From Schaalia radingae (GTDB lineage Bacteria > Actinomycetota > Actinomycetes > Actinomycetales > Actinomycetaceae), in contig NZ_LT629792.1 in NCBI RefSeq assembly GCF_900106055.1, positions 1,488,001-1,552,000 on the forward strand: a stretch of 64,000 bases of DNA. The letters are read 5' to 3'. This document shows, in pieces, positions 1 to 64,000 of the stretch. The notes under the pieces are model-generated. The model was not told the origin of the DNA, did not search any database, and saw nothing but the letters and a program-made list of their open reading frames with translations. Position numbers and translations under genes: made by a program. Position 1 is the stretch's first letter, and the number at the start of each line of letters is the position of its first letter.

Positions 1-495
1 CGCTACGGGCGCGCCGACAAGGAGCATCCTGTTTTCCCGCGCCCTGACGCGTTGCTGTCGAAGACTCCGCTGCTGCTGGGCACCGACGGCAACAAGATGT
101 CAAAGTCTCGTGGCAACACGATCGAGCTGGATATGACTGCCGATGAGACGGCGCGTGTGCTCAAGAAAGCCAAGACTGATCCTGATCGCGTCATCACCTA
201 TGACCCGGAGAATCGACCCGAGGTGTCGAACCTGTTGATGATGGCGTCACTGGCCACTGGCGAGGATCCCCACGCCATTGCCGACCGTATCGGCGATGGT
301 GGCGGCGGCACGCTCAAATCAGTCGTGACCGACGCGCTCAACGAGTTCCTCGCGCCGATCCGCGAGCGCCGTGAAGAGCTGGCCGCTAACGAGGATTACC
401 TGCTGGAGGTTCTCCATCACGGTGATGAAGTCGCCAATGAGCAGGCTGATCGCACGCTGGCTGAGGTGCGTCGCGCGATGGATATGGTGTACTGA
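1..495 (+). CDS. trpS: Tryptophanyl-tRNA synthetase, C-terminal part (5' end outside window)
   Basis: Charges tRNA-Trp with tryptophan in the cytoplasm. The frame is open from base 1 and ends at TGA 493-495, giving the last 164 residues of a class I synthetase. The signature KMSKS loop (GNKMSKSRGN) lies about 35 residues from the window edge and binds ATP. The following helical region, with RPEVSNLLMMASLATGE, matches the C-terminal tRNA-binding part of TrpS. The HIGH motif and Rossmann half lie outside the window, so the start cannot be given. Confidence 0.95.
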   Translation, partial: RYGRADKEHPVFPRPDALLSKTPLLLGTDGNKMSKSRGNTIELDMTADETARVLKKAKTDPDRVITYDPENRPEVSNLLMMASLATGEDPHAIADRIGDGGGGTLKSVVTDALNEFLAPIRERREELAANEDYLLEVLHHGDEVANEQADRTLAEVRRAMDMVY

Positions 496-567
496 GCGAG
501 CCAAGGTTTGCGTAAGCTGGCCATTTTTAGATCAGCTTTTCCTTGCTAGAAACCCGCTTTGACCTGC

Positions 568-582
568 GATAATGTGCTCTCA
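568..582 (+). promoter_or_regulatory. Candidate promoter for a leaderless VIT mRNA
   Basis: An extended -10 hexamer (TGC followed by GATAAT, 568-573) ends eight bases before the ATG at 582, which puts the expected transcription start within a base or two of the start codon. No Shine-Dalgarno sequence is visible upstream. Leaderless transcripts are common in actinobacteria. The -35 match is poor, so this is inference from spacing. Confidence 0.35.
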
Positions 583-1304
583 TGAGTACTGTTGTCGAAG
601 CGGTGCGCAGTGAACGGCAGGGCTTCATTTCCTCCAAGCTCAACTGGCTGCGTGCAGGAGTGTTGGGAGCCAATGACGGCATTGTGTCGATCGCCGGTCT
701 ACTGATCGGCATCGCCGCTGTCGACCCCACGAACACACATGCCATCGTGATTGCCGGAATCGCCGGTATCGCCTCGGCAGCACTGTCAATGGCAATCGGC
801 GAATACGTATCGGTATCCACTCAACGTGACACTGAGCGCGAAATTGTCCGCCTGCAGCACGTGGCACAGAGCCGCAATCCCGGCCACGCTTTCAACGAGA
901 TCAAGCAGGTATGTCTGCAACGCGGCATGAGCGAGGAGAGCGCGCACCAGGTTGCCTCGGACCTGTCCTCACATGAGCCGGTCAATGCCGTCATTTCATT
1001 CAAGTACGGCATCGATTCGGATTCACTGACCAGTCCGTGGGCTGCGGCCGGCAGCTCCTTCATCGCATTCGTCAGCGGTGCTGCCCTGCCGATGCTGACA
1101 ATGGTTCTGGCTCCCCCACCGCTTCGCATCGTGTCAACCTTTGTGTCTGTATTTGTGGCTCTCGCATTGACAGGGTGGATCAGCGCGTGGCTGGGACGCT
1201 CTCCGCGCCAGAGGTCGGTCCTGCGACTGGTGTGCGCCGGCAGTGCGGCAATGATCATCACCTACGCGATCGGTCGACTGCTGGAAAGTGCGTCAATGGT
1301 GTGA
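582..1304 (+). CDS. VIT1/CCC1-family metal transporter
   Basis: A 240-residue membrane protein of the VIT (vacuolar iron transporter)/CCC1 family, which moves Fe2+ or Mn2+ across membranes. The N-terminal half has the family pattern: LGANDGIVSIAGLLIGIA in the first membrane segment, then a second segment with the glycine and glutamate motif SMAIGEYVSVSTQRD. A charged cytoplasmic stretch (about residues 85-140) leads to three more hydrophobic segments, about 145-235. There is no Shine-Dalgarno sequence; the ATG sits just after a -10 box. The direction of transport and the metal cannot be told from sequence. Confidence 0.88.
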   Translation: MSTVVEAVRSERQGFISSKLNWLRAGVLGANDGIVSIAGLLIGIAAVDPTNTHAIVIAGIAGIASAALSMAIGEYVSVSTQRDTEREIVRLQHVAQSRNPGHAFNEIKQVCLQRGMSEESAHQVASDLSSHEPVNAVISFKYGIDSDSLTSPWAAAGSSFIAFVSGAALPMLTMVLAPPPLRIVSTFVSVFVALALTGWISAWLGRSPRQRSVLRLVCAGSAAMIITYAIGRLLESASMV

Positions 1305-1454
1305 TTGACGAGATCGCGATGCCCGTGCTACACTGCTTTACTACAGACTCAATACTAACGACGTAGTTGGAAAGCAGATACGGTTGCGCTCGTGTCAGAT
1401 AGGCGCGCCGCCATGGGAAGAATCTCGATCAGTATGGGGAGTGATCCAGTACTC

Positions 1455-2132
1455 ATGCACACATCCATCACGAATCACATGCGCGCCACGCGCATTCTTC
1501 TGATCGCAGCAGGACTCTTATGCATCACAGCGACCTGTCTTGCACTGTTCGTCCTCACGCCCAGCACGCAGGCAAACAGGACTGAAGCGCGCAATCCTGA
1601 TCTTGCACAATACGCTCAAAGCGCCGATATTCCAGAGCAGATCACCACTCAGGCACAGCAGGAAATGGCACAAGTGGGCGAGGAATACCCGCCCGGCGCC
1701 ACCCCTCCCACCGTTGCCGACCTGCTTCCATGGGCAGTAGGCGCTGAAGTGGATTCAGTAAGCACCGATCACATTCAGTACACGTCCGGCGCCGATAACC
1801 CCGTAGCAATGCGTCAGGCACAGCAAACTGACCCGTCTGCCGACACTCCCGTCACAGTCGTCACCGCCGAAGGAGATGTTGCGGTCCTCGCAGCCCTTGA
1901 CTGGGAGTGTGCCTGGATCAAGGAATTCGTTATCGCCACGAACAGTGGAAACGCGGACCGTGTGAACACAGCAGTGACGCAGATCAGCAAATTCCCCGAT
2001 CTTGACGTCATCCAGCGTTTTAACCCCGAAGTCGGTGAAGGACACGCCCGTGACGTCATTCCCCGTATCCAGCAAGGAGACGTCGAATTTGCGAACTATT
2101 GGCTCGCTACGACATGTAGCGAGCCTGAATAG
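1455..2132 (+). CDS. Membrane-anchored hypothetical protein
   Basis: An unrecognised protein of about 225 residues. The chosen ATG at 1455 is preceded by GGGGAG about 12 bases upstream; the frame stays open to a GTG at 1392. A single hydrophobic segment (about residues 11-33) follows short positive residues, so the protein is probably anchored with its remainder outside. The rest is polar and has no cysteine pattern pointing to an enzyme; a middle stretch reads AVLAALDWECAWIKEFV. Its last codons form a perfect hairpin that may end transcription. It converges on glgP. Confidence 0.65.
   Translation: MHTSITNHMRATRILLIAAGLLCITATCLALFVLTPSTQANRTEARNPDLAQYAQSADIPEQITTQAQQEMAQVGEEYPPGATPPTVADLLPWAVGAEVDSVSTDHIQYTSGADNPVAMRQAQQTDPSADTPVTVVTAEGDVAVLAALDWECAWIKEFVIATNSGNADRVNTAVTQISKFPDLDVIQRFNPEVGEGHARDVIPRIQQGDVEFANYWLATTCSEPE
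2101..2125. terminator. Hairpin between convergent genes
   Basis: A perfect 10-bp stem (2101-2110 with 2116-2125) closes a 5-base loop. It overlaps the last codons of the rightward gene and lies just beyond the stop of leftward glgP at 2148. No T-run follows on either strand, so if it terminates transcription it does so without a U-tract, as is often seen in actinobacteria. Confidence 0.5.
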
Positions 2133-2147
2133 TTCAGCGTGACAGGA

Positions 2148-4517
2148 TCACTGGTCGATCGGGGCTGCCTCAAGCTTCCACACCTCGCGCGCATAGTCGC
2201 GGATCGTGCGGTCCGATGAGAAACGTCCCGACTTCGTGATGTTGACCCATGTCTTGCGTGCCCATGCCTGGCGGTCACAGTAGTCACGCGCCATCTGGTC
2301 GCGAGCCGTGCGGTAGGCATCAAAATCACCCAGCACGTAGTACACGTCGGCCGGATCGTAACTACCTTCCAGCAGTGACAGACGCAGGTCATGGAAATCA
2401 CCTGTGCCGCCGTCATCCAGCGTGCCGTCAGTCATTGCATCGAGCACACGCTTCAGTCCAGGTACGTTTTCATAGTGCCAGCGCGGATCGTATGTGCGGC
2501 GCAGCTCAGGCAACTCATCTTCCGTGGCACCGAAGATGTAGGCGTTATCCTGGCCAACAGCGTCCAGAATCTCCACGTTCGCACCATCGAGCGTGCCCAG
2601 CGTCAGTGCACCGTTCATCATGAACTTCATGTTCGAGGTGCCCGACGCTTCCTTGCCGGCAGTTGAAATCTGCTCAGACACGTCAGCAGCCGGAATGATG
2701 TGCTCAGCAGGCGAGACGTTGTAGTTTTCCACGAAGACAACTGTGATGCGCCCGTCAATGTCAGGATCGTTGTTGACCAGATCCCCGATTGAGTTGATCA
2801 GCTTGATGATCGCCTTGGCACGCACATATCCCGGCGCTGCCTTCGCACCGAAGATGAACACGCGCGGCGGCAGATCCAGTGACGGATCCTCCTTGAGGCG
2901 GTAGTACAGGTCCAGAATGTAGAACGCATTCATCAGCTGGCGCTTGTACTCGTGCAAACGCTTGATCTGCACGTCGAAGATCGCATCAGGATTGACCTCA
3001 ATGCCCTGGCGGTTCTTGATCCACTGAGCAAAGTCAACCTTGTTGTCATGCTTGATGTCGATCAGTCGCTGCAGAACACTCTCGTCAACGCTGTCAGTGA
3101 ACTGTGCGAGGACGTCAAGATCGGTGACCCACTGGTCTGAGCCGGTCACCTCGTCAAGCAGGGCGGACAGGCGCGGGTTGCACTGACGCAGCCAGCGACG
3201 AGGGGTCACACCGTTCGTCTTGTTATTGAAGCGCTCGGGCCAGATGTCATGCCACTGACGCAGCGTTTCGCGCTTGATAATTTCTGTGTGCAGCGCGGCC
3301 ACACCGTTAATCGAATACGACGCATAGCAGGCGATCCACGCCATGTGCACCATGTTGCCCTGGACCGGAGCCATGTAGTTGATGGTTCCCTCGTCGATGG
3401 CGCGCTCAGTCATGTCGATGCGGAAGCGGCGGTCGATTTCGCGCACAATTTCCATGATGCGCGGGAAGAGGCGATCAAAGATCGATGTCTCCCACTTCTC
3501 CAGCGCTTCAGCCAGCACCGTGTGGTTCGTGTACGCGAACGTGTGACTGACGACGTCCCATGCTGCTTCCCACGTCCAGCCGTACTCATCCAGCAGGATT
3601 CGCATCAGTTCGGGGATAGCCAGAACCGGGTGAGTGTCGTTGAGCTGAATCGCGTTGAAATCAGCCAGAGTTGTCAGGTCGCCCTCGTGCTGGGCAATAT
3701 GGTTGGCAACAATGTCGTGCAGCGAGGCGGCGCAGAAGAAGTACTGCTGGCGCACGCGCAGGATCTTGCCCTCGAACGTGGAGTCATTGGGGTACAGCAC
3801 GCGTGAAATGTCGGCGACGGCTTCACGCTCGACAATGGCGTCAGTGAAGCGCTGCGAGTTGAACGCGTCGTAGTCGAATTCTTCAACCGGCTCTGCACGC
3901 CACAGTCGCAGCGTTCCCACGTTGCGTGTGCCGTATCCGGTGATCGGCATGTCGTAGGGAATGGCTCGCACATCCATGTCGGCATAGTGAATGATGCGCT
4001 GTTCTTCCTCGCGGCGCACAATGAAGGGGTAGCCCTCCTCCATCCACGCATCGGGCTGTTCACGCTGGAAGCCGTCCTCAAACAGCTGCTTGAACAGGCC
4101 GTAGCGGTACAGGATTCCGTAGCCGTTCACCGGGTAGTCCAGTGTGGCGCATGAGTCGAGGAAGCAGGCTGCCAGTCGCCCGAGGCCACCGTTGCCCAGC
4201 GCTGCATCCGGTTCCTGTTCCAGGACATCGGACAGCGTCTGGCCAAAAGAATTGACGATCTTTTCTGCTTCGTTCGTCAGGCCGAGGTTCGACAGGTTAT
4301 TCAGCAGGGCGCGACCCATCAGGAATTCGGCCGAGAAATAGTGTTCCCGTCGTTTGGTTGCATACAGACGGTTGGTACGATCCCAGTCGCTCGCGACGCG
4401 GTCAACAACTGCCGCAGAAAGGCCCTGCCACATTTCCATGAGGGTGGAGCGATCTGCTGGTCGACCTGAAAAGGAGCGGACTTGCGAAGTGGCTGCATCA
4501 GCCAGGCTATACGACAT
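2148..4517 (-). CDS. glgP: Glycogen/maltodextrin phosphorylase
   Basis: Phosphorolyses alpha-1,4-glucans to glucose 1-phosphate in the cytoplasm. The 789-residue length suits a GT35 phosphorylase. The N-terminal part carries EFLMGRALLNNLSNLGL and the glycine-rich ALGNGGLGRLAACFLDS. The C-terminal part has the pyridoxal-phosphate signature EASGTSNMKFMMNGALTLGT, whose lysine binds the cofactor. Start ATG at 4517. It is transcribed away from glgE, treS, mak and glgB, so synthesis and breakdown of the same glucan share one divergent control region. Confidence 0.95.
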   Translation of the reverse strand: MSYSLADAATSQVRSFSGRPADRSTLMEMWQGLSAAVVDRVASDWDRTNRLYATKRREHYFSAEFLMGRALLNNLSNLGLTNEAEKIVNSFGQTLSDVLEQEPDAALGNGGLGRLAACFLDSCATLDYPVNGYGILYRYGLFKQLFEDGFQREQPDAWMEEGYPFIVRREEEQRIIHYADMDVRAIPYDMPITGYGTRNVGTLRLWRAEPVEEFDYDAFNSQRFTDAIVEREAVADISRVLYPNDSTFEGKILRVRQQYFFCAASLHDIVANHIAQHEGDLTTLADFNAIQLNDTHPVLAIPELMRILLDEYGWTWEAAWDVVSHTFAYTNHTVLAEALEKWETSIFDRLFPRIMEIVREIDRRFRIDMTERAIDEGTINYMAPVQGNMVHMAWIACYASYSINGVAALHTEIIKRETLRQWHDIWPERFNNKTNGVTPRRWLRQCNPRLSALLDEVTGSDQWVTDLDVLAQFTDSVDESVLQRLIDIKHDNKVDFAQWIKNRQGIEVNPDAIFDVQIKRLHEYKRQLMNAFYILDLYYRLKEDPSLDLPPRVFIFGAKAAPGYVRAKAIIKLINSIGDLVNNDPDIDGRITVVFVENYNVSPAEHIIPAADVSEQISTAGKEASGTSNMKFMMNGALTLGTLDGANVEILDAVGQDNAYIFGATEDELPELRRTYDPRWHYENVPGLKRVLDAMTDGTLDDGGTGDFHDLRLSLLEGSYDPADVYYVLGDFDAYRTARDQMARDYCDRQAWARKTWVNITKSGRFSSDRTIRDYAREVWKLEAAPIDQ

Positions 4518-4576
4518 CTAGTAATCAATCCCTTCAGTTAGACACGCTGCAGCAGCTGAAGCACCCGCGTGTAATA

Positions 4577-4654
4577 CGCTGAATCATTCTCACACACAGC
4601 AGTCTAGTGGTCCCTGCATTCAGCGTCGAATGGTGAATAACTCCGCTGAATGCA
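4577..4654. promoter_or_regulatory. Candidate operator between glgP and glgE
   Basis: Two 11-bp arms, TGCATTCAGCG (4615-4625) and CGCTGAATGCA (4644-4654), form a perfect inverted repeat with an 18-base gap. A third partial copy, CGCTGAAT, lies at 4577-4584. Three related half-sites in a divergent control region suggest a regulator binding there, perhaps a LacI- or ROK-like carbohydrate repressor; the protein is not identified. The right arm covers the most upstream ATG of the glgE frame (4650), which argues against using that start. Confidence 0.45.
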
Positions 4655-4820
4655 TGGTGAGAAAATTTCATTGACGTTTCACGTGGGGTCTCGAACGTGT
4701 CATGGCTCAGTCACGTTCAGCCTTGATGCGACCACAAGATACGGCATGGGAATTCTTCTCGGCGATGCGCACACCACCCATGGTCCCCCACGTGCCTCCC
4801 AAATTCAGTACCCTAACAAT

Positions 4821-6875
4821 GTGAGCCACAAATCTTCTCGACCACTCGACATGACCGTGACACGCATCCCCGCGGTGGAACTCTCCCCCGTTGTGGAAGG
4901 CGGGCGACTTCCAGCCAAGGCGACCGCCGGTGAGCCATTCCCCATTCGCGCAACGGTGTTTCGCGAGGGACACGACGCCTATCAGGCCGAAGCGGTCCTG
5001 ATTGACCCCGACGGACATGACCACACGATTGCTCCAATGGTGGATATTGCACCCGGTCTGGATCGCTACGAGGCATGGGTGATGCCTGACCGACCCGGCA
5101 ACTGGTCATTTTGCATTCAGACGTGGTCAGATCCCTACGCTACGTGGCGACATGATGCCACCATTAAAGTCGATGCCGACATCGACGCTGACCTCATGCT
5201 GGAAGAGGGCGCACGCCTGTTTGAGCGCATGATCGAAGGGAAGGCACTGGCCAATTCTGACCAGCAGGGTCTGGCTGAGCCCCATGCGCGCGTCCTCCAC
5301 AGTGCAATCTCCATCATGCGCGATGCCACCCGATCAAACCAGCAGCGCCTGTCGGCCGGTATATCGTCTTCTGTGCGCCACATTGTGCGTCAGTACCCAC
5401 TGCGTGACCTGGTCGGTCGCACTGAGGCCTATCCGCTGCATGTCGCGCGCACCCGCGCCCTGGTGGGCTCCTGGTATGAGATTTTCCCCCGCTCAGCCGG
5501 AGCATTCCAGCGCCCTGATGGCACATGGGTCTCAGGCACACTGCGCACCGCAATTGAGGAACTCGATCGCATCAGTGCGATGGGATTTGATGTCATCTAC
5601 CTCACACCAGTTCACCCCATCGGCACGACGTTCCGCAAGGGCAAGAACAATACGCTGAATGCTCTGGAAACCGATCCTGGTTCCCCCTACGGCATCGGGT
5701 CAGATGAAGGGGGCCACGACGCGATTCACCCTGACCTGGGAGATTTTGACGATTTCGATGCATTCGTCGCTGCCGCATACGAACGCGGCATGGAGGTCGC
5801 ACTCGACTTTGCCCTGCAGTGTTCACCGGATCACCCGTGGGTCAGGGACCATCCCGAATGGTTCTCGCAGCGAGCCGACGGCTCCATCGCGTATGCGGAG
5901 AATCCGCCCAAGAAGTACCAGGACATCTACCCCATTAACTTCGATCACGATCCTGAAGGCCTGTTCGAAGCGATCCACGACCTGTTCCGCCTGTGGATCG
6001 CACACGGCGTGAAGATTTTCCGAGTGGACAACCCGCACACCAAGCCAGTGAACTTCTGGAAACGCATGATGGACACGCTGCATCGCGAATATCCAGACGT
6101 GATCTGCCTGGCTGAAGCGTTCACTCGCCCCGCCATGATGCGCACGCTGGGTGCCGTCGGTTTTGACCAGTCCTACACGTACTTCGCGTGGCGTACCTAT
6201 AAGAAGGAGATCGAAGAGTACCTCAAGGAAGTCTCCGAGCAGACACCGCACCTGATGCGCCCGACATTCTGGCCGACGACGCACGATATTTTGACGCCGC
6301 AGATGACCGAGGGCGGCACCGCCATGTTTGCAATCCGCGCGATTCTGGCCGCATGCGGCGCTCCGACGTGGGGCATCTACTCCGGCTACGAGCTGGTCGA
6401 ATCGGTACCGCGCCCCGGTTTTGAAGAACAGATCAACAACGAGAAATACGAGTACCGTCCGCGCAGGTGGGAGGATGCGGAGCGCACGGGTATTCCTCAG
6501 TTGCTCACCCTGCTCAACACTGCACGAGGGCGACATCGTGCCCTGCAGCAGCTTCACCAGATCAGCATTCACCGTACATCCAACGACCAGTTGCTGTGCT
6601 TCTCACGGCACATTCCCGGACAGTTCACACCTGATGGGAACCCGGACACGGTGATCGTGGTGGTCTCACTGGATCCGCATCATGAAGTGTGGGGCTCTGT
6701 TGACCTCGATGTCAACGCGCCCGGCATGGAGCTGCTCAACGCTGGCCACGGCGGCGGGTTGAACCTTGTCGATGAACTGGACGGCATGGAGTACCGCTGG
6801 GGTGCGTCGAATGTGGTGCGGCTGAGCCCGTGGACCCGCATCGGACACGTCTTTGGGGTTGAACAGCAACAGTAG
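4821..6875 (+). CDS. glgE: Alpha-1,4-glucan:maltose-1-phosphate maltosyltransferase
   Basis: Transfers maltosyl units from alpha-maltose 1-phosphate to the end of an alpha-1,4-glucan (GH13_3). An N-terminal beta domain opens with RIPAVELSPVVEGGRLPAKA and FREGHDA. The catalytic barrel contains FDVIYLTPVHPIGTTFRKGKNN, ALDFALQCSPDHPWV, FRVDNPHTKPVNFW with the nucleophile Asp, and LAEAFTRPAMM with the acid Glu. The frame is open from ATG 4650, but known relatives begin only about 15-20 residues before RIP. I therefore prefer GTG 4821 (684 aa); ATG 4851 is the alternative. No good ribosome site marks any of them. First gene of the GlgE pathway cluster. Confidence 0.93.
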   Translation: MSHKSSRPLDMTVTRIPAVELSPVVEGGRLPAKATAGEPFPIRATVFREGHDAYQAEAVLIDPDGHDHTIAPMVDIAPGLDRYEAWVMPDRPGNWSFCIQTWSDPYATWRHDATIKVDADIDADLMLEEGARLFERMIEGKALANSDQQGLAEPHARVLHSAISIMRDATRSNQQRLSAGISSSVRHIVRQYPLRDLVGRTEAYPLHVARTRALVGSWYEIFPRSAGAFQRPDGTWVSGTLRTAIEELDRISAMGFDVIYLTPVHPIGTTFRKGKNNTLNALETDPGSPYGIGSDEGGHDAIHPDLGDFDDFDAFVAAAYERGMEVALDFALQCSPDHPWVRDHPEWFSQRADGSIAYAENPPKKYQDIYPINFDHDPEGLFEAIHDLFRLWIAHGVKIFRVDNPHTKPVNFWKRMMDTLHREYPDVICLAEAFTRPAMMRTLGAVGFDQSYTYFAWRTYKKEIEEYLKEVSEQTPHLMRPTFWPTTHDILTPQMTEGGTAMFAIRAILAACGAPTWGIYSGYELVESVPRPGFEEQINNEKYEYRPRRWEDAERTGIPQLLTLLNTARGRHRALQQLHQISIHRTSNDQLLCFSRHIPGQFTPDGNPDTVIVVVSLDPHHEVWGSVDLDVNAPGMELLNAGHGGGLNLVDELDGMEYRWGASNVVRLSPWTRIGHVFGVEQQQ

Positions 6876-6973
6876 AATGCACCGCGCGCCTCCAGGCGCC
6901 GCGGGTCCCACTCGCCGGGCATGAAATGCATACACACCGTGCATCAGCGCGCCGTAACTGGCAGTATGATGCC

Positions 6974-8788
6974 ATGACCGTTGATGATTCATCGCGCGCT
7001 GAACTGGACGCCGCACCTGAGACGACGACCGCCACCTCCAGCCACTATGCGCAACTCTCACCATTCCACAATATGACGGTGGACCAGCCACACGAGGATG
7101 AAGCCGCCCTCGTCCCTGTGGCCGACGACCCCAGTTGGTACCGCCACGCAGTCTTCTATGAGCTGCTGATCCACTCTTTCCAGGACTCCAACGGCGACGG
7201 CGTGGGTGACATTCCCGGCCTGATCTCGCGGCTCGACTACCTCAAGTGGCTCGGTATCGATGCAATCTGGCTGCCCCCGTTCTTTCCTTCCCCTCTGGCC
7301 GACGGCGGCTACGACATTTCCGACTACAAGGGCATCGACGAACGCTTCGGCACGATGGATGATTTCCGTGCCCTCGTGGAAGCCGCACATGAACGAGGCC
7401 TGCGCATCGTGCTGGACATGGTCATGAACCACACGTCCGACCAGCACCCGTGGTTCCAGTCCTCACGCTCCGACCCGAACGGACCGTACGGCGATTTCTA
7501 CGTCTGGCGTGACCGACCCAACGAATACGCCGACGCGCGCATCATTTTCGTGGACTCGGAAGTATCGAACTGGACGTGGGATGAGGAGCGCCACCAGTTC
7601 TTCTGGCATCGTTTCTTCTCACACCAGCCGGACCTGAACTATGAAAACCCTGCGGTGCGCGAAGCCATGAAAGACGTGGTGCGTTTTTGGTGCACCACCG
7701 GTGTGGACGGCTTCAGGTTGGATGCCATCCCCTACCTGTTCGAAGAAGAAGGTACGAACTGCGAAAACCTCCCGGCCACGCACGAGTTCATCGCGGACCT
7801 GCGCGCAATGGTCGAAGAAGAGTTCCCCGGCACCGTCATGATTGCCGAGGCGAACCAGCCGCCTCACGAGGTTGTCGCCTACTTTGGAACCGATGAGGCA
7901 CCCGAGTGCCATATCTGCTTCCACTTCCCGATCATGCCGCGCATTTTCGCCGCACTGCGCGAAGAATCCTCCCACGGGCTGCGCGAAATCCTGGCTGCCA
8001 CCCCTCCCCTGCCCAAGGGTGGCCAATGGGGTGTTTTCCTGCGCAATCACGATGAACTGACCCTGGAGATGGTCACGGACGAGGAACGCGCCAGGATGTA
8101 TGAGTGGTACTGCCCTGAAGAGCGCATGCGTTCCAATGTCGGTATACGTCGACGACTCATGCCGCTGCTGCATGCCTCGCGCCGCGAGGTTGAACTGGCC
8201 TACGCGCTGCTGCTGTCCTTGCCCGGTTCCCCGTTCCTGTTCTATGGCGATGAGATCGGTATGGGTGACAACGTGGATCTGCCTGACCGTTTCGGCGTGC
8301 GCACCCCTATGCAGTGGGATGACACGCCGACGATGGGCTTTTCCGATGCCCCGCAGGATCAGTGGTTCCTGCCGGGAATTTCATCACCGACCTATGACCA
8401 GCGCGCAGTGAACGTGGCCGAGCACGCCACCCGCCCGACCTCGATGCTGAACTGGACGCGCAAGATGCTGAACACGCGCCGCAAGCATGCGCCGTTCGGA
8501 TTTGGTGACATGACGCTGCTGTGGTCCTCTGACGATGCTGTGCTCGCGTTCTTGCGCCGAGACGAATCCGAAACGATTCTGTGCGTCAACAACCTGTCCA
8601 CTGAACCGCACTCCGCGAAGATCCACCTGCCCGGCATGGCCGGCTGGCATCTGTACGATCTTGGATCGGGCAACGCGTTCCCGGATGTGCGTGACGATGA
8701 GACGGTGGACATCACGCTGCCGCGCCACGGCTTTTACTGGCTGGGCGTGACGTTCCTTGAACCAGAAAGTGAGGAAGAAGATGAGTAA
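6974..8788 (+). CDS. treS: Trehalose synthase (maltose alpha-D-glucosyltransferase)
   Basis: Interconverts trehalose and maltose, feeding maltose to the kinase encoded next. The preferred start at ATG 6974 gives 604 residues, close to the family norm; the frame runs open to 6926. GH13 motifs are clear: YELLIHSFQDSNGDGVGDI, VLDMVMNHTSDQHPWFQ, GFRLDAIPYLFEEEGTNCEN with the nucleophile Asp, and IAEANQPPHEVVAYFG with the acid Glu. RNHDELTLEM is the later conserved histidine-aspartate region. Its stop overlaps the start of the maltokinase gene, as expected for translational coupling of two enzymes that physically associate in mycobacteria. Confidence 0.94.
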   Translation: MTVDDSSRAELDAAPETTTATSSHYAQLSPFHNMTVDQPHEDEAALVPVADDPSWYRHAVFYELLIHSFQDSNGDGVGDIPGLISRLDYLKWLGIDAIWLPPFFPSPLADGGYDISDYKGIDERFGTMDDFRALVEAAHERGLRIVLDMVMNHTSDQHPWFQSSRSDPNGPYGDFYVWRDRPNEYADARIIFVDSEVSNWTWDEERHQFFWHRFFSHQPDLNYENPAVREAMKDVVRFWCTTGVDGFRLDAIPYLFEEEGTNCENLPATHEFIADLRAMVEEEFPGTVMIAEANQPPHEVVAYFGTDEAPECHICFHFPIMPRIFAALREESSHGLREILAATPPLPKGGQWGVFLRNHDELTLEMVTDEERARMYEWYCPEERMRSNVGIRRRLMPLLHASRREVELAYALLLSLPGSPFLFYGDEIGMGDNVDLPDRFGVRTPMQWDDTPTMGFSDAPQDQWFLPGISSPTYDQRAVNVAEHATRPTSMLNWTRKMLNTRRKHAPFGFGDMTLLWSSDDAVLAFLRRDESETILCVNNLSTEPHSAKIHLPGMAGWHLYDLGSGNAFPDVRDDETVDITLPRHGFYWLGVTFLEPESEEEDE

Positions 8789-10190
8789 CGCACCGTCTTC
8801 CATTCAACTCCTGGAAGCGATCGCCCCGTGGCTCACGTCGAGGCGATGGTTCCCACGCACCAGCGACCGCACATTGCAGGTCATTGGCGAGCTCAATGCC
8901 GATTCAGGCTATCTGGAACCGCCGGGAACTCCGGAGTCCGATTCCGGTGATTTAGCGTCAGTTCGCCTGCTGATCATCCAGGCCGGCTCGCAACTGCTCA
9001 ACGTCCCCCTCGTTCTCGTTCCGCAGGCCGGAGACGACGTTGCCGAAACGTTCGACAATCCTGCGACGGACGTTGACGAGGGCGACCCCATCGGATCGAT
9101 TGGTGACCTGAGTATTCTGGACGGCGTGTCGGTGTGGGCATTTTGGGACACGTGGCTGGCGATGGGTCGTGCCGTTGGAACGGTGGATGCTGACACCGTT
9201 GAACGCATGCGCGACATGCGTGACCAGGTACAGGTGTATGGAGGCGAGCAGTCGAACACCTCGGTTATTTTCCGAGGTACCACAGACGAGACTCCTGGAA
9301 TCATCGCGAAGGTACTGCGCGTGCTCACGGAGGGTGCTCACCCGGATGTTGAGGTGCCCACCGCGCTATGCGAGGCTGACTGGAACCACGTGCCACGCGT
9401 TTTCGGCTACGTTGCCGTCCCGGCACGCGTGCGTTCGTGGCCCAAGAAGGAATCGGAACTGTGTGTGGCGACCATTATCAGTGAGCTGGTACGCGATGGG
9501 CGCGACGGTTTCGTCTTCTTTGTCGATGGTGCCTCCCGCGGTGAAGATCTTACCGAGCAGGCACGTTCACTGGGTACCGTGACAGCTCAGATGCATGAGA
9601 TTCTGGCGAGGGCTCTGCCCACTGCTGACGGGCCGACGCCATCGCAGATCGCTGCGCGGGTGCGCAACAACCTCGATGCTGCGCACGCTGAGGTCCCTGG
9701 CCTGACCGGCGAACTCGTGGATACATTGGGCCGCGAGCTGGACCAGCTCGCACAATGGGACGAGCCGCTTCAGGCGACCCGCATTCACGGCGACTACCAC
9801 CTGGGGCAGACCCTGCTCAGCGATGATGGGTGGAAGATTCTGGACTTCGAGGGCGAGCCGCTGCGCCCCCTGGCCGAGCGCACCGCCCCTGACCTACCGC
9901 TCAAGGACGTTGCCGGGATGCTGCGTTCCTTCGACTATGCGATGGCGCAGGCACGACGCCTTGCCGATGATGACTCAGCGATTGACGATGCCGTCGCTCA
10001 CGAGTGGGTCAGCCAGCACCAGCGTGCGTTCCTTGAGGGGTATCACGCTGATTTCTCGGGTCGCGACGACGCACTCATGACTGCACTGATCATTGAGAAG
10101 GCAGCCTATGAGTCGATCTACGAACATAGGATGCGTCCAGACTGGCTGAGTATTCCCCTCGATGCGCTCACCGAACTGGCTGAGCGGTAA
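8781..10190 (+). CDS. mak: Maltokinase
   Basis: Phosphorylates maltose with ATP to maltose 1-phosphate, the GlgE donor. ATG 8781 overlaps the treS stop in ATGAGTAA and is preceded by GAGGAAG, giving 469 residues; an upstream ATG at 8757 has no such site. The aminoglycoside-phosphotransferase-like C-lobe has the catalytic HGDYHLGQTL segment and the metal-binding ILDFEGEP. The N-terminal cap begins with LEAIAPWLTSRRWFP, a pattern shared with Pep2/Mak proteins. Context between treS and glgB makes the assignment firm. Confidence 0.92.
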   Translation: MSNAPSSIQLLEAIAPWLTSRRWFPRTSDRTLQVIGELNADSGYLEPPGTPESDSGDLASVRLLIIQAGSQLLNVPLVLVPQAGDDVAETFDNPATDVDEGDPIGSIGDLSILDGVSVWAFWDTWLAMGRAVGTVDADTVERMRDMRDQVQVYGGEQSNTSVIFRGTTDETPGIIAKVLRVLTEGAHPDVEVPTALCEADWNHVPRVFGYVAVPARVRSWPKKESELCVATIISELVRDGRDGFVFFVDGASRGEDLTEQARSLGTVTAQMHEILARALPTADGPTPSQIAARVRNNLDAAHAEVPGLTGELVDTLGRELDQLAQWDEPLQATRIHGDYHLGQTLLSDDGWKILDFEGEPLRPLAERTAPDLPLKDVAGMLRSFDYAMAQARRLADDDSAIDDAVAHEWVSQHQRAFLEGYHADFSGRDDALMTALIIEKAAYESIYEHRMRPDWLSIPLDALTELAER

Positions 10191-10213
10191 AACGGTCGAC
10201 ACGTGGAGCACAT

Positions 10214-10252
10214 CGGACGGTCGTTTGTTGCAAAGAACGCCACGACCATCCG
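10214..10252. terminator. Hairpin after the maltokinase gene
   Basis: An 11-bp stem with one G-T pair (10214-10224 with 10242-10252) and a 17-base loop lies between mak and glgB. No T-run follows, so it may only reduce read-through from glgE-treS-mak into glgB. Confidence 0.35.
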
Positions 10253-10292
10253 AACGGCCACGCCGTGACCGTGTGCATGGGAAAATGAGGTC

Positions 10293-12482
10293 ATGAACGC
10301 CTCACCGATTCCTCAAGATCCAGACCTCCTTGATACAGTGGCGCAGGGGCAGTACTACCTGCCTCATGCCGTGCTCGGAGCACACCTCAGTGACGGGTCA
10401 GTGACGATCCGCACGGTGCATCATTTGGCCGACGCTGTCCAAATTGTCACGCCCGATCAAACAGTTGACGCTGTTCACGAACGATCCGGCGTGTGGGTTG
10501 CCGTCTTTGAATGTGACGATATTCCCGACTACCGAGTGCGCGTGACCTACGGTGACCAGACGACACTGATGGACGACCCCTACCGTTTCCTGCCCACACT
10601 GGGCGAAATGGATATTTACCTCATTTCCGAGGGACGACACGAAGAACTGTGGAAAGTTCTGGGAGCACATCTGACTCACTACACCGGCCCGATGGGTGAC
10701 GTCGAGGGCGTCGCATTTGCGGTGTGGGCGCCCAACGCGTCTGCCGTGCGCGTCGTCGGCGACTTCAACTACTGGGACGGCAGCGCCAGCGCAATGCGCT
10801 CACTGGGATCGTCCGGCGTGTGGGAGCTGTTCATCCCAGGTGTGGGCGTGGGAGCGCGCTACAAATTCGAGATCCGAGGGCCGGGCGGTAACTGGTTCCA
10901 AAAGGCTGACCCGATGGCACGTGCCACCGAGATTCCTCCGGCAACTGCCTCTGTTGTCACCGACCGTTTCCACAGGTGGGATGACGATGAGTGGATGGAC
11001 AGGCGTGCTCACACCACCCCGCACACCGCTGCCATGTCAGTGTACGAAGTCCACATTGGATCCTGGAAACAGGGGCTGGGCTACCGTCAGCTCGCTGATG
11101 AGCTGATCGCCTACGTCACCGAAGCCGGTTTCACGCACGTCGAATTCATGCCGGTGGCTGAACATCCGTTCGGCGGTTCGTGGGGCTACCAGGTCACCTC
11201 GTACTACGCGCCGACCTCACGCTACGGCACGCCCGACGACTTCCGTTATCTGGTGGACCGCCTCCACCAGGCAGGTATCGGCGTCATCCTGGACTGGGTG
11301 CCAGCCCACTTCCCGAAGGATGACTGGGCGCTTGCCCGTTTCGACGGCACTCCCCTGTACGAGGATCCCGATCCGTTGCGTGGTGAACATCCGGATTGGG
11401 GAACGTACGTCTTCAACTTCGGGCGTCGGGAGGTGCGCAACTTCCTGGTTGCCAACGCGCTGTACTGGCTCGAGGAGTTCCACGTCGATGGCTTGCGTGT
11501 CGATGCGGTGGCCTCCATGCTGTATCTGGATTATTCACGCAAGGAAGGCCAGTGGCGGCCGAATCAGTACGGCGGTCGCGAACACTTGGAAGCTATCCAG
11601 TTCCTGCAGGAAGCCAACGCAACTGCCTACAGGCGTCACCCCGGCATCGTAATGGTGGCTGAAGAGTCAACAGCGTGGCCCGGCGTGACCGCGCCAACGT
11701 CAGGAGGCGGCCTGGGGTTCGGCATGAAGTGGAATATGGGCTGGATGAACGACACGCTGCGGTACATGCAGGAAGACCCTGTCAACCGTCGCTGGCACCA
11801 CGGTGAACTCACGTTCTCGTTGGTGTACGCATTCTCCGAGAACTACATTCTGCCGCTGTCCCATGATGAGGTCGTTCACGGCAAAGGCTCGCTCGTTTCG
11901 AAGATGCCCGGTGATAAGTGGCAGAAGATGGCCTCGCTTCGCGCACTGTACGCCTACCAGTGGTCACATCCTGGCAAACAACTGCTGTTCATGGGACAGG
12001 AATTTGGGCAGGAACAGGAATGGACCGAGCAGCATTCTCTGGATTGGTGGCTGCTCGATGACGATCTGCATTCCGGGTTGCTGTCGCTGGTGTCGGCTCT
12101 CAACAGGATCTATCGCGACGATCCCGCGCTGTGGGACGACGACTACACGGGCTTTGAGTGGATCGACGCGTCAGACGGCGATCACAACGTGATCTCCCAT
12201 ATCCGCAAGGGAATGGGCTCCGATCACAAGCAGCACCTCCTTGTCTGCGTCACGAACTTTGCCGGCACACCTCACGAGGGCTACCGCGTGGGGCTGCCGT
12301 TCAGCGGCCAGTGGGAGGAAATCCTCAACACTGACAGCGAAGAGTTCGGCGGATCCGGTGTGATCAACATGGGGCCGGTCATCGCTGAAGATGTTCCATG
12401 GAACGGCCGGCCAGCATCGGCTGAGCTGCGCGTGCCACCGCTGGGTGCGCTCTGGCTGCGTCCTGTCACATCTGAGAACTAG
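10293..12482 (+). CDS. glgB: 1,4-alpha-glucan branching enzyme
   Basis: Creates alpha-1,6 branches in glycogen-like glucan. The 729 residues match actinobacterial GlgB. The order is an N1 domain (about 20-115), a CBM48 domain with [20 protein letters not shown] (about 145-235), and the GH13 barrel. The barrel has [32 protein letters not shown] with the nucleophile Asp, [12 protein letters not shown] with the acid Glu, and [16 protein letters not shown] beta-sandwich closes the protein. ATG 10293 is preceded by a weak AGG. It completes the GlgE pathway. Confidence 0.95.
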
Positions 12483-12484
12483 AC

Positions 12485-12538
12485 ACGGACGGTTGAGCGG
12501 ACGGGCAGCAATTCCTGCCTGCTCGCTCAACCGCCCGT
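12485..12538 (+). terminator. Long hairpin after glgB
   Basis: Outer arms of 15 bp with one wobble pair (12485-12499 and 12524-12538) enclose an inner GGCAG/CTGCC stem. The structure starts two bases after the glgB stop, so it probably ends the glgE-to-glgB transcript. It has no T-run. The next gene begins immediately after it. Confidence 0.6.
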
Positions 12539-12543
12539 GAGAT

Positions 12544-13074
12544 ATGCGAGCAATGATGGAACTGATCAGCGGCGACATCACAACACTTGAGGTGGACGCC
12601 ATTGTCAACGCTGCGAACTCGTCACTGCTGGGTGGTGGCGGCGTGGATGGGGCAATTCACCGCGGAGCTGGGCCCGACCTGCTCGCCGCCTGCAAGAAAG
12701 TGCGTGCCAGCCAGTTCCCTGATGGTCTTCCCGTGGGGCACGCTGTAGCGACTGAGGGTTTCAGACTGCCGGCGCGCTGGGTAATCCACACTGTCGGACC
12801 TAACCGGCATCGCGGGCAGACTGACCCGGATCTGCTACGCTCCTGCTTCACGTCGAGTCTGCGGGTTGCCGAGGACATCAGTGCACGCTCCGTAGCGTTC
12901 CCTGCAATTTCAGCAGGAGTGTACGGCTGGGATATGGAACAGGTTGCGAGTATCGGCATAGAGGCGGCTCGCACCTATGAAAGCGAACAGGACGAGCACG
13001 CAATCAGGATCGTGTTCTGCTTATTTGATGACCGAGCCCTGCACGTATGGCGCAGCGTCGCCGGCGAGCACTAG
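12544..13074 (+). CDS. Macrodomain protein (ADP-ribose/O-acetyl-ADP-ribose processing)
   Basis: A stand-alone macrodomain of 176 residues, the size of YmdB-type O-acetyl-ADP-ribose deacetylases. It carries GDITTLEVDAIVNAANSSLLGGGGVDGAIH near the N-terminus, written here in two parts: the NAANS adenine-ribose contact and the GGGGVDGAIHR loop. The later FPAISAGVYGWD loop binds the distal ribose. The catalytic Asn and Asp of the YmdB group are in place, so hydrolysis of ADP-ribose adducts is likely. Possible starts are ATG 12544, 12553 and 12556. It sits alone after the glgB hairpin. Confidence 0.88.
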   Translation: MRAMMELISGDITTLEVDAIVNAANSSLLGGGGVDGAIHRGAGPDLLAACKKVRASQFPDGLPVGHAVATEGFRLPARWVIHTVGPNRHRGQTDPDLLRSCFTSSLRVAEDISARSVAFPAISAGVYGWDMEQVASIGIEAARTYESEQDEHAIRIVFCLFDDRALHVWRSVAGEH

Positions 13075-13136
13075 ACTGCCCCGACGCGCGGACGAGCCGA
13101 TTCGAGCTGCCTCAGGTGCGATCACCACACCAGCCT

Positions 13137-14099
13137 CTAGATCATGAGAGCGGTTGCCAGCCTGCGACGGGCAGCGTTGACTTCCGGTGAGGATCCGGCC
13201 ACGCGGAACAAGTCCAGGATGCGTGTGCGCAGCTCTTCACGCCTGTCATCATCGGTGCTGTGCTCCAAAGCGCTGATCAGAACGTCGAAGGCCTGAGCGT
13301 GCTGGCCGGCGTTAAACAGCTCATCAGCATGATCCAGGTCGTTATCCGCATTCCCAGCCGTGCCGCGCTCAAGCAGACGCACGCGCGCCAACTGGGCTTC
13401 GGCATCGTGGTCGCGCGCATTGCGCTCCACGATCTTCTCCCACGCCGCGATCGCGCCGTCGAGGTCACCTGATTCTTCCAGGTCCAACGCATGCTGGTGT
13501 TCAGGCGGTACGGGCGCCTTCACGTCCTCCCCGCTGACTGCGACGCGGCCCGTAACCCCCATCTGCTGGGCTGCCGTCAACAGTTCATCCAGGACCGGCA
13601 CGACCTGTTCTTTAATCGCATTTCCCTGGAAGAACGGGATCGGGCGCCCACCGATCAGTGCACACACCGTCGGCAAGGCCTGCACCTGAAGTGCGCGAGT
13701 GATGCCCGGAGCTTTTTCCACCTCGATCTTCACCAACTGGAAGGCGCCGCTCCTTTCGCGGACGATCCCTTCCAGCATGGACAGAACGGACGATGACTCC
13801 AAGGAGCGCGATGACCACAGTGCCATCAGCACAGGAACAGTGCGTGACGTTGCCATGATGTCCTCGAACTGAGCGTCATCGCAGTCGCGAATCAAAGGCA
13901 CGTTCAGTTGCACCCCGGCATCACCGTCGGCAGGAGCGGCAGCAGGGACGCCCGAAGCGGACAGGTCAACGGCACCGTGAGAATCGGCGACCTGACGCTG
14001 CACGTGAGACTGTTCGGAGGCCTCCGCGCTGTGCGCTGCACGCGAGGCTGGTTCCCGCTGCGAATTGTGCTGCGCCATTGATGGATCACTCTCTGCCAC
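13137..14099 (-). CDS. CnoX/YbbN-like thioredoxin-TPR protein
   Basis: A 320-residue protein with a disordered N-terminus (1-75), a thioredoxin fold (about 75-190) and tetratricopeptide-like helices (about 200-315), the plan of the chaperone-linked CnoX/YbbN. The active-site position reads WSSRSLES, so both redox cysteines of the usual WCxxC are missing and no disulfide exchange is expected. The cis-proline segment ALPTVCALIGG is kept. The start is GTG 14099, six bases after AGGAGA, directly adjoining the stop of the lipoprotein gene, so the two are probably co-translated. A holdase or adaptor role is inferred from the family. Confidence 0.85.
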   Translation of the reverse strand: MAESDPSMAQHNSQREPASRAAHSAEASEQSHVQRQVADSHGAVDLSASGVPAAAPADGDAGVQLNVPLIRDCDDAQFEDIMATSRTVPVLMALWSSRSLESSSVLSMLEGIVRERSGAFQLVKIEVEKAPGITRALQVQALPTVCALIGGRPIPFFQGNAIKEQVVPVLDELLTAAQQMGVTGRVAVSGEDVKAPVPPEHQHALDLEESGDLDGAIAAWEKIVERNARDHDAEAQLARVRLLERGTAGNADNDLDHADELFNAGQHAQAFDVLISALEHSTDDDRREELRTRILDLFRVAGSSPEVNAARRRLATALMI

Positions 14100-15113
14100 T
14101 TATTCTCCTTCGGGTTTGGTTGAATCGTCGCGCGTGACCTGCTCGATCACACGTTCAGCGCCGATGACGCGAGCTTTCTGATCGGATCCGGCCTGCGGCA
14201 GCTCAATCAAAACCGAGACCAGGTATTTTGCAGATGCCGATCCGATAACCTTGGGGTCTCCCTCGTTAATAGCCGCAGGGGAGCCGCCCAGCTGCATGGT
14301 GGATCTGGCAACCGTGCGCTGGTAGGTGTGCGTCATTGCGAACGATGCGGACACGAGGGCTGATCCGTTGTTCAAGACGAGTCCTGAGATCGGCAATCCC
14401 TCCGTCTGTGCGTGAGCCGTGACGGTACCGGCGGCCTGCACGGATTGTCCGAGCGATGCGATCTCGTCGAAGTGCGAGCGCGCATACTCGTCTTCTGCGA
14501 ACATGTCGGATCCGGCGGTGCCAGAATTGAGCATTTCGACGTATTTTTCCACTGCTTCGCTGGGCGTCATGATGAAGCCGTCGGCATCGGCAGATACGTA
14601 TGCTGCACCCGTCTCCAGTGGGGCTGTCGTGAATTCTGAGCCGCCCAGAAGGCGCACCCAGTTCTCCAGTTCGTAATTGGAGCGCGCATCCTGCTGAGTG
14701 ATGACGTAAACAATCGGCAGTTCCCCGTCCGAGCTTTGCTCGATGTCCAGGAACATTCGCGGCCACGTTGTTGAGTTGGTCGATGTCACCATTTCCCCGG
14801 TGAGACTCAGCTGCGGCACCGTGGTCTCCTTGGCTTTGGCGAGCACGAACTGTGCACCGCGCATGCGCAGAGCCGGGTCTTTGACGCGTCCGGACAGGGC
14901 TTCGGTCGTGCCCTCGTCACTGGCTTGGTCGAGTGCGGCCTGGATATGTCCGAGGATCGCGTTGATGCGGTTGGCATCCAGGTTGGCCGCACCGTTTGCG
15001 CCGGACGCTGGCTGTTCAGTGGCCGGTACTTCTATTTCTCCTGACGAGCAGGCGCTGACCATCGACAGTGATGCGAGCATCACCACGGCAGCGCAGATGC
15101 GGCGGCGTATCAC
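14100..15113 (-). CDS. Predicted lipoprotein of unknown function
   Basis: A 337-residue secreted lipoprotein. The N-terminus MIRRRICAAVVMLASLSMVSAC is a type II signal peptide with lipobox VSAC at residues 19-22, so the mature protein is tethered outside the membrane from Cys22. The rest is a soluble domain with no enzyme motif that I recognise. Start is GTG 15113, overlapping the stop of the membrane protein upstream by four bases. The order membrane protein, lipoprotein, CnoX-like protein suggests one operon with an envelope role. Confidence 0.8.
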   Translation of the reverse strand: MIRRRICAAVVMLASLSMVSACSSGEIEVPATEQPASGANGAANLDANRINAILGHIQAALDQASDEGTTEALSGRVKDPALRMRGAQFVLAKAKETTVPQLSLTGEMVTSTNSTTWPRMFLDIEQSSDGELPIVYVITQQDARSNYELENWVRLLGGSEFTTAPLETGAAYVSADADGFIMTPSEAVEKYVEMLNSGTAGSDMFAEDEYARSHFDEIASLGQSVQAAGTVTAHAQTEGLPISGLVLNNGSALVSASFAMTHTYQRTVARSTMQLGGSPAAINEGDPKVIGSASAKYLVSVLIELPQAGSDQKARVIGAERVIEQVTRDDSTKPEGE

Positions 15114-16744
15114 TGTTCCTCCTTGGTCGATCCTGTTCCGTCACGATGCAGCCAGTTCGACATGATGGACGTCCATGCGCCCTTTTGGGAACGGCCAGTG
15201 TCCTGAGGTCGTTCGGCGTCAGCTTGTGTATCGTCGCCCCGTGGATCGTCGCCGTCCTGTGAACGGTCGGTTCGGCTCGCGTGGCCAGTGCCGCTCACAT
15301 GGTCGGCTTCGTTTTCCGCACGGTCGCCGTCTGTCTGACGTACGAGGGTGTCGCCGCTGTCTGCTTGGTGCGCCGACGGGACGATCGGGATGAGGCCAGT
15401 GTTGAATTCGTGGCCATCGATATTCACCGATTCTTCGCCTCGGGAGCGCGCTTCGCGTAATGCGCGTCGCGTCGGGAAGACCATCGGTACACGAGCCACG
15501 GACATATCAATGACACCCGAATCGGTGGGGGCCGAATGTTCGACTGGTTCGGCTGGCTTTGCAGTCTCAGCCGGCTCTACAGCTTCCTCCGACTCAGCGG
15601 GTTCGGCAGCCTGTTTCTGTTCGACGAGGTCTTCAGCTTCGCCGTTCATGGCCGGCTCGACAGGTTCAGCGGATTCAGCAAGTTCTTCCGGCTCTTCCGC
15701 TTCTTCGTACTGGTTCGCCTCTTCGGAGCGTTTCACCTCTTCACAGTGATCGTGTTCTTCCCGGTGAGCTTGCTCCTCAGGCAAGCCGTCAGCTTCATCT
15801 GTCAGGTCGGCTACCGGGACCGGCTCGCTGACATCAATCGACTCAGCCTCGTCTGCTTCATGGGTACCGTCCTCAGCTTGCGACACGTCACCCTCATCGT
15901 CTGCCTCGTCAGAAGCTTCCTCGGCGTCTGGCATCTGGGAGATGTCGATCGGGGCGGTGTCGGTGGTATCAGCCTGGTCACGAGACTTCAGCTCGTCGGC
16001 ACGTGCCGCGCGGCGACGCTGGTTGCGCCAGATGATGACCGCCATGACTGCGGCGATCAGTGCCAGGACAATGGTCAAAAGCCACACGGCGATCGCTGCG
16101 ATATTGGTGCGCTCAACCGGCCAAGTCAACGTCAATGTCGGGGCTTTCGAACCGTCTGTCGTGGCCAGTACGGACACCGTGTCAGGAACGGCTTTCAGTG
16201 TGAGCGACGCGCTCCCCTGGCCGGCTGCCTGATCCAACCACATGTCATTATCCAACGGGTTCGCAATCGAGGCCCCCGACTGAGCTTCTTCCTTGGCAGT
16301 CTGGGCTTCGGACTGTGCCTGACCATCGGCCGTTGACTGAGGAGCAGCTGCGGATTGCTCGCCATCAGCCACATCCGACGATTGCGCCTGATTCGCATCC
16401 GTTTCCGCATGGTCGGTTACTTTCAGCTGTGTCATACCAGCTTCCAGGCCCACAACTTCGGTATAAGCCTCGTCACCGAGCCACCCGATCACATCAGGAG
16501 TGGATCCAACCACGACACTGACGGGCGTCGACGCATCGGCAGCTTCGACGGTCACTGTCACGTCTTCTGCTTTCAAAGGGAGCACACGCGCACGCGTCAT
16601 CACATAGGGCTGATCTGGGTCAGCCTTGGCCTCAATGTGCTGTCCAGGTGCCCAAACGGTCAGTGTCAAAATGCCGATGATGCCAGCAACAAGAGCCACT
16701 GCTGCAAGGGCTAAAGCGCTGGCGTAACGTCTGATACCACTCAC
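15110..16744 (-). CDS. Two-pass membrane protein with a long acidic cytoplasmic tail
   Basis: A 544-residue protein of unknown function. It has an N-terminal membrane segment (about 9-30), an extracytoplasmic domain (about 31-215) and a second segment (about 218-240) followed by RNQRRRAARA, placing the rest in the cytoplasm. About 250-430 is low-complexity sequence dominated by Glu, Ala, Pro and Asp, with repeated EEAEEP, AEPVEPA and AEPAE-like units. The C-terminal FPTRRALREARSRGEE is basic. Start GTG 16744 follows GGAGGAG. It begins a tightly packed operon with the lipoprotein and the CnoX-like gene. Confidence 0.75.
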   Translation of the reverse strand: MSGIRRYASALALAAVALVAGIIGILTLTVWAPGQHIEAKADPDQPYVMTRARVLPLKAEDVTVTVEAADASTPVSVVVGSTPDVIGWLGDEAYTEVVGLEAGMTQLKVTDHAETDANQAQSSDVADGEQSAAAPQSTADGQAQSEAQTAKEEAQSGASIANPLDNDMWLDQAAGQGSASLTLKAVPDTVSVLATTDGSKAPTLTLTWPVERTNIAAIAVWLLTIVLALIAAVMAVIIWRNQRRRAARADELKSRDQADTTDTAPIDISQMPDAEEASDEADDEGDVSQAEDGTHEADEAESIDVSEPVPVADLTDEADGLPEEQAHREEHDHCEEVKRSEEANQYEEAEEPEELAESAEPVEPAMNGEAEDLVEQKQAAEPAESEEAVEPAETAKPAEPVEHSAPTDSGVIDMSVARVPMVFPTRRALREARSRGEESVNIDGHEFNTGLIPIVPSAHQADSGDTLVRQTDGDRAENEADHVSGTGHASRTDRSQDGDDPRGDDTQADAERPQDTGRSQKGAWTSIMSNWLHRDGTGSTKEEQ

Positions 16745-16897
16745 AGTGTCCGCTCCTCCGCAAAAATTCCTCGTATGTCATTCACAATACAGTGCCCGTT
16801 GATGTGAGCGCAGAACCGATGGTAATAATCCATCATATCGCAGAGTCGAAAAGGGCAGTGCCTGACGGGCTCACGAGACAGGCCCAACAAGTCAGGC

Positions 16898-17200
16898 TCA
16901 GAGGGGCCGAAGCCAGTGCTCCCAGCAATGCCGGTGCCAATGGCGTCTGGCTTCCACCCCCTGATCCCATCCAAAGGGTGCTTCTTCGGGCCACGCGACC
17001 ACATGAGGTGTGCCAGGAGCAATCGGATGGACACAACCAGGACACGTGTACGTCTTCTGCGATCCCGACACGTACGACACCTGATAGTGCAGCCCACCAG
17101 GCCCCTCGGCACTAAGCGGCATGGAGGCCAGACGACTCATATCGAGGCGCGGATGTTCGCCGCCCCAAGGTCGTTTTCGTGACCGTCTGCCCCGCCCCAT
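16898..17200 (-). CDS. Small actinobacterial protein with a Cys/His zinc-binding pattern
   Basis: A 100-residue protein resembling the short proteins of Streptomyces and relatives often labelled ATP/GTP-binding protein without clear support. A basic N-terminus (GRGRRSRKRPWGG) precedes YTCPGCVHPIAPGTPHVV and RRHWHRHCWEHW. The spacing CxxC, then His, then HxxxC or HxxC, looks like a single zinc site. Start at 17200 and stop at 16898; it lies between nagA and the envelope operon on the same strand. No function is assigned. Confidence 0.7.
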   Translation of the reverse strand: MGRGRRSRKRPWGGEHPRLDMSRLASMPLSAEGPGGLHYQVSYVSGSQKTYTCPGCVHPIAPGTPHVVAWPEEAPFGWDQGVEARRHWHRHCWEHWLRPL

Positions 17201-17242
17201 GTCGTGATCGCTCCTCTGGCCGCCTACGTCGTCTTGCCGCTC

Positions 17243-18496
17243 TTACTTATTCCTATCGCACACGACACCCGCGCGCCACACGCGCAAGGGGTGCAGCTCA
17301 GAATCCAGACAGACCACGTCAGCACGCTTGCCGACTTCGAGTGCCCCCACCGTCTCATCGCCAAGGATTCTGGCACCTTGAGCAGATGCCATAAATACCG
17401 CATCGACCAGCGGAATTCCAGCGCCTACTGCGACGCGCACGCAATCGAGCAGGTGAGCTGTTCCACCGGCGATCGCTCCGCCATCAGTCAGACGAGCAAT
17501 CCCATCAGTTACCGTCACAGCCTGAGGCCCAAGCTGGTAGCTGCCATCCGCCATTCCGGCAGCAGCCATCGCATCAGTGATGAAGACGCAGCGCGACCGT
17601 CCGAGAACCTCGTACACACAGCGCACCAGCGTGGGATTGACATGCACACCATCACAGATCATCTCCACGACCGCATCACCTCGCGCACCCGCTGCAAGGA
17701 ACTCTGCAATGGAACCGGGATCGCGGTGGTGCATCGGCTTCATGCCGTTAAACAGGTGCGTCACCGTCGCCAGGGGACGTGTATGGTCCGGGTCTTTCAG
17801 CTGATCAGCGTAGCGTCCTCGGGCGTCCTCAAAGACGGCTCGAACGTCGTCCGGCTCTGCATCCGTATGCCCCCACGATGGCAGAGCACCCCCCTCGCGC
17901 AGTACTTCAGCCACTGATCCCTCACCGCTGGCGTGCGGTTTCTCCGGCGCCACGGTCATGGTCACCGCGTGCCCGCCAGCCACGTCCAGCAGTTCAGCTG
18001 TCAGCACGGGATCCGGGTCGCAGATGAACTGTGGGTCCTGCGCGCCACAGCGCTCATGAGACACGAACGGACCTTCAAAGTGGATTCCAGCCAGCTCCCC
18101 TCGATCGGCCAGCGTGGCGAGCATGGCAGCACGTTCCTTGAGGGTCTGCGCGTCAGCAGTCACCAGCGATGCAACAAGGGAGGTCGTCCCGTGAGCGCGG
18201 TGCTCGGTAACAGCCGTCATCGCTTGCCCGGGGGTCTGCGCGTTCGGGAACGATTCGCCACCACCGCCGTGGCAGTGCACGTCGACGAGGCCAGGGATGA
18301 TGATGTCATCGCTCGGCTTCAGATCATTGAGTTGTTCACGAATTGACGAGGGGGCCTCCTGCGCCGCCGCATCACCGACCCAGATAATGGTGTCGCGGTC
18401 CCACGCCACTACCCCATCGTCGATCACCGTATCCGGTGTGACGACCCGTCCTCGAAGAGCAACGAGTGAAGTGGATTGATCAGTCTGATCCGTCAT
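17243..18496 (-). CDS. nagA: N-acetylglucosamine-6-phosphate deacetylase
   Basis: Removes acetate from GlcNAc-6-P in amino-sugar recycling. The 417-residue product is an amidohydrolase-fold enzyme: the metal-binding PGLVDVHCHGGGGESF, GIHFEGPFVSHERCGAQ, the histidine in HLFNGM, and FITDAMAAAG with the catalytic Asp. I chose ATG 18496 because AGGAAAAGAGAG lies just upstream; the frame extends to 18535 inside nucS. The gene begins 13 bases after the nucS stop on the same strand. No nagB is in the window. Confidence 0.92.
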   Translation of the reverse strand: MTDQTDQSTSLVALRGRVVTPDTVIDDGVVAWDRDTIIWVGDAAAQEAPSSIREQLNDLKPSDDIIIPGLVDVHCHGGGGESFPNAQTPGQAMTAVTEHRAHGTTSLVASLVTADAQTLKERAAMLATLADRGELAGIHFEGPFVSHERCGAQDPQFICDPDPVLTAELLDVAGGHAVTMTVAPEKPHASGEGSVAEVLREGGALPSWGHTDAEPDDVRAVFEDARGRYADQLKDPDHTRPLATVTHLFNGMKPMHHRDPGSIAEFLAAGARGDAVVEMICDGVHVNPTLVRCVYEVLGRSRCVFITDAMAAAGMADGSYQLGPQAVTVTDGIARLTDGGAIAGGTAHLLDCVRVAVGAGIPLVDAVFMASAQGARILGDETVGALEVGKRADVVCLDSELHPLRVWRAGVVCDRNK

Positions 18497-18509
18497 GGTC
18501 TCTCTTTTC

Positions 18510-19208
18510 CTAGAACAGGCGAGATTCTGCGTCATCGACGCCTCGCATTGCGTCGTAGTCGAGTACGACTACGTGGATTCCTCTGTCTTCTGCCAGTGTG
18601 CGTGCCTGCCGCGTGACCTCCTGAGCAGCGAAAATGCCGCGAATGTCAGAAAGCAGGGGATCTCTGGCCAGTAGCGACAGGTAGCGAGTGAGCTGTTCCA
18701 CTCCGTCGACGCCACCGCGTCGCTTCACCTCGATAGCGATGGGAACATTGTGTTCGTCGCGCACCAGCAGATCCACCGGCCCGATTGGCGTGGGATATTC
18801 TCTGCGAACCAGCGAGTATCCCGTTCCCAGGATCAAGGGCACCTGTTCAGCCAGCAGAGCCTGCAGGTGGGCTTCCACGCCGTCCTTAATGAGGCCCGGA
18901 TCCACGCCGAGGTCCTCGTTGACGTCGTGGAGAACGTCGAAAATACGGATGAGCAGCTGGTCGTCAGACTTGGCGGCCTGAACAGTCCACACCTCGCTCA
19001 CGCCTAGATCCGTTTCATCGGTGCTGGGCTCATCGATGCGCATATGGCACGGGGCGCTCATCCAGTTCAGCGGCTTATAGGAGCCGCCATCGGAGTGAAC
19101 CAGGACCGAGCCGTCTGCCTTCAGCATGATGACGCGCGGGGCTTTGTCCAGGTGCGCGGTTAGCCGGCCTGAATAATCAACTGAACATGTTGCTACTACG
19201 ATACGCAC
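18510..19208 (-). CDS. nucS: Mismatch endonuclease NucS (EndoMS)
   Basis: Cuts both strands at mismatches and takes the place of MutS/MutL repair in many actinobacteria and archaea. The 232 residues match the family. The N-terminal dimer and DNA-binding domain ([16 protein letters not shown]) is followed by the nuclease core with GPVDLLVRD and [18 protein letters not shown], which holds the catalytic Asp, Glu and Lys. The C-terminal tail ends in SRLF, matching the beta-clamp-binding end known from mycobacterial NucS. It precedes nagA and follows DUF2550. Confidence 0.93.
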
Positions 19209-19235
19209 GAAAGCGTGCCTGCCTTTTTGCTCGTT

Positions 19236-19658
19236 TTAGTCGATGGACGATTGCGAGGAACGCGGAGGGCCAGATTCTGCCCATGACACCAGGCCGTTGT
19301 AACTGGATGCGGCCATCGCCACCTGCCAGCGATCATCACCGGAGACCAGATGCACTTCGATCATGGTTCCGTCAACAGAGCGAGTGTCGGGCGCTGAGAC
19401 TTCAAGGGTACGTCGAGGCATTGAGAAAACCGGCCGCATGGAAAACCCCACCAGGCGGTACCAGGTGAGGGTTTCGACTCCGTAATGGGCGACTCCGGCT
19501 GTCCAGCCGGACTGAGAGTCTCGGCGCGCCCAGCATCTAAACGATCCCAGGTAGGTGTCCAGCCGGCGGGCACGCACATTGATATAGCCGACGATCAGCA
19601 TGGCGATGACGGCGAGTATGACGATGAGCCACAGCGCCCACACCAACGCAGTGTTCAT
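19236..19658 (-). CDS. DUF2550 membrane-anchored protein
   Basis: A 140-residue protein with one N-terminal membrane segment (about 5-27) followed by a basic stretch INVRARRLDTYLGSFRCW and a soluble domain, the usual plan of DUF2550. This family sits next to atpC in many actinobacteria, as here, but its role is unknown. ATG 19658 is preceded by AAGGAG. A perfect 15-bp hairpin separates it from atpC, so it may have its own transcript. Confidence 0.85.
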   Translation of the reverse strand: MNTALVWALWLIVILAVIAMLIVGYINVRARRLDTYLGSFRCWARRDSQSGWTAGVAHYGVETLTWYRLVGFSMRPVFSMPRRTLEVSAPDTRSVDGTMIEVHLVSGDDRWQVAMAASSYNGLVSWAESGPPRSSQSSID

Positions 19659-19691
19659 GATGCTGTAGCTCCTTCCATGCAGTAATATCGC

Positions 19692-19725
19692 CTACGTCCG
19701 TGATGAATGCTCATCACGGACGTAG
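19692..19725 (-). terminator. Terminator hairpin of the ATP synthase operon
   Basis: A perfect 15-bp stem (19692-19706 with 19711-19725) with a 4-base loop lies 12 bases beyond the atpC stop in the direction of transcription. There is no U-tract. Its stability and place make it the probable end of the atp transcript. Confidence 0.7.
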
Positions 19726-19737
19726 TTCTCAGTGTTC

Positions 19738-20000
19738 TCAGGACTCCATGCCTTCTGCAACAACGGTGACAACGTCAGAATCCACGGAGACGAATCCGCC
19801 GGCTACCGGAAATGTCTTCGTGTCGTCGCCAATGGTGAGAATGACGGGACCTTCTTTCAATCTAGCCAACAATGGTTGACGATGAGGCAAAATGCCCAGC
19901 GAGCCGTCTTCGACTGGGACCTGCACATACTGCGCAGCTCCCTGCCAGGACAGGCCTCGCTTCGTCACGATTTTGACGCTCAGCGCCCCTGTCTCGGCCA

Positions 20001-20001
<1 letters not shown>
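19738..20001 (-). CDS. atpC: ATP synthase epsilon subunit
   Basis: Central-stalk subunit that couples rotation and limits ATP hydrolysis. At 87 residues it is mainly the N-terminal beta-sandwich domain; the C-terminal two-helix regulatory domain found in longer homologues is almost absent, as in several actinobacteria. PVEDGSLGILPHRQPLLARL is the conserved core. Its ATG overlaps the atpD stop in ATGA, so it is translationally coupled. Confidence 0.92.
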
Positions 20002-21473
<1,472 letters not shown>

Positions 21474-22400
21474 TCAGCCGTTAGCCAAGGCGTCGGCCCC
21501 GCCCACGATCTCACTAATTTCCTGCGTGATCTCCGCCTGGCGGGCCGAATTCGCCAAACGCGTGTACTTCGTAATCAATTCTTCAGCGTTGTCGGTTGCC
21601 GTGTGCATCGCTCGCTGACGCGACGCCAGTTCCGATGCGGCGGCTTGAAGCAGAACGTTGCGGATGCGGCTTTCCACATAAAGAGGCAGCAAAGCATCGA
21701 GGACGTCGCGCGCAGACGGGATGAATTCGTATTCAGGGAAAAGCAGCGATCCGTCGTCCTTTACCGGATCGACTTCATTTGTCTCGCCTTCACCGTAGGC
21801 ATCCACGACAGTCAGCGGCAGCATCTGCCTGACCTGAGGGATCTGACTCATCATGTTCCTGAATCGCGTGTAGACCAGGTGAACCTCGGACACGCCGGTC
21901 ATCCTGTCCTCATCCAGGAACCGCTTCAGCAGTTCCTCGGCGATGCTGTGCGTCATCTCCAGGCTGGGTTCGTCCGATTCACCTTCCCACGAACGCTCGA
22001 TCTCAGCGCCACGGAAGCTGAAGTAATTCTTGGCGCGACGCCCGCAGGTATACAGGATCGGGGTCTTCCCTTCTTCGCGCAGCGTGGTGACCAGGTGCTC
22101 TGTTTCACGCAGAATTGTCGCTGAATAGGCACCCGCCATGCCTCGGTCAGAAGCGACCACCAGCACGGCCACGCGAGGCGTGTCGTTTCGCACGTCGGTC
22201 AGCGGGTGCCCCATATCCGTGTGGATGGCAACTGAGGCCACAGCCTGCGTGATCGCCTGCTCGTAGGGTCCCACTTCGGTCGCATCGCGACGCGCCGCGC
22301 CGATCCTGGAGGCTGCAATCATCTCCATGGCGCGGAAGACCTTGCTCAGCGTTTGCGTAGACGCAATGCGCTGCTTGTAGATCCTCTGCTGACCAGCCAT
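21474..22400 (-). CDS. atpG: ATP synthase gamma subunit
   Basis: Rotor subunit of F1. The 308 residues have the characteristic N-terminal helix (RIYKQRIASTQTLSKVFRAM, then EMIAASRI) and the C-terminal helix with ASELASRQRAMHTATDNAEEL that turn inside the alpha-beta hexamer. The middle domain contains an insertion of charged residues (about 190-230), as in other actinobacteria. It starts three bases after the atpA stop. Confidence 0.96.
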   Translation of the reverse strand: MAGQQRIYKQRIASTQTLSKVFRAMEMIAASRIGAARRDATEVGPYEQAITQAVASVAIHTDMGHPLTDVRNDTPRVAVLVVASDRGMAGAYSATILRETEHLVTTLREEGKTPILYTCGRRAKNYFSFRGAEIERSWEGESDEPSLEMTHSIAEELLKRFLDEDRMTGVSEVHLVYTRFRNMMSQIPQVRQMLPLTVVDAYGEGETNEVDPVKDDGSLLFPEYEFIPSARDVLDALLPLYVESRIRNVLLQAAASELASRQRAMHTATDNAEELITKYTRLANSARQAEITQEISEIVGGADALANG

Positions 22401-22403
22401 CGA

Positions 22404-24038
22404 TCAGGCCTTCTTCTCACGGCGACGACGGACAATCTCTTCACGTGAATGTTCAGCTTCAACCTCGCCGTCCTCCAGGTTCTCACCTGGCTGCGCGCTC
22501 AGCCACTGCTGCGTGAACTTCTCTGCGGCCTCACGCAGAGCATTCTCCGTGTCATCATCCAGCACGCCAGTCTCGCGGATCGTGGTCAGCACGTCGGAGT
22601 GTGAGCGCAGGTAGTCCAGAAGCTGATGCTCGTAGGAACTCACGTCAGACACGTCCAACTTGTCGAGGTAGCCGTGCGTGCCCACCCAGATCGATGCGAC
22701 CTGTTCTTCCACGGGGTACGGCGTGGACTGCGGCTGCTTGAGCAGTTCCATCAGACGCTCACCACGAGTCAACTGTGAACGGGTCGTGGCGTCAAGGTCG
22801 GAAGCGAACATTGCGAACGCCGCCATCGAACGGTACTGGGCCAGCGTCAGTTTCAGCGTGCCCGCCACTTTCTTCATGGCCTTGATCTGAGCGTCGCCAC
22901 CCACGCGGGACACCGAGATACCGACGTCGACTGCAGGGCGCTGGTTCGAGTTGAACAGATTCGACTGCAGGAAGATCTGGCCGTCGGTGATTGAAATGAC
23001 GTTGGTCGGAATGTAGGCCGATACGTCGTTCGCTTTCGTTTCGATGATGGGAAGACCCGTCATCGATCCGCCGCCCAGTTCATCGGAGAGTTTGGCGCAA
23101 CGTTCCAGCAGACGTGAATGCAGGTAGAACACGTCGCCGGGGTATGCTTCACGCCCCGGTGGGCGACGCAGCAGAAGGGACACGGCTCGGTAGGCCTCGG
23201 CCTGCTTGGACAGGTCATCGAACACGATGAGGACGTGCTTGCCCTCGTACATCCAGTGCTGTCCGATAGCGGATCCGGTGTAGGGCGCAAGGTACTTAAA
23301 GCCTGCGGGGTCGGATGCCGGTGAGGCAATGATGGTGGTGTAGTCCATCGCCCCGTTTTCTTCCAGTGTGGAGCGCACCGATGCGATCGTCGAACCCTTC
23401 TGGCCAACCGCCACGTAGATGCAGCGCACCTGCTTGCTCGGATCGCCCGACAGCCAGTTATCACGCTGGTTCATGATCGTGTCGATCGCGATGGTGGTCT
23501 TACCTGTCTGACGGTCACCGATGATCAGCTGACGCTGGCCACGTCCGATCGGAATCATCGAGTCGATAGCTTTCAGACCGGTCTGGAGCGGCTCGTGGAC
23601 CGAACGACGCATCATCACGCCGGGTGCTTGAAGTTCGAGGGCGCGTCGACCCGTCAGATCCTGGATCTCGCCCAGACCGTCGATCGGATTGCCGAGGGGG
23701 TCAACGGTGCGCCCCAGGTATCCGTCACCAACCGGCACAGACAGAACGTCACCTGTGCGGTGAACCGGCTGGCCTTCTTCAATGCCGCTGAAATCACCCA
23801 GCAGAACGGCACCAATTTCGCGCACGTCGAGGTTCATGGCCACGCCAAGTGTGCCGTCTTCAAAGCGAAGAAGCTCGTTTGCCATTGCACCGGGCAGGCC
23901 TTCCACGCGGGCAATGCCGTCGGCCGTTTCGGTGACGTGTCCGACTTCTTCGACTGCCGCTTGAGTGGGCTTGTAGGAGTCCACAAAAGAATCGAGAGCC
24001 GAGCGGATCTCTTCGGAGCTAATCGAGAGTTCAGCCAT
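22404..24038 (-). CDS. atpA: ATP synthase alpha subunit
   Basis: Non-catalytic nucleotide-binding F1 subunit, 544 residues. Walker A is GDRQTGKT (about residue 172) and the Walker B-like stretch is [13 protein letters not shown]. The segment [18 protein letters not shown] is typical. The C-terminus is extended with charged residues ([23 protein letters not shown]), as in actinobacterial homologues. AAAGGA lies upstream of ATG 24038. Confidence 0.97.
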
Positions 24039-24081
24039 TGAGCGTTTCCTTTGTCTGTGTATTGTGGTGCGCCATCATCTA

Positions 24082-24908
24082 TCAGTGCGCGAGGGATTGG
24101 TGCAACTGTCGTAGTCGCGTTGCTATCGATGAATCTATGACGAGGTCGCCGGAGATGATTCGGAATCCTCCGATCAGGGAGGGATCGTATGTCATGTCGA
24201 TGCTGACCGTTTCGCCCAGTTTCTCGTTGAGCATCGTCTGGAGGCGATGCATCTGAGTATCTGTCAACGGGCCGGCACTGATGACGGACACCAGGTTTTC
24301 GTCTTTCAGGGACGCTGCGTCCTGCGCGATATGGCGCAGATGCGACATCAGCTGTCCTTTGTTGAGCCGTCCGACCTGGCGGCGCACAATCCGCAGAGTC
24401 CATGCGCTGACGTGAGGTCCGAAAATCTTTTCCGCCAGAGCTGCCCGATCGTCAGATGATCCACGCCCCAGCACCGACAGCTGCGTGCGCAGCTCCCGGT
24501 TGGACAGGAGGACCTGGTGAATGTCGGACAATTCGGACAGAACCCGGTCCAAGCCGTCATGAGACTTCGCGTCACGCAGAAGAGCGTGAATCCCCACCTG
24601 CTCCAGACCCTCGATAATGTCACTGGACGATGACCACTCGCCCTCGACGAGAGTGTGAATCACCTCGAGCGTCTGAGAGGTGACCGCGGCGGCGAACAAG
24701 TCGTCAGCCAGACGCACCTTGTCCTCACGAGCGCGCGCCGGATCGGTCAATGAGCGACCCAGGCGTGAATCGTCCCTGACCATATCTGCGATAGCGAAGA
24801 GTTCTTCCGCCACACGCAGTCCCTGGTCAGTTTCAGAGGACGTGGGCGACAAGATGCGCGACACAACTGACTGTGCGGCATCGACACTCATGCGGCTTGA
24901 TCTGCGCA

Positions 24909-24909
<1 letters not shown>
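24082..24909 (-). CDS. atpH: ATP synthase delta subunit
   Basis: Stator subunit joining the b subunit to the top of F1. At 275 residues it is about 90 longer than the classical delta, with an additional N-terminal helical part of the kind seen in actinobacteria. The C-terminal region with VISAGPLTDTQMHRLQTML and DPSLIGGFRIISGDLVIDSS is the conserved OSCP/delta signature. ATG 24909 overlaps the atpF stop as TAATG; ATG 24891 is another possible start. Confidence 0.94.
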
Positions 24910-26648
<1,739 letters not shown>

Positions 26649-26791
26649 CGCCGAGGACGGCCTCCTTTCGATCCGCATGCACTGCTCTACAGGCTAGCCG
26701 ACACGTGGTGTCACGAGCGTTGCAGCGTCCCTACTCTAACAGGGTTCAGACCCTCTTTAGTGCCAAAACCACCTGATACGCGGGACAAACG

Positions 26792-27319
26792 TCACATTGA
26801 GGTGTCAGCACCCGGATCGTGCTCACCTAACCGCGTGCGGGAGTGGTCGCGAGTTTGCGCCACTTGACCGGATTGCGTCGCAGCTGGGACCACCGTGGGG
26901 ATGCGTGTACGCATCAAAATCACGAGTTCAATCACCATCAATGAGAGGATTGTCACGATTACCGTCATCGCGACAACGCGGTGATTGAGCCCTAGGGGGC
27001 GCGATGCCAAGAGCGCGACCGCCACTGCCACAAGCTTGAGCAAATATCCCCCGCCGATCCACGCCAGGAACAGATTCGGTCCCTGCGCGACCATGCGCGG
27101 CAGTGCAACGAATTCGGCGACGCACAGGACTGCCACAACCAGGATGCTGACCAGCGCGGTCGTCCAGCCGACCGTTGACATCAACGCCCAGCACACCAGG
27201 ACCCCGCCTGTCATCACGACGCCTGCAAGCACTATGAACCGGCGCAGCGCTGTCATGGCGCGATTCATCGCTGGCTGAGTAGCTGCGCGGGTGGGCGTGT
27301 GGTCATGGTCGAGTGACAT
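26792..27319 (-). CDS. AtpI-like membrane protein
   Basis: A 175-residue protein with four predicted membrane segments (about 27-47, 51-73, 83-105 and 113-135). Its place just ahead of atpB and its size fit AtpI/UncI, the c-ring assembly or Mg2+-related factor, but sequence identity to AtpI is not obvious. The C-terminus is polar. It starts two bases after the stop of the wecA-like gene on the same strand. Confidence 0.7.
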   Translation of the reverse strand: MSLDHDHTPTRAATQPAMNRAMTALRRFIVLAGVVMTGGVLVCWALMSTVGWTTALVSILVVAVLCVAEFVALPRMVAQGPNLFLAWIGGGYLLKLVAVAVALLASRPLGLNHRVVAMTVIVTILSLMVIELVILMRTRIPTVVPAATQSGQVAQTRDHSRTRLGEHDPGADTSM

Positions 27320-27321
27320 GG

Positions 27322-28464
27322 CTACCTTTCGGATCTCGGGTCGGGCGCATCTGCCTCGGACTGTGGCGGGCGTGCGCGCGCTGATATCTTCCAGGGGAAT
27401 TCAGATGCGGTCAGGATCGTGGCTAGGACAATCAACGGCACAAAAATCATCACTGTCCGATTCCATTCAACCAGCAGCAAGGACAATGCGGCAGTCGAAA
27501 TGATCGCCGTCCATAAATACAAAATCATGACAACGGCGCGATGGGAACGTCCTCGTGCCAATAGGCGATCGTGGAAGTGGGAGCGGTCGGCGTGGAATGG
27601 GCTCTTCCCACGCATCATGCGTCGAACTGCCGTCACCATCAGATCTCCGATGGGGACGACGATCACAGCCAGGGGCAAAATAATCGGCATGAGACCGGCG
27701 ATGATCTGGCTTCGCTCCAGCACGTTGGGGTCGATCTGACCGGTGACGATGACACCGGAGGCAGCCAGAATCAATCCCAGCGTCTCAGCTCCCCCGCCCA
27801 TCATGATGGAGGAGGGGTGATAGTTGTACCACAAGAACCCGGCGCAGATCCCGACCAGTGCAATCACGATCAGTGACGCGGTTGTCGCGTATGACTGTGC
27901 ACCAAGCTGGCGTGACAGCAGGTAGGAATACCCGAAGAACACGGCCGCACCAATCCCCACGACTCCGGCCGCCAGACCGTCCAGACCATCAATGAAGTTC
28001 ACGGCGTTGACGATGCCGACCATGACGAACACGGTGGCAATCAGCGACAACCGTGACGACCCGATCGTGATGCCGAAGATGGGAAATGAAACGAGTTGAA
28101 CACCCTGGAGTGCCATGAGACCGGCGATCAGGATCTGTCCGGTCAGTTTGGTCAGCCAGTCCAGCTCCAGCAGGTCATCGAGCACACCCAGCACGCACAT
28201 GGCTGCAGCACCTGCCATCACTGCCCACGGGATGCTGGTCGAATACACGGGCGCCATGTACGGGATTCGTGAGCCGATCAGCAAAGTGATGAGCAGACCG
28301 ACGGTCATGGCGATGCCACCCAGTCGCGGTATCGGTGTGACCTGAATATCGCGTTCACGCAGCTTCGGCACGATCCCCCACCGTAGGCATGTCCATCGCA
28401 CCAGCGGCGTCATAATCGCGGTGACACCACTGGCTATGAGCATGAGCAGCAGGTAGACCTTCAT
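27322..28464 (-). CDS. WecA/MraY-family polyprenyl-phosphate GlcNAc-1-phosphate transferase
   Basis: A 380-residue, multi-pass integral membrane enzyme that should transfer GlcNAc-1-P to a polyprenyl phosphate at the start of cell-wall polymer synthesis. Motifs are LGVLDDLLELD (Asp pair), then VNAVNFIDGLDGLAAG, both typical. In the later motif, where relatives have MGDSGS with a metal-binding Asp, this protein reads MMGGGAETLG, so that Asp is absent. The C-terminal FHADRSHFHDRLLARG histidine loop is kept. Position between sua5 and atp genes is usual for actinobacteria. Confidence 0.88.
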   Translation of the reverse strand: MKVYLLLMLIASGVTAIMTPLVRWTCLRWGIVPKLRERDIQVTPIPRLGGIAMTVGLLITLLIGSRIPYMAPVYSTSIPWAVMAGAAAMCVLGVLDDLLELDWLTKLTGQILIAGLMALQGVQLVSFPIFGITIGSSRLSLIATVFVMVGIVNAVNFIDGLDGLAAGVVGIGAAVFFGYSYLLSRQLGAQSYATTASLIVIALVGICAGFLWYNYHPSSIMMGGGAETLGLILAASGVIVTGQIDPNVLERSQIIAGLMPIILPLAVIVVPIGDLMVTAVRRMMRGKSPFHADRSHFHDRLLARGRSHRAVVMILYLWTAIISTAALSLLLVEWNRTVMIFVPLIVLATILTASEFPWKISARARPPQSEADAPDPRSER

Positions 28465-28476
28465 CGGTGGCGGCCT

Positions 28477-29136
28477 CTACTTGTCCTCAGGACTTTTAAA
28501 AGTACAGCCCGCCGTATCTTCCAGGTCGCGCGGGTCGATGACGCCCAGGCGGATCAGTGTGGGCTGCTCCGTGGCCATATTGATGATCGTCGAGGGAGTC
28601 GCCCCCGCCGTTGGACCACCGTCAATATACAGGTCGACGTGATCCTCGAACGAGGCAGCGGCCGCCTCAACACTGGTGGCGGGAGGCTCGCCCGTCAGAT
28701 TCGCTGATGTGACGGCCATTGGACCGCATTCACGCAAAATCGACAGCGCCACCTCACTATCAGGCATGCGCAGTGCGATTGTGCCGCCCGTGTCGCCCAG
28801 ATCCCAGCCCAGGTCGGGGTGGGCGCGGACGATCAGCGTCAACCCTCCAGGCCAGAACCGTCGCGCCAGTAAACGCGTGCTCTCACTGATGTCAGTGCCA
28901 AGCACGTCCAGCGCTTCATTATCTGCGACCAGAACCGGCGGCGGTTTGGAGCGTCCTCGCCCCTTGGCGTGTTGAACAGCTTCGACGGCGGCAGGGTCGT
29001 GTGCGGTTGCGCCGATCCCGTAGACCGTGTCGGTCGGCATGACGATGAGGCCACCACGGTTGACACACGTGCGGATGCGCTGCAGATCCTGCGCTGAGAT
29101 GCCATGTGAACAGTGAAGAATAGTCGAATGTGCCAC
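28477..29136 (-). CDS. L-threonylcarbamoyladenylate synthase (Sua5/TsaC family)
   Basis: Makes threonylcarbamoyl-AMP from threonine, bicarbonate and ATP, the first step of the t6A37 tRNA modification. The 219-residue protein has the YrdC fold: VMPTDTVYGIGATAHD, the KGRGRSKPPPVLV loop, RRFWPGGLTLIV and GPMAVTSANLTGEPP. No C-terminal Sua5 domain is present, so it is the short type. The GTG start at 29136 lies four bases after the prmC stop. Confidence 0.93.
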   Translation of the reverse strand: MAHSTILHCSHGISAQDLQRIRTCVNRGGLIVMPTDTVYGIGATAHDPAAVEAVQHAKGRGRSKPPPVLVADNEALDVLGTDISESTRLLARRFWPGGLTLIVRAHPDLGWDLGDTGGTIALRMPDSEVALSILRECGPMAVTSANLTGEPPATSVEAAAASFEDHVDLYIDGGPTAGATPSTIINMATEQPTLIRLGVIDPRDLEDTAGCTFKSPEDK

Positions 29137-29140
29137 GCGG

Positions 29141-30049
29141 CTATTGTTCCACGACGGGGGCGGTTGCGATAACCATGCGGGGCCGTCCCGTCAAATCCGG
29201 TGCCGTATGCACATTCGTGAAGCCCTGAGCTGTAGCGTATGCCACCAGATCCTCTGCCTGAGATTCGGCGTGCTCCATAACGAGTGTGCCGCCCGGAGCC
29301 AGCAGGGCGCGCGCCCGGGTCATGATGCCACGTGGGATCACCAGCCCATCTTCTCCCCCGCCATACAAGGCACGCGGCGGGTCCAGTTGCGCTTCGCGTT
29401 GCGTAGGGTGGGCGCTGCCGGGAACATACGGCGGGTTCGACACGACAACGTCGGCCCTCCCCTCGTATTCGACGAGGGCGGATAATGCATCGGCGCGTAC
29501 CAGATGAACGCGCACCGGCTCGATGTCAGCGATATTGCGAGCGGCAAGCTGACAGGCAGCCTCGTCAATCTCCACGGCAAGAACGCGCGAGGCGGGTACC
29601 TCGGTGGCAACCGCAAGTGCGATGGCTCCCGACCCTGTACACAGGTCCACCACCACAGGCTCATCCGCACTGCAGGTTCGCGCCGCGTCAATGGCGTGCT
29701 GCGCGACCATTTCGGTTTCGGGTCGAACAACGAATACGCCGGGCTCTGCGCGCAGGGTGAGCATCCGAAAATACATGCGACCTGTGATGTGCTGCAGAGG
29801 AATGCTGGTGCGCCTCGATGCGATGGCGCAGCGGTAGCGTTCTGCTGCGCGCGCGCCCACCTGGTCCGGGGCGCTCACGAGGCTGTCACAGCCCAGTACC
29901 CATTCCAGCAGCTCACGGGCATCCTGGTCGGCGTGTGCTCCCTCCAGGTTGACTGCTTGAAGGGCGCGTCTGCCCCACGCGAACAATTCGCGTGGCGTAT
30001 AGGTTGCTGAACGCGGCAGCACCAGCTGCTCGTTCAGTGCCCTATTCAT
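29141..30049 (-). CDS. prmC: Release factor glutamine methyltransferase
   Basis: Methylates the Gln of the GGQ motif in release factors, here presumably the PrfA encoded immediately upstream. The SAM-binding loop is [16 protein letters not shown] and the catalytic motif is [11 protein letters not shown]. The frame runs open to 30346 inside prfA, but ATG 30049 (MNRALNEQ), overlapping the prfA stop by eight bases, gives the normal 302-residue length and couples enzyme to substrate. Confidence 0.95.
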
Positions 30050-31145
30050 CGCCCGCTTTGCCCAGGCGCGCTGCCTCGTCAGTGTCGATCGCTGACTGGA
30101 TGACAGGATCCAGGGAGCCGGACAACACCTGGTCAAGGTTGTAGGCCTTGAAACCGGTGCGATGGTCAGAGATGCGGTTTTCCGGGAAATTGTAGGTGCG
30201 GATGCGCTCCGAGCGGTCAACGGTGCGTACCTGAGACAGGCGCTGTGCGCTGGCTTCAGCCTCACGCTTGGCTCTGGCTTCAGCAGCAAGTCTGGATGCC
30301 AGCACGCGCATAGCTGCGATACGGTTTTGCAGCTGCGATTTCTCATTTTGCATCGACACGACGATGCCGGTCGGAATGTGAGTGATGCGCACAGCCGAGT
30401 CCGTCGTGTTCACGGACTGTCCGCCAGGCCCTGACGAACGGTAGACGTCGATGCGCAGATCGTTCTGGTCGATTTCAACTTCGTCATCTTCTTCAACTTC
30501 CGGCATGACGAATACGCCGGCAGCAGAGGTGTGGATTCGTCCCTGCGATTCGGTGACAGGGATGCGTTGGACGCGGTGAACGCCACCCTCGTACTTGAGA
30601 TGAGCCCACACGCCTTCTTCCGGGCTGGGTGTGCCTTTGGCGCGGATCGCCATCGTGATGTCCTTGAAGCCGCCCAGCTCGGTGGGCGTGGAGGACAGTT
30701 CGGTGACCGACCATCCCTTCGTGGTGGCGTAGCGCTCGTACATACGTGCCAGGTCTGCTGCGAACAGGGCAGATTCTTCGCCGCCTTCACCGCTCTTGAC
30801 TTCCAGGATCACATCGAGCGCGTCGTCAGGGTCGCGCGGCGTCAGAATATCGACGAGGGCATCGTGCGCCTGGCGGGTCTGTTCCTCCAGGCTTGTCACC
30901 TCATCCGCAAATGACGGATCCTCCTCAGCGAGTTCACGAGCTGCTTCCATATCATCAGTGGCTGCGCAGTAGCGCTGGTAAGCCTCGGCAACACGGTTCA
31001 GTTCGGCGTAGCGCCGCCCCACTTTACGAGCCTTTGCCTGATCGTTGTGCAGTGCAGGATCTGCCATTTGCTGCTCGACACTATGGTGCTCTTCGAGCAG
31101 TGCCTGCAGCGTCGGGAATTCATCTGCGTGTGATGCCGATGCCAT
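30042..31145 (-). CDS. prfA: Peptide chain release factor 1
   Basis: Ends translation at UAA and UAG. The 367-residue protein has the stop-codon-reading tripeptide in [13 protein letters not shown] and the peptidyl-transferase motif GGQ in [15 protein letters not shown]-terminal helices (about 1-110) form domain 1. It follows rpmE and overlaps prmC. Confidence 0.97.
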
Positions 31146-31188
31146 GCGAGCTCCTCCGATTGTGGCGAAAAGATGTGCGATACAAAGA

Positions 31189-31215
31189 CGCCGGTGCCCT
31201 GACGGGTCACCGGCG
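31189..31215 (-). terminator. Hairpin after rpmE
   Basis: Perfect 8-bp arms (31189-31196 and 31208-31215) with an 11-base loop lie 14 bases beyond the rpmE stop. In the leftward sense the sequence that follows is modestly T-rich. It would separate rpmE from prfA. Confidence 0.5.
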
Positions 31216-31228
31216 CTGAAGTCAAACG

Positions 31229-31441
31229 CTATTTGCTGCGTTTGCCGTAACGGGCTTCGAAGCGAGCCACGCGGCCACCAGTATCCATAATCTTCTGCTT
31301 ACCCGTGTAGAACGGGTGGCACTGGGAGCACACGTCCACGCGCATCTGACCCGACGTAATCGTCGAGCGTGTTTCAAACGAGTTGCCGCATGTGCACGTC
31401 ACCGTGGTGGGAACGTATTCGGGGTGGATACCCTTTTTCAT
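31229..31441 (-). CDS. rpmE: 50S ribosomal protein L31
   Basis: Large-subunit protein of 70 residues. Cysteines in CTCGNSF and the CSQC pair, followed by [17 protein letters not shown], show the zinc-binding form of L31. AAGGAG lies upstream of ATG 31441; the frame extends to 31504 but the extra residues are not L31-like. Confidence 0.96.
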
Positions 31442-31568
31442 GGTTTTCTCCTTACGGGATTCGAGGACGCCGGGTCCGCATGCGCAATCATCGACATCGC
31501 GCATTACGCGGTGAACCGGAACCGAGTTGCAATTGTGCCACTTTCCGGCCGATAGATCCAGATGATGT

Positions 31569-31608
31569 ACCGGCGGTGCAGGTGAGATTACCCACCTGCA
31601 CCGCCGGT
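31569..31608 (-). terminator. Terminator hairpin after rho
   Basis: A perfect 16-bp stem (31569-31584 with 31593-31608) with an 8-base loop begins seven bases after the rho stop. No U-tract follows. It probably ends the rho transcript upstream of rpmE. Confidence 0.65.
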
Positions 31609-31615
31609 GGGTAAT

Positions 31616-33532
31616 CTAGTCAGCGTTCGGCGTGGTCTTCTGGATCAGCATGAGGAACTCAGCATTGGACTGGGTTTCCTTGAGTTTGTCCAGAACCACT
31701 TCCAGTGCCTGCTGTTGCTCAAGGGATCCGAGGACGCGGCGCAGCTTCCACATGATGCGCAGCTCTTCAGGCTTGAACAGGACTTCCTCGCGACGAGTGC
31801 CCGAGGCGTTGACATCGATGGCCGGGAAGATTCGACGATCTGCCAGCGCGCGCGACAGGCGCAGTTCCATGTTGCCGGTGCCCTTGAACTCTTCAAAGAT
31901 GACTTCGTCCATCTTGGACCCGGTCTCCACCAGGGCAGAGGCCACGATGGTCAGTGAGCCGCCTTCCTTGAGGTTGCGGGCTGCGCCGAAGAACTTCTTG
32001 GGCGGGTACAGCGCGGAAGCGTCCACACCACCGGAGAGGATACGACCTGACGCCGGTGCCGCCAGGTTGTAGGCGCGTGACAGGCGCGTGAGTGAATCGA
32101 GCAGCACGACAACGTCCTGTCCCAGCTCGACCAGGCGCTTGGCTCGCTCAATGGCAAGTTCGGCAACCGTGGTGTGGTCGGAAGCGGGGCGGTCGAAGGT
32201 GGAGGCGATGACTTCACCCTTGACAATGGAGCGCATGTCGGTGACTTCTTCAGGACGCTCGTCAACCAGGACGACCATGAGGTGAACCTCAGGGTTATTG
32301 ACCTCGATTGCCTTGGCGATCTGCTGGATAATCATCGTCTTACCGGCCTTCGGAGGGGAGACGATCAATCCTCGCTGTCCCTTGCCGATCGGTGCCACCA
32401 GGTCGATGACGCGAGGCGTCACGGCCTTCGGGGTGGTTTCCAGGCGCAGCTGCTCATTGGGGTACAGCGGTGTCAGTTTGCCGAATTCGCGGCGCTCGCC
32501 GGCTTCCTCGACAGACATTCCGTTAACGGTGTCCACCTTGACCAGTGCGTTGTACTTCTGGCGCTGGCGCTCGCCTTCGCGAGGCTGACGCACCGCACCG
32601 GAGACGGCATCGCCTGCGCGCAGGTTCCATCGGCGCACATTGCCCAAAGTGACGTACACATCGTTCGGGCCGGGCAGGTATCCCGAGGTACGAACAAAGG
32701 CGTGGTTTTCCTGAACGTCCAGGATGCCTGCGATAGGTGCCAGCACATCGTCTTCACGAATTTCCGGCTCATTGTCGCGACGGCGGTTGTTGCGCGAATT
32801 TCGCTCCGAACGATCTGAGCGGTCTCGGCGCTCGTCACGGTCTCGTCCGCGGCGGCGCGCATTGCGTTCTCTGCGACCGCGCCCACGGGAGTTGTTCGCG
32901 TTGTCGCCTTCAGGCAGTTCAATCTCATTGAGTTTGCGGTGAGCTGACTCGCTACCGGACTGCTCGGCGTCGGCCGAGTCATCATCACTGTGAACACCGG
33001 CGAGTTCAGCACGCACATCGAGGGCGGCCGCGCGATTCTCACGCGCCTCGTTGCTGCGGTCATACTGGTTGGAGCGTGAACGTCCGTGACCATTGCCCTT
33101 GCGGGCCAGTGGCTTGCGTTCGCGGCGCTCGTCAGATGAGTCACCCTCGTCGTGGCCGTCACCCTTGGGAGCCAGCGGCTTGCTCTGGAAGTCCGCCCCA
33201 GGAAAGTCGAGTGAGAATTGACGCGGCTCGACAGCACCGGCAGTGGCGACGCGGCGACGTCCTCGTGACCGTGTCGGTGTCGAGGCCTGTTCGCCTGTCG
33301 ATTCAGATTGGTGGCGTTCAGAGGCGTCAGCGGCAGGGCGTTTGTGCTCTGAGCGTGCTTGAGACGAATTGTTGCCGCGGCGGGCGGCTTCGATGGTGGA
33401 GACCAGATCGGCCTTGCGCATGGTCGAGACTCCGCGGAGCCCCATCTGCGCTGCAAGTGCCTTCAGCTCCGTCAGCTTCATGGCTGACAATGGCGCGTGA
33501 TTCGATGCGCCATCAGTGTGATCGTTGCTCAC
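31616..33532 (-). CDS. rho: Transcription termination factor Rho
   Basis: Hexameric RNA helicase that ends transcription. The GTG at 33532 is preceded by GAGGAA and gives 638 residues; the frame is open to 33646. An N-terminal SAP-like helix pair ([19 protein letters not shown]) is followed by a long extension (about 60-270) rich in Arg, Asp, Glu, Asn and Ser, typical of actinobacterial Rho. Then come the cold-shock-like RNA-binding domain ([20 protein letters not shown]) and the RecA-like core with Walker A PPKAGKT and [17 protein letters not shown]. Confidence 0.95.
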
Positions 33533-33750
33533 TAATTGTTCCTCACTTGATCGCCCTATGCGGGCAGATGAAATCCGTTGAAAGATACACAAACGGAGGT
33601 GTACACGTCGAACAAGTCTTGTGACGAGTACCAGGATGGCCGACACAGCGGCTATGACTGTACAACACAGTCACCGCTGAAAAGTTTAACCACTTCTCCC
33701 CCCACTATGTCATCTTTCGCGTGGCAATGCGAGGATTGTTGAGCGGAAAA

Positions 33751-34695
33751 TCACACATTGGGACGCTGCGGGCGATCTGTTCGGATTCCATCCCCGCTGA
33801 CAGCCAGAGATCGCACAGTCCAACCCGACCGCTGCGCGCTCGCACGCATGTCATCATCCACGTGGTTCAACGCCATGACAGTGGGACCTGCGCCGGAGAC
33901 CACTGCCGCCACGCCGGCTTCACGCAGCCAGTCAACCAGTGCCAGTGACGGCTCCATCACGGCGCGCCGGTATTCCTGGTGCAGATGGTCCTCAGTTGCG
34001 TCGAAAAGCCAGCGGCTGATATCCGCATCGTCCGAGCCGACAGTGCGCGCATTGTCGGACATGACGGCAACCAGCACAGCTGCACGTGAAATGTTGGCAA
34101 CAGCATCGCGATAGGGCACGACGTCGGGCAGGACCTGACGCGCCTTCGACGTGGCGAGTGGGAAATCAGGAATAAACACGGTGGGCGTCATCGACGCGGG
34201 GGGCTCAAATCGCAGGGCCTGAGCGTCATCATCACCCATCCACGCCACTGTCATGCCGCCTTCGATTGCGGGGGCCACATTGTCCGGATGCCCTTCCATG
34301 TGCGTGGCGAGCTGCAGGATCGTGTGATCATCCAGCGCCTCAGCGTCGCGGATCAGCTCGCGCGCCAGGGCCAGTCCCGCCACGACGGCACTGGCCGATG
34401 AGCCTAGTCCCCTGCTGTGCGGAATGACGTTATGGCAGTGCATTCTCACGCCTACCTGCGGCGCGCCCACATGATCCAAGCCCACTCGCATCGCACGCAC
34501 GATCAGGTTGTCGTCGCCCTCGCTGACAGTGCCTGCCCCTTCGCCCTCGACAACAATGCTGGTCGGGCCGGCAGTGGCGTGAACGGACACGATGTCGCGC
34601 AGATCCAGTGCGATCCCGAGACAGTCAAAACCCGGCCCCAAATTGGCGCTGGTGGCCGGCACGCTGACACGAGCAAAATCCGCACGCAGTTGCAC
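33751..34695 (-). CDS. thrB: Homoserine kinase
   Basis: Phosphorylates L-homoserine in threonine synthesis. A GHMP kinase with the N-terminal VSVPATSANLGPGFDCLG and the ATP-binding PHSRGLGSSASAVVAG. The frame is open from 34752, but GGGAGA lies five bases before GTG 34695, giving 314 residues that begin MQLRADFARVSV, a normal ThrB N-terminus. It ends the hom-thrC-thrB set. Confidence 0.94.
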   Translation of the reverse strand: MQLRADFARVSVPATSANLGPGFDCLGIALDLRDIVSVHATAGPTSIVVEGEGAGTVSEGDDNLIVRAMRVGLDHVGAPQVGVRMHCHNVIPHSRGLGSSASAVVAGLALARELIRDAEALDDHTILQLATHMEGHPDNVAPAIEGGMTVAWMGDDDAQALRFEPPASMTPTVFIPDFPLATSKARQVLPDVVPYRDAVANISRAAVLVAVMSDNARTVGSDDADISRWLFDATEDHLHQEYRRAVMEPSLALVDWLREAGVAAVVSGAGPTVMALNHVDDDMRASAQRSGWTVRSLAVSGDGIRTDRPQRPNV

Positions 34696-34843
34696 GATGG
34701 TCTCCCACACATTGATTGACGGTGAACGAGGGCGGCGCTCGCCGCCGTTCATGAGGCGATGAAACTTAGTCTAGACCGCACACGGCGCCGAATCGCCCAC
34801 TAACGGCACAGCGATGCGCCTGCGTGCACCTCGGTAACGTCGG

Positions 34844-35956
34844 CTACTTCAACCCCAGCAGTTCAGCAACTTCGTGCGTGTCGGGTGCAACGACTTCAGC
34901 CTGCATACCCCCGTCAGGCAGGGCCGCGAGCGCCGTCTTCGTATCCTTCAGGCCATTGCCCGTCACCGTGCACACGATTCGTGCGTCGCGCGGAACGCGT
35001 CCGTCTTCAGCTGCGCGGAGCAGCCCGGCCACGGATGCGGCAGATGCCGGCTCGACGAATACTCCGGCTTCGCCGGCAATGATCTGCTGGGCACGCATGA
35101 TTTCCTCGTCGGGAACAGCGGTGATGAGTCCCTTGGAATCGTCGCGCGCACGTGAGGCGAAATCCCACGACGCAGGGAATCCGATCCGGATGGCGGTCGC
35201 AATTGTTTCCGGGTTGTCGATGGGATGTCCGGCAACAAATGGTGCCGCTCCGGCTGCCTGCACGCCCCACATCTGCGGTACGTGTGTGGCAACGGCTGGA
35301 AGGTTCCGGTAGGACTCTTCCATCGTGGTGACAGCTTTCTGGCCAGCGTATTCGTTGTAACCCATCCAGTAGGCGGAAATGTTCCCGGCGTTTCCCACGG
35401 GCAGTATGTGAATGTCGGGCGCATCGCCCAGCGCGTCAACGATTTCGAATGCGGCGGTCTTTTGCCCCTGTAGGCGGTAGGGGTTGACCGAGTTGACCAG
35501 TGCGACAGGGTAGGTTTCCGTCAGCTTGCGCACGAGGCGCAGCGCGTCGTCGAAGTTTCCGTCGACCTGAACCAGGCGGGCACCATGCATGATGGCCTGG
35601 GCCAGCTTTCCTGCAGCGATTTTTCCGGCGGGCAGGATCACGACGCATTGCAGTCCGGCAGCCACAGCATAGGCTGCAGCCGAGGCTGACGTGTTGCCGG
35701 TGGAGGCGCAGGCGATCATCTGGGTGTCGGTGGCGGCGATTTTGGACACGGCCATTGTCATGCCGCGGTCCTTGAACGAGCCAGTCGGGTTGGCGCCTTC
35801 CACTTTCAGCCAGACGCGCGCTCCGACGCGCTTCGAAATGGCAGGAGCTTCTACGAGTGGCGTGCCACCTTCCAGCAGTGTGACAACCGGGTCGGATTCT
35901 TCCAGTGGGAGCCGCTCAGCGTATTCACGCAGCAATCCGCGCCATTGATGAGCCAT
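34844..35956 (-). CDS. thrC: Threonine synthase
   Basis: Converts O-phosphohomoserine to threonine with pyridoxal phosphate. The 370-residue length is that of the short bacterial form. The cofactor lysine is in [17 protein letters not shown], and the phosphate loop is [16 protein letters not shown]. It starts three bases after the hom stop and is probably co-transcribed with it. Confidence 0.96.
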
Positions 35957-35959
35957 GTG

Positions 35960-37267
35960 TTATTCACCTTCCATACGTAGGAGCGACGCCACGTCGATGA
36001 CGGCGTCAGATTGACGGAGTGCTTCAGCTACTGCCAGCACGTCAGCCTCACGGGCACAGTGCGTGGCGATCACGATGGTGGTTTGCGCACCCGGTTCACC
36101 GTCACGCTGGTCGACCGAGTGGATGGATACGCCGTGACGGGCGAATACGGAGGCCACGTCAGCTAAAACACCCAGATCGTCATGAACACGCAGACGAAGC
36201 TGATAGCGGGTGCGTGTCATGCCCTGTTCAATGATCGGCAGATGCGCGTAGGTGGATTCGCGCGGAGCATGGCCACCGTGCACACGGTGGGACGCCCCGG
36301 CGACCAGGTCGGACAATACCGCTGAGGCAGTTGGCGCACCGCCTGCGCCTTGCCCGTAGAACATGAGCCGTCCGGCAGATTCGCCTTCGATGATGACGGC
36401 GTTGTACACGCCGTCGACAGTGGCCAGTGGGTGTCCTGTCGGCACGAGGGCCGGATGAACGCGCGCGTTGATCACTTCATTGCCCAGATCGTCGAGGCAA
36501 CGCTCACCCACGGCGAGCAGTTTGATCACGTGATTGGTGCGCGCCGCTTCCATCATGTCGTCAGCGGTGATCTGCGAGATGCCTTCGACGCTGACATCGT
36601 TCATGGATACGCGTGAATGGAACGCCAGAGAGGCCAGCAGTGCGCACTTAGCGGCAGCGTCATACCCTTCGACATCAGCAGTGGGGTCAGCTTCCGCGTA
36701 GCCTCGTTTCTGCGCGTCGGCAAGGGCTTGTTCGTAGCTGGCGTGTGCGTTGAGCATGGAATCAAGGATGAAGTTCGTCGTGCCATTGACGATGCCGACA
36801 ATACGGCTGATCTTGTCACCTGCCAGCGATTCACGCAGACCGTAGACAACTGGGACGGCTCCAGCCACTGCCGCTTCGAAGTACAGATCCGTATCCGCCT
36901 GGGCCGCAGCCTCGTACAGTTCCGGACCGTGGGCGGCAAGCAGTGCCTTGTTGCCGGTCACGACCGTTGCCCCACCATTCAGGGCCCGCAGCACGTATTC
37001 ACGTGCCGGTTCAATGCCGCCGATCAGTTCGATGACGATGTCTGCATGGTCGATCGCTTCTGCCGCATCCGTTGTCAGCAGTTCCGGATCGATGTCAACA
37101 TCACGCGGGGCGTGCACATTTCGCACGACGACAGCTGAGATTTCCAGCTGCGCTCCGCATCGTTCGCTCAAGTCAGCGCTTCGTTCGTGGATCAGTCGAA
37201 TGACCTGCGAGCCGACGGTTCCCGCTCCCAGGATGGCGACTCGCACTGTGCGCGGCTGTTCCGACAT
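35960..37267 (-). CDS. hom: Homoserine dehydrogenase
   Basis: Reduces aspartate semialdehyde to homoserine. The N-terminal NAD(P)-binding fold has VAILGAGTVGSQV; the catalytic domain has GVNGTTNFILDSM-like sequence (here GIVNGTTNFILD) and YAEADPTADVEGYDAAAK. A C-terminal ACT domain (about 350-435) suggests feedback control by threonine. ATG 37267, six bases after AAGGGG, gives 435 residues; the frame starts at 37282. Confidence 0.95.
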   Translation of the reverse strand: MSEQPRTVRVAILGAGTVGSQVIRLIHERSADLSERCGAQLEISAVVVRNVHAPRDVDIDPELLTTDAAEAIDHADIVIELIGGIEPAREYVLRALNGGATVVTGNKALLAAHGPELYEAAAQADTDLYFEAAVAGAVPVVYGLRESLAGDKISRIVGIVNGTTNFILDSMLNAHASYEQALADAQKRGYAEADPTADVEGYDAAAKCALLASLAFHSRVSMNDVSVEGISQITADDMMEAARTNHVIKLLAVGERCLDDLGNEVINARVHPALVPTGHPLATVDGVYNAVIIEGESAGRLMFYGQGAGGAPTASAVLSDLVAGASHRVHGGHAPRESTYAHLPIIEQGMTRTRYQLRLRVHDDLGVLADVASVFARHGVSIHSVDQRDGEPGAQTTIVIATHCAREADVLAVAEALRQSDAVIDVASLLRMEGE

Positions 37268-37530
37268 CGTGCACCCCTTCATTGATCAGACGTTTCGATA
37301 GTGATCCTAACCAAGGCCACAGGCCCGATGCGACAGTGTCCAGTGTGCGGCACATGGATCCGCGTCGTTGATGCTCGCCCCTCGTCAATGGTGACCGTCA
37401 CTGCGAGCGAGGGCTCCCTCGTGAGCGTCATCACGAGGTATATGGCAGCAAGATTGCGTACAGTAAAAGATGCGCCGCATGTATGTGGTGATTCGCAGAT
37501 CGATCCTCGACGGTTAAGGAAAAAGACGCA

Positions 37531-39273
37531 ATGAACGTCGCAGAACAACTCGTCAGCCAATTGGTGGAAGCTGGAGTACATCGGATCTATGGAATCGTGG
37601 GCGATTCGCTCAACCCAATTGTTGATGCGGTGCGCAAAACCGGAGGATCCGCCAGGGGCGGTATCGACTGGGTGCACGTGCGCCACGAGGAGTCGGCCGC
37701 GTTCGCCGCTGCCGCTGATGCTCAGGTGTCCGGAAAACTGGCAGTGTGTGCGGGTTCATGCGGCCCGGGAAACCTGCACCTGATCAACGGCCTCTTTGAT
37801 GCGCAGCGTTCCGGCGCGCCTGTCCTGGCTATCGCCTCACACATTCCCAGCGTGCAGATCGGACAGTCTTACTTCCAGGAGACCCACCCCGACCGGCTTT
37901 TTGTGGAGTGCTCGTCGTACTGCGAAATGGTTTCCACCGCTCAACAGGCTCCGCGCGTCATGAACGCTGCGATCCGTCACGCGATTGGCACTCAGGGTGT
38001 CGCAGTGGTGACGATTCCCGGTGACGTGTCTGACCAGAAGGCGCAGGCTCCCACACCCCAGTTCGTTCCGGCTCGCCGTCCGATTCTGCACCCCAACCCC
38101 GATGATGTTGCTCAGCTTGCCACCATGCTCAACAAAGCCAAGAAGGTCGCGATTTTCGCGGGTATCGGTGTGGCGGGCGCACATGATGAGGTCATTGCAC
38201 TGGCAGACGCACTGCAGGCACCAATCGGGCATACCCTGCGCGGGAAAGACTTCATTCAGTACGACAACCCCTTCGATGTCGGCATGACCGGCCTGCTGGG
38301 ATACGGCGCAGCTGCAGAAGGCATGAACGATGCGGATGTCCTGCTGCTGCTTGGAACAGACTTCCCGTATAACCAGTTCCTGCCTGACACGCTGACCGTA
38401 CAGGTCGACAACAGCCCCGAAAAACTCGGACGACGCACCGACGTGTCCCTGCCGATCTGCGCCGATGTCAAGGCATTGATTGACAGCCTCATGCCGCAGC
38501 TCAAGGGACGCCGCTCATCAGCATTCCTGAAGAAGCAGCTCAAGAAGCACGCCAAGATCATGAAGGCACCCGTCGGCTCCTATACGCGCAAGGTCGAGCA
38601 CATCAAGCCGATTCACCCCGAATACGTCGCACACGTCCTGAACGAGATTGCCGCACGCGACGCGATCTTCACCGCCGACACCGGCATGTGCAACGTGTGG
38701 ACAGCCCGCTACATCGATCCGCTGGGGTCGCGCCGACTGATCGGCTCCTTCCTGCACGGATCAATGGCGAATGCTCTGCCTCAGGCCATCGGCGCTCAGG
38801 AAGCATTCCCGGACCGCCAGGTGATCTCCATTTCAGGCGACGGCGGCCTGTCAATGCTGCTCGGCGAGCTGGTCACAGCCCGCATGCATGACCTGCCCAT
38901 CACGGTCATCGTGTTCAATAACTCAACGCTGGGCATGGTCAAGCTGGAGATGCTCGTGGACGGAATGCCTGACTTCGGCACCGACGTGCACGACATGCAC
39001 TATGCAGATGTCGCGTCCGCAATGGGATTCCAGGCTGAACGCGTGGACGATCCTCAGGATGTGCGCAATGCCTTGACGAGGGCGCTCAGCCATCGCGGTC
39101 CCTCCCTCGTCGAAGTCATCACCGATCCAAACGCGCTGAGCCTTCCACCTGAAATTACCGGCGAGCAGCTGTTCGGCTTTGCCACGGCCATGTCGAAGAT
39201 CGTGTTGAACCGCGGTGCCGGCGAAGCAGTGTCAATGGCAACGTCAAATATGCGCAACATTCCACGCTTCTGA
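37531..39273 (+). CDS. poxB: Thiamine-diphosphate-dependent pyruvate oxidase/dehydrogenase (quinone type)
   Basis: A 580-residue ThDP enzyme, closest in appearance to E. coli PoxB, which oxidises pyruvate to acetate and CO2 and passes electrons via FAD to quinone. The pyrimidine-binding domain has IVGDSLNPIVDA and HVRHEESAAFAAAA with the catalytic Glu; the central domain should hold FAD; the C-terminal ThDP site has ISGDGGLSMLLGEL and NNSTLGMV. A PoxB-like C-terminal tail is present but short, so membrane activation is uncertain. An H2O2-forming SpxB-type reaction cannot be ruled out. AAGGA precedes ATG 37531. Confidence 0.87.
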   Translation: MNVAEQLVSQLVEAGVHRIYGIVGDSLNPIVDAVRKTGGSARGGIDWVHVRHEESAAFAAAADAQVSGKLAVCAGSCGPGNLHLINGLFDAQRSGAPVLAIASHIPSVQIGQSYFQETHPDRLFVECSSYCEMVSTAQQAPRVMNAAIRHAIGTQGVAVVTIPGDVSDQKAQAPTPQFVPARRPILHPNPDDVAQLATMLNKAKKVAIFAGIGVAGAHDEVIALADALQAPIGHTLRGKDFIQYDNPFDVGMTGLLGYGAAAEGMNDADVLLLLGTDFPYNQFLPDTLTVQVDNSPEKLGRRTDVSLPICADVKALIDSLMPQLKGRRSSAFLKKQLKKHAKIMKAPVGSYTRKVEHIKPIHPEYVAHVLNEIAARDAIFTADTGMCNVWTARYIDPLGSRRLIGSFLHGSMANALPQAIGAQEAFPDRQVISISGDGGLSMLLGELVTARMHDLPITVIVFNNSTLGMVKLEMLVDGMPDFGTDVHDMHYADVASAMGFQAERVDDPQDVRNALTRALSHRGPSLVEVITDPNALSLPPEITGEQLFGFATAMSKIVLNRGAGEAVSMATSNMRNIPRF

Positions 39274-39314
39274 TCCGGCGCGGACAGGACTCCCTCGTCG
39301 CTTACTGCATAATG

Positions 39315-39357
39315 CGACATTCGTCATGGGACTTTTGTCCCATTGCTCAGAATGTCG
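39315..39357 (+). promoter_or_regulatory. DosR/DevR-like dyad inside a larger inverted repeat, upstream of pflB
   Basis: The 18-bp dyad ATGGGACTTTTGTCCCAT (39326-39343) contains GGGACTTTTGTCCC, which fits the mycobacterial DosR/DevR consensus GGGACTTNNGNCCC. Outer arms CGACATTC (39315-39322) and GAATGTCG (39350-39357) form a second perfect inverted repeat around it. It lies about 180 bases before pflB and 42 bases after the poxB stop, so it could also act as a hairpin ending poxB transcription. The regulator itself is not in the window. Confidence 0.55.
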
Positions 39358-39537
39358 TCAGCATAACCACGCGCAGTGAGACGTAGTCCATAGGTCCTGA
39401 TTCAGGATCCTCCTAGAAGGCCCAGCGCTTTCGAGAGACAATAAGGTCAGATGTCAAACAGACATACATTGGCTGGCCGCGAACCACGCCACCGAAACCC
39501 TTCAGATCGAAGGGACCGGAACCGGAGAAGAGGGATT

Positions 39538-41634
39538 ATGACCACCCAGATGACCGCTCCAACATCCGTCAGCGAAGACCCGTGGGATGGGTTCGAGCGC
39601 GGTGCATGGACCGAGCACATCGACGTTCGTGATTTCATTCAGCGCAACTACACGCCATACGAGGGCGACGCCTCCTTCCTTTCTGGCCCTACAGACAAGA
39701 CACTGCGCCTGTGGGACACACTGGAGAAGAATTACCTGTCCGAGGAGCGCAGGAAGCGCGTACTCGACGTTGACACGGATACACCGGCAGACGTTGACGC
39801 GTTCGGCCCCGGATACATCAGCGACGACGACAATGTGATCGTCGGCTTGCAGACCGACTCACCCCTCAAGCGCGCGATGATGCCGTTCGGCGGATGGCGC
39901 ATGGTGGAAACTGCCATCAAGGAAGCCGGTAAAGAGGTCAACCCTGACGTGAAGAAGATCTTCACTCAGTACCGCAAGACCCACAACGATGCCGTGTTCG
40001 ATATTTACACACCTCGTATTCGCGCAGCCCGTTCTTCCCACATCATCACCGGCCTGCCGGACGCCTACGGCCGTGGCCGTATCATCGGTGACTATCGCCG
40101 CGTCGCTCTGTACGGTGTCGACGCGTTGATCGAAGCCAAGCAGGTTGACAAGGACCGCTACGCTGATCAGCCGTTCTCCGAGCACTGGGCCCGCTACCGT
40201 GAAGAACACGCCGAGCAGATCAAGGCTCTGAAGAAACTGAAGAGCATGGCTGCCAGCTATGGCTTCGACATCTCCGGCCCCGCGAAGAACGCGCAGGAAG
40301 CTGTGCAGTGGACCTACTTCGCTTACCTCGGGTCCGTGAAGTCTCAGGACGGCGCTGCAATGTCGATCGGCCGCCTGTCCGCATTCTTCGATATCTACTT
40401 CGAGCGCGACCTCAAGGCAGGCGTGATCACCGAGCAGGACGCTCAGGAAATCATCGACGCCCTGGTTGTCAAGCTGCGTATCGTGCGTTTCCTGCGTACC
40501 GAGGCGTACGATCAGATCTTCTCCGGCGATCCCTACTGGGCAACCTGGTCAGATGCCGGTTTCTCAGAGGACGGTCGCACACTGGTCACCAAGACGTCTT
40601 TCCGTCTGCTGCAGACACTGCGCAACCTGGGACCGGCTCCCGAGCCAAACATCACGATCTTCTGGGATGAGAACCTGCCCGCAGGTTACAAGGAATTCTG
40701 CGCCTCGATCTCGATTGAGACGTCCTCCATCCAGTACGAATCCGATGAGCAGATCCGCGCTCACTGGGGCGACGATGCAGCGATCGCATGCTGTGTGTCT
40801 CCGATGCGCGTGGGCAAGCAGATGCAGTTCTTCGGCGCGCGCGTCAACGCCGCCAAGGCTCTGCTGTACGCCATCAACGGTGGTCGCGATGAGATGACCG
40901 GCAAGCAGATCGTTGACGAGTACGAGCCCATCAAGGGTGACGGCCCGCTGGACTTCGATGAGGTCTGGGCCAAGTACGAGGACATGCTGGACTGGGTTGT
41001 GGGCACCTACGTTGAGGCCCTCAACATCATCCACTACTGCCACGACCGTTACGCCTACGAAGCGATGGAAATGGCACTGCATGATTCGGATATCGTGCGC
41101 ACCATGGGCTGCGGTATCGCCGGCCTGTCCATCGTGGCCGACTCCCTGGCTGCCATCAAGTACGCCAAGGTCGTCCCCGTGCGTGATGAGACCGGCCTGG
41201 TTGTGGACTACGAGGTCGAAGGTGACTTCCCGACCTACGGCAACGACGATGATCGTGCAGACGAAATCGCCGCCACCGTTGTTCACACCATCATGGACAA
41301 GATCCGTCAGATCCCCCTGTACCGTGATGCCATCCCGACTCAGTCGGTGCTGACCATTACCTCGAACGTGGTTTACGGCCGCGCAACCGGCGCGTTCCCC
41401 TGCGGACACAAGGCCGGCACACCTTTCGCGCCGGGCGCCAACCCGCAGAACGGTGTGGACACGCACGGCATGGTCGCATCCATGTTGTCGGTCGGTAAAC
41501 TGGACTACAACGATGCCCTTGACGGCATTTCGTTGACCAACACGATCACGCCATCAGGTCTGGGTCGGGACAAGGGCGAGCAGGTCACGAACCTGGTCGG
41601 CATCCTCGATTCCGGCTTCATTCCTGAAGACTGA
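39538..41634 (+). CDS. pflB: Pyruvate formate-lyase catalytic body, lacking the glycyl-radical domain
   Basis: Cleaves pyruvate with CoA to acetyl-CoA and formate. The 698-residue protein has the active-site pair Cys-Cys in AIACCVSPMRVGKQ and ends at GEQVTNLVGILDSGFIPED. In E. coli PflB (about 760 residues) the chain continues for some 60 residues through RVSGYAV, whose Gly carries the radical; here a stop intervenes and that segment is on the next gene. ATG 39538 follows GAGAAGAGGG; the frame is open to 39451. On its own the enzyme should be inactive. Confidence 0.93.
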   Translation: MTTQMTAPTSVSEDPWDGFERGAWTEHIDVRDFIQRNYTPYEGDASFLSGPTDKTLRLWDTLEKNYLSEERRKRVLDVDTDTPADVDAFGPGYISDDDNVIVGLQTDSPLKRAMMPFGGWRMVETAIKEAGKEVNPDVKKIFTQYRKTHNDAVFDIYTPRIRAARSSHIITGLPDAYGRGRIIGDYRRVALYGVDALIEAKQVDKDRYADQPFSEHWARYREEHAEQIKALKKLKSMAASYGFDISGPAKNAQEAVQWTYFAYLGSVKSQDGAAMSIGRLSAFFDIYFERDLKAGVITEQDAQEIIDALVVKLRIVRFLRTEAYDQIFSGDPYWATWSDAGFSEDGRTLVTKTSFRLLQTLRNLGPAPEPNITIFWDENLPAGYKEFCASISIETSSIQYESDEQIRAHWGDDAAIACCVSPMRVGKQMQFFGARVNAAKALLYAINGGRDEMTGKQIVDEYEPIKGDGPLDFDEVWAKYEDMLDWVVGTYVEALNIIHYCHDRYAYEAMEMALHDSDIVRTMGCGIAGLSIVADSLAAIKYAKVVPVRDETGLVVDYEVEGDFPTYGNDDDRADEIAATVVHTIMDKIRQIPLYRDAIPTQSVLTITSNVVYGRATGAFPCGHKAGTPFAPGANPQNGVDTHGMVASMLSVGKLDYNDALDGISLTNTITPSGLGRDKGEQVTNLVGILDSGFIPED

Positions 41635-41690
41635 TTGAGACGACGAACAGTTCTTTTGAGATACTAGAAACAACCTGAGAAGGAGAGATC

Positions 41691-41942
41691 ATGGCAACGA
41701 AGACGTTTGATGAGCGCCTGGCCGACATGAAGGACAAGCGTGAGGAGAACGGCGGCATCAAGGGGCTGTACCACGCCAACATTAATGTGCTGGACCGTTC
41801 CACCCTGGAAGATGCGATCGACCATCCTGAAAAATACCCGAACCTGACGGTGCGTGTGTCCGGCTACGCAGTGAACTTCGTGAAGCTCACCCGCGAGCAG
41901 CAGCTGGATGTTCTGTCCCGTACGTTCCACCACTCAGCCTGA
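41691..41942 (+). CDS. grcA: Stand-alone glycyl-radical domain (GrcA/YfiD-like) partner of PflB
   Basis: An 83-residue protein that supplies the missing end of pyruvate formate-lyase. Residues about 27-50 ([20 protein letters not shown]) align with the helix before the radical site, and [17 protein letters not shown] holds the radical Gly. The C-terminus [11 protein letters not shown] matches the PFL end. A short N-terminal extension of charged residues has no counterpart in full-length PFL. AAGGAGAGATC precedes ATG 41691, 56 bases after the pflB stop, so it is an independent gene, not a frameshift. It must be activated by the PflA encoded downstream. Confidence 0.9.
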
Positions 41943-42017
41943 TCCCCGCAGGTACGAGGGCGTCCTCGGCACTGCGCGATGACACCGCAATGCGACGATC
42001 AGAAAACTGAAACGTGC

Positions 42018-42070
42018 CGCTTGGTTGCCTGCCGATCGATTCAACGATGGCAGGCAGCCAAGCGCTTTTT
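42018..42070 (+). terminator. Rho-independent terminator after grcA
   Basis: A 16-bp stem with one G-T pair (42018-42033 with 42049-42064) and a 15-base loop is followed by CTTTTT (42065-42070). It is the clearest intrinsic terminator outside the mobile element and lies between grcA and pflA. Confidence 0.88.
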
Positions 42071-42088
42071 ATGGCAGGAGGTGCATAC

Positions 42089-42970
42089 ATGACGACACAG
42101 TCACAGCCAGTGGCTATTGAGCTGCTCGGCGACCAGGATTTTCAGCCGCCAGCTAATCGGATGGCCGGGGCGGGCACAGCCGGCCTGCAGGAGCTGACCG
42201 ACCTTGAGCGAACAGATCGTCTGCGCCGTATGCGCGAAGGAACACTCGGGTCGATTCACTCGTGGGAACTCGTGACCGCGGTGGACGGACCTGGTACCCG
42301 CATGACGATTTTTCTCAACGGGTGCCCGCTGCGCTGCCTGTACTGCCACAACCCTGACACTCTGAATATGCGCGACGGCCAGCCCATCGAGTCCGATGAA
42401 CTGTTGCGCCGCATTAAGCGCTATCGCAGAATCTTCCGTACCACCGGCGGCGGAATCACGCTGTCGGGCGGCGAAGCACTGATGCAGCCTGCTTTTACTG
42501 CACGCATCCTGCGCGGCGCCCGTGAAATGGGTATTCACACGGCGCTGGACACTTCCGGCTTCCTGGGTGCGATGGCAACTGATGAAATGATCGAGGACAC
42601 GAACCTGGTGCTGCTCGACGTGAAGTCCGGTGATCCTGATACCTACCGAAAGGTCACTGGCCGCGACCTGCAACCCACCATCAGTTTCGGGGATCGCCTG
42701 GCTCAGCACGGCACCGAAGTATGGGTACGTTTCGTCCTGGTGCCGGGTTTGACCGACGATCCGGACAACATCGACCGAGTGGGACAGATCGTCGAAAAGT
42801 GGCCGAACGTGTCCCGTCTGGAAGTCCTTCCGTTCCACCAGATGGCGATTGACAAGTGGAAGAACCTGGGGATGACGTACACGCTGGAGGACGTCAAGCC
42901 CCCGAGTGTGGAGCACGTGGATAAGGTGCGCGAGCAGCTGCGCCGCTTCGATATTGCAGCGGTGATGTAG
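42089..42970 (+). CDS. pflA: Pyruvate formate-lyase-activating enzyme
   Basis: A radical SAM enzyme that places the glycyl radical on PFL. The iron-sulfur site CPLRCLYCHNPDT has the CxxxCxxC spacing, and FLGSIHSWE-like sequence (here LGSIHSWELVTAVDGPGTR) and GGGITLSGGEALMQ follow the family. ATG 42089 is preceded by GGAGG and gives 293 residues, about 45 more at the N-terminus than E. coli PflA; the longer frame begins at 42014 inside the terminator. In this organism its substrate should be the small GrcA-like protein, alone or bound to PflB. Confidence 0.94.
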   Translation: MTTQSQPVAIELLGDQDFQPPANRMAGAGTAGLQELTDLERTDRLRRMREGTLGSIHSWELVTAVDGPGTRMTIFLNGCPLRCLYCHNPDTLNMRDGQPIESDELLRRIKRYRRIFRTTGGGITLSGGEALMQPAFTARILRGAREMGIHTALDTSGFLGAMATDEMIEDTNLVLLDVKSGDPDTYRKVTGRDLQPTISFGDRLAQHGTEVWVRFVLVPGLTDDPDNIDRVGQIVEKWPNVSRLEVLPFHQMAIDKWKNLGMTYTLEDVKPPSVEHVDKVREQLRRFDIAAVM

Positions 42971-43093
42971 CAGTGCCTCGCGCCACCCTTGGCGTGGGTT
43001 CCGTCACCCGCGCTCGGGGTGTCAGCGCAGCGGCCTCGAGCCACTACACTGGAAGAAATCTATGACGATTGCCAGCACAGATGGGTGGGAACG

Positions 43094-43990
43094 ATGACAC
43101 GCACACTTTCCGGACACGATATTACTCTGCGCGCAGGCGCATACACCGCTCACGTGGTGTCGGTGGGAGCGGCTCTTGCTTCCCTGACGTTCAACGGCCG
43201 CGATGTCACGCTTCCGTTCAACCCGAACGTTTTGACGAAGGGCTACTTCGGCAAAACGCTGGCACCGTGGCCCAACCGCATCACCGAGGCGACGTACACG
43301 TGGAACGGTGAGCGCATGGACGTGCCGCGAAACGAAATCGAAACCGGGGCAGCTCTGCACGGGCTGGTGTCCTGGACCGACTGGACCGTCGTACACTCCG
43401 ATTCTGATTCAGCGACCATGAGCACATTCCTGCCGCCGCAATACGGCTACCCCTTCGCCCTCGACCTGTCGGTGACGTACGCACTGAGCGCGGAGCGCGG
43501 CCTGAGCATCACGATCTACGCGAAGAATGTGGGCAGCGAACCTGCCCCCTATGGTTGCTCACACCACCCCTACATCACGATCGGTCAGCAGTCGATCGAC
43601 GCGATGACGCTGACGGTTCCGGCCGGCAAGGTTTTCGATGTCGATAAGCGTTTGGCACCCGTCGACCTGAAGGATGTGGAAGATCTGGATCTGGATTTCC
43701 GCTCCGGGCGGCTCATCGGCAGCCAGTCGGTCGATCACGCGTTCACCGAATTGCCCGACGGCACGTGGCAAGTCAGCCTGTGTGACGAGGGTGGCTCATC
43801 CGTGTCGGTCACCTCTGACGCGCCGTGGGTTCAGGTGTACTCCGGTGATCAGCAGGGACGTATCGCCACCGCTGTTGAGCCGATGACTTGCCCGCCTGAT
43901 GCGTTCAATTCCGGGATCGACCTGATCGTACTGGAACCGGGCGAGGACTACTCGATGACGTTCATGATCAGTGCTGACTTCGTCGAGTGA
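43094..43990 (+). CDS. Aldose 1-epimerase family protein
   Basis: A 298-residue GalM-like sugar mutarotase interconverting alpha and beta anomers. The fold shows PWPNRITEATYTWNGE, HGLVSWTDW with the conserved His, and GCSHHPYITIG with the second His; the catalytic Glu is probably in TAVEPMTCPPDAFN. ATG 43094 lies after GTGGGA. It resembles the YihR-type branch, so its sugar need not be galactose. It overlaps the hrpB frame by 20 bases at its 3' end. Confidence 0.88.
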   Translation: MTRTLSGHDITLRAGAYTAHVVSVGAALASLTFNGRDVTLPFNPNVLTKGYFGKTLAPWPNRITEATYTWNGERMDVPRNEIETGAALHGLVSWTDWTVVHSDSDSATMSTFLPPQYGYPFALDLSVTYALSAERGLSITIYAKNVGSEPAPYGCSHHPYITIGQQSIDAMTLTVPAGKVFDVDKRLAPVDLKDVEDLDLDFRSGRLIGSQSVDHAFTELPDGTWQVSLCDEGGSSVSVTSDAPWVQVYSGDQQGRIATAVEPMTCPPDAFNSGIDLIVLEPGEDYSMTFMISADFVE

Positions 43991-46634
43991 GCACACTGAC
44001 ACTGTGACGGATCCGGGGTCGAGTGCCAGCGAGCCCCGGCGATCGCTGTTTGATCTGATCACACATCCACCGGACCTGCCTATCGTGTCAGTCCTCGATC
44101 AGGTGACGCGCGCCGCGCACCCGGGGACGTTTGCCGTCGTGTCAGCCACCGCCGGGTCCGGTAAGACGACGCTCATTGCGCCCGCTGTCGCAGCGCGCGT
44201 CAGCGGCACGGTGGTCTGCACGCAGCCGCGACGTATGGCTGCGCGCGCTTCCGCCCGACGAATTGCCTCCCTGCTGGGTGAGCGTGTGGGGGAAACGGTC
44301 GGGTTTACGGTGCGCGGCGAGCGCGCCGTCGGCCCGCACACGCGTATCGAGATGGTCACCCCTGGCGTGTTGGTGCGCCGCCTCCAGGCTCATCCGGATT
44401 TGCCGGGAGTGAGTGCCGTAATTCTGGACGAGTTCCATGAGCGTGCGCTCGACTCTGATCTGGCCCTGGCGTTCCTGCTCGATGTACGGCAGACACTGCG
44501 TGAGGATCTGACGATCTTCCTCACCTCGGCAACGCTGGATATGGCGCCGACACTGACTTTCGTCCGCACCCACGCCTGCGAGTGCGAGGGCGCAGATGTC
44601 ATGACGATTGAGGCGCCGGGCGTGCTGTTTCCACTGGAGCAGTCGTGGGCGCCTGCCGCACCGAGCGTTTCTGCTCTCGCACCTGTCGGTGGCAGTGGCC
44701 GAGTGGGAGTAAGTCGAGAATTCCTGGCTCACATGGGTCGCGTTGTCGATGAGACTGTGCAGCGCACCAGCGCAGATGTCCTGGTCTTTGTGCCAGGTGC
44801 ACGCGAGATCCGCATGCTGATTAATGAGTTGCGTGCGCGTCTGCGGGGCGACGTGGAGATAGTGCCTCTGTTGTCTGCTCTGTCAGCGGCCGAGCAGGAC
44901 CGTATCCTGACACCTGTGCCTGAGGGCTGCGAGCGACGGCGACGCGTCATCGTGTCCACGTCGATCGCTGAATCGTCACTGACTGTTCCCGGAGTGCGCG
45001 TCGTTGTTGATTCTGCGCTGGCTCGCCACCCGTCCATCGACCCGGCACGCGGTGTCACCACCCTGGTCACAGTGCCAGCGTCACGAGCTGAGATGGTCCA
45101 GCGTTCAGGGCGTGCAGCCAGGCTCGGCCCTGGCTGGGCGGTGCGGTGCTGCGCGGAAAATGAGTGGGCGCGCCGCCGGCAGACCCCGGCCCCGGAAATC
45201 GTGGAGTCTGATCTGACTGATGCACTGTTGCAGTGCGCGGTGTGGGGCGTGCGCGACTTTGCTGACTTGCCGTTGATGGATCAGCCACCCTCGGGCAATG
45301 TCCAGGCTGCTCGCGAGGCGCTGGTCGCTATCGGGGCGCTCGACACTGAGGGCGCGCCCACACCTCATGGCGAGATGATTGCGCGACTGCCGGTCGCACC
45401 CTCGCTTGCTCACGCACTGGCAGCCTGCGCGCCGGTCATCGGGGTGGAGGCCGCGTGTGAGTGTGTTGCGATCATTGATGAGCAGATTCGCTGTGACAAC
45501 GCCGATCTTGCTGCCAGCGTGCGCCGTCTGCGCCACTCCTCGCACGCCGAGTGGTCGCATATACGCGACCAGTCGGCGCGACTGACACGCCTCATGGGTC
45601 GATACGCTGCCGACATGTCGCGCCACGCACCTGCAGACCAGCTCAGCCGTGATGACCAGCTTGCCCTCGTCGCGGCCACCGCTCACCCGCAGTGGATCAT
45701 GCGTAGGCGCCGCGATTCTCCCTTGTCCTACCAGTCGGTGTCCGGTCTGGGAGCGTCCCTGCCCGCCACCAGTCCCCTCGCCGGACAGCAGTGGCTGGCG
45801 GTGAGCGACATGACACGGCCGTCAGGCAGTTCAACCGCGCTGATCCGGGCGGCGCTCCCCCTCAGCGAGGATGATGCGCTGGGGTGTGCGGGCGCCCTTG
45901 TCCATGAGGACACGCGCGCCTGGTATGATCCGGCAGCACAGCGATTTCGCGGCGAACAGGCCACCATGCTGGGTGCTATTCGACTCGCGTCACGGTCACT
46001 CAGGACGCTGCCGCCGCAGACTGTTCAAGATCTCATGGCGCAGGTCTTGAATGAGCACGGAATGTCAGCGCTGACGTGGACACCGACCGCCGTGCAGTTG
46101 CGTGCCCGCATGGCAGCGCTCCACGAGACTGTCACAGATCCGTGGCCGGATGTGTCGGATGCAGCATTGGCCTCGAGTTTTCCGCAGTGGGGAGCTGAGG
46201 ATTTACCTGCCTTGGCTTCGGGAAAACCACTGACCAGCATCGATACGATGCGACTGTTGCGTTCACTGTTGCCCTGGCCTCAGGCTGCGCGACTGGATGA
46301 ACTGACTCCGCCCGATATTGAGATTCCAACGGGAGCACGTCGGCGCATTGAGTGGACTGAGAACGGGCCGACGCTCACGCTGCGAGTCCAGGAAGCATTC
46401 GGGTGGACGTCTACGCCCAGATTCGTCGACGGCCGAGTTCCGCTGATTATTCACCTAACCGATCCGGCCGGTCGTCCGGTGGCGATCACTTCCGATCTTG
46501 CGTCGTTTTGGGCTGGTCCCTACCAACAGGTTCGCTCCGAGCTTCGCGGCCGGTACACGAAGCATGCCTGGCCTGAAGACCCCCTGTCGGCTACTCCCAG
46601 CTCGCGCGCAAAGGGACGAGGGCGATCCCGCTGA
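43971..46634 (+). CDS. hrpB: ATP-dependent helicase HrpB
   Basis: A DEAH-type helicase of up to 887 residues, the HrpB length. Motifs in order: TAGSGKTTL (Walker A), TQPRRMAARASARR (Ia), ILDEFHERALDSDL (a DEFH variant of the DEAH box), LTSATLDM (III), and QRSGRAARLGPG (VI). The HrpB-specific C-terminal domain ends with FWAGPYQQVRSELRGRYTKHAWPEDPL. The GTG at 43971 overlaps the epimerase gene; GTG 44004 would avoid this. Its role in bacteria is poorly defined; RNA or ribosome work is the family guess. Confidence 0.92.
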   Translation: MLTSSSEHTDTVTDPGSSASEPRRSLFDLITHPPDLPIVSVLDQVTRAAHPGTFAVVSATAGSGKTTLIAPAVAARVSGTVVCTQPRRMAARASARRIASLLGERVGETVGFTVRGERAVGPHTRIEMVTPGVLVRRLQAHPDLPGVSAVILDEFHERALDSDLALAFLLDVRQTLREDLTIFLTSATLDMAPTLTFVRTHACECEGADVMTIEAPGVLFPLEQSWAPAAPSVSALAPVGGSGRVGVSREFLAHMGRVVDETVQRTSADVLVFVPGAREIRMLINELRARLRGDVEIVPLLSALSAAEQDRILTPVPEGCERRRRVIVSTSIAESSLTVPGVRVVVDSALARHPSIDPARGVTTLVTVPASRAEMVQRSGRAARLGPGWAVRCCAENEWARRRQTPAPEIVESDLTDALLQCAVWGVRDFADLPLMDQPPSGNVQAAREALVAIGALDTEGAPTPHGEMIARLPVAPSLAHALAACAPVIGVEAACECVAIIDEQIRCDNADLAASVRRLRHSSHAEWSHIRDQSARLTRLMGRYAADMSRHAPADQLSRDDQLALVAATAHPQWIMRRRRDSPLSYQSVSGLGASLPATSPLAGQQWLAVSDMTRPSGSSTALIRAALPLSEDDALGCAGALVHEDTRAWYDPAAQRFRGEQATMLGAIRLASRSLRTLPPQTVQDLMAQVLNEHGMSALTWTPTAVQLRARMAALHETVTDPWPDVSDAALASSFPQWGAEDLPALASGKPLTSIDTMRLLRSLLPWPQAARLDELTPPDIEIPTGARRRIEWTENGPTLTLRVQEAFGWTSTPRFVDGRVPLIIHLTDPAGRPVAITSDLASFWAGPYQQVRSELRGRYTKHAWPEDPLSATPSSRAKGRGRSR

Positions 46635-46732
46635 GATTGTTGAACGGCGGTTGTTGAACGCCGAGGGTTCGCCGGGGCTGCTCAAAGAGCGAAGGATTCC
46701 CGCCGGCGCTGCCTGTGGTGGCCTGGACAGAC

Positions 46733-46770
46733 AACGTGGCGCCCACACCACACGGTGCAGGCGCCACGTT
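46733..46770. terminator. Bidirectional terminator between hrpB and the subtilase gene
   Basis: A perfect 11-bp stem (46733-46743 with 46760-46770) encloses an inner CACC/GGTG stem. It lies between two convergent genes. Only a very short T-run (TTT) follows on the + strand. Confidence 0.65.
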
Positions 46771-46817
46771 TGAGTGCGACATCGGATGCGGTTGCACCCG
46801 GTGCCATCCTCACTAAA

Positions 46818-49073
46818 TCAGGAACGCGTCATGCGTCGCGAAGCTGTCAACGCTCCAGCCCCAGCAAGCGCAAGACCGGCCAGTGCCATCGCGGGCACCG
46901 ATGCGCCGGTACGGGCAACGCTGGGCTTTGCACTGTATGCAGCTGGCTGCTTATTTTGCTCGTCGTGCTTGCGGGTCGTGTCCAGAGTTCCCTGAACAGC
47001 CACCGTCACATCGTCATCAGCACGCGCATCGTTATTACGTCCCCACGCGTCGACTGCAACATTCAGCTTCCTGTCCGCAGTGAATGCCTGAGCGACTTTC
47101 AACTCAGCTTCCAGAAAGGCAACTTGCGAGTCGAAGGCGCCAGTCCCGTCAAGGGTGGCCACGGACCGACCGTTGACTCGCAAAGCAGCTTTCGTGTAGG
47201 GCCCGGAGACTGCTGCACGAATCCTGACGTACTCACCCTGGGGAGCAACTTTCGCATCCGCAATGGCCTTCCACGACTGGCTCTCAGAGTCCCAGTACTC
47301 CACTCCCGCAACCGTCGGCTGAGGCTGATTCACTGTGACAGCAGCCAGTGCGTCCACCAGACCGGTGCCGCGGTATTCCTTGCCGTCTGGCGCCTCTGCG
47401 TTGTTCGGGTCGGCCAAGACCTTGTAGCGGCCACCTGCCTGTTCACGCAGAAGGTTTGCTGCCTGGTCAGCACTCAGCGTCGGGTTAACGGACCGCAAAA
47501 GTGCTGCAACGCCTGCGGCATGTGGCGACGCCATAGATGTACCGCTCTTCGATGCGTACAGTGCAGTCTCATCCCTCCAGTCGAAACCAAGTGGAATCGT
47601 TGAAAAGATTCTCGATCCAGGTGCGGCGACATCGATAGCATTCGCGCCGTAGTTCGAGAAGTATGAGCGAATGAAGGGTCCGTCAAGCGGATCTGAACCC
47701 TCTGGCTTTGCCACCGAAGAGACCACGACCACTCCGGAAAGATCGCTGGGAAGGTCCACGCCTCCCACTGACGAGCGGTTCTCAATTGCAGCTCCAGCCA
47801 CATCATTCGGGCTGCCACTGTCTGTCGTCGCGTTGTCAATGTCGCGATCGTCATTGCCGGCAGCCGAGATGTTGAGCACGTCGTGGTCGTGGGAGTAAGC
47901 AACCGCGCGAGTCACGGCCTCCAGGCCTGCAGCCTGGTTTTCTTCAGTGGGAAGCCAGTGTTCCCACGGATCGGTGAAGTATGAATTATTGGTCACCGCG
48001 ATGTCGTGTTCTGCAGCCCAGATGAAGCTGCAGGTAACGTATTCGGGGTAGAACAGACCATCAGCGTTTCCTGCCTTAATCGCGGCAAGTTTCGCATGCG
48101 GTGCTACACCGTCAACGCCGATCCCATTGTGCGCTGCAGCAATCGTTCCGGCGACGTGTGTCCCGTGATCAGATCCAGATGTCGGGGAGGGCTGCCATGC
48201 CTCAAACGAGGTGTCAGGAATACCATTGTGAGAGCATCCAACGGATTTGCTGTGATCGATCTGGTCCTTGAGGTCTTCGTGAGTTCCATCGATACCGGAG
48301 TCGATGACACCGACGGTGACCGGCTCAAGCATGACATCGACGGTCGCTGCCTGGTCGGCACGGACAGCCTTCAGACCCCACGCTTTTTCGGATTGAGGAT
48401 CGGGTGTGTACTCCTGGTCCAGTTCACTGTTCTTTTCAAGCTGGCTGCGACCCGTCATCCTCGTCGATGTGCCTGGCTGCCCTGACGGGGCTGAGTCTTG
48501 AGCCGCTTCCACGACAATCTCGTCACCTTTAACCTTGGCGTAGCGGGTGGGTCCGACGTTCGTCAGCGGCACCTTCTTGTCGGCCAGTGTCGTGCGCACG
48601 TGCTCCGCAAAGTTTCTGTCAGCTGTCTGAGCAAAGAATGAATCGATCTGCGGGTACTGCTGCAGGATCACGGCACCCGTGTCACGCACGGCCGTCACGG
48701 CAGAGTTAAACTGATCTGAACTGACGCCGCGCTTGAGGTTAATCGCAAAATTCTGGACGTAGGGAACACCTGGCTCAGGATCGCTCGCATCGTTCGCCTG
48801 GGGGGTTCCCTCGTCTGCCGCCCTGTCTGTTGCGGCCGGCTGGTTCGCCGCTACTGGCTGTCCTGACTGGGCGCCATCAGGTGACTGAGGGGCATCTCCA
48901 GATTGAGCAACTTCCACTTCTGCACCGTCGTCAGCTGGTGTTCCAGGCTGGGCACTCCCCACTCCCGTGACGACGCCAGCGCTGGCCACGCCAAGAGCAA
49001 CCGTCACTGCTGTCAGCCGGGCAGCCCGCGTTACATTACGCTGCACACGCATTCTTGACCTCACTTTTACCAT
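46818..49073 (-). CDS. Secreted subtilisin-like serine protease (S8) with a sorting-signal-like tail
   Basis: A 751-residue exported protease. A basic N-terminus and hydrophobic core (about 15-42, ending GSAQPGTPADD) form the signal peptide. An Ala/Gln-rich linker and an I9-like propeptide (about 90-175) follow. The S8 triad is Asp in VGVIDSGIDGTHEDL (about 257), His in DHGTHVAGTIAAA (about 303) and Ser in SGTSMASPHAAGVAALL (about 510). The end reads VARTGASVPAMALAGLA, a hydrophobic stretch, then SRRMTRS. This resembles a degenerate LAxTG/LPxTG sortase substrate, so wall or membrane attachment is possible. Low-complexity AT-rich DNA lies upstream. Confidence 0.9.
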   Translation of the reverse strand: MVKVRSRMRVQRNVTRAARLTAVTVALGVASAGVVTGVGSAQPGTPADDGAEVEVAQSGDAPQSPDGAQSGQPVAANQPAATDRAADEGTPQANDASDPEPGVPYVQNFAINLKRGVSSDQFNSAVTAVRDTGAVILQQYPQIDSFFAQTADRNFAEHVRTTLADKKVPLTNVGPTRYAKVKGDEIVVEAAQDSAPSGQPGTSTRMTGRSQLEKNSELDQEYTPDPQSEKAWGLKAVRADQAATVDVMLEPVTVGVIDSGIDGTHEDLKDQIDHSKSVGCSHNGIPDTSFEAWQPSPTSGSDHGTHVAGTIAAAHNGIGVDGVAPHAKLAAIKAGNADGLFYPEYVTCSFIWAAEHDIAVTNNSYFTDPWEHWLPTEENQAAGLEAVTRAVAYSHDHDVLNISAAGNDDRDIDNATTDSGSPNDVAGAAIENRSSVGGVDLPSDLSGVVVVSSVAKPEGSDPLDGPFIRSYFSNYGANAIDVAAPGSRIFSTIPLGFDWRDETALYASKSGTSMASPHAAGVAALLRSVNPTLSADQAANLLREQAGGRYKVLADPNNAEAPDGKEYRGTGLVDALAAVTVNQPQPTVAGVEYWDSESQSWKAIADAKVAPQGEYVRIRAAVSGPYTKAALRVNGRSVATLDGTGAFDSQVAFLEAELKVAQAFTADRKLNVAVDAWGRNNDARADDDVTVAVQGTLDTTRKHDEQNKQPAAYSAKPSVARTGASVPAMALAGLALAGAGALTASRRMTRS

Positions 49074-49285
49074 GTTGAAAGAAATCTGAGAATTTAACTT
49101 CAGATAAACCGCAGGTTAAGTCAGATGCATTCAAGAAAGGCGCAAGGTTTCACATTCTGATTAGTTTGTCCACTACGTGATCACACACTACAGGTGTCAA
49201 TATCTTCTGGTCTAAACTACGCCTGAACTGCCGCGACACACAACAGCCCCTACGCAACACGCAGTTCTGCCAGTTTAAACGCTCT

Positions 49286-50125
49286 TTACTCAAATTCGTC
49301 CGGATGCGCCCCGATGCGGCCGCTTTCACTGTGGAGGGCATCGATCGCCTCCAAGTCAGTTTCCGGCAGGCTCACACCAGCTGCAGCCAGGTTTTCCTCC
49401 ATGCGCTCAGGCGACGTGGTCTTGGGAATGACCACGCGACCACGTTGCATATGCCACGCCAGAACAGCCTGCGCCGCGGTGACACCGGCACGCTCAGCGA
49501 TGTCGAGGATCACCGGGTCCTCGAGGTCGCGCGCCTGGCCCAACGGTGAGTACGCTTCGATGACCATCCCCCGGTTACGAGCATCAGACAATACGTCAGG
49601 CTGCGAGAAAGACGGATGAACTTCGGTTTGTAAGATCACCGGTGTCACGCCCGTCTCGTCGCGTAGACGGTCGAGGTGATGAGGCAGAAAGTTGGAGACG
49701 CCCAGCGCGCGCACGGCTCCCGTGTTGAGCATGCGGATCATGGAACGCCACGTTTCGACAAAAAGATCTTTCGAGGGAACCGGCCAGTGAATCAGATACA
49801 GGTCGATGACATCGAGACCAAGCGCACGTCGGGAATTATCCAGCGCCTCAATGGCTCGGTCAGCACCGTGATCGCTATTTTGCAACTTCGTCGTCACGAA
49901 AATATCGGAACGCTCCAGACCTGAACGTCGAATCGCCTTACCAACGCCGGCTTCATTGTGATATCCAGCGGCAGTGTCGATGTGCCGATATCCCGCCTCA
50001 ATCGCCTGTTCGACCCGTTCTGCAGTTTCCTCAGGCGGAATTTGGTAGGTACCAAAACCAACTTGCGGGATGGTCATTCCCTGTTTCAACACAATGTCAT
50101 TCACGTGAGAGGTCGAATCAGCCAT
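49286..50125 (-). CDS. Aldo/keto reductase
   Basis: An NADPH-dependent reductase of the AKR superfamily, 279 residues from ATG 50125 (the frame extends to 50143). It has VGFGTYQIPPEE, GYRHIDTAAGYHNEAGVGKAI with the catalytic Asp and Tyr, FVTTKLQNSD with the Lys, and LYLIHWPVPS with the His. The cofactor loop is VVIPKTTSPERMEENL. It looks like the 2,5-diketo-gluconate reductase/YvgN type; the substrate is unknown. It is the leftmost gene of the argS-lysA strand block, 82 bases beyond lysA. Confidence 0.9.
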   Translation of the reverse strand: MADSTSHVNDIVLKQGMTIPQVGFGTYQIPPEETAERVEQAIEAGYRHIDTAAGYHNEAGVGKAIRRSGLERSDIFVTTKLQNSDHGADRAIEALDNSRRALGLDVIDLYLIHWPVPSKDLFVETWRSMIRMLNTGAVRALGVSNFLPHHLDRLRDETGVTPVILQTEVHPSFSQPDVLSDARNRGMVIEAYSPLGQARDLEDPVILDIAERAGVTAAQAVLAWHMQRGRVVIPKTTSPERMEENLAAAGVSLPETDLEAIDALHSESGRIGAHPDEFE

Positions 50126-50225
50126 GCATCGACCATAACGCACTGCGCCGCTCGTGCAAGTGGCATTGACGTAATAGGGCGCACAGCTGCCAGTGATCCT
50201 GAAGCTTCACCCAGCTTCACGCAGG

Positions 50226-51680
50226 TCAGGCGAGGCCCACGTCGCAGGCCAGTAGATCTTCCACGCTTTGGGAACGCACGATAACCTCAGCATTCCCGTC
50301 GCGCACGGCCACAACGCCTGGCCGCGGCACCATGTTGTAATTCGACGCCATCGACCAGCCATAGGCTCCCGTCGCCAGCACCACCAGCAGGTCACCGCGA
50401 TGCAGGTCAGCGGGCAGGTCGACGTCCTTCACGACGATGTCACCGGACTCGCAATGCTTTCCAACCACTCGGCAGCGCACCAGCGGAGCACTAAGCCGCC
50501 GATTCGCCAGCGTGACGGAATATTCCGCGTCGTACAGTGCGGGTCGAATATTGTCCGACATTCCCCCGTCGACAGCCACGTAGCGGCGCACCAGATCGTC
50601 ACTGACCTGCACGTCCTTCACCGCACCCACCGTGTACACGGTGACCGTTGTCGTGCCGATCACGGAGCGTCCTGGCTCCACGCTCACTCGCGGGACTGGT
50701 TCGTGATAGCGCTCAGCTTCTGCTCGAACGGTTGTAGCCAATTCACGCGCCACCTGCGCAGGTGTGGGTGGAATCGGGTCGGTTGACGTATAGGCGATGC
50801 CCAGTCCCCCACCCAGATCGATGTCATCGACGAGGACACCCAGTTCCTCATGAATCCTGTGGCGGAAAGCCATGACTATCCGTGCGGCGTGGGCAAAAGG
50901 CTCAGCCTGAGCGATCTGCGAGCCGATATGGTTATGCAGACCCACCAGCGTCAGGTTCGGAGCATCAAGAATCGCACGGACGACGCTCATCGCATCGTCT
51001 CCTGCCACCGATAGACCAAATTTCTGGTCTTCGTGGCTGGTTTGAATCATCTCGTTGCCACCTGCATGGATGCCGGTCTTCACTCGAACCATGACACGCG
51101 CTGTCACGCCGCTCTCGGCCGCAATGCGTTGAATCTGCTCCACTTCACCAGGTGAGTCCACGAAGATGCGGGCAATGCCTCGGCCGTTACCAGCAGTGAG
51201 CGCCACACGGATTTCCTCGTCCGACTTATTGTTCCCATGCAGGCCGATGCGCTCGGGGTCCACGCCGCTGCGCAGCGCACTGGTCAACTCCCCGAAGGTG
51301 GAGGTGTCGATGCCCATGCCACGTTCAGTGGCGGTGCGGGCCACGTGGGAGCACATGAAAGCCTTGGCGGCATAGAATGCGTCGCCACCGTTCATGCCGT
51401 ATCCGTCCCAGAATTCCTCGGTCATGGTGGACGCCCACATACGCGCGCGAGCCTGAAGGTCGCGATCATCCAGAACAAAAAGCGGCGTGCCGAACTCTTC
51501 GGCCATCTCCGTCAGCGCGCACCCACCGATTTCGATGACACCATCATCTGTGCGGCGAGCTGACCACGGCCACATGTCCGCACGCTCGGAAGGCTCGGGA
51601 CAGACGAGGGTACCAACGGTTGCTTTTGCTGACACGCTGGGGATCAGAGTCGGGTCGTCCTGTGCATCATGTGCTGACAT
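50226..51680 (-). CDS. lysA: Diaminopimelate decarboxylase
   Basis: Last step of lysine synthesis, decarboxylating meso-diaminopimelate with pyridoxal phosphate. The 484-residue enzyme has the cofactor lysine in GGDAFYAAKAFMC, GLHNHIGSQI with the His, DIDLGGGLGIAY, EPGRSVIG and the C-terminal CESGDIV with the active-site Cys. AGAGGA lies ahead of ATG 51680. It follows argS on the same strand; hom, its usual next neighbour in actinobacteria, is 13 kb away here. Confidence 0.96.
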   Translation of the reverse strand: MSAHDAQDDPTLIPSVSAKATVGTLVCPEPSERADMWPWSARRTDDGVIEIGGCALTEMAEEFGTPLFVLDDRDLQARARMWASTMTEEFWDGYGMNGGDAFYAAKAFMCSHVARTATERGMGIDTSTFGELTSALRSGVDPERIGLHGNNKSDEEIRVALTAGNGRGIARIFVDSPGEVEQIQRIAAESGVTARVMVRVKTGIHAGGNEMIQTSHEDQKFGLSVAGDDAMSVVRAILDAPNLTLVGLHNHIGSQIAQAEPFAHAARIVMAFRHRIHEELGVLVDDIDLGGGLGIAYTSTDPIPPTPAQVARELATTVRAEAERYHEPVPRVSVEPGRSVIGTTTVTVYTVGAVKDVQVSDDLVRRYVAVDGGMSDNIRPALYDAEYSVTLANRRLSAPLVRCRVVGKHCESGDIVVKDVDLPADLHRGDLLVVLATGAYGWSMASNYNMVPRPGVVAVRDGNAEVIVRSQSVEDLLACDVGLA

Positions 51681-51725
51681 CGTGGTCCTCTTTCTCGATT
51701 CCTGGCGCTGGACAAGCTGCGTGCA

Positions 51726-53405
51726 CTACATGCGCTCGGGGGCGCTCACTCCCAGCAGTGCCAGTCCGTTACGCAGAACCCGCGTCACCGCATCGTTGAG
51801 CCACAGGCGGGCCACGTGGGACTCGGTCACGTCCTCGTCAGCGCGAGGGGTGACGCGGCACTGCCCGTACCATGCGTGGTACGTCGCAGCAAGTTGTTCG
51901 AGGTAACGGGCCACACGATGAGGTTCACGCATTGAAGCGGCCTGCGCAACAAGTGCCGGGAATGTGGCGAGCACTCCGAGCAGTTCACTGTCGGCAGGAT
52001 GGTCCAACGCGGACGGGTCGAATCCGGCGTCTCGGCTGACACCGTGTTCAGCTGCATTACGCGCCACGTTGCAGGTTCTGGCGTGTGCGTACTGCACGTA
52101 GTAGACAGGGTTTTCGTTTGTGTGCGAGGACAGCAGGTCCAGGTCGATGTCCACGTTTGAATCCATCGATACGCGCACCAGTGAGTAGCGCGCGGCGTCA
52201 ACGCCCACAGCATCCACCAGGTCATCAAGGGTGACGATCGTGCCGGCTCGTTTCGACATGCGCACCGGTTGTCCGTCCTTGACCAGGTTGACCATCTGGC
52301 CGATCAGGATCTGCATGTTGACACCTGGCTTGTCACCAAATGCTTCGCACATGGCCATCATGCGGCCGATGTAGCCGTGGTGGTCAGCGCCGAGCAGGTA
52401 GATTGCTGCGTCTGCTCCGCGGGAGCGCTTATCCAGGTAGTAGGCCACGTCGCCTGCGAAGTAGGCAGCCTGGCCGTCCGACTTGATGAGGACGCGGTCT
52501 TTGTCATCACCGTAATCGGTGGTGCGCAGCCAGACGGCGCCATCCTCGTCAAACACTTCGCCGCGTTCGCGCAGGATTTCGATGGCACGTGTGACGGCTC
52601 CGGAGGTGTGCAGGGAGTCTTCGTGGAAGAACACGTCAAATTCGGCGCGGAAGGCGCGCAGGCGATCCTTGATCTGCGCGAACATCAGGTCAACGCCGCG
52701 AGCGCGAAATGCCTCGACAGCCTCTTCATCCGGCAGTGTGGCGGGATCTGGCTCCCCTGCTGCCGCCGCATCGTGACGCACCTGGTCTGCGATGTCCTGA
52801 ATGTACTGGCCGCCATACCCGTCCTCGGGCGCTTCCTGACCGCGAGCGCGCGCCACCAGTGAGCGGGCGAAACGGTCAATCTGGGAGCCGTGATCGTTGA
52901 AATAGTATTCGCGCGTGACCTCTGCGCCGCTCACGCTGATCAAACGGGCCAGCGAGTCGCCCACGGCCGCCCAGCGTGCGCCACCCAGATGAATCGGGCC
53001 GGTCGGGTTGGCCGAGACGTATTCGAGGTTGATATGCGTGCCGGCAAGTGAGTCGTTGTGCCCATATGCTTCGCCTGCTTCCACGATGGTGCGCGCAAGC
53101 TCGCCGGCACTGGCTGCGGCCAGTCGGATGTTAATGAATCCCGGACCTGCGATCTCAACGCTGTCGATCCCCTCGTTCTCACGCAGTGCGTCTGCCACGA
53201 CGGTGGCCAGGGCACGCGGCGCGGTGTGTGCTTTCTTGGCCAGTTGCATCGCAACGTTGGATGCCCAGTCTCCGTGTTCGCGTTGCCGAGGGCGTTCCAC
53301 GGTCACTGTTTCAGGGATGTCAGCCTCATCCAGGGTGATGGTGCCGGCGTGGGCGGCATCGCGCACAATGCGCGTGATCAGTGCAGAAAGTTCTTCAGGC
53401 GTCAT
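51726..53405 (-). CDS. argS: Arginyl-tRNA synthetase
   Basis: Charges tRNA-Arg. The 559-residue class I enzyme has the HIGH-like HLGGAR in [15 protein letters not shown], and the [15 protein letters not shown] loop in place of KMSKS. The N-terminal additional domain (about 1-115) and the C-terminal helical DALR domain are present; the end QCRVTPRAD and [19 protein letters not shown] is typical. ATG 53405 has no ribosome site, and TAATCT lies only six bases upstream on the same strand, so a leaderless transcript is possible. The mobile element begins 95 bases upstream. Confidence 0.96.
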
Positions 53406-53500
53406 GGTTCAAGATTAGACGGCATCGGCACGGTGCTTCCACTCGTTACCGCACTGTGGCGCACCCCGCGTTCAATCTCTCATTGAGCGCCTACCTGTGA

Positions 53501-53523
53501 GCGCCCCGAACAGGACTCGAACC
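53501..53523. repeat. attL, left copy of the 23-bp core repeat
   Basis: Begins GCGCCCCGAACAGGACTCGA and continues ACC, identical to 60998-61020. It copies the last bases of tRNA-Arg(CCG), including the T-stem and the acceptor 3' strand. The remainder of the tRNA is absent here, so this is the remnant end rather than a gene. Confidence 0.92.
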
Positions 53524-53589
53524 ACGTTTTTGCGTAATTCAGTAAACGCGCGTTTTGTGTTGATATAGAGCCGAAAAGTCCCGTCTGCC

Positions 53590-53618
53590 TTGAGTGCGTC
53601 TAGTGCCTGTATTATGCT
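53590..53618 (+). promoter_or_regulatory. Promoter of the integrase gene
   Basis: TTGAGT (53590-53595) and TATGCT (53613-53618) with a 17-base spacer make a good sigma-A-type promoter. The expected start, near 53625, is just before three 11-bp repeats that may bind the integrase, so autoregulation is likely. Confidence 0.6.
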
Positions 53619-53633
53619 TGTTTTTAGGTGTTT

Positions 53634-53666
53634 CGGGGAACGTTCGGGGAACGCTCGGGGAACGAA
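53634..53666 (+). repeat. Left arm-type repeats (three 11-bp units)
   Basis: Three head-to-tail copies beginning CGGGGAACG occur at 53634, 53645 and 53656, differing only in the last two bases. The same unit occurs twice near the right end (60909-60930). Such paired direct repeats flanking tyrosine-integrase cores are typically arm-binding sites. Confidence 0.7.
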
Positions 53667-53689
53667 ACGCACTCAAAGGAGCCACCACC

Positions 53690-54922
53690 ATGCCACGCAA
53701 CACGCACCAACAGCAGCGCCCCTTCGGTAAAATCAAGCGCCTACCGTCCGGGAATTACAGGGCGGACTATCCAGACCCACGCAAGAATGGGAAGCGTATA
53801 GCCGCCCCAGCCACGTTCTCACGCAAGGAAGACGCGCAAGTATGGCTATCGACTGAGAAGCAATCTATTGACCGGGGAACGTGGAAAAGCCCTGAACAGG
53901 TGGAGCGTGAGCGCGCCGAAGCAGAACGCAAAGCCCGGTACGACAATATGACGTTTGGCGACTACTACCCGATGTTCAGGAAGTCCGTCCGATGGGCACC
54001 CTCATCAGCGCGCACACGAGAACCAAGAATCAAGAAATATATTCTGCCCTACTGGGAAGACGTTCCGATCAAGCAGATCGACAAGTACATGATTGACCAG
54101 TGGGTGACCGAGGTTGTCGCACCATTGGGCTACGGGCAGCGCAAGGAAGTATGGCGCTTGTTTAAGCAGATTATGAGAGCGGCGGAAGATTCCGACGTGA
54201 TCGACGTGGTGCCGAAGGTCAGCAGACACTCGAAGGATCTTATACGCCCACAGGTCAACGAGCCGCCCGCTCACTCCAACCGTGCTTTATCGCGTGAGGA
54301 AGTACAGAACGTGATAGCCGAAGCGTCCGACGAGAGCAGACCCGCCTTAGTTCTCATGGTTGTTACCGGCATGAGGCCGGGAGAAGTCAGAGGCTTGAAG
54401 CCCAAGGCGATTGACTTCAAGAACAATCTTGTGCGCATCGAGCACACAGTGAAGATGGAAGGCGAGGCGCAGCGAGGCGAGGACAACGCTAAGACGCGCT
54501 CCAGTCTTCGCACCATTCCGATTGACCCGCGCATCACCGCGATGTTGAAGCAGCACATTAGTAGCCATATGACCGGGGTGGATGCTTACGTGTTCCAGTC
54601 ACCTAAAGAAAAAGGGCGGGCTGTCTCACTGACCAGTTTCCAAAAGACCGTGAAGGCCACACAGAAACGGCATGACTATGACCGGATGGCACCCTACTGT
54701 TTGCGCCACACGTTCGAGACGCAAGCCCAGCTAACCAGTGGTGCCATCATGATGGATGTCGACGCGATGATGGGGCACGAGGTCAGGAATGATCCGAATA
54801 TGCAGCGCCGCTATTCTCACGCAAGCTTGGAGCGCCAGCGCCTTGTGGCCACCTTCATGGCTGATTGGGTATTGAACCCACCAGCGAGCAAAGCGGAAAC
54901 GAGAACCGACATCGTGGGCTAA
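53690..54922 (+). CDS. int: Tyrosine recombinase (integrase) of the element
   Basis: A 410-residue phage-type integrase that should join attP to the tRNA-Arg attB. The N-terminal part (about 15-65) looks like an AP2/arm-binding domain (RLPSGNYRADYPDPRKNGKR), a SAM-like core-binding domain follows (about 85-180), and the catalytic domain has Arg in VVTGMRPGEVRGL, YCLRHTFE (Tyr replaces the first His of HxxR, a common variant), MGHE, and the nucleophile Tyr in RRYSHAS. ATG 53690 follows AAAGGAG; the frame is open to 53594 through the arm repeats. Confidence 0.95.
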   Translation: MPRNTHQQQRPFGKIKRLPSGNYRADYPDPRKNGKRIAAPATFSRKEDAQVWLSTEKQSIDRGTWKSPEQVERERAEAERKARYDNMTFGDYYPMFRKSVRWAPSSARTREPRIKKYILPYWEDVPIKQIDKYMIDQWVTEVVAPLGYGQRKEVWRLFKQIMRAAEDSDVIDVVPKVSRHSKDLIRPQVNEPPAHSNRALSREEVQNVIAEASDESRPALVLMVVTGMRPGEVRGLKPKAIDFKNNLVRIEHTVKMEGEAQRGEDNAKTRSSLRTIPIDPRITAMLKQHISSHMTGVDAYVFQSPKEKGRAVSLTSFQKTVKATQKRHDYDRMAPYCLRHTFETQAQLTSGAIMMDVDAMMGHEVRNDPNMQRRYSHASLERQRLVATFMADWVLNPPASKAETRTDIVG

Positions 54923-54948
54923 GCGCTCGCAGACAGGAGAGAAAAAGA

Positions 54949-55497
54949 GTGAGCGGCAAAATAACCTTCTCAGGTTCTGACATGCCTGACTTGTTGCACG
55001 CCATACAGGTTCGGTGCTGTCACAAGACTGTTGACGGGCGAGAGCTGTCTGACAGGGGAACCGTGCGTGTAGCGATAATCTACCGGTACGTGGGGCAGGG
55101 GTGGTCAACGGCAGAACCCGTAGATGACCCATACAATTTATACGGCTTTTCGAAAAAGCCGCCGGAGGTGGTGGACTTTGGCGTAGTCACGTGTCCCGTC
55201 TGTGGAAGCACAATTGAACTTCGCTACACGCAAGTGCAACTTGCTCTTGATTCTTATCTTAGGTGGAAACAGTGGCCGAACCAGATCATGATCCACTACG
55301 TCAAGAAGGCACCCCCAGTAACAGCGCCTGACAAAAGCGACGTAGACCTGTTAAAAGAGCGGTGGGCAGTGGAGAGGAAAGCCCTTGAGGGTAGGAAAGC
55401 CAATGCCAACCCATTCGCTCACCTGTTCGGGGACGAGAAAGCCCTTGAACGTGAGCTAGCGGAATTGGATGGCTTGGAAGACACACCGCCTTTCTAG
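54949..55497 (+). CDS. Hypothetical element protein with one CxxC pair
   Basis: A 182-residue protein that I do not recognise. GTG 54949 is preceded by AGGAGAG; the frame itself stays open back to 54865 within int. The middle has VTCPVCGSTIELRYTQ, one half of a zinc-ribbon-like site, and an earlier VRCCHK that could complete it. The C-terminal third is helical and charged (ERWAVERKALEGRK, EKALERELAELDG). It is 26 bases downstream of int on the same strand, so it may be expressed with it. Confidence 0.65.
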   Translation: MSGKITFSGSDMPDLLHAIQVRCCHKTVDGRELSDRGTVRVAIIYRYVGQGWSTAEPVDDPYNLYGFSKKPPEVVDFGVVTCPVCGSTIELRYTQVQLALDSYLRWKQWPNQIMIHYVKKAPPVTAPDKSDVDLLKERWAVERKALEGRKANANPFAHLFGDEKALERELAELDGLEDTPPF

Positions 55498-55542
55498 ACA
55501 CGCGTTGTGCTCCAATGCGAACAGATGTGCTATTCTGCTGTC

Positions 55543-55806
55543 TAACGGAGTTTGGATAACTCGCGTGATGGTGGTTCTCCCACCCTAGATGTGAGCAATA
55601 TAGTTCAGCACTAGGCGACAGTCTCGATGCCAAGGCAGACCAGATGGGTCGATAAGTCGGTGACTTATTAGGGACTTGGGTCAGGCGACAGGTCGGTGAC
55701 CTGTTAGAGGCGCATAGTGGATTGTGACAGGTCGGTGACCTGAAGGTGTTGGCACGCTAGTTGACCCTGACAAAAGTAGGGGTTCACTTGGCGTGCCGTT
55801 TTTTAT
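55543..55806 (+). ncRNA. Candidate structured non-coding RNA or leader with three GGT-loop hairpins
   Basis: An extended -10 (TGC TATTCT, 55528-55536) predicts a transcript starting near 55543, and a terminator ends it at about 55806. No gene fits inside. Three hairpins with the loop GGT recur at 55652-55668 (ATAAGTC stem), 55688-55704 (ACAGGTC) and 55728-55742 (CAGGTC), centre spacing 36 and 39 bases; the first and second differ in sequence at paired positions. A further GGTGG/CCACC hairpin lies near 55574. It could be an independent small RNA or the attenuated leader of the xis-rep operon. The palindromes could also be protein-binding DNA sites. Confidence 0.5.
55751..55806 (+). terminator. 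Rho-independent terminator or attenuator ahead of the xis-like genes
   Basis: GGCACGC (55751-55757) pairs with GCGTGCC (55791-55797), an inner TGACCCT/AGGGGTTCA stem fills the loop, and the run GTTTTTTAT follows. It lies 39 bases before the first HTH gene and would end, or attenuate, the upstream transcript. Confidence 0.8.
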
Positions 55807-55844
55807 GCCATGAACCCCAGTGAATGATCATGGAGCGAAAGATC

Positions 55845-56066
55845 ATGGCTGAAAACTTAAGGGACAACGCGCACCCAGCTAGTCCCGAACTTCTCACGAT
55901 TCAACAGGCAGCGGAACTTCTCAACGTGTCAGTGGGCACCGTCCGCAAATGGATTACCAGCGGTGAGCTGAACGCCTACCGCTATGGGGCACATGGTCGT
56001 ATCGTGCGCATCACCCGCGATGATATCCACCAGTTCGCCACCCCCATCATTGGAGGTGCCAAGTGA
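55845..56066 (+). CDS. Helix-turn-helix (excisionase/MerR-type) DNA-binding protein
   Basis: A 73-residue protein with the winged-helix pattern LLTIQQAAELLNVSVGTVRKWITSGELNAYR followed by RIVRITRDDIHQF (here split for length), as in excisionase-family and HTH_17 proteins. GGAGCG lies nine bases before ATG 55845; the longer frame begins 55824. It overlaps the next gene by four bases. As the first gene after the attenuator it probably serves as Xis or as the element's regulator. Confidence 0.82.
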   Translation: MAENLRDNAHPASPELLTIQQAAELLNVSVGTVRKWITSGELNAYRYGAHGRIVRITRDDIHQFATPIIGGAK

Positions 56067-56323
56067 GCGCACCAATGAACAACCCGGTAACCCGGCAAGC
56101 GTGTAGAGACGAGCACAGGCAATACCGCGCTTACATGAAGGTTAGCGACTTGACGGCCTTCACCGGCATTGCGCCCAACACGATCTACACGTGGATCAAG
56201 CAAGGGCGGATCAAAACCGTTGAGTTCGGCTCGCGTATCTTGATCCCAGCAGACGAGATGGAGCGCCTATTAACCGAAGGCGTGCCTACACCCAACCCGT
56301 ACAGGGACGGTGACGCGGCATGA
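56063..56323 (+). CDS. Second small helix-turn-helix protein
   Basis: An 86-residue protein with the same fold as its neighbour: YMKVSDLTAFTGIAPNTIYTW, then IKQGRIKTVEFGSRILIPADEM. The two HTH genes are only loosely alike in sequence, so a recent duplication is not apparent. GTG 56063 overlaps the previous stop (GTGA). One of the pair may be the excisionase and the other an operator-binding regulator; the sequence does not say which. Confidence 0.8.
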   Translation: MSAPMNNPVTRQACRDEHRQYRAYMKVSDLTAFTGIAPNTIYTWIKQGRIKTVEFGSRILIPADEMERLLTEGVPTPNPYRDGDAA

Positions 56324-56739
56324 ACGAGCACAAAAGAAAGTGCCCCAGTGGGGAAACTGGGGCAAAAGATAAGAGCACGCAACCCTTGGGTTCTAGTGTA
56401 GCAACCCCCGGGTTCGACTGGAGACGCTTCACCCCGCGTGAGCAGGAAATCTACGTGCAAGGAATGACCGACGGTATCTCAATCGGTCACCACAAAGGCT
56501 ATGTAGACGGCTACAAGCGCGCCGTAGAAGACCACAAACACCACTGGATCCAAGAGTGGTTCGAACGCGGTTGGAAGGCGTGCGAAGACTACTTCACGGC
56601 AATCATGGCACTATGCCTACCCTATCTAGAAGACGCGATCCGCTACCCCGATTACGCCACCTTGTGCGACATGCGGGGCGACCACGCGCGGGCAGAGCGC
56701 CAACGCCGAACCCTCAAAGAACGCGGGGTGGACAAGTGA
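56320..56739 (+). CDS. Hypothetical element protein
   Basis: A 139-residue protein of unknown function. Its N-terminus is polar and its middle has aromatic, histidine-rich helices (HHKGYVDGYKRAVEDHKHHW, then EWFERGWKACEDYF). It starts in an ATGA overlap with the HTH gene and ends in a GTGA overlap with the DUF3631 gene, so four genes form one tightly coupled unit. Confidence 0.7.
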   Translation: MNEHKRKCPSGETGAKDKSTQPLGSSVATPGFDWRRFTPREQEIYVQGMTDGISIGHHKGYVDGYKRAVEDHKHHWIQEWFERGWKACEDYFTAIMALCLPYLEDAIRYPDYATLCDMRGDHARAERQRRTLKERGVDK

Positions 56740-58031
56740 GCGAAAAAGAAGAAGGCAGCGAACTATTCGATGCCGTCTACAAATTCCTAGGCCGCTTCGT
56801 CGCCTACCCCACCAGTGAATCACGCGTTGCGCACGTCCTATGGATAGCGCACACATGGTTCATGGACGAGTGGGAAGCAACCCCCCGGCTCGCTTTCCTC
56901 TCTCCCGAACCTGAGTCAGGCAAGACACGAGCACTGGAAGTGACAGCACCACTCGTGTGCGACGGACTATCATTTTCCAACGTCTCACCCGCCTACCTGT
57001 TCAGGCGCGTCACCAAGGAAGACACGCCCCCAACCGTCCTGTTCGACGAGATAGACGCAATCTTCGGCCCCAAAGCAAACGGCAACGAAGACCTACGCTC
57101 ATTCCTCAACGCTGGACACCGTAAAGGCGCACGCATCGGGAGATGCCTCGACCACGGGGCGGGCATCGAAGAATTCGACACGTACTGTGCCGTAGCGCTC
57201 GCGGGCTTGGGGTACCTACCTGACACGATTGCCACGCGTTCTGTCATTGTCAGGATGCGGAAGCGTAAGAGTTCGGAACAGGTGGAGCAGTGGAGGATCC
57301 GCACGTGCGAACCCAAAGCCGTCGCACTGCATGATTGGTTCGAGCAGTGGGCAAGCCAACAACGGGATAACGTGGGCATCCCCATGTTGCCTAACCAGAT
57401 CCGAGACCGTAACGCTGACGTGTGGGAACCGCTCATCGCCGTGGCTGATCTTGCTGGGGGCGCGTGGCCGCAAGCCGCGCGTACCGCGGCAATCACCATG
57501 ACAAGCACCGAAGCCACTCCCGCAACGCTAGGTGCCCAGCTACTCGTCGACATTCACACCATCTTCGAAAGCAAGGGGCGGCAGTGGGTAAACAGTGGCG
57601 AGTTAGTTAACGAGCTGAACATGATGGAAGAATCACCGTGGGGCGACCTCAAAGGCCGCCCGATGGACACGCGTCGCCTTGCCCGTATGCTCAAGGGCTA
57701 CGGCATCACCCCACAGAAGAAGCGGTTAGGCGAGGCAACATCGCGTGGCTATCCGCGTGACGCGTTCACTGACGCGTGGGAACGGTACCTACCCGCCCGC
57801 AGTCTCCAAGAAGCGGAACAAGCGGAACACCGGAACATTGGCGTCATACCAACGAAAAATGACGCCACACCCAAAACACCTATCCGGAACATCCGGAACA
57901 CAAGTGGAACAAAACAGCCGCAGAATATCAACGATGTTCCGGATGTTCCGCTTGTTCCGGTTAAATCAGGGTACACGGGCGACGGCAAGCAAGGATCCCT
58001 GTTTGACAGTGATGTGGAGGGGTGCGCCTAA
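56736..58031 (+). CDS. DUF3631 P-loop NTPase, probable replication protein
   Basis: A 431-residue protein. The Walker A-like SPEPESGKTRALE and Walker B VLFDEIDAIFG identify an NTPase of the DUF3631 kind, which in actinobacterial phages and plasmids is the helicase-like part of replication primases. No primase/polymerase domain is attached. The N-terminal helical part spans about 1-45, the NTPase about 45-180 and a winged-helix-like C-terminal region about 255-345. A polar tail with PIRNIRNTSGTKQPQNIND ends the chain. GTG 56736 overlaps the upstream stop. A role in replicating or mobilising the element is inferred from family and context. Confidence 0.85.
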   Translation: MSEKEEGSELFDAVYKFLGRFVAYPTSESRVAHVLWIAHTWFMDEWEATPRLAFLSPEPESGKTRALEVTAPLVCDGLSFSNVSPAYLFRRVTKEDTPPTVLFDEIDAIFGPKANGNEDLRSFLNAGHRKGARIGRCLDHGAGIEEFDTYCAVALAGLGYLPDTIATRSVIVRMRKRKSSEQVEQWRIRTCEPKAVALHDWFEQWASQQRDNVGIPMLPNQIRDRNADVWEPLIAVADLAGGAWPQAARTAAITMTSTEATPATLGAQLLVDIHTIFESKGRQWVNSGELVNELNMMEESPWGDLKGRPMDTRRLARMLKGYGITPQKKRLGEATSRGYPRDAFTDAWERYLPARSLQEAEQAEHRNIGVIPTKNDATPKTPIRNIRNTSGTKQPQNINDVPDVPLVPVKSGYTGDGKQGSLFDSDVEGCA

Positions 58032-58235
58032 CCAGTCAACGCACCAGTCCAACATTGCGGCGTGTGGCTCTCATGGCAATCGACTGTGGGAGCCACGCGC
58101 GTCACGCCCGCGAGCGCACCGCGTCCCCGCATCAACGCGGCATGGGTGAGCAGCAATCAAGAAAACTGAGAACCGTTCTCACACAAGCCGCGCGGGCAAA
58201 ACCATACCCCCAGCGCGACAACGCTAGGGGTAAGG

Positions 58236-58287
58236 CACCGGCAAAAGCCGGTGTAAGTGTCCATTGAAAGGAAAAATAAATGGACAC
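58236..58287. terminator. Pair of hairpins between the convergent halves of the element
   Basis: CACCGGC-AAAA-GCCGGTG (58236-58253) is a perfect 7-bp hairpin, and GTGTCCATT with AATGGACAC (58257-58265, 58279-58287) a perfect 9-bp one with an A-rich loop. They lie between the rightward DUF3631 gene and the leftward sigma-like gene. The rest of the 320-base gap (58032-58351) has an open frame of about 80 codons starting GTG 58022, without convincing coding signs. Confidence 0.65.
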
Positions 58288-58351
58288 CTTTCCTGATGTG
58301 TTCCTAGCTCTGCTAGGTACGTATAGTATATGGCGCGCGTGACAGGCACTG

Positions 58352-58708
58352 TCAATACTCACCCGCGTCACCGTTCAGGAAGTCAAGCATGAGCGCGTCA
58401 GCGCGCGTTAGCGACTGCCACACAGCGCCCTGAGTGACACCCTCACGGCGCGCCACTTCCACCTGTGGCAAGCCCATAACCACGCTGAGATATACGCGGC
58501 GGCGCAACTGTGCTGGAAGCGCGTCAAACGCGCGCCTACCGTCAGCCACACACGCCCACAACGTTGACTGCCTGTAAGGGTCGAACTGGGCGCGCGGCAT
58601 CCCCACTTCACGATACGTGCCGTCAATACTCCACCCCCACGCGTGAGCATCACTAAACGACGCGCGCACCAGCTCACGCACCACAGGCGCACTGTACTCA
58701 CCGCTCAT
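58352..58708 (-). CDS. Sigma-70 region 4-like helix-turn-helix protein
   Basis: A 118-residue protein whose C-terminal half, ALPAQLRRRVYLSVVMGLPQ then VEVARREGVTQGAVWQSLTRA, matches the region 4 HTH of sigma factors; no region 2 is present. Small proteins of this kind act as late-gene or packaging regulators in phages and satellites (RinA- or ArpU-like). It begins two bases after the stop of the upstream leftward gene. Confidence 0.75.
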   Translation of the reverse strand: MSGEYSAPVVRELVRASFSDAHAWGWSIDGTYREVGMPRAQFDPYRQSTLWACVADGRRAFDALPAQLRRRVYLSVVMGLPQVEVARREGVTQGAVWQSLTRADALMLDFLNGDAGEY

Positions 58709-58710
58709 GC

Positions 58711-59049
58711 TTACGCGTCCAACTGTTCAGGTTGAAAGCCCGTCACCAGCAAGTTACATTCCTCGTGTTTGTGGTGCTTGTAGTCCTTGAACACTTCGGT
58801 TAAGCGTCCACGTACTCGCAGGATCAGCCCGCCTACTCCCCCGCGGTTCCACGCGGTTACCAGTTGTTGAGGGTGTTCATGTGCCCATATCCACGCGCAG
58901 GCCACACATTCGTCGTACGACAAGCGCGCTTTATAGGCAAACAGGGTGACTGCTCTACTGAAAGCCGCCCATACTTCATTGTCAGGGTCGCCCGCTTCAA
59001 GGATGCTTACTACTTGATCAGTAGTTACACGATTAACCACAACCCCCAT
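58711..59049 (-). CDS. Hypothetical element protein
   Basis: A 112-residue unrecognised protein. The N-terminus (NRVTTDQVVSILEAGDPDNE) and a middle AYKARLSYDECVACAWIW contain two close Cys residues. The end is histidine- and lysine-rich (DYKHHKHEECNLL). It is the first gene of the leftward pair and lies beside the repeat-rich right end, so its promoter should be near 59050-59170, where a 22-bp palindrome occurs. Confidence 0.65.
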   Translation of the reverse strand: MGVVVNRVTTDQVVSILEAGDPDNEVWAAFSRAVTLFAYKARLSYDECVACAWIWAHEHPQQLVTAWNRGGVGGLILRVRGRLTEVFKDYKHHKHEECNLLVTGFQPEQLDA

Positions 59050-59152
59050 GCTACATTACGCGGGCGCGTTGAGCGGGCAGCACGCTACGGCAACCGCCCT
59101 CGTGCTGGAAGCAGACGGCAGGAGAAAGAACGGACGCTGGGCATACGGCATA

Positions 59153-59174
59153 AACAATCAGAATTCTGATTGTT
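59153..59174. repeat. 22-bp perfect palindrome, repeated at 59905-59926
   Basis: Half-site AACAATCAGAA mirrored around an EcoRI-like GAATTC centre. A second copy at 59905-59926 differs at one central base (GGATTC centre). Both are preceded by ATA AAC-type sequence. The first copy sits upstream of the leftward gene pair and could be its operator, perhaps for one of the HTH proteins. Confidence 0.65.
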
Positions 59175-59301
59175 CTAGGGGATTTGAAGTTTCGCTCGCC
59201 CAGGCGGGCGTTGTTCTTGACTTCAAGCCTGACCTCGCAGCCCGCGTGATAGACGGCAGTCTTGCCCTCGACAATGTTTAGCGCACCACTACCAGCCTGA
59301 C

Positions 59302-59420
59302 GAAACCTAGACGAAACCCAGCAGGTTACGGAATCAAAACCTAGCCAAAACCTAGAAGTAACCCAGCCGGTTACGAAAACGGAACCTAAACCCAACCTAG
59401 AACTAACCCACGGGGTTAAC
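59302..59420. repeat. 45-bp imperfect tandem repeat (about 2.6 copies)
   Basis: Units begin at 59302, 59347 and 59392, each with AACCTAG, followed by a TAACCC...GGTTA inverted repeat (59314-59330, 59359-59375, 59404-59420) at exactly 45-base intervals. Regular repeats with internal dyads beside a replication-type NTPase suggest iterons of an origin. Confidence 0.7.
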
Positions 59421-59800
59421 CACACCACGCGAAACACCCCGTGACCAGAGGGCATCTGGAAACCGTGTAAGTCCCATTAGCAATTGTGCGTCTGGAATAC
59501 GCACATTTTCCACACGCAGCCCCGAACCCACAACAAGCCCGAACACCCAACGAAACCGGCAACGCTGAACCCACCCACGCGCGCACCCTGAAAGCGCGTG
59601 AGAACCACTCACAGGCACGCCAACGAGATCGTGGAACCCCCCACATCGTGCAGCCACAACACGCGCGCCTTGAACTGCCACCCACAATTTTCCACAGCCC
59701 TACACCCACAGGCACAACAATCCCCCCCACCAATCGCACCCCACCCCCAAGGTGTCACGCACCACGCACAGTTAATAACAAATTCGTTAATATCGAATCT

Positions 59801-60709
59801 TGAGGATCCTCAGAATGTTGCAAATTAGGGGAATCCCCCGAATGTTGCACAGGACTAGAAGACCGACCCGCGAGCGCGCTCACCGCGATATTTATAGATC
59901 TATAAACAATCAGGATTCTGATTGTTCCCCACCGAACACGGGAAGTGGCAAGCCTGTTGTATTCGCTATTTTGGGAACCCAAAAAATCGTGCCCCAAGAG
60001 CAGAAGGGGCGACGGGGTGATGAAGCGCCACCCCATGCGTAAAGGCCGCTAGATAAATGAGAATCCTCATTTAAAGCTCCCATGCGTGGGACAGGCAAGC
60101 CAATACCGTAGCTAGTACCGACGCTTCCCAGGGCGACCAGCAAAAGAGATCGACGTGAGGCAAACCGAGAAAAAAGGGAAATCCCTTTTACCGTCTCCAC
60201 CATGCGTGTCTAGTAAAAGACTTTCGTCTTTTAAATCGGCATGACCACCCGCCCGCGTCAGGCAACATTCGACAGATCAGTCGAATCTGAAACCCCATCG
60301 CCTACACCACAGGCAACACATAGCCACCACCTACCGGCATGTAATCAGGAAACCCTGAATAGCGCATGTGGAGCTTAGCTAGTGGGGCGAACGAAGATAT
60401 TGGCAGATCCGCCAATAGCAAGCGAATTTAAACTATTTAAATTTCCCGATTCAGGGAAATCTGCCCACGCCTTACAGGTAAGCGCACCGCGCTGGAGCAT
60501 CGCTATTACCACTTGTGGTAATAACGGATCCGTTAAAAGCAAGCAAGGAGAGGTGGGAAGCCCGCTATTGGCAAATGTGCCAATAACGCGAGCAGAACAG
60601 AACTAGAGGCGCTTCACGAGTGAGCGCACAACATCGCTATTACCGGATCCGGTAAAAACCGGGACGCGGGAGAACCGACACGGGACAGTTAGTAACACAA
60701 GTGTTACTA
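59801..60709. repeat. Array of short, mostly perfect inverted repeats with differing stems
   Basis: Non-coding stretch packed with hairpins or palindromes: 59801-59812, 59828-59838, 59891-59906, 59905-59926 (one central mismatch), 59969-59984, 60054-60073, 60172-60189, 60215-60232, 60267-60286, 60345-60358, 60398-60417, 60425-60443, 60441-60460, 60504-60523, 60522-60535, 60566-60585, 60640-60655 and 60690-60709. Stems of about 4-9 bp differ almost everywhere; only TATTGGC recurs, at 60398 and 60566. Many centres contain GATC or AATCC. Four begin CGCTATT (59965, 60502, 60564, 60636). Together with 59421-59800 this region holds no supported gene. Function unknown. Confidence 0.8.
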
Positions 60710-60908
60710 CTAGAAGTCTCACACACCCCGCCTATTAATCACTCTCACAGGTCTTAAACCCCATTCACCCCTGAGTTGCCACACTCCACGCTTGCTAAGA
60801 CAGAGCGGTAGGGAGAAAGCGCGGCGCGGGGGTCAGGTGCCGGGGCGGTTCCGACACGACGAAATAGAGGCCGCGAGCGCCCGAGCGCTATTTAGTACGA
60901 GCTTTTTT

Positions 60909-60930
60909 CGGGGAACGTTCAGGGAACGAG
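60909..60930 (+). repeat. Right arm-type repeats (two 11-bp units)
   Basis: CGGGGAACGTT (60909-60919) and CAGGGAACGAG (60920-60930) repeat the left-end units in the same orientation. Nearby, GAATTACGCAAAA (60943-60955) is the exact inverse of TTTTGCGTAATTC at the left end (53528-53540), and GTTGATATA occurs in both ends (53559, 60965). Confidence 0.65.
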
Positions 60931-60997
60931 AGAGGGTAGCCGGAATTACGCAAAACCACTTTTCGTTGATATAACGCCACTTTGCTAAACCAGTCCC

Positions 60998-61020
60998 GCG
61001 CCCCGAACAGGACTCGAACC
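60998..61020. repeat. attR, right copy of the 23-bp core repeat
   Basis: Identical to 53501-53523 and embedded in the intact tRNA-Arg gene, whose 3' end it forms. The copy here therefore belongs to the functional tRNA. Confidence 0.92.
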
Positions 61021-61071
61021 TGCGACCTTCTGCTCCGGAGGCAGACGCTCTATCCGCTGAGCTATCGGGGC
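60999..61071 (-). tRNA. tRNA-Arg, anticodon CCG
   Basis: A 73-base cloverleaf on the minus strand: acceptor GCCCCGA with TCGGGGC plus discriminator G, D-arm around AGCTCAGCGGATAGAGC, anticodon stem GTCTGC/GCAGAAG-side with loop CTCCGGA, and T-arm with GGTTCGAGTCC. CCA is not encoded. It reads CGG codons. The element lies downstream of its 3' end, separating it from argS. Confidence 0.96.
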
Positions 61072-61155
61072 CAACGCCTGTCGAGTTTAGCACTTCCGCC
61101 TGCAGTGGCGCTCCCCTGCTCACGCGCACAGCCAGTGGAAAGGATCACCCGGCAT

Positions 61156-61833
61156 TTAGTCGCGCGTAGGCCGCCCTCGTGCATCGTTGAAATTGTCGAG
61201 GGTGTCCGCGTCGCTGATGATCTCTCGTTCGTGACGACCTGATCGTGGGACGCGCTGTAGGGAGCGGCGCACCGTCACGATCGCCCACGCCATGAATGCG
61301 ATGACAATGACGACCAGGATCAGAGCAATGATGGGGGCGACCACGGCGAGCAGTGAGATCCCCAGGGACGCCGTGTCCTCGCCTGCGGAGATGAACGGAG
61401 TGGCCAGGCCTGCGGTTGTCACATTGGCGATTGGACGCGCGGATGCTTTCGTCAGGTGGACGACCAGCGCGATCACCAGTCCGATGACGATGGGCAGCCA
61501 GTTGGACGTGTCGGCAAAAAACGAGTCCGGGTCGTTGGTGGCAACCGTTTGTGCACCCACACCAGAGGCGAAGACAATGCCACCGGATGCCGGCCGAATG
61601 AATGTGTGCACGATGTCGTTGACCGAATCGAGGGCCGGGATCTTGTCAGCGACGACTTCGACGACCAGAAGGACTGCGAGGATTCCCAGCGACCACCATG
61701 ATGACAGCCAGTTCCACGCGGGTGGCAGATTCACCCACGACGTGAATTTGTCCAGTGCGCCCATGATGAGCAAGGGAATGTACGCGTTCAGGCCGGCAGC
61801 ACTTGACAGGCCGGTGGCAGTCAGAATCTCCAT
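61156..61833 (-). CDS. DUF4126 membrane protein
   Basis: A 225-residue integral membrane protein with several hydrophobic segments (about 5-30, 45-62, 80-100, 112-130, 152-190). The N-terminal GLSSAAGLNAYIPLLIMG, then FASGVGAQTV and the Ala/Gly-rich later helices are those of DUF4126. The C-terminus is basic and polar. No function is known. It is the first gene beyond the tRNA. Confidence 0.85.
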   Translation of the reverse strand: MEILTATGLSSAAGLNAYIPLLIMGALDKFTSWVNLPPAWNWLSSWWSLGILAVLLVVEVVADKIPALDSVNDIVHTFIRPASGGIVFASGVGAQTVATNDPDSFFADTSNWLPIVIGLVIALVVHLTKASARPIANVTTAGLATPFISAGEDTASLGISLLAVVAPIIALILVVIVIAFMAWAIVTVRRSLQRVPRSGRHEREIISDADTLDNFNDARGRPTRD

Positions 61834-61892
61834 AGGTTGATTTTCGCACCGCCGGACGTCGCATCGCTACTTCTGTGTGCAGTAACCAAATA

Positions 61893-62657
61893 TCAGAGGC
61901 GCGCGAGTTCCAGGGCCATCGTGGGCCGGTCGGTAATAATGCCGTCGACTCCCATTCGCCTGACGTGTTCAATATCCGCGGCAGCGTTCAGTGTCCACAC
62001 GTGGACAGCCAGGCCATGTCGGTGTGCCGTGGCAATGAAACGCGGCGTGACCACGCGAATCCCTCTAAATGCCAGTGGCACTTGTGCGGCAAGCACTCCC
62101 TGGTCAGGTCCAGGAACGTTCCATGTGCGCGCACTTGAGGCGGTCGAAGCTGCGCCCATGAGCCTCGCGATCCCTGACATTCCCAGCGACGTGGAAGCGA
62201 AGGGGCGGGCGTGGCGAACGCGGCGCAGACGCGGCTCACTGAACGAGGCAAGGACAACTCGATCCCACGCCTCTGCCTGATCAATGACATGGATCAGCGG
62301 ATCGACAACCTCATCAACCTTTGCATCAATGTTCCATCGCGCCAGCGGCAGTTCGCTCAGCACGTCTTCGAGTCGTTCAACCGGCTCACCGTTGGCCGTA
62401 TCAAGGCTGCGGATCTGGTCGAACGTACGTTGCGCAATAGTGACCGGTTCACCGTGTGTGACCTGTATGGAGGGGTCGTGGTGGACGACAACGACACCGT
62501 CCAGTGTCAGGTGCACATCGGTTTCCTGGTGGATCACGCCCGCGTCAATGGCTCCGCGGAAGGCGCGCATCGTATTTTCGGGCCTCTCGTCAGCTCCGCC
62601 TCGGTGAGCGATGATGAGTGGTCCTCGCTCATCTGCCCGCTGGGAATTTACTGACAT
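61893..62657 (-). CDS. Glycerophosphodiester phosphodiesterase family protein
   Basis: A 254-residue TIM-barrel enzyme that hydrolyses glycerophosphodiesters to an alcohol and glycerol 3-phosphate. It has IIAHRGGADERPENTMRAF with the catalytic His-Arg and Glu, ETDVHLTLDGVVVVHHDPSI with metal ligands and the second His, and a late VWTLNAAADIEHVRRMGVDGI segment. No signal peptide, so cytosolic. ATG 62657 overlaps the end of the M23 peptidase gene; the frame extends to 62696. Confidence 0.92.
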   Translation of the reverse strand: MSVNSQRADERGPLIIAHRGGADERPENTMRAFRGAIDAGVIHQETDVHLTLDGVVVVHHDPSIQVTHGEPVTIAQRTFDQIRSLDTANGEPVERLEDVLSELPLARWNIDAKVDEVVDPLIHVIDQAEAWDRVVLASFSEPRLRRVRHARPFASTSLGMSGIARLMGAASTASSARTWNVPGPDQGVLAAQVPLAFRGIRVVTPRFIATAHRHGLAVHVWTLNAAADIEHVRRMGVDGIITDRPTMALELARL

Positions 62658-63748
62658 ACCTGATCCAGGAAATGTGCCTGATGCTCCGGCATCCACTGCA
62701 TCGGATCGACCGGCGTGTCATCTGCCGTACGGATTTCAAAGTGCAGGTGCGGCCCTGTGGACCATCCTTCATTGCCCACCGCACCGATCACCTGACCGGC
62801 CGTCACGGTGTCGCCTTCCTTCACCAGCACGTCACTGGAACTCTGATGGGCATAAGCCGAGTAGTACACGGTTCCGTCAGGGAGGCGGTGCTCAATACGC
62901 ACGTAGGATCCTGAGCGGGAGTCCTGGCTGAATTCGACAACCGTGCCGTCAGCAATCGCGTGGATTGGCTCTCCCAGCGTGGACGCCATATCAACGCCTT
63001 CATGCATGAGGAGCTGGCCTGAGATGGGTGAGACGCGCATGGAGAACGGTGAGGTCACTTCGTAGCTGCCCTGCTTCAATGGCCACATGACATTGGCAGA
63101 TTCACGCACCGCACGGTTTCCGTCAGCGGCACCTTCTGCTTGCACACACGGGTCGACGTCCAGTGGCTGGCGTGCTCGTGAACGAGATGCGGCACCGGCG
63201 TACGCCTCGAGCGTCCCAGCATGCGTGGTCGTGCTTCCAATCGTCGCCCAGCTGGTCTGAGCAGGCCCGCTGTAGGTGGCTGCGACCGGCTGGTTGGACA
63301 CATCCTGCGGGCTGAGGAATGCACTCAGCGGGATCGCAATTCCAATAGTGGCGACAGCCAGGACGCTGAGAGCCAGCGGTTTGCGGGTGCGTAGGCGGCT
63401 CGACGGCGCATTATTCTGCCTCGTATAGGCTGTCGTGGTGCGTCGCACGCGTCGTGAACGTGTTGGACGAGCGTGGCGATCAGCCCGTTTGGGAAGCGCG
63501 GCCAGTCCGACCAGAGCCTCATTTCGCGAGGTGTCAGCCGCTTCGTCGTCGATTGACGAGGGCGACGCGTCCGCATGCAGCGAGCGGCGAGATGGGAAAG
63601 GTGAGATCACGCTGAGCGCGTCGATGGACTCAGGGCGTGTGTGCTGGTGGATCGTGCTGCGACGAGGAAACGGGGAGGCGATAGTGTGACCCTGTTCAGG
63701 TACCGTGTGTGGCGCATCGATTTGCGGTGTCAATTCCGCAGATCCCAT
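62648..63748 (-). CDS. Membrane-anchored M23 family metallopeptidase
   Basis: A 366-residue, peptidoglycan-acting peptidase of the LytM/M23 type. A long polar, basic cytoplasmic N-terminus (1-120) precedes one membrane segment (about 125-147, LALSVLAVATIGIAIPL). The extracytoplasmic M23 domain (about 240-355) has zinc ligands in HEGVDMAS (HxxxD) and GPHLHFEI (HxH), plus YAHQSSS. AAGGAA lies ahead of ATG 63748. It overlaps the phosphodiesterase gene by ten bases. Confidence 0.92.
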   Translation of the reverse strand: MGSAELTPQIDAPHTVPEQGHTIASPFPRRSTIHQHTRPESIDALSVISPFPSRRSLHADASPSSIDDEAADTSRNEALVGLAALPKRADRHARPTRSRRVRRTTTAYTRQNNAPSSRLRTRKPLALSVLAVATIGIAIPLSAFLSPQDVSNQPVAATYSGPAQTSWATIGSTTTHAGTLEAYAGAASRSRARQPLDVDPCVQAEGAADGNRAVRESANVMWPLKQGSYEVTSPFSMRVSPISGQLLMHEGVDMASTLGEPIHAIADGTVVEFSQDSRSGSYVRIEHRLPDGTVYYSAYAHQSSSDVLVKEGDTVTAGQVIGAVGNEGWSTGPHLHFEIRTADDTPVDPMQWMPEHQAHFLDQVCQ

Positions 63749-64000
63749 GCCCGTTCCTTCCTGAATTCCACAGATATCGCCCTCGACGCATCGTCTTGTT
63801 GATTGCGCCGCATAGCACTGACATCAATATAACCCGCGACAGCTCTGATCACAAAACTATAACGGCCTGTGACCGAGGCTAGCTGATGCACTGCCAGATG
63901 GGAAGCCTAATCCGCGTGAGACGCACGGGTCATTCATCACATCAGGTCGCCAGTAGGCACCATCACGCACGTTGCACTCCCCCGCCGAGATCTCTGCCGC
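63749..64000 (-). other. Upstream region of the M23 peptidase gene
   Basis: No gene is seen. On the minus strand TATAGT-like and TATATT-like hexamers occur around 63827-63862 and may be promoter elements. Genes of this kind in actinobacteria often carry a cyclic-di-AMP riboswitch leader, but I could not match its core, and the region may be cut by the window edge. Confidence 0.3.

Follow-up and report, generated by a model that had tools for sequence, protein, structure and literature searches.

Palindromic DNA sites that are read by ParB-fold proteins are known from the ParB/parS and Noc/NBS systems, and the 16-bp parS sites that one protein reads are almost identical to each other. The origin of phage lambda lies inside its own O gene, and the attC sites of integrons share conserved R and L boxes. 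ParB proteins load on their site and then slide, with many clamps around one site (available sections of PMC12704722). ORF13 of TP901-1 and Rep2009 of Tuc2009 are replisome organizers that bind direct repeats within the very genes that encode them, and phage-encoded resistance (PER) resulted when origins and replisome organizers from two lactococcal phages were cloned in trans (available sections of PMC8965321). PLE and ICP1 contest RepA-type iteron specificity, PLE origins consisting of three iterons with one RepA specificity (available sections of PMC8263062).

We analysed a 64,000-nt stretch of the Schaalia radingae genome (the window) in which 20-bp palindromic sites that differ in their arms lie next to one another. 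Since parS clusters repeat one palindrome, this array is not a parS cluster. It would be like the replisome organizer systems in that a predicted phage DNA-binding protein has sites in its own gene and foreign copies would hurt the phage; however, those sites are direct repeats, and the available sections of PMC8965321 mention no set of sites that differ in specificity. CRISPR arrays offer a likeness in that the array here may also record contact with many phages, but there is no constant repeat, the palindrome itself being the variable part, and no cas gene was detected among eight scanned element proteins. A repeat search of 59500–61000 yielded just families of two to three partial copies, which set aside CRISPR and ordinary repeats. 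Integron arrays require shared boxes, whereas no arm motif is common to all sites here. A structured RNA element was likewise rejected, as both strands fold and Rfam (E ≤ 1, 53000–61500) returned only the tRNA and an opposite-strand match far below the cut-off of that family. The interpretation in the preliminary description was supported in part, the lack of an Rfam family being one of the points in its favour.

The palindrome array and the element that carries it

The array had been described as about eighteen short inverted repeats, and with mismatches allowed it resolves into 17 even-axis 20-bp sites and one AT-rich odd-axis dyad (Table 1). Between 59780 and 60730, dyads with perfect stems of at least 6, 7 and 8 (loops of at most 8, 8 and 4, respectively) numbered 16, 15 and 10. 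The expected excess over shuffled controls was borne out, with means of 1.51, 0.39 and 0.05 (maxima 5, 3 and 1) in 300 dinucleotide shuffles of the same region, and means of 2.7, 0.86 and 0.14 (maxima 7, 3 and 2) in control 951-bp pieces from the first 53 kb of the window. The GATC and AATC centres and the four CGCTATT openings of the preliminary description are present (59964, 60501, 60563 and 60635, with a fifth CGCTATT at 60886, outside 59801–60709), although its spacing of 30–60 bases proved too narrow, as axes lie 15–117 bp apart.

Counted outward from the axis, pairing holds in 16 of the 17 even-axis sites at distance 10 and in 1/17 at distance 11 (10/17 at distance 12), and the span of the site is therefore 20 bp. 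The centre is RRATYY in eight of the 17; most other centres are close to it (GGAACC, GAAACC, AGATCA), the deviating ones being CTTTCG, ACTTGT and ACAAGT. Arms vary from site to site, with TATTGGC arms in two sites and TATTACC in two others, one of these with one arm altered. Within their own site, 109 of 119 arm positions pair, versus a mean of 48 (maximum 79) when arms were re-dealt among the 17 sites in 20,000 permutations, which supports the earlier proposal that symmetry is under selection and is not a product of repeat expansion. Among the remaining ten positions there is one G–T on the plus strand. Four folds covering both strands gave z-scores of −6.9 to −11.8 (20 shuffles each); these follow from the dyads and do not separate RNA from DNA. 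New relative to the preliminary description are a span fixed at 20 bp, the RRATYY centre found in many sites, the site at 59154–59173 and a sister element lacking the array block of ~855 bp.

Table 1. Features of the integrated element and of the palindromic array (window coordinates; loci and genomes are labelled L and G)
Feature	Position	Strand	Sequence	Evidence or remark
Integrated element, 7.5 kb	53501–61020			att ends by blastn (query tRNA region, subject window)
Tyrosine integrase	53666–54922	+		Pfam PF00589, E 2.6e-17
Two HTH_17 excisionase-like proteins	55824–56323	+		Pfam PF12728; PHROG excisionases among matches
139-aa protein, relatives near DUF3631 genes	56320–56739	+		tblastn to L054, L055, L057, L059
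DUF3631 protein	56736–58031	+		Pfam PF12307, E 3.9e-55
Sigma-70 region-4-like protein	58352–58708	−		Pfam PF08281, E 1.4e-6
112-aa protein	58711–59049	−		92% identical in sister element
Remnant of ParB-like phage gene	59072–59290	+		About residues 86–159, with its own 20-bp site
Site inside ParB-like remnant	59154–59173		ACAATCAGAATTCTGATTGT	Same kind as array sites, outside the range first described
Iteron-like repeats, 45 bp × 2.4	59303–59410	+		TRF
Array site	59797–59816		ATCTTGAGGATCCTCAGAAT	Kept in sister element
Array site	59824–59843		ATTAGGGGAATCCCCCGAAT	Kept in sister element
Array block, ~855 bp	59862–60716		ACTAGAAG	Between copies of this sequence at 59854–59861 and 60709–60716; missing in sister (blastn against L004)
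Array site	59889–59908		TATTTATAGATCTATAAACA	
Array site	59906–59925		ACAATCAGGATTCTGATTGT	19/20 with site of ParB-like remnant
Array site	59967–59986		TATTTTGGGAACCCAAAAAA	18/20 with in-gene site, viral contig L198
Array site	60054–60073		TAAATGAGAATCCTCATTTA	
Array site	60171–60190		AAAAAGGGAAATCCCTTTTA	
Array site	60214–60233		TAAAAGACTTTCGTCTTTTA	
Array site	60267–60286		ATTCGACAGATCAGTCGAAT	Arms 14/14 with in-gene site of L197/L115 (Arcanobacterium urinimassiliense)
Array site	60342–60361		TAATCAGGAAACCCTGAATA	
Array site	60398–60417		TATTGGCAGATCCGCCAATA	18/20 with in-gene site, viral contig L211
Odd-axis dyad, least typical member	60425–60443		AATTTAAACTATTTAAATT	
Array site	60441–60460		ATTTCCCGATTCAGGGAAAT	
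Array site	60504–60523		TATTACCACTTGTGGTAATA	Arms 14/14 with in-gene site of L195
Array site	60519–60538		TAATAACGGATCCGTTAAAA	
Array site	60566–60585		TATTGGCAAATGTGCCAATA	
Array site	60638–60657		TATTACCGGATCCGGTAAAA	19/20 with in-gene site, viral contig L195
Array site	60690–60709		TAGTAACACAAGTGTTACTA	
tRNA-Arg(CCG)	60998–61071	−		ARAGORN

The array belongs to an integrated element bounded by identical 23-bp copies of the 3' end of tRNA-Arg(CCG) (attL 53501–53523, attR 60998–61020). Repeats of the type TTCGGGGAACG/TTCAGGGAACG occur near both att ends (53631–53665 and 60906–60929) and are possible integrase arm sites. The DUF3631 protein is a putative replicative helicase. On the minus strand, the sigma-region-4-like and 112-aa proteins are adjacent (58352–59049), and our guess is that they could form a split sigma factor; neither Pfam nor PHROG gave a match to the 112-aa protein at E ≤ 0.01. 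All four AACCTAG of the window and two DnaA-box-like TTTTCCACA (59506 and 59688) lie within 59304–59696, directly before the array. Shuffles of the window reached four AACCTAG in 14/100 and two TTTTCCACA in 3/100, so the counts alone are not rare; it is the clustering of these repeats and boxes that suggests an origin-like region beside the array.

PICIs are integrase-bearing elements with their own origin, as is PLE in the available sections of its description, and the element here would resemble them given its putative origin. Integrase and att sites are present, as in PICI-like elements, and there is no complete capsid, tail and packaging set among the scanned proteins (eight in Pfam, seven in PHROGs). 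The Pfam scan returned no structural match to capsid, tail or packaging genes, and in PHROGs one HTH protein weakly matched a small-terminase family, its excisionase matches being better. As an AICE-type integrative element with DUF3631 would, the element shares integrase, HTH protein and DUF3631 with the Streptomyces plasmids L071/L072, but no TraB/FtsK or prim-pol was found among its eight scanned proteins in Pfam.

A sister element in the same genome occupies tRNA-Arg(TCT) (L004:9313–9386) and is 98% identical over the first 3.2 kb. An unrelated helicase-like open reading frame (RepA/AAA-like by eye) replaces DUF3631 there, which is a replication-module swap; downstream of it lie GCTAAGCG-type repeats (by eye). 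The counterpart of site 59154–59173 is TATTGGCACAAGTGCCAATA. Dyads had been expected at the same places in related elements, and this holds in part: about four are kept in the sister, and the ~855-bp block between the two ACTAGAAG copies is absent. The array is thus not essential to this family of elements.

The array was seen in one genome. Its DNA had no relatives in phages or plasmids, and none at E ≤ 0.001 in 35 genomes of the genus apart from its own. Host-derived spacers were rejected as a source, since the matches listed in a genus-wide search at E ≤ 10 were short and scattered; the best of those listed outside the own genome (E 0.003 in G021, 0.018 in G010) fall in DNA that looks coding by eye. 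Relatives traced through the sigma-like, 112-aa, 210-aa, DUF3631 and integrase proteins had no array, with the exception of a palindrome cluster in L056; the other 17 of 18 relative regions reached at most five dyads (stem at least 7) per 600 bp, versus 11 here.

Palindromes within ParB-like genes and their matches in the array

The open reading frame 59048–59281, which contains a palindrome, resembled a fragment of a larger protein. A search of 213 genomes of the family returned two full-length ParB-like genes, in G193 and in G112, which we infer to be Arcanobacterium urinimassiliense (Actinomycetaceae). The remnant matches the genes of G112 and G193 at E 3.4e-15 and 6.4e-14, respectively (A2 profile, E 1.5e-21), and each gene carries one perfect 20-bp palindrome in frame (ATTCGACACATGTGTCGAAT in G112, TATTACCGGATCCGGTAATA in G193). 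In L107, weaker dyads (stem 7–8) accompany the palindrome. Other palindromes with stems of at least 9 occur in the 19 kb around these two genes, one in L110 and two in L111. Apart from the remnant, the 35 genus genomes contained no ParB-like gene of this family at E ≤ 1e-10.

Among viral contigs, the ParB-like gene was found at seven loci, five of them close (L195, L196, L197, L198 and L199); L195 carries the same gene as G193, and L197 the same as G112. Palindromes lie at residue 113 in L195, 114 in L197 and 111 in L198 (TATTTTGGAAACCCAAAATA), which are homologous codons, with arms private to each. At the same codons, L196 has a near-perfect palindrome (ACAATGAAGATCTTCATCGT), L199 a weak one, and in Corynebacterium phage phi16 (L202) the site is TAACGGACAATCGTCCGATA, where two positions of the arms or centre are mismatched. 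The six unselected close homologues therefore comprise three clear palindromes, one near-perfect and two weak. No such site was found at homologous codons in the distant L116, L117, L200 and L201. Order- and class-level searches gave only distant additions (L208/L331, which are one gene, L330 and L333); L208 lacks a 20-bp palindrome at homologous codons and has a 25-bp dyad 30 codons after the motif.

The proteins encoded by the site-carrying genes qualify as predicted ParB members: ParB_N (PF02195) scores above cut-off in L195 and L197 and below it in L196, L198 and L202, and the family profile matches solved ParB/Noc/Spo0J chains at E 7e-6 to 0.03 (PDB sequence profiles). Specific binding to the palindromes is predicted from their position and symmetry. 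The predicted structure is poor (mean pLDDT 66), with low confidence at the central HTH region, and Pfam gave no HTH family for these proteins. The ParB-like gene of L195 starts inside a Cro-like gene, itself arranged divergently to the gene of a C1-type repressor, and the replication genes of lambda lie near the matching position.

We compared the in-gene sites with the array under a strict null of random palindromes having the array's own column make-up and centres. The best array matches were 19/20 for L195 (p 0.005), 18/20 for L198 (p 0.03) and 17/20 for L197 (p 0.07), and the non-matching sites scored 14/20 for L196 (p 0.64) and 13/20 for L199 and L202 (p 0.81). The joint p was 0.017 over all six unselected close homologues, including the three misses. 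On arms only, the scores out of 14 were 14 for L195, 13 for L198, 14 for L197, 11 for L196, 10 for L199 and 9 for L202. We rejected a rule by which every in-gene site of the close ParB-like genes would have its match in the array, as three of the six unselected sites have none.

Viral contigs were also scanned blindly for TATTGGCN6GCCAATA, an arm pair of which the array has two copies and the sister element one. At least 120 loci were returned, and among those listed a single one, L211, is inside a gene of this ParB-like family, its site (TATTGGCGAATCCGCCAATA) falling at homologous codons by alignment; earlier protein scans had not picked it up. The other 119 loci listed contained no such gene (tblastn with 11 ParB-like and HTH proteins, motif check). 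None of the other listed contigs qualified as a further array, the maximum being four dyads with stem at least 8 within 1 kb of the TATTGGC site.

The arms of all 17 sites were also searched for in the other loci retrieved, all lying outside the element itself; these came to 2.43 Mb, a figure that counts overlaps and takes in distant ParB-like genes. Full matches of 14/14 to any site occurred solely in the ParB-like genes of L195 and L197 (nine overlapping loci), a count that leaves aside matches to the blindly scanned pattern in that pattern's own contigs (at least 120). With one mismatch there were 24 matches: one is the in-gene site of L198 at homologous codons, one lies in a ParB-like frame (L123) but ~95 codons further on, and for 22 no open frame with a ParB motif was seen. 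In distant ParB-like genes the palindromes differ in length, and these genes entered the comparison through the arm scan only. Overall, a viral partner with at least 13/14 arm letters was found for six of the 17 array sites, two of them through L211, itself found by its arms; the other 11 have no partner among the viral sites compared.

Interpretation of the array and competing explanations

Given one 20-bp plan with private arms, in-gene sites at homologous codons and four of these matching the array, we consider it highly probable that the array is a site bank, in which ParB-like proteins from different phages would bind the 17 or so predicted sites. The exact arm matches at nine overlapping loci in ParB-like genes, and the fragment of a ParB-like gene that the element retains together with its site, were counted in favour of this bank. 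We infer that each ParB-like protein recognises the arms of its own gene's site, in which case each array site would be the key for one protein type. The bank of operators suggested in the preliminary description was the closest of its three ideas, with the operators now read as ParB-type sites; a fixed length of 20 bp is not required for a folded RNA or a single-strand region, and neither would explain the palindromes in phage ParB-like genes.

The full explanation, in which the site bank serves a phage satellite that captures ParB-like proteins of helper phages, is in our view somewhat better than even. The ParB-like protein made early by an incoming phage would load on the matching site beside the satellite's origin, and the satellite would borrow phage DNA-handling (replication or segregation) at the phage's expense; many different sites would make many different phages exploitable. 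Early capture beside the origin is proposed because of the gene position in L195 and the resistance conferred by lactococcal replisome organizers. Hijacking as the purpose of the bank is put forward tentatively.

If correct, satellites would hold many keys at once, so that the range of helpers or targets could be read from DNA, and the array would predict site by site which phage proteins bind. It would be a protein-level counterpart of a spacer array, by which one small parasite recognises and exploits (or blocks) many phages. The novelty would lie in the collection of different sites, its parts being of known kinds. No site bank of this kind was found in the open-access literature searched, and the main text of a ParB fold survey (PMC12704722) contains no word beginning with 'palindrom'.

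The same in-gene matches would also be expected of decoys that soak up the ParB-like proteins of infecting phages, protecting the host cell and the element with no other gain to a satellite. As ParB loads many clamps per site (available sections of PMC12704722), one copy per type could suffice, and lactococcal origins and replisome organizers in trans do give phage resistance (available sections of PMC8965321). However, the array adjoins an origin-like region in a mobile element, for which selfish use is as likely, and we regard pure protection as rather unlikely.

An infection sensor, in which a phage ParB-like protein on its site alters transcription and induces excision, with many sites allowing many inducers, is improbable. 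The minus-strand unit of the 112-aa and then the sigma-like protein does start at 59049, at the edge of the region, and one site lies ~0.1 kb upstream of that start (59154–59173, TATTGGCACAAGTGCCAATA in the sister), but the remaining sites are 0.75–1.7 kb away.

The ParB-like gene remnant, and the three to four flanking letters of gene context (TCGC/TCGA) that several sites retain, could also be expected if the palindromes had come with captured pieces of ParB genes by recombination and had no present use. We doubt this strongly, as decay would break the arms, which are symmetric at 109/119 positions, and flanks beyond ~4 bp lack gene homology (by eye). Least likely of all is that the hairpins represent a structured non-coding RNA or a single-strand replication signal, since the strong folding that favours it occurs on both strands, pairing ends at a fixed 20-bp span, 109/119 arm positions are Watson–Crick with only one G–T among the other ten (plus strand), similar palindromes lie within coding genes of viral contigs, and no Rfam family matches.

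In-gene palindromes beyond the close family

The bank of ParB-type sites has a wider form, namely that a mobile element holds a heritable collection of sites, one per phage lineage, and that many ParB-like genes would hold their own protein's palindrome in frame, reader and site travelling together; for this joint reading we put the chances as even. Under the in-gene rule, the gene of an uncharacterised ParB-like protein, from a phage or a plasmid, would itself point to the DNA that this protein targets. In ParB-like genes from many phyla, the 360 nt beginning 90 nt after the DGRNR-type motif contained a palindrome with stem at least 10 in 24 of 80 non-redundant genes, including L211, which had been chosen by its palindrome, versus 38 of 1,235 other windows from the same loci (Fisher p 3e-15); before redundancy was removed, the figure was 27/94. 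Most ParB-like genes thus do not reach a stem of 10.

A second protein type shows a related arrangement. HTH proteins of Propionibacterium phages PFR1/PFR2 and Microbacterium phage vB_MoxS-R1 are encoded with a long in-frame palindrome after the HTH. In the HTH-gene palindromes (L103/L104:3123–3150, L105:3121–3151, L056:11265–11584), the outer CAGGTG...CACCTG is constant and the inner arms are variable and complementary. Five palindromes lie within a single HTH gene of the DUF3631 element L056, the second having the arms of the PFR1/PFR2 in-gene site but not at the homologous place. This element, with the same helicase type, may therefore keep a small bank in another 'currency'.

In many alphaproteobacterial ParB-like genes (within L115–L207 and L211), the palindromes are centred on GCAAATTTGC or GCCAATTGGC and vary in their outer arms. 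A perfect 30-bp palindrome (L206:2393–2422) lies inside a gene on a linear Streptomyces plasmid; this gene has DUF5131 and matches ParB_N weakly.
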